Source: Gammaproteobacteria bacterium (GTDB lineage: Bacteria > Pseudomonadota > Gammaproteobacteria > DSM-16500). From it: DNA of 16,551 bases. Shown in pieces: positions 1 through 16,551 of the stretch. The position numbers and the translations under genes are program-made. The notes beneath the pieces are model-generated. The model was not told the DNA's origin. It worked only from the letters and a program-made list of their open reading frames with translations, and ran no database searches. How positions within the stretch are numbered: position 1 is the stretch's first letter; every line of letters starts with the position of its first letter. Location of the stretch: the NCBI GenBank assembly GCA_004322325.1, contig SCTP01000201.1:1-16551 (forward strand). The letters run 5' to 3'.

Positions 1-896
1 TCAACCAAGCCTTTTTTATCTACGTCGCGAATCACGGGTACGACGAGACCATCAGGTGTGTCGACCGCGACGCCAATGTGAAAATAATTTTTCAATACTA
101 AATTTTCACCGCTGGCATCGAGAGAAGCATTAAAACTAGGAAATGCTTTGAGCGATGCGACCACGCCTTTCATGATGAAAACGAGTGGTGTTAATTTAAC
201 TTTTTGTTTTTCCAATTCATTCTTTTGCGCGAGACGAAATTCTTCTAACGAGGTGATATCCGCTTCACCAAATTGTGTGACATGCGGAATCATCATCCAA
301 TTACGCTGCAAATTTTTGCCGGAAATTTTTTTAATGCGGGAAAGGGCTTGGATATTGATCGGCCCAAATTTGGTGAAATCCACTTGCGGTGCAGGTGGAA
401 AGGCGATACCGGTGCCAGTGCTTGCTGGCAGTTGCGATAATTGCGTTTTGACGTAAGCTTGCACATCTTCTTTCACCACACGTTGCTTAGGGCCACTGCC
501 AGGAACAAGGGCTAAATTTACTCCTAATTCACGCGCAAGACGACGCACACCAGGGCCAGCATGAACATCGTTGGTGGATTGGACAGTGCCGGTTAAGACT
601 TTCTCTTCCACCGGAGCCGGAGGAGGTGCAGGAGGAGGTGCTTCTGCTTCACTGCCACTGGTTTCTATGCTCAACAAAACAGAACCCGTGGAAACTTTAT
701 CGCCTGCTTTGACTTTTACTTCTTTTACAACACCTGCTTCGGCTGAAGGCACATCTAACGTGGCTTTATCTGATTCAAGGACGACAATCGATGCATCCTT
801 TTCAATTTTATCGCCGGGTTTGACTAGCACTTCAATGACAGTCACATCGGCTGCACCGCCTAAATCAGGGGTGGTTACATTTTTTATCTGAGCCAA
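1..896 (-). CDS. aceF: Pyruvate dehydrogenase E2, dihydrolipoyl acetyltransferase (5' part only)
   Basis: Acetyltransferase core of the pyruvate dehydrogenase complex, which moves the acetyl group from E1 to CoA on a swinging lipoyl arm in the cytoplasm. About 298 codons are in the window; the C-terminal catalytic end lies beyond base 1. Seen in order: one lipoyl domain (about residues 4-75) with the lipoylated lysine in ESDKAT (Lys44); an Ala/Pro/Glu linker (APPPAPPPAP); a peripheral subunit-binding domain around GVRRLARELGV; and the start of the catalytic domain (RNWMMIPHVTQF). Only one lipoyl domain is present, whereas E. coli has three. The chosen start is TTG at 896-894, 7 nt after a perfect AGGAGG (904-909); no ATG lies in frame nearby. 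It follows aceE by 47 nt and is probably co-transcribed with it. Identity is secure. Confidence 0.95.
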   Translation of the reverse strand, partial: MAQIKNVTTPDLGGAADVTVIEVLVKPGDKIEKDASIVVLESDKATLDVPSAEAGVVKEVKVKAGDKVSTGSVLLSIETSGSEAEAPPPAPPPAPVEEKVLTGTVQSTNDVHAGPGVRRLARELGVNLALVPGSGPKQRVVKEDVQAYVKTQLSQLPASTGTGIAFPPAPQVDFTKFGPINIQALSRIKKISGKNLQRNWMMIPHVTQFGEADITSLEEFRLAQKNELEKQKVKLTPLVFIMKGVVASLKAFPSFNASLDASGENLVLKNYFHIGVAVDTPDGLVVPVIRDVDKKGLV

Positions 897-903
897 AGGT
901 ATT

Positions 904-909
904 CCTCCT
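904..909 (-). promoter_or_regulatory. Shine-Dalgarno site that fixes the TTG start of aceF
   Basis: Minus strand reads AGGAGG, 7 nt before TTG. The lipoyl domain begins immediately after this codon (AQIKNVTTPDLGG), so the rare TTG is the supported start. Confidence 0.8.
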
Positions 910-943
910 AGTGGTTTTGGTACATAGTAACACACAGAGATAA

Positions 944-3604
944 TTAAACAGTCATCGGATTAGGTTTCTTCGGATCGATGCCATATTTTTTCATCGCAGC
1001 TGTCACTTGGCTTTTCGGTATTTCACCTTCTTTCGCCAGCGCATGTAAAGCAGCTACCACGATGTAGTAACGATCGACTTCAAAGAATTGTCGCAAACGC
1101 GCACGGGTATCACTACGACCAAATCCATCCGTCCCTAACGTGACATACGTACGATGAAGATACGGACGAATTAAATCAGCATAAGCTCGCACATAATCCG
1201 TCGCGGCGACAATCGGACCTTGACGATCATGCAGACATTGTTCTACATACGTTACTTTTACTTTCTTCTCAGGTGAGAACATATTTTCACGTTCAACGGC
1301 GATTCCATCACGACGTAATTCACCAAAGCTTGTCACACTCCAGACATCTGCTGAAACAGCAAAATCTTTTTGCAGTAATTCCGCTGCGGCAATCACTTCA
1401 TTTAATATCGCGCCACTGCCTAACAGTTGCAGTTTATGCTCACCTTTACCGCCTTCTTGGAATAAATACATGCCTTTGATAATGCCTTCTTCCACTCCTT
1501 TTGGCATCGCGGGCTGAACATAGCGTTCATTCATGGCCATGAAATAGTAGAATAGATCTTTTTCTTCTGCGTACATTTCATGTAAGCCATGCTGAATAAT
1601 CACTGCCATTTCATAACCAAAAGCAGGATCGTAAGCTCGACAAGTCGGGACCGTCGAAGCGGTTAATAAGCTGGAACCATCTTGATGCTGTAACCCTTCT
1701 CCTTCTAACGTCGTACGGCCCGCTGTCGCGCCTACTAAGAAACCGCGTACACGCATATCGCTCGCTGCCCAAATGAAATCGCCAACGCGTTGGAAGCCAA
1801 ACATGGAATAGTAAGTAAAGAAAGGAATCATCGGGAAACGGTGATTGGCATAAGAAGAACCTGCGACAATCCAGGAAGCCATACAGCCTGCTTCGGTAAT
1901 GCCTTCTTCTAGTAATTGACCATCTTTCGATTCGTGATAATACAAAAACTGTTCTTTATCTTCTGGCGTATAAAGCTGACCAACGGGAGAGTAAATACCG
2001 ACTTGGCGGAATAGCGTTTCTAAACCAAATGTCCGTACTTCATCAGAAAAAATTGGTACGATGCGTTTGCCAATTTCTTTGTCTTTTAGCAAAACAGTCA
2101 GAATGCGGCCTAATACCATTGTCGTTGACATGGTGCGATCTTGCGACCCTTGTAACACCGCATCAAATGCGGATAAAGCCGGCACGGTGAGGGGTTGAGA
2201 GACCACGTGGCGAGCGGGTAAATATCCACCTAGCTTTTCTCGCTGTGCTTGTAGATAGCGCATTTCTTCACTATCTTTTTCGGGTTGATAAAAGTCTAAT
2301 GCGAGTAAGGCTTTATCTTTAAGCGGTAATTTAAAGCGATCACGAAACACTTTCAATTCTTCTTCCGTCATCTCTAAATGATTATGCGCAACGTTTCTGC
2401 CTTCCGCACTGGTCGTTCCCAAACCATAACCTTTAATACCTTGCGATAAAATCACTGTCGGCTGACCTTTGTGTTGCACGGCTGCTTGATACGCTGCATA
2501 TACTTTCACTGGATCATGCGCACCACGACCCAGCTTGGCAATGTCTTCATCGGATAAATCCGCCACCAGAGCTTTTAATTCATCCGTATTGAATAAAAAC
2601 TCGCGTGTGTAAGCGCCGCCGCGGACATAAGCCGTTTGCAAATCGCCATCCACGCATTCGCTTAAGCGTTTGGCTAAGATGCCCTTGGTATCTTTCGCAA
2701 ATAATTTATCCCACTGGCTATCCCATAAGACTTTAATCACATTCCATCCCGCGCCGCGGAAAATGCTTTCTAACTCTTGGACGACTTTATAATTGCTACG
2801 CACTAAGCCATCAAGACGCTGCAAATTACAATTGACGACAAAAATTAAATTATCGACTTTTTCCCGGCCGGCCAAAGCAAGCCCTGCGATGGATTCTGGT
2901 TCATCCATTTCGCCATCACCGCAAAATACCCATACCTTGCGATCATTCGCTGACACCAGACCGCGGTTTTCAAGGTATTTTAAAAAGCGGGCTTGATACA
3001 CCCCTTGTAACATGCCTAACCCCAAGGAAACAGTGGCGAATTGCCAAAAATCAGGCATTAGCCAAGGATGGGGATAAGAAGAAACACCTTCGCCGCCGAC
3101 TTCTTGGCGAAAATTCTTTAAATGCTTTTCCGTCAGCCGGCCTTCTAAATAAGCACGGGCATAATTGCCTTCGGATGAGTGGCCTTGAAAATAGACGAGA
3201 TCCCCTAAGTTTTCCTTGGTCATGCCGCGGAAAAAGTGATTCATCCCGACTTCATACAAGGTGGCAATGGAGGCAAAAGAAGAAAGATGGCCACCAACAC
3301 CGCCCGCCTCGTTTTTCGCCTTGATCACCATGGCGACGGCGTTCCAGCGGATGATGCCTTCAATTGCGGCTTCTAATTCTAAATTGCCAGGGTAAGCCGG
3401 CTGCTTTTCCGCTGCGATCGTATTAGAGTAAGGCGTCATCAGCGGAGACAAGCCGCTTTCAATGCCTTGCTTTTCAGCCGCTGCTAATAGTTGCTGTAAA
3501 ATGTACTGGGCTCGTTCTTTTCCTTCATACTTCACGAGCGAAGCTAGTGCCTCTAGCCATTCTTGAGTTTCAATTGGATCGTTATCACTCCGCGCTTTCA
3601 TCAT
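944..3604 (-). CDS. aceE: Pyruvate dehydrogenase E1, homodimeric type
   Basis: Thiamine-diphosphate enzyme that decarboxylates pyruvate and reductively acetylates the E2 lipoyl arm. About 886 residues, essentially the E. coli length (887). The ThDP/Mg motif starts at GDGEMDEPES (about residue 231, counted from the upstream ATG) and ends at VVNCN. Family blocks HFFRG, YARAYLEGRLT, AEGRNVAH and EGEGLQHQDGSS are all present. The open frame extends to an ATG at 3610, but AGGAA (3615-3611) touches that codon directly; the ATG at 3604 has 6 nt spacing and ATG at 3601 has 9 nt, so 3604 is preferred. It lies 98 nt after the BtuF-like gene and 47 nt before aceF. I see no regulator gene such as pdhR next to it, and no convincing promoter in the 98-nt gap. 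Confidence 0.95.
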   Translation of the reverse strand: MMKARSDNDPIETQEWLEALASLVKYEGKERAQYILQQLLAAAEKQGIESGLSPLMTPYSNTIAAEKQPAYPGNLELEAAIEGIIRWNAVAMVIKAKNEAGGVGGHLSSFASIATLYEVGMNHFFRGMTKENLGDLVYFQGHSSEGNYARAYLEGRLTEKHLKNFRQEVGGEGVSSYPHPWLMPDFWQFATVSLGLGMLQGVYQARFLKYLENRGLVSANDRKVWVFCGDGEMDEPESIAGLALAGREKVDNLIFVVNCNLQRLDGLVRSNYKVVQELESIFRGAGWNVIKVLWDSQWDKLFAKDTKGILAKRLSECVDGDLQTAYVRGGAYTREFLFNTDELKALVADLSDEDIAKLGRGAHDPVKVYAAYQAAVQHKGQPTVILSQGIKGYGLGTTSAEGRNVAHNHLEMTEEELKVFRDRFKLPLKDKALLALDFYQPEKDSEEMRYLQAQREKLGGYLPARHVVSQPLTVPALSAFDAVLQGSQDRTMSTTMVLGRILTVLLKDKEIGKRIVPIFSDEVRTFGLETLFRQVGIYSPVGQLYTPEDKEQFLYYHESKDGQLLEEGITEAGCMASWIVAGSSYANHRFPMIPFFTYYSMFGFQRVGDFIWAASDMRVRGFLVGATAGRTTLEGEGLQHQDGSSLLTASTVPTCRAYDPAFGYEMAVIIQHGLHEMYAEEKDLFYYFMAMNERYVQPAMPKGVEEGIIKGMYLFQEGGKGEHKLQLLGSGAILNEVIAAAELLQKDFAVSADVWSVTSFGELRRDGIAVERENMFSPEKKVKVTYVEQCLHDRQGPIVAATDYVRAYADLIRPYLHRTYVTLGTDGFGRSDTRARLRQFFEVDRYYIVVAALHALAKEGEIPKSQVTAAMKKYGIDPKKPNPMTV

Positions 3605-3655
3605 AGTCATTTCCTATCTCGATTCTAATTGTGGGTGGTTCTAATTTTGGCGATA

Positions 3656-3720
3656 AGTTTAACCTGGAACAAAGAAAAACCAAAGCAGGGAAAGTACTAT
3701 ATTTATACTTAGTTTAACCT
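3656..3720. repeat. Short direct repeat in the btuF-aceE gap
   Basis: AGTTTAACCT occurs twice, at 3656-3665 and 3711-3720. The second copy overlaps the stop codon of the BtuF-like gene. It could be a regulator site ahead of aceE or chance; only two copies were noticed. Confidence 0.35.
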
Positions 3721-4566
3721 AGCTACTTGTAAATACCTACAGACTTGCGCTGCCCCCTCCAGCAAGCGAGGCCCTGCCCGTTCGAGTAAATCAGGGTTAA
3801 TGGTGAATAAAAAGTGGTTTTTTACCGCTGCCACTGTCGGCCAGCGCTGCCACTCGGTTTTCCATTGGTCATTATTTGAACTATCGATAATAACTTGTGG
3901 ATTCGCAGCAATAGCGGATTCCCAGCTGACTTCGGGGGCAATCATCGTCGCATTGGCAAAGACATTGTGGCCACCGCAAAGGGTGATGACTTGATTGACC
4001 CAGCTGTCTTTATTAAGCGTCATCAAGGAATAGGAGCCGATTTGATAGAACACGGTCACTGGCTTTTGCTGGGCGTAGTGTTGGCGTAAGGCGGCTAAGT
4101 GATGAGAAAAGTCATCGGCGGCTGCTTGGGCGGTTTTTTCGGTACCGGCTAAACAGCCTAGTTGTTTCATGGTTCGCGGGAGGTCTTCGAGCTGGCGAGG
4201 CTGGGTAACATAAACAGGAATACCGAATTTTTTTAAAGTTATTAATTGGCGTGAAAAAGACTGTCCCCAGGTAATGATGAGATCAGGGTGTAAACGCAGG
4301 ATGGTTTCTAAATCGATATCTTGATAATCCCCCACTTGCTTCATCCCTCGCGCTTCGGGTGGATAATCACTGCCATGGATCACCCCCACCACTTGCCGGC
4401 CAGCGCCGATAGCAAATAACGTTTCGGTAACATGAGGTGCTAGGCTAATAATATGCTGCGCAGGTTGGGTCAGATGAACCGTTGTGCCTGCATCGTCTAC
4501 GACGGTACAGGCAAAAGCAGGGATAGAAAAGAACAAAGTACAGCCTAATACGATTCGCTTTATCAT
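3709..4566 (-). CDS. btuF: BtuF-like periplasmic cobalamin/metal-chelate binding protein
   Basis: Substrate-binding protein of the helical-backbone (BtuF/FhuD, PF01497-type) class that captures vitamin B12 or a similar chelate in the periplasm for an ABC importer. 285 residues, with an N-terminal signal (charged MIKR, hydrophobic to AFA, predicted cut before Cys20; the sequence before that Cys is a poor lipobox). The family's opening block is clear: AQHIISLAPHVTETLFAIGAG, followed by VVGV and DYPPEA, then LDLETI-like (DIDLETILRLHPDLIITWG). No btuC or btuD gene is in the window, so the ligand is not certain; cobalamin is the best guess. The ATG follows the ampE stop codon with no gap, so it is co-transcribed with ampD-ampE. 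Confidence 0.8.
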   Translation of the reverse strand: MIKRIVLGCTLFFSIPAFACTVVDDAGTTVHLTQPAQHIISLAPHVTETLFAIGAGRQVVGVIHGSDYPPEARGMKQVGDYQDIDLETILRLHPDLIITWGQSFSRQLITLKKFGIPVYVTQPRQLEDLPRTMKQLGCLAGTEKTAQAAADDFSHHLAALRQHYAQQKPVTVFYQIGSYSLMTLNKDSWVNQVITLCGGHNVFANATMIAPEVSWESAIAANPQVIIDSSNNDQWKTEWQRWPTVAAVKNHFLFTINPDLLERAGPRLLEGAAQVCRYLQVARLN

Positions 4567-5325
4567 TTATAAAATTAGCACAAGGATGGCGATAATCACC
4601 AAAGTAATCACAAAAACACGATCCAACAAACTGATGGCATTTTTTTCTACGGGCTCTTCGTTACCCAACGCCGCCATGCCACAATCAACCAGCATCGTTT
4701 CATTGTGAGTTAACCCCAACAAGGCTTGTTTGCGCCAGCACGTCATCACCTGCACAAAATGGCCGCCGAGTGCAAAAATAAAGGTAAATATGCGCACGGG
4801 CACCCAGTCCAATACCGTTTCTAGTAGACGCGAAGGCTGCAATAATTCAGGCGGTGTATTCTGATCAGCTGCTTCGGTAGAAGATAAGGTCACCACGCGA
4901 TAGAGCACAGCACCTACCACGCCCAAAATAAGATACCAAAAAACCACTGCAAAGACGCGACGAAACGATTGGATAAATAAGGTATCAGCAACTGGCCGCT
5001 GGGGTGCCTCACCGTGTGTTAACGCATTAATCGAAACAAAGGCATCCGCCCAAAAATTACGCGGGCCTAGGCAATAAAGCAAGATAAGCAAATTGAAGAT
5101 TAAGCTGACGAACCCGTATAACCAATCCCGAATCAGGGACTCAATGAGAAGAACCACTGCCAAGAGAGGAATAATCGTCAATGCCAACGTGACATAAGGC
5201 GAGAAACGCTTCATCCGCTTCAAAACAAGCTGCTGAAAACTCGCGAGCCAATGCCAGCGGCGTAGATGGCTCCAATCGAAAAAACGCTCTATCACTAAGG
5301 CAATCAAAATTACGATAAACGTCAT
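4567..5325 (-). CDS. ampE: AmpE-family inner-membrane protein
   Basis: Membrane partner of AmpD in the beta-lactamase/peptidoglycan-recycling locus; its molecular function is not settled. About 252 residues. The family N-terminus is clear (TFIVILIALVIERFFDWSHLRR-like block), with several hydrophobic segments around residues 1-15, 45-90, 125-145, 185-205 and a final one at the C-terminus. The open frame runs up to 5352, but the start at ATG 5325 is preferred: AGGAA lies 9 nt upstream and this ATG overlaps the ampD stop as ATGA, the usual sign of translational coupling. Somewhat shorter than the E. coli protein (about 284). Confidence 0.88.
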   Translation of the reverse strand: MTFIVILIALVIERFFDWSHLRRWHWLASFQQLVLKRMKRFSPYVTLALTIIPLLAVVLLIESLIRDWLYGFVSLIFNLLILLYCLGPRNFWADAFVSINALTHGEAPQRPVADTLFIQSFRRVFAVVFWYLILGVVGAVLYRVVTLSSTEAADQNTPPELLQPSRLLETVLDWVPVRIFTFIFALGGHFVQVMTCWRKQALLGLTHNETMLVDCGMAALGNEEPVEKNAISLLDRVFVITLVIIAILVLIL

Positions 5326-5885
5326 ACTATTATTTTCCTTATGTAATCCCAATCAAACAAAGGCCCTGGATCTGTTTTACGCCCCGGTGCAATATCAACA
5401 TGGCCAACAATTCTCTCTTTTGTAATCGCCGGGTAAGCTTGCATCAATAACCGAATCACACGGCTGAGCTGTTCATATTGCAATGGTTCATAGGCTATGT
5501 CATCGGTTCCTTCTAATTCTATCCCAATAGAGAAATCATTACAGCGGGGTCGGTCATGAAAAAATGATTCGCCTGCATGCCAGGCGCGCTCAGCGAAGGG
5601 GACAAATTGAATGATCTCGCCGGTACGTTTGATAAGTAAGTGAGAAGACACCCGCAGCGAAGCGATGGAGGCATAGTAAGGGTGGAGACGGTGATCCAAC
5701 TGACCGCAAAAAAAGGCTTCGATGGCCGGCGAACCGAATTCGCCGGGGGGTAAACTGATGCCATGAATGACAATCATATCAACCACTTCCCCAGCAGGAC
5801 GCGCATCACAATGGGGGGAAGGCCGGTATGTCACCGGGGTTAATAAGCCGCTTTGCCTGTCGAGGGTCATGGTTTGGGTTAGCAT
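5322..5885 (-). CDS. ampD: 1,6-anhydro-N-acetylmuramyl-L-alanine amidase
   Basis: Cytoplasmic zinc amidase that removes the peptide from anhydro-muropeptides during peptidoglycan recycling, which keeps the AmpR inducer low where that system exists. 187 residues, normal for the family. Zinc ligands are visible: His41 in VIHGISLPPGEFG, His162 in GHVDIAPGRKTDPG and Asp172 in the same block; the catalytic Lys170 is also there. No signal peptide, consistent with AmpD rather than periplasmic AmiD. Neither the ATG at 5885 nor the in-frame ATG at 5870 has a clear Shine-Dalgarno site; a -10-like TATAAT at 5898-5893 would put the transcript start almost at the 5885 ATG, so a leaderless mRNA is possible. 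No ampC or ampR lies in the window. Confidence 0.93.
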   Translation of the reverse strand: MLTQTMTLDRQSGLLTPVTYRPSPHCDARPAGEVVDMIVIHGISLPPGEFGSPAIEAFFCGQLDHRLHPYYASIASLRVSSHLLIKRTGEIIQFVPFAERAWHAGESFFHDRPRCNDFSIGIELEGTDDIAYEPLQYEQLSRVIRLLMQAYPAITKERIVGHVDIAPGRKTDPGPLFDWDYIRKIIV

Positions 5886-5968
5886 GGGGTTGATTATAAT
5901 CTGATTGCAAATCGGATAGAAATATTAAAAAATGCCGGTTTCGTGCCAAACGAGGATAAATAAAGATC
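5886..5968. promoter_or_regulatory. Divergent promoter region between ampD and ibaG
   Basis: This 83-bp gap holds the palindrome GATTATAATC (5892-5901), giving TATAAT on both strands (5895-5900 plus, 5898-5893 minus). No good -35 hexamer stands at 17 bp on either side, so promoter assignment rests on the -10 alone. Confidence 0.35.
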
Positions 5969-6208
5969 ATGCAACCAGAAGAAATTAGACATTTAATCGA
6001 AAACGGTCTTCAGAATGCAGAAGCGTATGTTGAAGGCGATGGGGCTCACTTTACCGCGGTCGTCGTCAGCCCTGATTTTGCCGGCAAATCGCGTTTGCAA
6101 AAACAGCAGCTCGTATATGATACTGTTCGACAACAGTTATTAGACGGCACGCTGCACGCGTTATCAATTAAAACTTTTACGCCAGATGAATGGCAAGTAT
6201 TGGAATAA
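5969..6208 (+). CDS. ibaG: BolA/IbaG-family protein
   Basis: Small BolA-fold protein, 79 residues, which in this family binds monothiol glutaredoxins and takes part in iron-sulfur handling and acid or envelope stress. Family features: IRHLIENGLQNAEAYVEGDGAHFTAVVVS, where His27 in GAHF is a candidate cluster ligand, then the conserved RLQKQQLVYDTV helix and the ALSIKTFTPDEW ending. Position directly before murA (12-nt gap) is the same as in E. coli, which supports IbaG rather than BolA. The start codon has only a weak AGGA about 14 nt upstream. Confidence 0.9.
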   Translation: MQPEEIRHLIENGLQNAEAYVEGDGAHFTAVVVSPDFAGKSRLQKQQLVYDTVRQQLLDGTLHALSIKTFTPDEWQVLE

Positions 6209-6211
6209 TGA

Positions 6212-7491
<1,280 letters not shown>

Positions 7492-7492
<1 letters not shown>

Positions 7493-8067
7493 TGAAACGA
7501 ATTCCATGGCTGTTATTGATAAGTCTTTGTTCTACTTTCGCTTATGGTGCGAATCAAAGTGATTTAGAAAAATTAATCAACTTTCAAAAAGCGCAAAGCA
7601 GCCATGTGGATTTATCGCATGCGGATTTACGTAATTATATTTTTGTATCGAGTAAAATTGATTTACAACAAGCGAATTTATCTTATAGCAATTTATCCGG
7701 TGTTGATTTATCGAAAATGAATTTAAGTGGCGCGGACTTAAGTTACACAGATCTTTCGAATGCAAAATTAAATCAAACCATTTTAACCGATGCGAATCTT
7801 AATCATGCTAATTTGTCCAACGCAGAGTTGCAGAAAAGTGATTTTTCACGGGCGAATTTGAGTTTTGCTAATTTAATGTCGGCAAAGTTACAGCAAGCGA
7901 TGCTTGCGAAAGCGGATTTGACTTGTGCGGATTTGGATCAGGCGGATTTGACGCAGTCTAATTTCACGGATACCACGATTTCGGGAGCGTCGTTTGTGAA
8001 TACGGTGACAGCGGATATTGTGGGGTATGAGTCGGTGGTGGATGGGAAGGTGGGGTGTGAGGGATAA
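7492..8067 (+). CDS. Exported pentapeptide-repeat protein
   Basis: 191 residues. Residues 1-20 form a signal peptide (MKRIPWLLLISLCSTFAYGA), so the protein is expected in the periplasm or outside the cell. From about 38 to 170 it consists of tandem A(D/N)LxX pentapeptides (examples: HADLR, ANLSY, VDLSK, ADLSY, ANLNH, ADLTC), which fold as a right-handed four-sided beta helix. The C-terminal tail leaves the repeat and has a Cys near the end (GCEG). Being exported, it is not a gyrase-protecting Qnr-type protein. It starts inside the murA stop codon, so it is very likely translated from the murA transcript. Function unknown. Confidence 0.88.
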
Positions 8068-9256
8068 TCAAGAAAAACTCTATTCATTATTTCCTTTCCT
8101 GCTCGTATTCTACGAAATCACTAATTATCTTGCTAATGATATGTATCTGCCCGCTTTACCTCACCTTGCTGCAGATTTGTCGATTCCTACCCATTTAGCG
8201 CAACAAACATTAACCGCCTGGTTTCTTGGCACGACTTCGTTACAACTTATTTTAGGGCCATTTTCAGATCGATTTGGTAGAAGGTTAGTGTTACTAGGTG
8301 GAGGAGTGGTTTTCATTATCTCAACTATCATTTGTGCACTGACTGCTAATATACAAGTTTTATTAACCGCACGCTTTTTTCAAGGATGTGCTATTTGTAC
8401 CATTGGCACCGCTGGTTATTCGAGTATTCATGAAATTTTCGATAGGATCAAAGCAATAAAAATTTTGGCTGTCATGGGTAGTATCACTGTGCTTGCGCCA
8501 GCGTTTGGGCCACTGTTAGGTGCAGTGCTTTTACAATGGTTGAATTGGCGTTGGATTTTTGGTGTATTAGCGATTTGGGCTATTGTTGGGGTTTCTCTTC
8601 TATGGTTGTTCATGCCAGAAAGTAATCCTAAAGAAAAGCGGCAAGCATTTGATGGCAGGGTATTATTAAAAAATTATGTTGCTATTCTCTGCAATACTAA
8701 ATTTATGCTTAACACGCTTATTTTTTGTGCTACTTTCTTAGGCGCCATTGCTTGGATTGCAGCAGGGCCATTTTTAGTTATCACTGAATTTAAATATAGT
8801 ACATTGGCGTTTGGTATCTTCCAGGCACTGATTTTCGGAAATTTGATCTTGGGAGCACAGGTTGTCAAACATACTATCGATCGAAGAGGTCCTGATCGTT
8901 TAATTAATATTGGTCTGATCATCGTATTATGTAGTGGTGTATTAGCATTACTATTAACTATAATTTTCCCGCACTTTCTTTTCGGTCTTATCATCAGCTT
9001 AATGATGTTTATGTTTGGCTCCTCTCTCGCATTTGGCCCAGCAACGCGTATTGCTATCGAAGCGTGCAAAGAACCGATGGGGGCTCGCATGGCAATATTT
9101 TCGACGTTGATGGGGTTGTTTGGTGTGATAGGCGGTTTGCTGGCGAGTTTTACTTATACGGGGACGTTGTTGTGGTTTGGCGTGTTACTGTTTGTTATTA
9201 GTTGCCTTGCTTGTTTGGCGAGGTGGTGGGTGGAAGTAATAAAGGCCAGAGAGTAA
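8057..9256 (+). CDS. MFS multidrug-type transporter, Bcr/CflA family
   Basis: Twelve-helix inner-membrane drug:H+ antiporter type, about 399 residues. Diagnostic Bcr/CflA signs: NDMYLPALP in the first helix, motif A GPFSDRFGRR in loop 2-3, RFFQG in helix 4 and GPLLGAVLL in helix 5. The open frame reaches back to a TTG at 8018, but those extra residues (WGMSRWWMGRW) are the read-through of pentapeptide codons in another frame. The GTG at 8057 has AAGG 6 nt upstream and gives a normal N-terminus; ATG 8042 is an alternative. It overlaps the pentapeptide gene by 11 nt at its start and the opposing exporter gene by 59 nt at its end. Substrate unknown. Confidence 0.85.
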   Translation: MRDNQEKLYSLFPFLLVFYEITNYLANDMYLPALPHLAADLSIPTHLAQQTLTAWFLGTTSLQLILGPFSDRFGRRLVLLGGGVVFIISTIICALTANIQVLLTARFFQGCAICTIGTAGYSSIHEIFDRIKAIKILAVMGSITVLAPAFGPLLGAVLLQWLNWRWIFGVLAIWAIVGVSLLWLFMPESNPKEKRQAFDGRVLLKNYVAILCNTKFMLNTLIFCATFLGAIAWIAAGPFLVITEFKYSTLAFGIFQALIFGNLILGAQVVKHTIDRRGPDRLINIGLIIVLCSGVLALLLTIIFPHFLFGLIISLMMFMFGSSLAFGPATRIAIEACKEPMGARMAIFSTLMGLFGVIGGLLASFTYTGTLLWFGVLLFVISCLACLARWWVEVIKARE

Positions 9257-10418
9257 AGAAAATCAAAATAGAGCCTATCACAGACCATAAAATAAGATTT
9301 TGTAGCCCTACTTGCTTTGCAAAAGCCGAAACAAAAAAACCAGAAAAGGGCATCGCCATTTTTATCGAAAACATAATAACCCCCACCGTTACACCAAAAT
9401 CAGCGCTGGGAATTAATTTTACTCGGTAGGTTCTGGTCATCACATTCGTCAACATTACACCAGCTATGAGCAGGGCATAGAACAAAGTATATATTTCATA
9501 AGCTGGCGCTTGTGAAAGTAAGATAGCGCTTGCCAGAAAAATTGAAATCCCTATAAATCCAATGATTTTAACAGTAAAATAACGAGTTAAAAAAGAAACC
9601 AGCGATAACGTTCCAATAGTTACTCCACCAGCTATAGAATACATCAGACTTAGCTTTTGGTCTGATGCTTGAAATACCCCCTTAATAATGACAGGATTAA
9701 GTGTAAGAATTACCCCATAGAAAAAATTAGCAAGTATAGAAAATAAAACCAGCAATTTTAGTGATTTACTTTCCCAAATAATAGTATACCCTCGAATAAA
9801 AGATGCTAATATTTTTGCCCTAGCTTCACTATTTCTATCTGCAAGCGAATCATTAGTAAAAATAGCTTTGCTTATAAGTCCTGAAATAAAAAATAAAAAA
9901 CTCGCTGCCTCAATAAGCACAGAATATTTCACATATCCCAGCATTATTCCGCCCAGAAGAGGGCCAAGGATTAAAGATAATTGCTCACACATTTGTACTT
10001 TAGCTTGAACTTTAGGGATATCAGTTTCGCCAAAATTGTTTTTGACTGCTAGCTCTAGAGAGACTTGCGCTTGAGAGGAAAAAAAACCAACGCACCCACC
10101 CATAACAGTCAAAAGCCAAAATGTATTTCCATACTCTAGCACCAATAAGACAAAAAAGAATAAAATTATACCCGCTCGATAGAAATCTGTTTTTACATAT
10201 AGTAATCCTCCTCCTATTCTATCCCCCCATAATCCAGATAATAGAAAAGCTGTCATCCGAGATAGCCATTCCAAAGCAAAGCTTAAGCCTGACATGGAAG
10301 CGCTTCCCGTAATCTTATAAACCATCAAAGGAATGAGGAAGAAGAGTAATTGATCTGCAACCGTAGAAATTAATCTGCTAGCGAAAATAAAATTTATTTT
10401 ATTATTTTTAATATTCAT
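9198..10418 (-). CDS. MFS exporter, last gene of the putative peptide-product cluster
   Basis: 406 residues, about twelve hydrophobic segments, with the EntS/macrolide-efflux (MFS_3-like) style N-terminus: FIFASRLISTVADQLLFFLIPLMVYKITG, then SGLWGDRIGGG as the motif-A loop. This type exports natural products and siderophores. It starts 3 nt after the methyltransferase stop codon, so it should be part of the same transcript, and its inferred job is export of (or self-protection against) the cluster product. Its 3' end overlaps the convergent Bcr/CflA gene by 59 bp. Marked AT-rich codon use compared with the housekeeping genes to the left. Annotation as MFS is firm; the substrate is inference. 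Confidence 0.87.
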   Translation of the reverse strand: MNIKNNKINFIFASRLISTVADQLLFFLIPLMVYKITGSASMSGLSFALEWLSRMTAFLLSGLWGDRIGGGLLYVKTDFYRAGIILFFFVLLVLEYGNTFWLLTVMGGCVGFFSSQAQVSLELAVKNNFGETDIPKVQAKVQMCEQLSLILGPLLGGIMLGYVKYSVLIEAASFLFFISGLISKAIFTNDSLADRNSEARAKILASFIRGYTIIWESKSLKLLVLFSILANFFYGVILTLNPVIIKGVFQASDQKLSLMYSIAGGVTIGTLSLVSFLTRYFTVKIIGFIGISIFLASAILLSQAPAYEIYTLFYALLIAGVMLTNVMTRTYRVKLIPSADFGVTVGVIMFSIKMAMPFSGFFVSAFAKQVGLQNLILWSVIGSILIFFTLWPLLLPPTTSPNKQGN

Positions 10419-10421
10419 AAT

Positions 10422-11246
10422 TTATTTCTTGGCGATTAGATAATTTGCCTTGACTGGGAATGACAATCCGTTTTTTCCTATATATGGCTTAAGCGATAAT
10501 TCCAATTCAAAAGTTATTTTATCTATTATTTCCTCAACCTTATCTGGTGGCAAATCATAAATAAGAGGAGAGCCATAAATTCTATACCTCCCGAATTCCT
10601 TAATAGATGAAAAATATACGAAGTTTTCAACTAATTGAACACTAACCATTTTAAACCCCACACTCCTTGCCAATTCCTTTAAAACATGAGGGTCAGAATA
10701 GCTAAAGGGAGCATACAAACTACTTCTTGCATTATCGCCAACTATTCTCAAAATAGCATCAGAAAGACATTTATAACCTACACATTCTTCTATTACTGAC
10801 CAAACAGTAGCAATTAAAACACCTTTTAAATCCATAATTCGATAAATTTCGCTTAATGCCTTGCCTTTATTCTCAAAATACTGAATACCCTGTTGGCAAT
10901 ACACTAGTTGAAAATAATTATCATTAAACGGCAATTTATTTACACTAGCTGTCACCCAAGAAATACTGTTCTTATACATCGAGCTTTTTTCTTCTGCGAT
11001 AGCGAGCATTAAGGCATTAACATCAACCCCTACCAATTTTGTTTTATGGGAAATTTTTTTCTGGTCTAACAAATGAAGCAAAAAAGATCCAGTGCCACAT
11101 CCAATATCAGCAATTGGGCCTTTCATATAAGGAAGACCAGTTTCAACAAATAATGAATACCAAGGCGCTGAAACAGCAGGAGCGATATATTGATCATATA
11201 TTTTGGGTGAATTACCGCTGAGTTGCCACTGCGTAGATTTATTCAT
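10422..11246 (-). CDS. SAM-dependent class I methyltransferase
   Basis: 274 residues, Rossmann-type methyltransferase. Motif I is IADIGCGTGSF (residues about 45-55); the acidic end of strand 2 is VGVDVNALML; motif IV-like region is LPFNDNYFQLVYCQQGIQYF, and the post-motif EIYRIMDLKGVLIATVW is typical of the UbiE/Methyltransf_11 group. It begins 2 nt after the stop of the RRE-oxidase gene and ends 3 nt before the exporter. There is no strong Shine-Dalgarno site, so translation is probably coupled. Acceptor unknown; in this context a peptide (N- or C-terminus, or a thiol) is a reasonable guess, but a small molecule cannot be excluded. Confidence 0.85.
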   Translation of the reverse strand: MNKSTQWQLSGNSPKIYDQYIAPAVSAPWYSLFVETGLPYMKGPIADIGCGTGSFLLHLLDQKKISHKTKLVGVDVNALMLAIAEEKSSMYKNSISWVTASVNKLPFNDNYFQLVYCQQGIQYFENKGKALSEIYRIMDLKGVLIATVWSVIEECVGYKCLSDAILRIVGDNARSSLYAPFSYSDPHVLKELARSVGFKMVSVQLVENFVYFSSIKEFGRYRIYGSPLIYDLPPDKVEEIIDKITFELELSLKPYIGKNGLSFPVKANYLIAKK

Positions 11247-11248
11247 TA

Positions 11249-12247
11249 TTAGATTGCACCAAAATAGATAGGTTGTCTTGGAAAATATTTGCCCATCATG
11301 TTTTTATAATAGTCTTCAATCTCCAGCCCCATCAAATCAAACGCATGCTTGAGATCATGCAATTTATTTACTACCAAATCTCTAGTATTTTTGCTATCAA
11401 AATGTAATAAGTGTAAATTGTTCTTCAATAAATCTACATGACCCAGCTTAGCATCAATATCTTGATGGTCAAAATAAGGTTTAAAGGCATGATCTGGCGT
11501 GCTGTAATGTTCTTTCATTTTCTCGTTAAAAATTTCTAATTTATCCTCTTCAATTTCATTGGCTTCAACTAAAGCAGCCATTAATAAAGCAGATGATGGA
11601 CATAATTGAAATAACTCTCTCATGATAAACCCTACTAATCTGGTTGATAACATGGGTGTACTGGATTCAATTTCTTCCTTTTTAATACCAAGATTATGTA
11701 AAGTACGTAAAACGTAAATATTATGATGCCGCTCTTCATTAGCATATTTAATTAACAGCGTTTTAAGTTCACCTTTTGCATAGTTTACAGCCACGTCAAT
11801 GGCAGCAGGAAAGTCAGAAATATAATGATACATTTCAATCAGCCACCCAATTAATGCTTCTTTAGGTAATCTTCCTTCCATCAATTTATTGCCAATAAAA
11901 TTAATCTTTAGCTCTTCAGACCAAATAGTACAGAGATTCATAAATTTTTTATTAACCACCTCAACACTATCATCAGGCTCTATTGGAGGATAGGTAATAC
12001 CAATTTCAGACAAGGATTCAATGATGTTTTCAATTTTTTTAACTTCTATTCCACTTTTTTCCGAGATATCAGCAATACTATTATGACCAGTACAATAAGA
12101 CCTAATTTTAAGAAAAACATTAACGTCATTCACATCAACCTCAAAGGCCTCATCACTAGTGATTAAATAAGCTTTTTCATTATCCTGACTAAATCGCCAA
12201 ATATTTTCACGAAATTTTGGGTAGGTTTGGGAATCGATGGTTTTCAC
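11249..12247 (-). CDS. PqqD-like RRE domain fused to heme-oxygenase-like diiron oxidase
   Basis: 332 residues in two parts. Residues about 10-90 resemble PqqD-type winged-helix RiPP recognition elements (pattern FEVDVNDVNVFLKIRSYCTG, then SIADISEKSGIEVKKIENII). Residues about 100-325 are all-helical and resemble the iron-containing redox / heme-oxygenase-like diiron oxidase family (relatives of PqqC, UndA, CADD). Candidate metal ligands fall in the expected order: Glu138-x-x-His141, Glu228, and His261/Asp265/His270 in FDHQDIDAKLGH; Glu171-Glu172 with His174-His175 is a further conserved-looking cluster. Start is GTG at 12247, 7 nt after AGGAG (12259-12255). Inferred role: binds the 21-residue peptide encoded just upstream and oxidises it. 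The family assignment is by pattern only; the reaction is unknown. Confidence 0.8.
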   Translation of the reverse strand: MKTIDSQTYPKFRENIWRFSQDNEKAYLITSDEAFEVDVNDVNVFLKIRSYCTGHNSIADISEKSGIEVKKIENIIESLSEIGITYPPIEPDDSVEVVNKKFMNLCTIWSEELKINFIGNKLMEGRLPKEALIGWLIEMYHYISDFPAAIDVAVNYAKGELKTLLIKYANEERHHNIYVLRTLHNLGIKKEEIESSTPMLSTRLVGFIMRELFQLCPSSALLMAALVEANEIEEDKLEIFNEKMKEHYSTPDHAFKPYFDHQDIDAKLGHVDLLKNNLHLLHFDSKNTRDLVVNKLHDLKHAFDLMGLEIEDYYKNMMGKYFPRQPIYFGAI

Positions 12248-12254
12248 TGCATAT

Positions 12255-12259
12255 CTCCT
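12255..12259 (-). promoter_or_regulatory. Shine-Dalgarno site supporting the GTG start of the RRE-oxidase
   Basis: AGGAG on the minus strand, 7 nt before GTG 12247-12245. It lies downstream of the hairpin, so the oxidase is translated independently of the small peptide. Confidence 0.75.
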
Positions 12260-12283
12260 TTTTTCATCTAAATTAAATACCAG

Positions 12284-12311
12284 AAAAAAGGCCTGGTATG
12301 ACCCAGGCCTT
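12284..12311 (-). terminator. Intrinsic terminator between the precursor gene and the biosynthetic operon
   Basis: On the minus strand a perfect 9-bp stem, AAGGCCTGG (12311-12303) with CCAGGCCTT (12296-12288), closes a 6-nt loop and runs into a T-tract (T-run down to 12284). The T-tract follows only in the minus direction, so it acts on the cluster's transcript. It sits 5 nt after the stop of the 21-codon gene and about 36 nt before the oxidase start, so it would let most transcripts carry only the peptide gene and a fraction read through. No competing antiterminator pairing with the peptide coding region is visible. Confidence 0.8.
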
Positions 12312-12316
12312 AAAAA

Positions 12317-12382
12317 TTAACCGCAAATACTGACTGTCACAGCAGCTACGATTTTTTCTTTTTTAATTTTCACGATTTTCAT
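12317..12382 (-). CDS. 21-residue peptide, candidate RiPP precursor
   Basis: Tiny gene, below usual gene-finder limits. ATG at 12382-12380, stop TAA at 12319-12317, with AGGAG 7 nt upstream (12394-12390), the best translation signal in the cluster. The peptide opens with the Lys-rich stretch MKIVKIKKEK (net positive) and ends TVSICG, with its only Cys next to the C-terminal Gly. This fits a short leader followed by a very short core. It is followed by a terminator hairpin and then by a gene with a PqqD-like leader-binding domain, which is the main reason to call it a precursor. Alternatives: a regulatory leader peptide (it is rich in Ile and Val codons), or a toxin/bacteriocin-like peptide. 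That the gene is real is well supported; that it is modified is inference. Confidence 0.78.
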   Translation of the reverse strand: MKIVKIKKEKIVAAVTVSICG

Positions 12383-12389
12383 TACTGTT

Positions 12390-12394
12390 CTCCT
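12390..12394 (-). promoter_or_regulatory. Shine-Dalgarno site of the 21-codon gene
   Basis: Minus strand TTAGGAGA with AGGAG 7 nt before the ATG; decisive evidence that so short a frame is translated. Confidence 0.78.
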
Positions 12395-12490
12395 AAATAT
12401 TTATGTTTTAAACATGGGCACAAGCCCCCTTTATTCAACCACATATCAGAAAAAAAATTATACCGACATATAGTTAGAATTATTTTCTCA

Positions 12491-12530
12491 GTAAAGCATA
12501 TAGCTCTATTATATTTTGCTATATGCTTAC
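12491..12530 (-). promoter_or_regulatory. Inverted repeat enclosing a possible -10 of the peptide operon
   Basis: AAGCATATAGC (12494-12504) and GCTATATGCTT (12518-12528) are perfect 11-bp arms separated by 13 bp; the symmetry nearly continues into GTA/TAC outside. On the minus strand TATAAT (12513-12508) sits inside the spacer, so a repressor bound here would cover the -10 of a promoter reading toward the peptide gene. A second possible -10 lies further downstream at 12462-12457. Confidence 0.5.
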
Positions 12531-12632
12531 TGCTGACCACTCGAAAGCTTTACCAAAATATTTACCTTTCTCTTTGTGTGTACCTAAAAATAGGTTTTTA
12601 ATATGCCTTTAACTCTTTATAATCCTTAAATG

Positions 12633-12720
12633 TTATGCTGAAGACCCATAAAAGCATAATTTTGGTATAATATAGGCATAGTAAATAATGTCAAGACATT
12701 TTTATGCTTTTTTTATGCTT
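12633..12720 (+). promoter_or_regulatory. TATGC-box array and extended -10 ahead of the repressor gene
   Basis: TTATGCT (12633-12639) and AGCATAA (12653-12659) form an inverted repeat with a 13-bp spacer, the same spacer as the repeat at 12491-12530. Further boxes: GCATA 12676-12680, and two direct copies of TTTATGCTTTT whose TATGC cores start 11 bp apart (12703 and 12714), one helical turn. Between them TGGTATAAT (12663-12671) is a good extended -10 for the repressor gene, so the boxes flank it on both sides. Autoregulation is the simplest reading. Confidence 0.5.
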
Positions 12721-12749
12721 TTAAACTTTATTTTAGGTAGGTACATACG

Positions 12750-13388
12750 GTGCCAGTGAGTACACTCAAGAATAAACTAAAAATTTGTGATGTTTTACAA
12801 GAACTTATACGCGAGAAAGATCTCACCGTATCAGAACTTGCGAGGCAAATTAACATTCCCCAACCCACCCTACAACGAATTGTAAGTGGCAACCGCTCTC
12901 GCCCTCATCAAAAAACGTTAGAATCATTAGCGGCATTCTTTAATATATCTATTGGCCAATTACGTGGCTTAGAACCAATCACCTGGTTAAAAGACAATTT
13001 GCTTATCCGCCACCTCCCCATAATAGACCCCATACAAGCACTCAAATGGCCAAATATAAGCGAAAAAGATTTTAAGCATATTGTGATTGATAAAAAAGTT
13101 AGCGATCAGTCCTACGCTATGCAAATGCCAGATGCTTCCATGGAACCCTTAATTCCTAAAAATTCGATTTTAATAATTGACCCCGAAAAACAACCTAATT
13201 ACAGAAGTTTTGTCGTCGTCAAGATTAAAAATTATAAGGAGATACTGATCCGACAATTGATAAAAGACGCAAATAATTTATATGTTAGGCCTTTAAGTCA
13301 TGACTTCGAGCAATTTAATATGACTGTACTGACCAATGAAGATTCCATATTAGGAGTCATTGTTGAAGTTAGATTAAATTGTGATTGA
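12750..13388 (+). CDS. XRE/S24-type (LexA/CI-like) transcriptional repressor with altered dyad
   Basis: 212 residues. Residues about 10-75 are an XRE helix-turn-helix (LTVSELARQINIPQPTLQRI, then the SGNRSRPHQKTLESLA block). Residues about 120-208 match the S24/LexA C-terminal fold, with Ser130 in MPDASMEPLI at the position of the LexA/CI nucleophile. The Lys expected about 37 residues later is Arg168 in EILIRQL, so self-cleavage is doubtful and the protein may act as a plain dimeric repressor. Start GTG 12750 follows AGGTAGGT with 7 nt spacing; GTG 12756 is an alternative. Transcribed away from the peptide cluster across the TATGC-box region, so it is the likely local regulator. Resembles regulators of prophages and integrated elements, but no phage genes are next to it. 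Confidence 0.85.
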   Translation: MPVSTLKNKLKICDVLQELIREKDLTVSELARQINIPQPTLQRIVSGNRSRPHQKTLESLAAFFNISIGQLRGLEPITWLKDNLLIRHLPIIDPIQALKWPNISEKDFKHIVIDKKVSDQSYAMQMPDASMEPLIPKNSILIIDPEKQPNYRSFVVVKIKNYKEILIRQLIKDANNLYVRPLSHDFEQFNMTVLTNEDSILGVIVEVRLNCD

Positions 13389-13425
13389 TCGTTTAATAAA
13401 AACATAGCAGTCATGCGAAAACGAT
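13388..13425 (+). repeat. Loose inverted repeat after the repressor gene
   Basis: ATCGTTT (13388-13394) and AAACGAT (13419-13425) are complementary with a 24-nt loop. There is no T-tract after it, so a terminator is unlikely; it may be chance in AT-rich DNA. Confidence 0.25.
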
Positions 13426-13469
13426 AAAATGGAATATACCCAAAGCTACACGGTTAGGAGATATGTAAT

Positions 13470-13967
13470 ATGTTTAAAAAAATTTCTTCATTAATTGAAT
13501 ACATCGGATGGTTATATAAGACACAAAATGAATTACAGAAATACAATCAAGGAAGTATTTTTCGGATTTCTAAAATTAGAAAAAATAAAAATAATGAAGT
13601 TGTTTTGCATATAAAAGTCATTAATAAGCTAGATGTTTTTTTGCGCAAACCATCTGAAATTGTTGCAAATGACTATTTGCTAGAAGGATTTTCTAAAAAA
13701 GACATTCGAATGATCACCTATCTTGCCACACAAGAACTTCATAAACCAACTCACAAGATAACATCTCATCATCACGATGATGAACTAGATAAAATCGCAT
13801 TTACTTTGACAAAAAAAGATGGCAAAACCTATAATATGACCGCAGACCAAGTCTCTCAGGATAAAGAGTTAATTAATAAACTTAGCCAACAAGATGCGCA
13901 TAGAATTGGTTACCAACTAGCAATTGAACAAATGATTCTAGAAAACAATTTAATGAAAAAATTATAG
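13470..13967 (+). CDS. Hypothetical protein, unrecognised family
   Basis: 165 residues, no signal peptide or membrane helix. ATG 13470 is preceded by TAGGAGAT with 10 nt from AGGAG to the start, so translation is credible. The protein is Lys-rich, and the clearest blocks are GFSKKDIRMITYLATQEL (about 73-90), a short His/Asp cluster SHHHDDE (about 99-105) that could hold a metal, and an Asp/Gln-rich stretch before a helical C-terminus. It lies 81 nt after the repressor and 14 nt before the YhhQ-like gene, so it is probably in the operon with the transporter. I cannot assign a function. Confidence 0.7.
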   Translation: MFKKISSLIEYIGWLYKTQNELQKYNQGSIFRISKIRKNKNNEVVLHIKVINKLDVFLRKPSEIVANDYLLEGFSKKDIRMITYLATQELHKPTHKITSHHHDDELDKIAFTLTKKDGKTYNMTADQVSQDKELINKLSQQDAHRIGYQLAIEQMILENNLMKKL

Positions 13968-13981
13968 GCAAAAAATTAGGG

Positions 13982-14740
13982 ATGAATACGACAATGAGCT
14001 TTCAAAAGAAAGATTTAAAAAATTTATCGCACCAATATCGATATTTTAACTTTTTATCCATGTTATTTATTACTATCATGTTAGGAACCTATGTACTTGC
14101 TTATAAGATGGTAGCTATCGGAAAATTTATTGAATCAGGCGGAATCTTTATTTTCCCAATTAACTACGCTATTATTGACATCATCTCTGAAGTATATGGA
14201 TACCATCAAGCAAAAAAACTAATTAAGCAAGCCTTTATATGTTGCTTATTTTTCGCAACCATCGTTCCTTTAATTGCGCTATTACCAGCACCAGAAAATT
14301 GGCCTCACCAGAGTGGTTATGATTATATTTTTAAGAATGTGTTTAGATTTTTCTTTGCTAATACAATCGGAATAATTATTGGTATAACTATCAATGGAAA
14401 CCTAATTTCAAAATGGAAAATAATTTTAAAAGGAAAGTATTTTTGGTTAAGAAGCATAGGATCTTCAGCCATCGGCGAATTAATCACTTCAATTATTGCT
14501 GATATACTTGCCTTTATGGGGACCGCTAAATTTTTAGGCGTTTTAAAATTAATGCTAGCTATTTACTCTATAAAATTATTGTACGCTATATTATTAGCAT
14601 TGCCTAATTCATTAATTGTTATACATCTTAAACTAAAAGAAAAAATTGACCTACTTGACGATAATACAACTTTCAACCCTTTTAACATAAATCAAAACAA
14701 GAAAAGAGAACAGCATGTCTACATCTCGTCGGTTAATTAA
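13982..14740 (+). CDS. YhhQ/VUT-family transporter (queuosine-precursor type)
   Basis: 252 residues with about six to seven membrane segments. Family marks are clear: IFIFPINYAIIDIISEVYGYHQAKKLI in the first third, and RSIGSSAIGELITSIIADILAFMG in the second half. YhhQ in E. coli takes up preQ0/preQ1 for the tRNA base queuosine. Here the second block reads GELITS where YhhQ-type proteins usually have an Asp in place of Glu-Leu-Ile-Thr's Thr region, and the C-terminal tail is longer than in E. coli YhhQ, so another substrate is possible. No que or tgt genes are in the window. Its last 26 nt overlap the next gene, indicating a shared transcript. Confidence 0.78.
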   Translation: MNTTMSFQKKDLKNLSHQYRYFNFLSMLFITIMLGTYVLAYKMVAIGKFIESGGIFIFPINYAIIDIISEVYGYHQAKKLIKQAFICCLFFATIVPLIALLPAPENWPHQSGYDYIFKNVFRFFFANTIGIIIGITINGNLISKWKIILKGKYFWLRSIGSSAIGELITSIIADILAFMGTAKFLGVLKLMLAIYSIKLLYAILLALPNSLIVIHLKLKEKIDLLDDNTTFNPFNINQNKKREQHVYISSVN

Positions 14741-15926
14741 ATTAAGTGAATTAGAACAGCAAGCCAAATCTTTATTAGACCCAAAAGCTTATGACTTTAT
14801 TGCTGGTGGAGCTGGTGAAGATGAATGGGCGGTAAAAAACAATAAAAAAGCATTTCTTCGTTATCATCTCATACCAAGAGTATTGCAAGATATTCATGAA
14901 GTAAGCACTTCCACCAATCTTTTTGGTAAACAAATAGCAGCTCCGATTATTCTTGGCCCCTGTGCTTTTCATAAGCTAGCTTCTCCTAAAGGAGAACTTG
15001 CGACTGCGCAAGCAGCTGCAGAAGCTAAAACTATTATGACACTTAGCACTATGTCGAGTTATTCTATTGAAGAAGTCGCTAAGGTTTCCAAATCGCCTAA
15101 ATGGTTTCAGCTGTATATTTTTAAAAACCGCGCGATTACAGAAAAACTAGTTAAACGAGCAGAAGAAGCGGGATATTGCGCATTAGTAGTAACAGTTGAT
15201 GTACCTGTCATGGGAATGAGAATGCGAGATATAAACAATAAATTTTCTTTGCCTCCCGACATTGATGCTGCAAATTTTAGAGAAATAGGATTATCTGCAT
15301 TGTCCGCAAAAACACATGGCTCTAAGATCAAAGAGCATACTGATCAACAGTTTGATTCAAGCTTAAACTGGCATACAATTGATTGGCTACACTCCATCAC
15401 CAATCTTCCCATCATTCTAAAAGGTATATTAAATGCAGATGATGCTTTAGAAGCACTCAAACATAACATATCAGGGATTGTTATTTCTAATCATGGCGGC
15501 AGACAACTTGAAAATGCTGCTGCACCTATTGATGTATTACCTATTATTGCTCAAGTTATCCAAAACCGCATCCCTCTTCTTATAGATGGTGGCTTTAATC
15601 GAGGTAAAGATATTTTTAAAGCGATTGCTTTGGGAGCAGATGCAGTAATGGTAGCTCGTTATTTTATGTGGGCACTTGCAATAGGTGGTGAAGAAAAAGT
15701 TATCTCCATGTTTAAAAAATTACATGAAGAACTAATCCATACTATGCTTTTAGCGGGTTGTGCTTCTTTAGAAATAATAAAAAAAAGAGGGCTTTCATTA
15801 CTTACTGGGCCAGGTATAATCGATTTAAAATTAACAGCACTAGAAAACAAACTGAATCAGTTGAGTGAACCTTCTAATTTCTCACCGCACGTTAGAAACT
15901 CTTTATGGCTAAGAAGCAAATTGTGA
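14715..15926 (+). CDS. FMN-dependent alpha-hydroxy-acid oxidase/dehydrogenase (LldD family)
   Basis: TIM-barrel flavoenzyme that oxidises (S)-2-hydroxy acids such as L-lactate or glycolate to 2-keto acids. 403 residues, slightly longer than lactate or glycolate oxidases. All active-site residues align with constant spacing to spinach glycolate oxidase: Tyr26, Tyr134 (QLYIF), Asp162 (VTVDVP), Arg169, Lys236 (ILKGIL), His260 and Arg263 (SNHGGRQL); the FMN phosphate segment is DGGFNRGKDIFKAIALGADAVMVAR. The usual Asp after GRQL is Glu266. It starts within the transporter gene (26-nt overlap) and its own end overlaps the HAD gene. MftD of the mycofactocin pathway belongs to this same family and acts on a peptide-derived product, which is a possible but unproven parallel. 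Exact substrate unknown. Confidence 0.87.
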   Translation: MSTSRRLIKLSELEQQAKSLLDPKAYDFIAGGAGEDEWAVKNNKKAFLRYHLIPRVLQDIHEVSTSTNLFGKQIAAPIILGPCAFHKLASPKGELATAQAAAEAKTIMTLSTMSSYSIEEVAKVSKSPKWFQLYIFKNRAITEKLVKRAEEAGYCALVVTVDVPVMGMRMRDINNKFSLPPDIDAANFREIGLSALSAKTHGSKIKEHTDQQFDSSLNWHTIDWLHSITNLPIILKGILNADDALEALKHNISGIVISNHGGRQLENAAAPIDVLPIIAQVIQNRIPLLIDGGFNRGKDIFKAIALGADAVMVARYFMWALAIGGEEKVISMFKKLHEELIHTMLLAGCASLEIIKKRGLSLLTGPGIIDLKLTALENKLNQLSEPSNFSPHVRNSLWLRSKL

Positions 15927-16551
15927 ATAATCCTTGTAAATACATTTTAATTGATGGCGATGACACTTTATGGGAAGAAAATATTCTTTTTCGCAAAGTT
16001 GTTTCATCAACCGCAGAATTACTCTCTTCTATTATTCAATTACCAACAAAGGAAATTCTATCAATATTGATAAAAGAATTAGAATCTGACAACTCCCCTC
16101 TCATAGCATCCAACGCATGCGGTGTAGACGTGTTTATAGATACTTTATTATCAATAGCTAATAAGATATCCACTAACTCACCAACAATAAAAGTTAAAAA
16201 TGAACTTGAAAAACAGCGACTCTTTTTAAAAACCTACCCCATTCAATTAAAGAAAGGAGTAAAAGATACCTTGCCTCGCTTAGCGGATAAATATGAATGT
16301 ATTTTTTACTCACAAGGCAGCTATGAGGCACAATCAACTAAATTAAGAAATTCAGGGCTTGAGAAATTTTTTCGAGATGTTTTTATTACTCCCCATAAAA
16401 ATAAATACAACCTTCTTAATTATTTAACTACGAAGGAGATTATTCCGAATAAGGCGATGGTGGTAGGTAATAGCCCTCGCAGTGACATTAATCCAGCTTG
16501 TGAGTTGGGGATAAAAGCAATTTATTTGGAAAATCATGTCACCTGGCGCCG
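15905..16551 (+). CDS. HAD-family hydrolase, truncated by the window end
   Basis: Haloacid dehalogenase-superfamily phosphatase; about 215 codons seen, with no stop before the end. Motif I is DGDDT (Asp17 nucleophile, Asp19 acid/base) in ILIDGDDTLW, motif II YSQGS, motif III the Lys in TPHKNKYN, and motif IV VVGNSPRSDINPACELG, so the catalytic set is complete and the helical cap lies between motifs I and II. Start ATG 15905 overlaps the hydroxy-acid oxidase gene by 22 nt; GTG 15923, the first codon of a shorter form, is the alternative (AAGAAG lies ahead of it). The overlap places it in the same operon. Substrate unknown. Confidence 0.85.
   Translation, partial: MAKKQIVNNPCKYILIDGDDTLWEENILFRKVVSSTAELLSSIIQLPTKEILSILIKELESDNSPLIASNACGVDVFIDTLLSIANKISTNSPTIKVKNELEKQRLFLKTYPIQLKKGVKDTLPRLADKYECIFYSQGSYEAQSTKLRNSGLEKFFRDVFITPHKNKYNLLNYLTTKEIIPNKAMVVGNSPRSDINPACELGIKAIYLENHVTWR

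What the first reader, a model, noticed from the sequence alone, without database searches (positions are those of the whole stretch)
9198..12382. Candidate new RiPP cluster: 21-aa Cys-Gly-ending peptide, RRE-diiron oxidase, methyltransferase, MFS exporter
Seen: a 21-codon gene with strong AGGAG, a hairpin-T terminator, then three genes spaced 2-3 nt apart encoding a PqqD-like plus heme-oxygenase-like fusion, a SAM methyltransferase and an exporter. Known: short precursors sit upstream of their maturases, RRE (PqqD-like) domains bind leaders, and heme-oxygenase-like diiron enzymes (PqqC, UndA, SznF and others) perform unusual oxidations. Inference: the oxidase modifies the C-terminal Ser-Ile-Cys-Gly segment, followed by methylation and export. 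No radical-SAM, YcaO, LanM or MNIO-type gene lies in the window, so the fusion would be the only core-forming enzyme. I do not recognise a characterised cluster of this composition.
Basis: partly seen in the sequence, partly recalled or inferred. Interest (0 to 1): 0.92.

Follow-up and report, generated by a model that had tools for sequence, protein, structure and literature searches.

The report
New Cys-Gly-tailed peptide maturation cluster
A tiny gene for a peptide ending in cysteine-glycine sits beside a predicted iron oxidase with a peptide-binding domain, and the same pairing recurs across distant bacteria, pointing to an apparently undescribed way of making modified peptides.

Summary
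In detail: on the minus strand lie a 21-codon ORF ending SICG, a hairpin terminator, then a two-domain protein, a methyltransferase and an MFS transporter, 2-3 nt apart. In loci chosen only by homology to the two-domain protein, a short same-strand ORF ending exactly Cys-Gly lies upstream in 19 of 20 (18 of 19 without the window; L014 and L015 share an identical protein), in Pseudomonadota, Acidobacteriota, Cyanobacteriota and Bacteroidota. The twentieth, Tumebacillus, ends Cys-Ala.

AlphaFold2 and Foldseek make the N-domain RRE/PqqD-like (other winged helices score similarly) and the C-domain heme-oxygenase-like, with an intact E-H-E-H-D-H motif. Methyltransferase and exporter are accessory.

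Best reading: a RiPP-type pathway in which an RRE-HDO fusion oxidises the C-terminal Cys-Gly of a ribosomal scaffold. I saw no such family in ten searches of open-access papers (capped listings). The chemistry is unproven. A sister clade of tandem or double fusions carries peptides ending Val-His-Leu (3 of 3 loci), suggesting that enzyme clade and tail co-vary.

The parts
12317..12382 (-). Precursor peptide ORF, 21 aa, MKIVKIKKEKIVAAVTVSICG, AGGAG at 12390-12394
   Evidence: counterparts ending Cys-Gly upstream of 18 of 19 other fusion loci (L005-L021, L030, L042)
12288..12311 (-). Terminator-like hairpin between precursor and fusion
   Evidence: hairpin folding with z <= -3 after the precursor in 13 of 18 loci, window included (L015 and L042 not scanned)
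11249..12247 (-). RRE-HDO fusion, 332 aa: residues ~10-85 PqqD/RRE-like winged helix, ~95-320 heme-oxygenase-like domain; predicted ligands E172, H175, E228, H261, D265, H270
10422..11246 (-). SAM-dependent methyltransferase (Methyltransf_11/25), 274 aa, accessory
   Evidence: a methyltransferase also follows the fusion in L009 and L017 (those two are 74% alike, neither is close to this one)
9198..10418 (-). MFS transporter, 406 aa, probable exporter
   Evidence: MFS genes whose best NCBIfam hit is also TIGR00900 (all below cut-off) follow the fusion in L016 and L030 and the VHL-clade fusions in L043. By BLASTP this MFS matches L016's only at E 0.03 and L030's not at all, so they are not close relatives
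12667..12694 (-). Promoter-like site TTGACA-16-TATTAT, 11 of 12 matches, upstream of the precursor
   Evidence: 14 sites found against 16.0 expected in shuffles, so weak evidence

Best explanation
A RiPP-type (ribosomally encoded, scaffold-peptide) biosynthetic operon. The short, basic precursor is probably made in excess (hairpin terminator behind it). The N-terminal RRE of the fusion binds the leader, and the C-terminal heme-oxygenase-like dimetal oxidase (HDO), with an E-H-E-H-D-H metal site, uses O2 to oxidise the C-terminal Cys-Gly. Here a methyltransferase then probably methylates the product and the MFS protein exports it, either as the modified peptide or, I think more likely, as a small sulfur-containing fragment released from the scaffold. 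Shown by computation: the architecture, the recurring precursor, the predicted folds, the ligand motif. Inferred: leader binding, metal, oxidation at Cys-Gly, methylation, release, export. The most likely chemistry is oxidation centred on the cysteine, by analogy with FlcE/FlcD (about 0.3 for that specific kind).
For: Cys-Gly-terminal ORF upstream of the fusion in 18 of 19 loci and, looked at afterwards, the annotated 67-aa ORF ending VVLMCG before the R. etli p42f fusion, only 23% identical to the window's: 19 of 20 in all. Paralogous precursors in one locus share about 40% identity but all five rows aligned keep TVIFVCG. 26 of 29 precursor relatives found by sequence end in Cys-Gly; the 3 others (P0125, P0126, P0141) differ in their C-terminal part. 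dN/dS 0.07-0.24 in 6 pairs (short sequences, rough). N-domain alone (pLDDT 88.9): best Foldseek hit PqqD 5sxy (E 3.5e-3, prob 1.00), then heterocyclase RREs (TruD and others). Whole model (pLDDT 90.3): 3dde, CADD, PqqC, UndA, FlcD. Six ligand residues kept in 28 of 28 rows of A1 and 11 of 11 first copies in A3; five of six lost in the tandem second copies of L005/L006. HDO precedent on a cysteine derivative: FlcE/FlcD (PMC11363339, passages).
Confidence: 0.78

Rival explanations
1. Same pathway (a version of the best explanation), but the oxidase attacks the terminal glycine: alpha-hydroxylation and loss of glyoxylate leave a C-terminal cysteine amide, a bacterial analogue of peptidyl-glycine amidation.
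For: Terminal Gly in 19 of 20 loci and strict C-terminal position; characterised HDOs mostly act on amino- or fatty-acid substrates (PMC13108848 section 4).
Against: L021 ends Cys-Ala and the sister clade ends Val-His-Leu, so Gly is less constant than the terminal placement itself. No amidation by an HDO is mentioned in the parts of papers I read.
Confidence: 0.2
2. The fusion is a redox or metal sensor: its N-domain is a DNA-binding winged helix and the small ORF is a regulatory leader or a peptide ligand, not a precursor.
For: Pfam hits of the N-domain are HTH_47, HTH_NPRL3 and TrmB; winged-helix subunits of GATOR1/SEAC score as well as RREs; hairpins lie between ORF and fusion in most loci scanned.
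Against: PqqD and heterocyclase RREs lead the Foldseek list; intact E-H-E-H-D-H site; the peptide end is what is conserved across leaders; transporters or tailoring enzymes follow in several loci.
Confidence: 0.08
3. The C-domain is cofactorless or does not turn over peptide, as in PqqC (oxidase without metal, recalled) or CADD (uses its own tyrosine).
For: PqqC and CADD are among the closest folds; the natural PqqCD fusion joins the same two folds.
Against: All six HDO ligand positions are conserved; a dedicated upstream peptide exists in nearly every locus.
Confidence: 0.07
4. The Cys-Gly ORFs are chance or mis-called frames.
For: A 21-codon ORF alone is weak evidence.
Against: 18 of 19 loci against 2 in about 477 kb of control strand sequence; low dN/dS; one counterpart is annotated.
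Confidence: 0.02

Closest known systems
PqqC / natural PqqCD fusion (Methylobacterium extorquens)
   Same: Joins a heme-oxygenase-like domain to a PqqD/RRE domain; PqqD 5sxy is the best Foldseek hit of the N-domain and PqqC is among the hits of the C-domain.
   Different: Domain order is the reverse here (PqqC then PqqD there, from its name); PqqC is cofactorless (recalled) while the HDO ligands are intact here; the window peptide has no Tyr for a PqqA-like Glu-Tyr core (PqqA core recalled) and no pqqE-type gene was seen beside it.
VarO of thiovarsolin biosynthesis
   Same: HO-like protein acting in a RiPP pathway, with an MFS gene in the cluster (PMC6511847, passages).
   Different: Works with YcaO/TfuA and a repeat precursor; proposed dehydrogenase on arginine; no RRE fusion described in the passages seen.
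FlcE and FlcD of fluopsin C
   Different: FlcE's substrate is S-succinyl-cysteine, not a ribosomal peptide; FlcD has a mononuclear iron motif.
TglA/TglHI (3-thiaglutamate)
   Same: A C-terminal cysteine is modified on a ribosomal scaffold peptide and the product later released (PMC9016710, start of abstract in a listing).
   Different: There the Cys is appended from cysteinyl-tRNA and the enzyme is an MNIO (recalled); here Cys-Gly is encoded and the enzyme is HDO-like.
Microcin C (MccA/MccB/MccC/MccE)
   Same: MccB's N-domain is a structural hit. Recalled: tiny peptide modified at its C-terminus, MFS exporter, GNAT protein.
   Different: MccB is an adenylating enzyme, not an oxidase (recalled); no relation beyond the N-domain fold was seen.

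Membership tests
RiPP pathway | Short precursor gene conserved next to the maturase | tested here: met
   19 of 20 loci; L021 has a Cys-Ala variant
RiPP pathway | RRE fold in the maturase | tested here: met
   [not shown]
RiPP pathway | The RRE binds the precursor | not testable with these tools
   Needs a binding assay; no joint model was made
RiPP pathway | Chemically modified peptide product | not testable with these tools
   Needs mass spectrometry
RiPP pathway | Leader removal (protease) | not tested
   No protease recognised among the cluster genes scanned; the rest of the genome was not searched
Heme-oxygenase-like dimetal oxidase (HDO) | HO-like helical fold | tested here: met
   [not shown]
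Heme-oxygenase-like dimetal oxidase (HDO) | E-H-X-H-D/E-H ligand motif | tested here: met
   E172, H175, E228, H261, D265, H270 in 28 of 28 rows of A1; placed with the profile alignment to 3dde, motif from PMC11363339 section 10; ligand atoms were not superposed
Heme-oxygenase-like dimetal oxidase (HDO) | Metal binding and O2 activation | not testable with these tools
   -
PQQ biosynthesis (PqqC/PqqCD) | Gene neighbourhood with pqqE and other pqq genes | tested here: not met
   None shown for the 9 window ORFs scanned between 8018 and 15926 (two NCBIfam tables capped at 25 rows; window genes below 8018 not scanned)
Thioamidated RiPPs with HO-like protein (thiovarsolin) | YcaO and TfuA genes | tested here: not met
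   None shown for the same window ORFs (same limits)
MNIO-modified RiPPs | MNIO (DUF692) enzyme | tested here: not met
   None shown for the same window ORFs (same limits)

The most novel reading that the evidence does not exclude
RRE-HDO fusions are a widespread class of RiPP maturases that work on the extreme C-terminus of small scaffold peptides, each enzyme clade matched to one tail (Cys-Gly/Cys-Ala or Val-His-Leu). In the Cys-Gly clade the tail is oxidatively rebuilt into a new sulfur-containing group and released as a small exported metabolite such as a metallophore or antimetabolite.
Probability: 0.35. Interest if true: 0.93.

Novelty: new variant of a known kind. Interest (0 to 1): 0.86.

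Why it matters
HDO-type chemistry on ribosomal peptides looks nearly unexplored: in the passages I read, the RiPP examples are VarO and HO-like genes in related thioamidated-peptide clusters. If right, this is a compact maturation system (in some loci only precursor and fusion are evident) with a recognisable tail motif that lets the class be mined directly, and a genetically encoded substrate series for studying how HDOs oxidise cysteine. The sister clade with a different tail would give a natural comparison of what sets the reaction.

Tried and rejected
Viral contigs: no relative; phage records: none. 'Not a real ORF' and 'DNA-binding regulator' were considered and lowered. PQQ, thiovarsolin and MNIO membership rejected on missing neighbours among the genes scanned. 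Insertion-site test: the nearest same-genus relative of the left neighbour (G009, 73%) shares with the window only that gene, apart from a 25.7% match to the S24 regulator, so no empty site could be shown. A class search with the Robbsia fusion found nothing in 369 genomes, which shows little. NCBIfam and Pfam gave no model above cut-off for the precursors tested. PADLOC and PHROGs were not used. Families absent from the fold lists are not excluded.

Literature: 10 searches of a held PMC library; listings are capped at 20 rows, and searches matched more papers than were listed (41, 1,413, 267, 114). In the listings seen no paper's title or abstract start named an RRE-HDO fusion or Cys-Gly-tailed precursors; most subscription papers are outside the library. 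What I saw: PMC13108848 passages and section 4; PMC6511847, PMC8120280, PMC13185094 passages; PMC11363339 passages and section 10; PMC12710340 and PMC7470986 term look-ups (nothing relevant in the text); PMC9016710, PMC13419390 and PMC10940526 listing with start of abstract only.

Rows dropped: L002, L025/L028 and L026/L029 were taken as the same contigs as L013, L016 and L010 (equal contig lengths; inference). L015 was left out of the hairpin scan, L042 came later. L003 and L004 (weak hits) and L044 were left out of the tree; L005's second copy was cut by 30 residues for it. L042 (R. etli) was added after the count.
Full report
What is there. On the minus strand of the window a 21-codon ORF (12382..12317, MKIVKIKKEKIVAAVTVSICG) with AGGAG seven bases upstream is followed by a terminator-like hairpin and three tightly packed genes: a 332-aa two-domain protein (12247..11249), a methyltransferase (11246..10422) and an MFS transporter (10418..9198). 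The hairpin region folds with z -3.16. Family hits: Methyltransf_11 (1.5e-18), MFS_1 (2e-19), and for the two-domain protein only weak TENA_THI-4 and Haem_oxygenas_2 matches.

The key test. An ATG ORF of 15-130 codons ending exactly Cys-Gly-stop lies within 800 nt upstream of the match on the same strand in 18 of 19 loci (window, L005-L021, L030), with 2 such ORFs elsewhere on that strand and none on the other strand of those loci. The exception, Tumebacillus L021, has a well-placed 27-aa ORF ending IACA. R. etli, 23% identical and looked at afterwards, has an annotated 67-aa ORF ending VVLMCG directly before the fusion. So 19 of 20, or 18 of 19 without the window; L014 and L015 carry an identical fusion and are not independent. 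Two weak partial hits, L003 and L004, show none.

What the precursors look like. They run from 20 to about 110 residues (the start of L007's is uncertain) and have unlike leaders: short basic ones beginning M-x-(I/L/M)-x-K (window, L005, L006, L008, L010, L013, L016, L030), a leader with a faint HU-like Pfam hit in Sphingomonas (E 0.05, below cut-off), longer ones in Porticoccaceae and Bacteroidota, and one with a signal-like N-terminus (L007) (grouping by eye). The residues before Cys-Gly are small or hydrophobic in most. In Porticoccaceae two paralogous precursors at about 40% identity keep TVIFVCG in the five rows aligned; wider relatives vary slightly (P0118, P0123). Of 29 relatives of two precursor types, 26 end in Cys-Gly; P0125, P0126 and P0141 differ towards the end (I read them as frame-shifted). 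dN/dS is 0.07-0.24 in six pairs. Hairpins with z <= -3 follow the precursor in 13 of 18 loci; 9 of 18 meet my terminator-like rule.

Partners. Window: methyltransferase plus MFS. L016 and L030: MFS genes whose best NCBIfam hit, like the window's, is TIGR00900, all below cut-off; the window's MFS is not close to them by BLASTP, and its unrelated neighbour at 8018-9256 also touches TIGR00900, so this recurrence is only suggestive. L009 and L017: methyltransferase. L010: cysteine-desulfurase-like class V aminotransferase, MFS, EamA and radical SAM/SPASM. L013: TauE, then an aminotransferase. L005: second fusion copy, DJ-1/PfpI and aldo-keto reductase. L011, L012, L014, L015: precursors and fusion, then opposite-strand housekeeping genes (L011 scanned, the others by clustering). 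Precursor plus fusion is therefore the conserved unit. Small-molecule transporters rather than peptide ABC exporters hint at a small product (inference).

How it probably works. Leader bound by the RRE, C-terminus placed at a dimetal site, O2-dependent oxidation of Cys-Gly. The strict C-terminal position suggests that the free carboxylate is recognised or that the tail is what is released. FlcE and FlcD, which remove carbons 1 and 2 of a cysteine derivative (PMC11363339), are the nearest chemical precedent; MboA shows an HDO acting on a peptide side chain (PMC13185094) and VarO an HO-like protein in a RiPP pathway (PMC6511847). Glycine-directed amidation is a live alternative.

A sister clade. 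More distant relatives on plasmids of Rhodococcus gordoniae, Tistrella mobilis and Robbsia andropogonis are tandem or double fusions. Each of the three loci has one ATG-plus-Shine-Dalgarno ORF of 15-60 codons ending Val-His-Leu, and these are the only three in 751 kb of both-strand sequence from fetched loci (window not included; some loci overlap). The tail was seen first in Rhodococcus and Robbsia; the scan then found Tistrella's, which lies about 1.9 kb upstream of its fusion with other coding sequence between. In the tree, which leaves Tistrella out, the VHL proteins form one group (100/99) and the Cys-Gly proteins with L021 and the second copies the other; the root is by midpoint.

Distribution. 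The family is rare and patchy: at E <= 1e-20, 2 of 369 class members and 3 of 398 phylum members, the window's genome included; in the genus one other genome has a full match at 41% and one a weak partial hit. GC is about 0.46 up to 7 kb of the window, about 0.40 between 7 and 9.5 kb and about 0.33 beyond, consistent with acquired DNA but not proof.

Verdict. It is best filed as a candidate new RiPP class with a new type of maturase, chemistry unknown.

Noticed in passing
L043:3808-3861, L044:1718-1885, L045:5627-5710: Sister clade of tandem or double RRE-HO-like fusions with small upstream ORFs ending Val-His-Leu; partners include an MFS (best hit TIGR00900, below cut-off) and GNAT in L043, and class III aminotransferase, EamA and GNAT in L045.
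   Followed up: partly
L005:6965-8059, L006:7036-8055: Second fusion copy directly downstream that has lost five of six metal ligands: a likely pseudo-enzyme partner.
   Followed up: partly
window 12277-12299 (-): A second hairpin overlaps the terminator stem, so terminator and alternative stem could exclude each other, as in an attenuator.
   Followed up: no
window 9200-16551: GC falls from about 0.46 via 0.40 to 0.33; the right half, with a divergent S24/HTH regulator at 12750-13388, may be acquired DNA.
   Followed up: partly
window 14715-15926 (+): FMN-dependent dehydrogenase with a sub-threshold match to pre-mycofactocin synthase MftD; lactate dehydrogenase/oxidase models score higher, also below cut-off.
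   Followed up: no
[not shown]
   Followed up: no
L012:5338-5565; P0125, P0126: First of two Porticoccaceae precursors appears frame-shifted in some members while the second stays intact in L012.
   Followed up: no
L007:5520-5852: Cyanobacterial precursor of up to 110 aa with a signal-peptide-like N-terminus (by eye) before GATCG.
   Followed up: no
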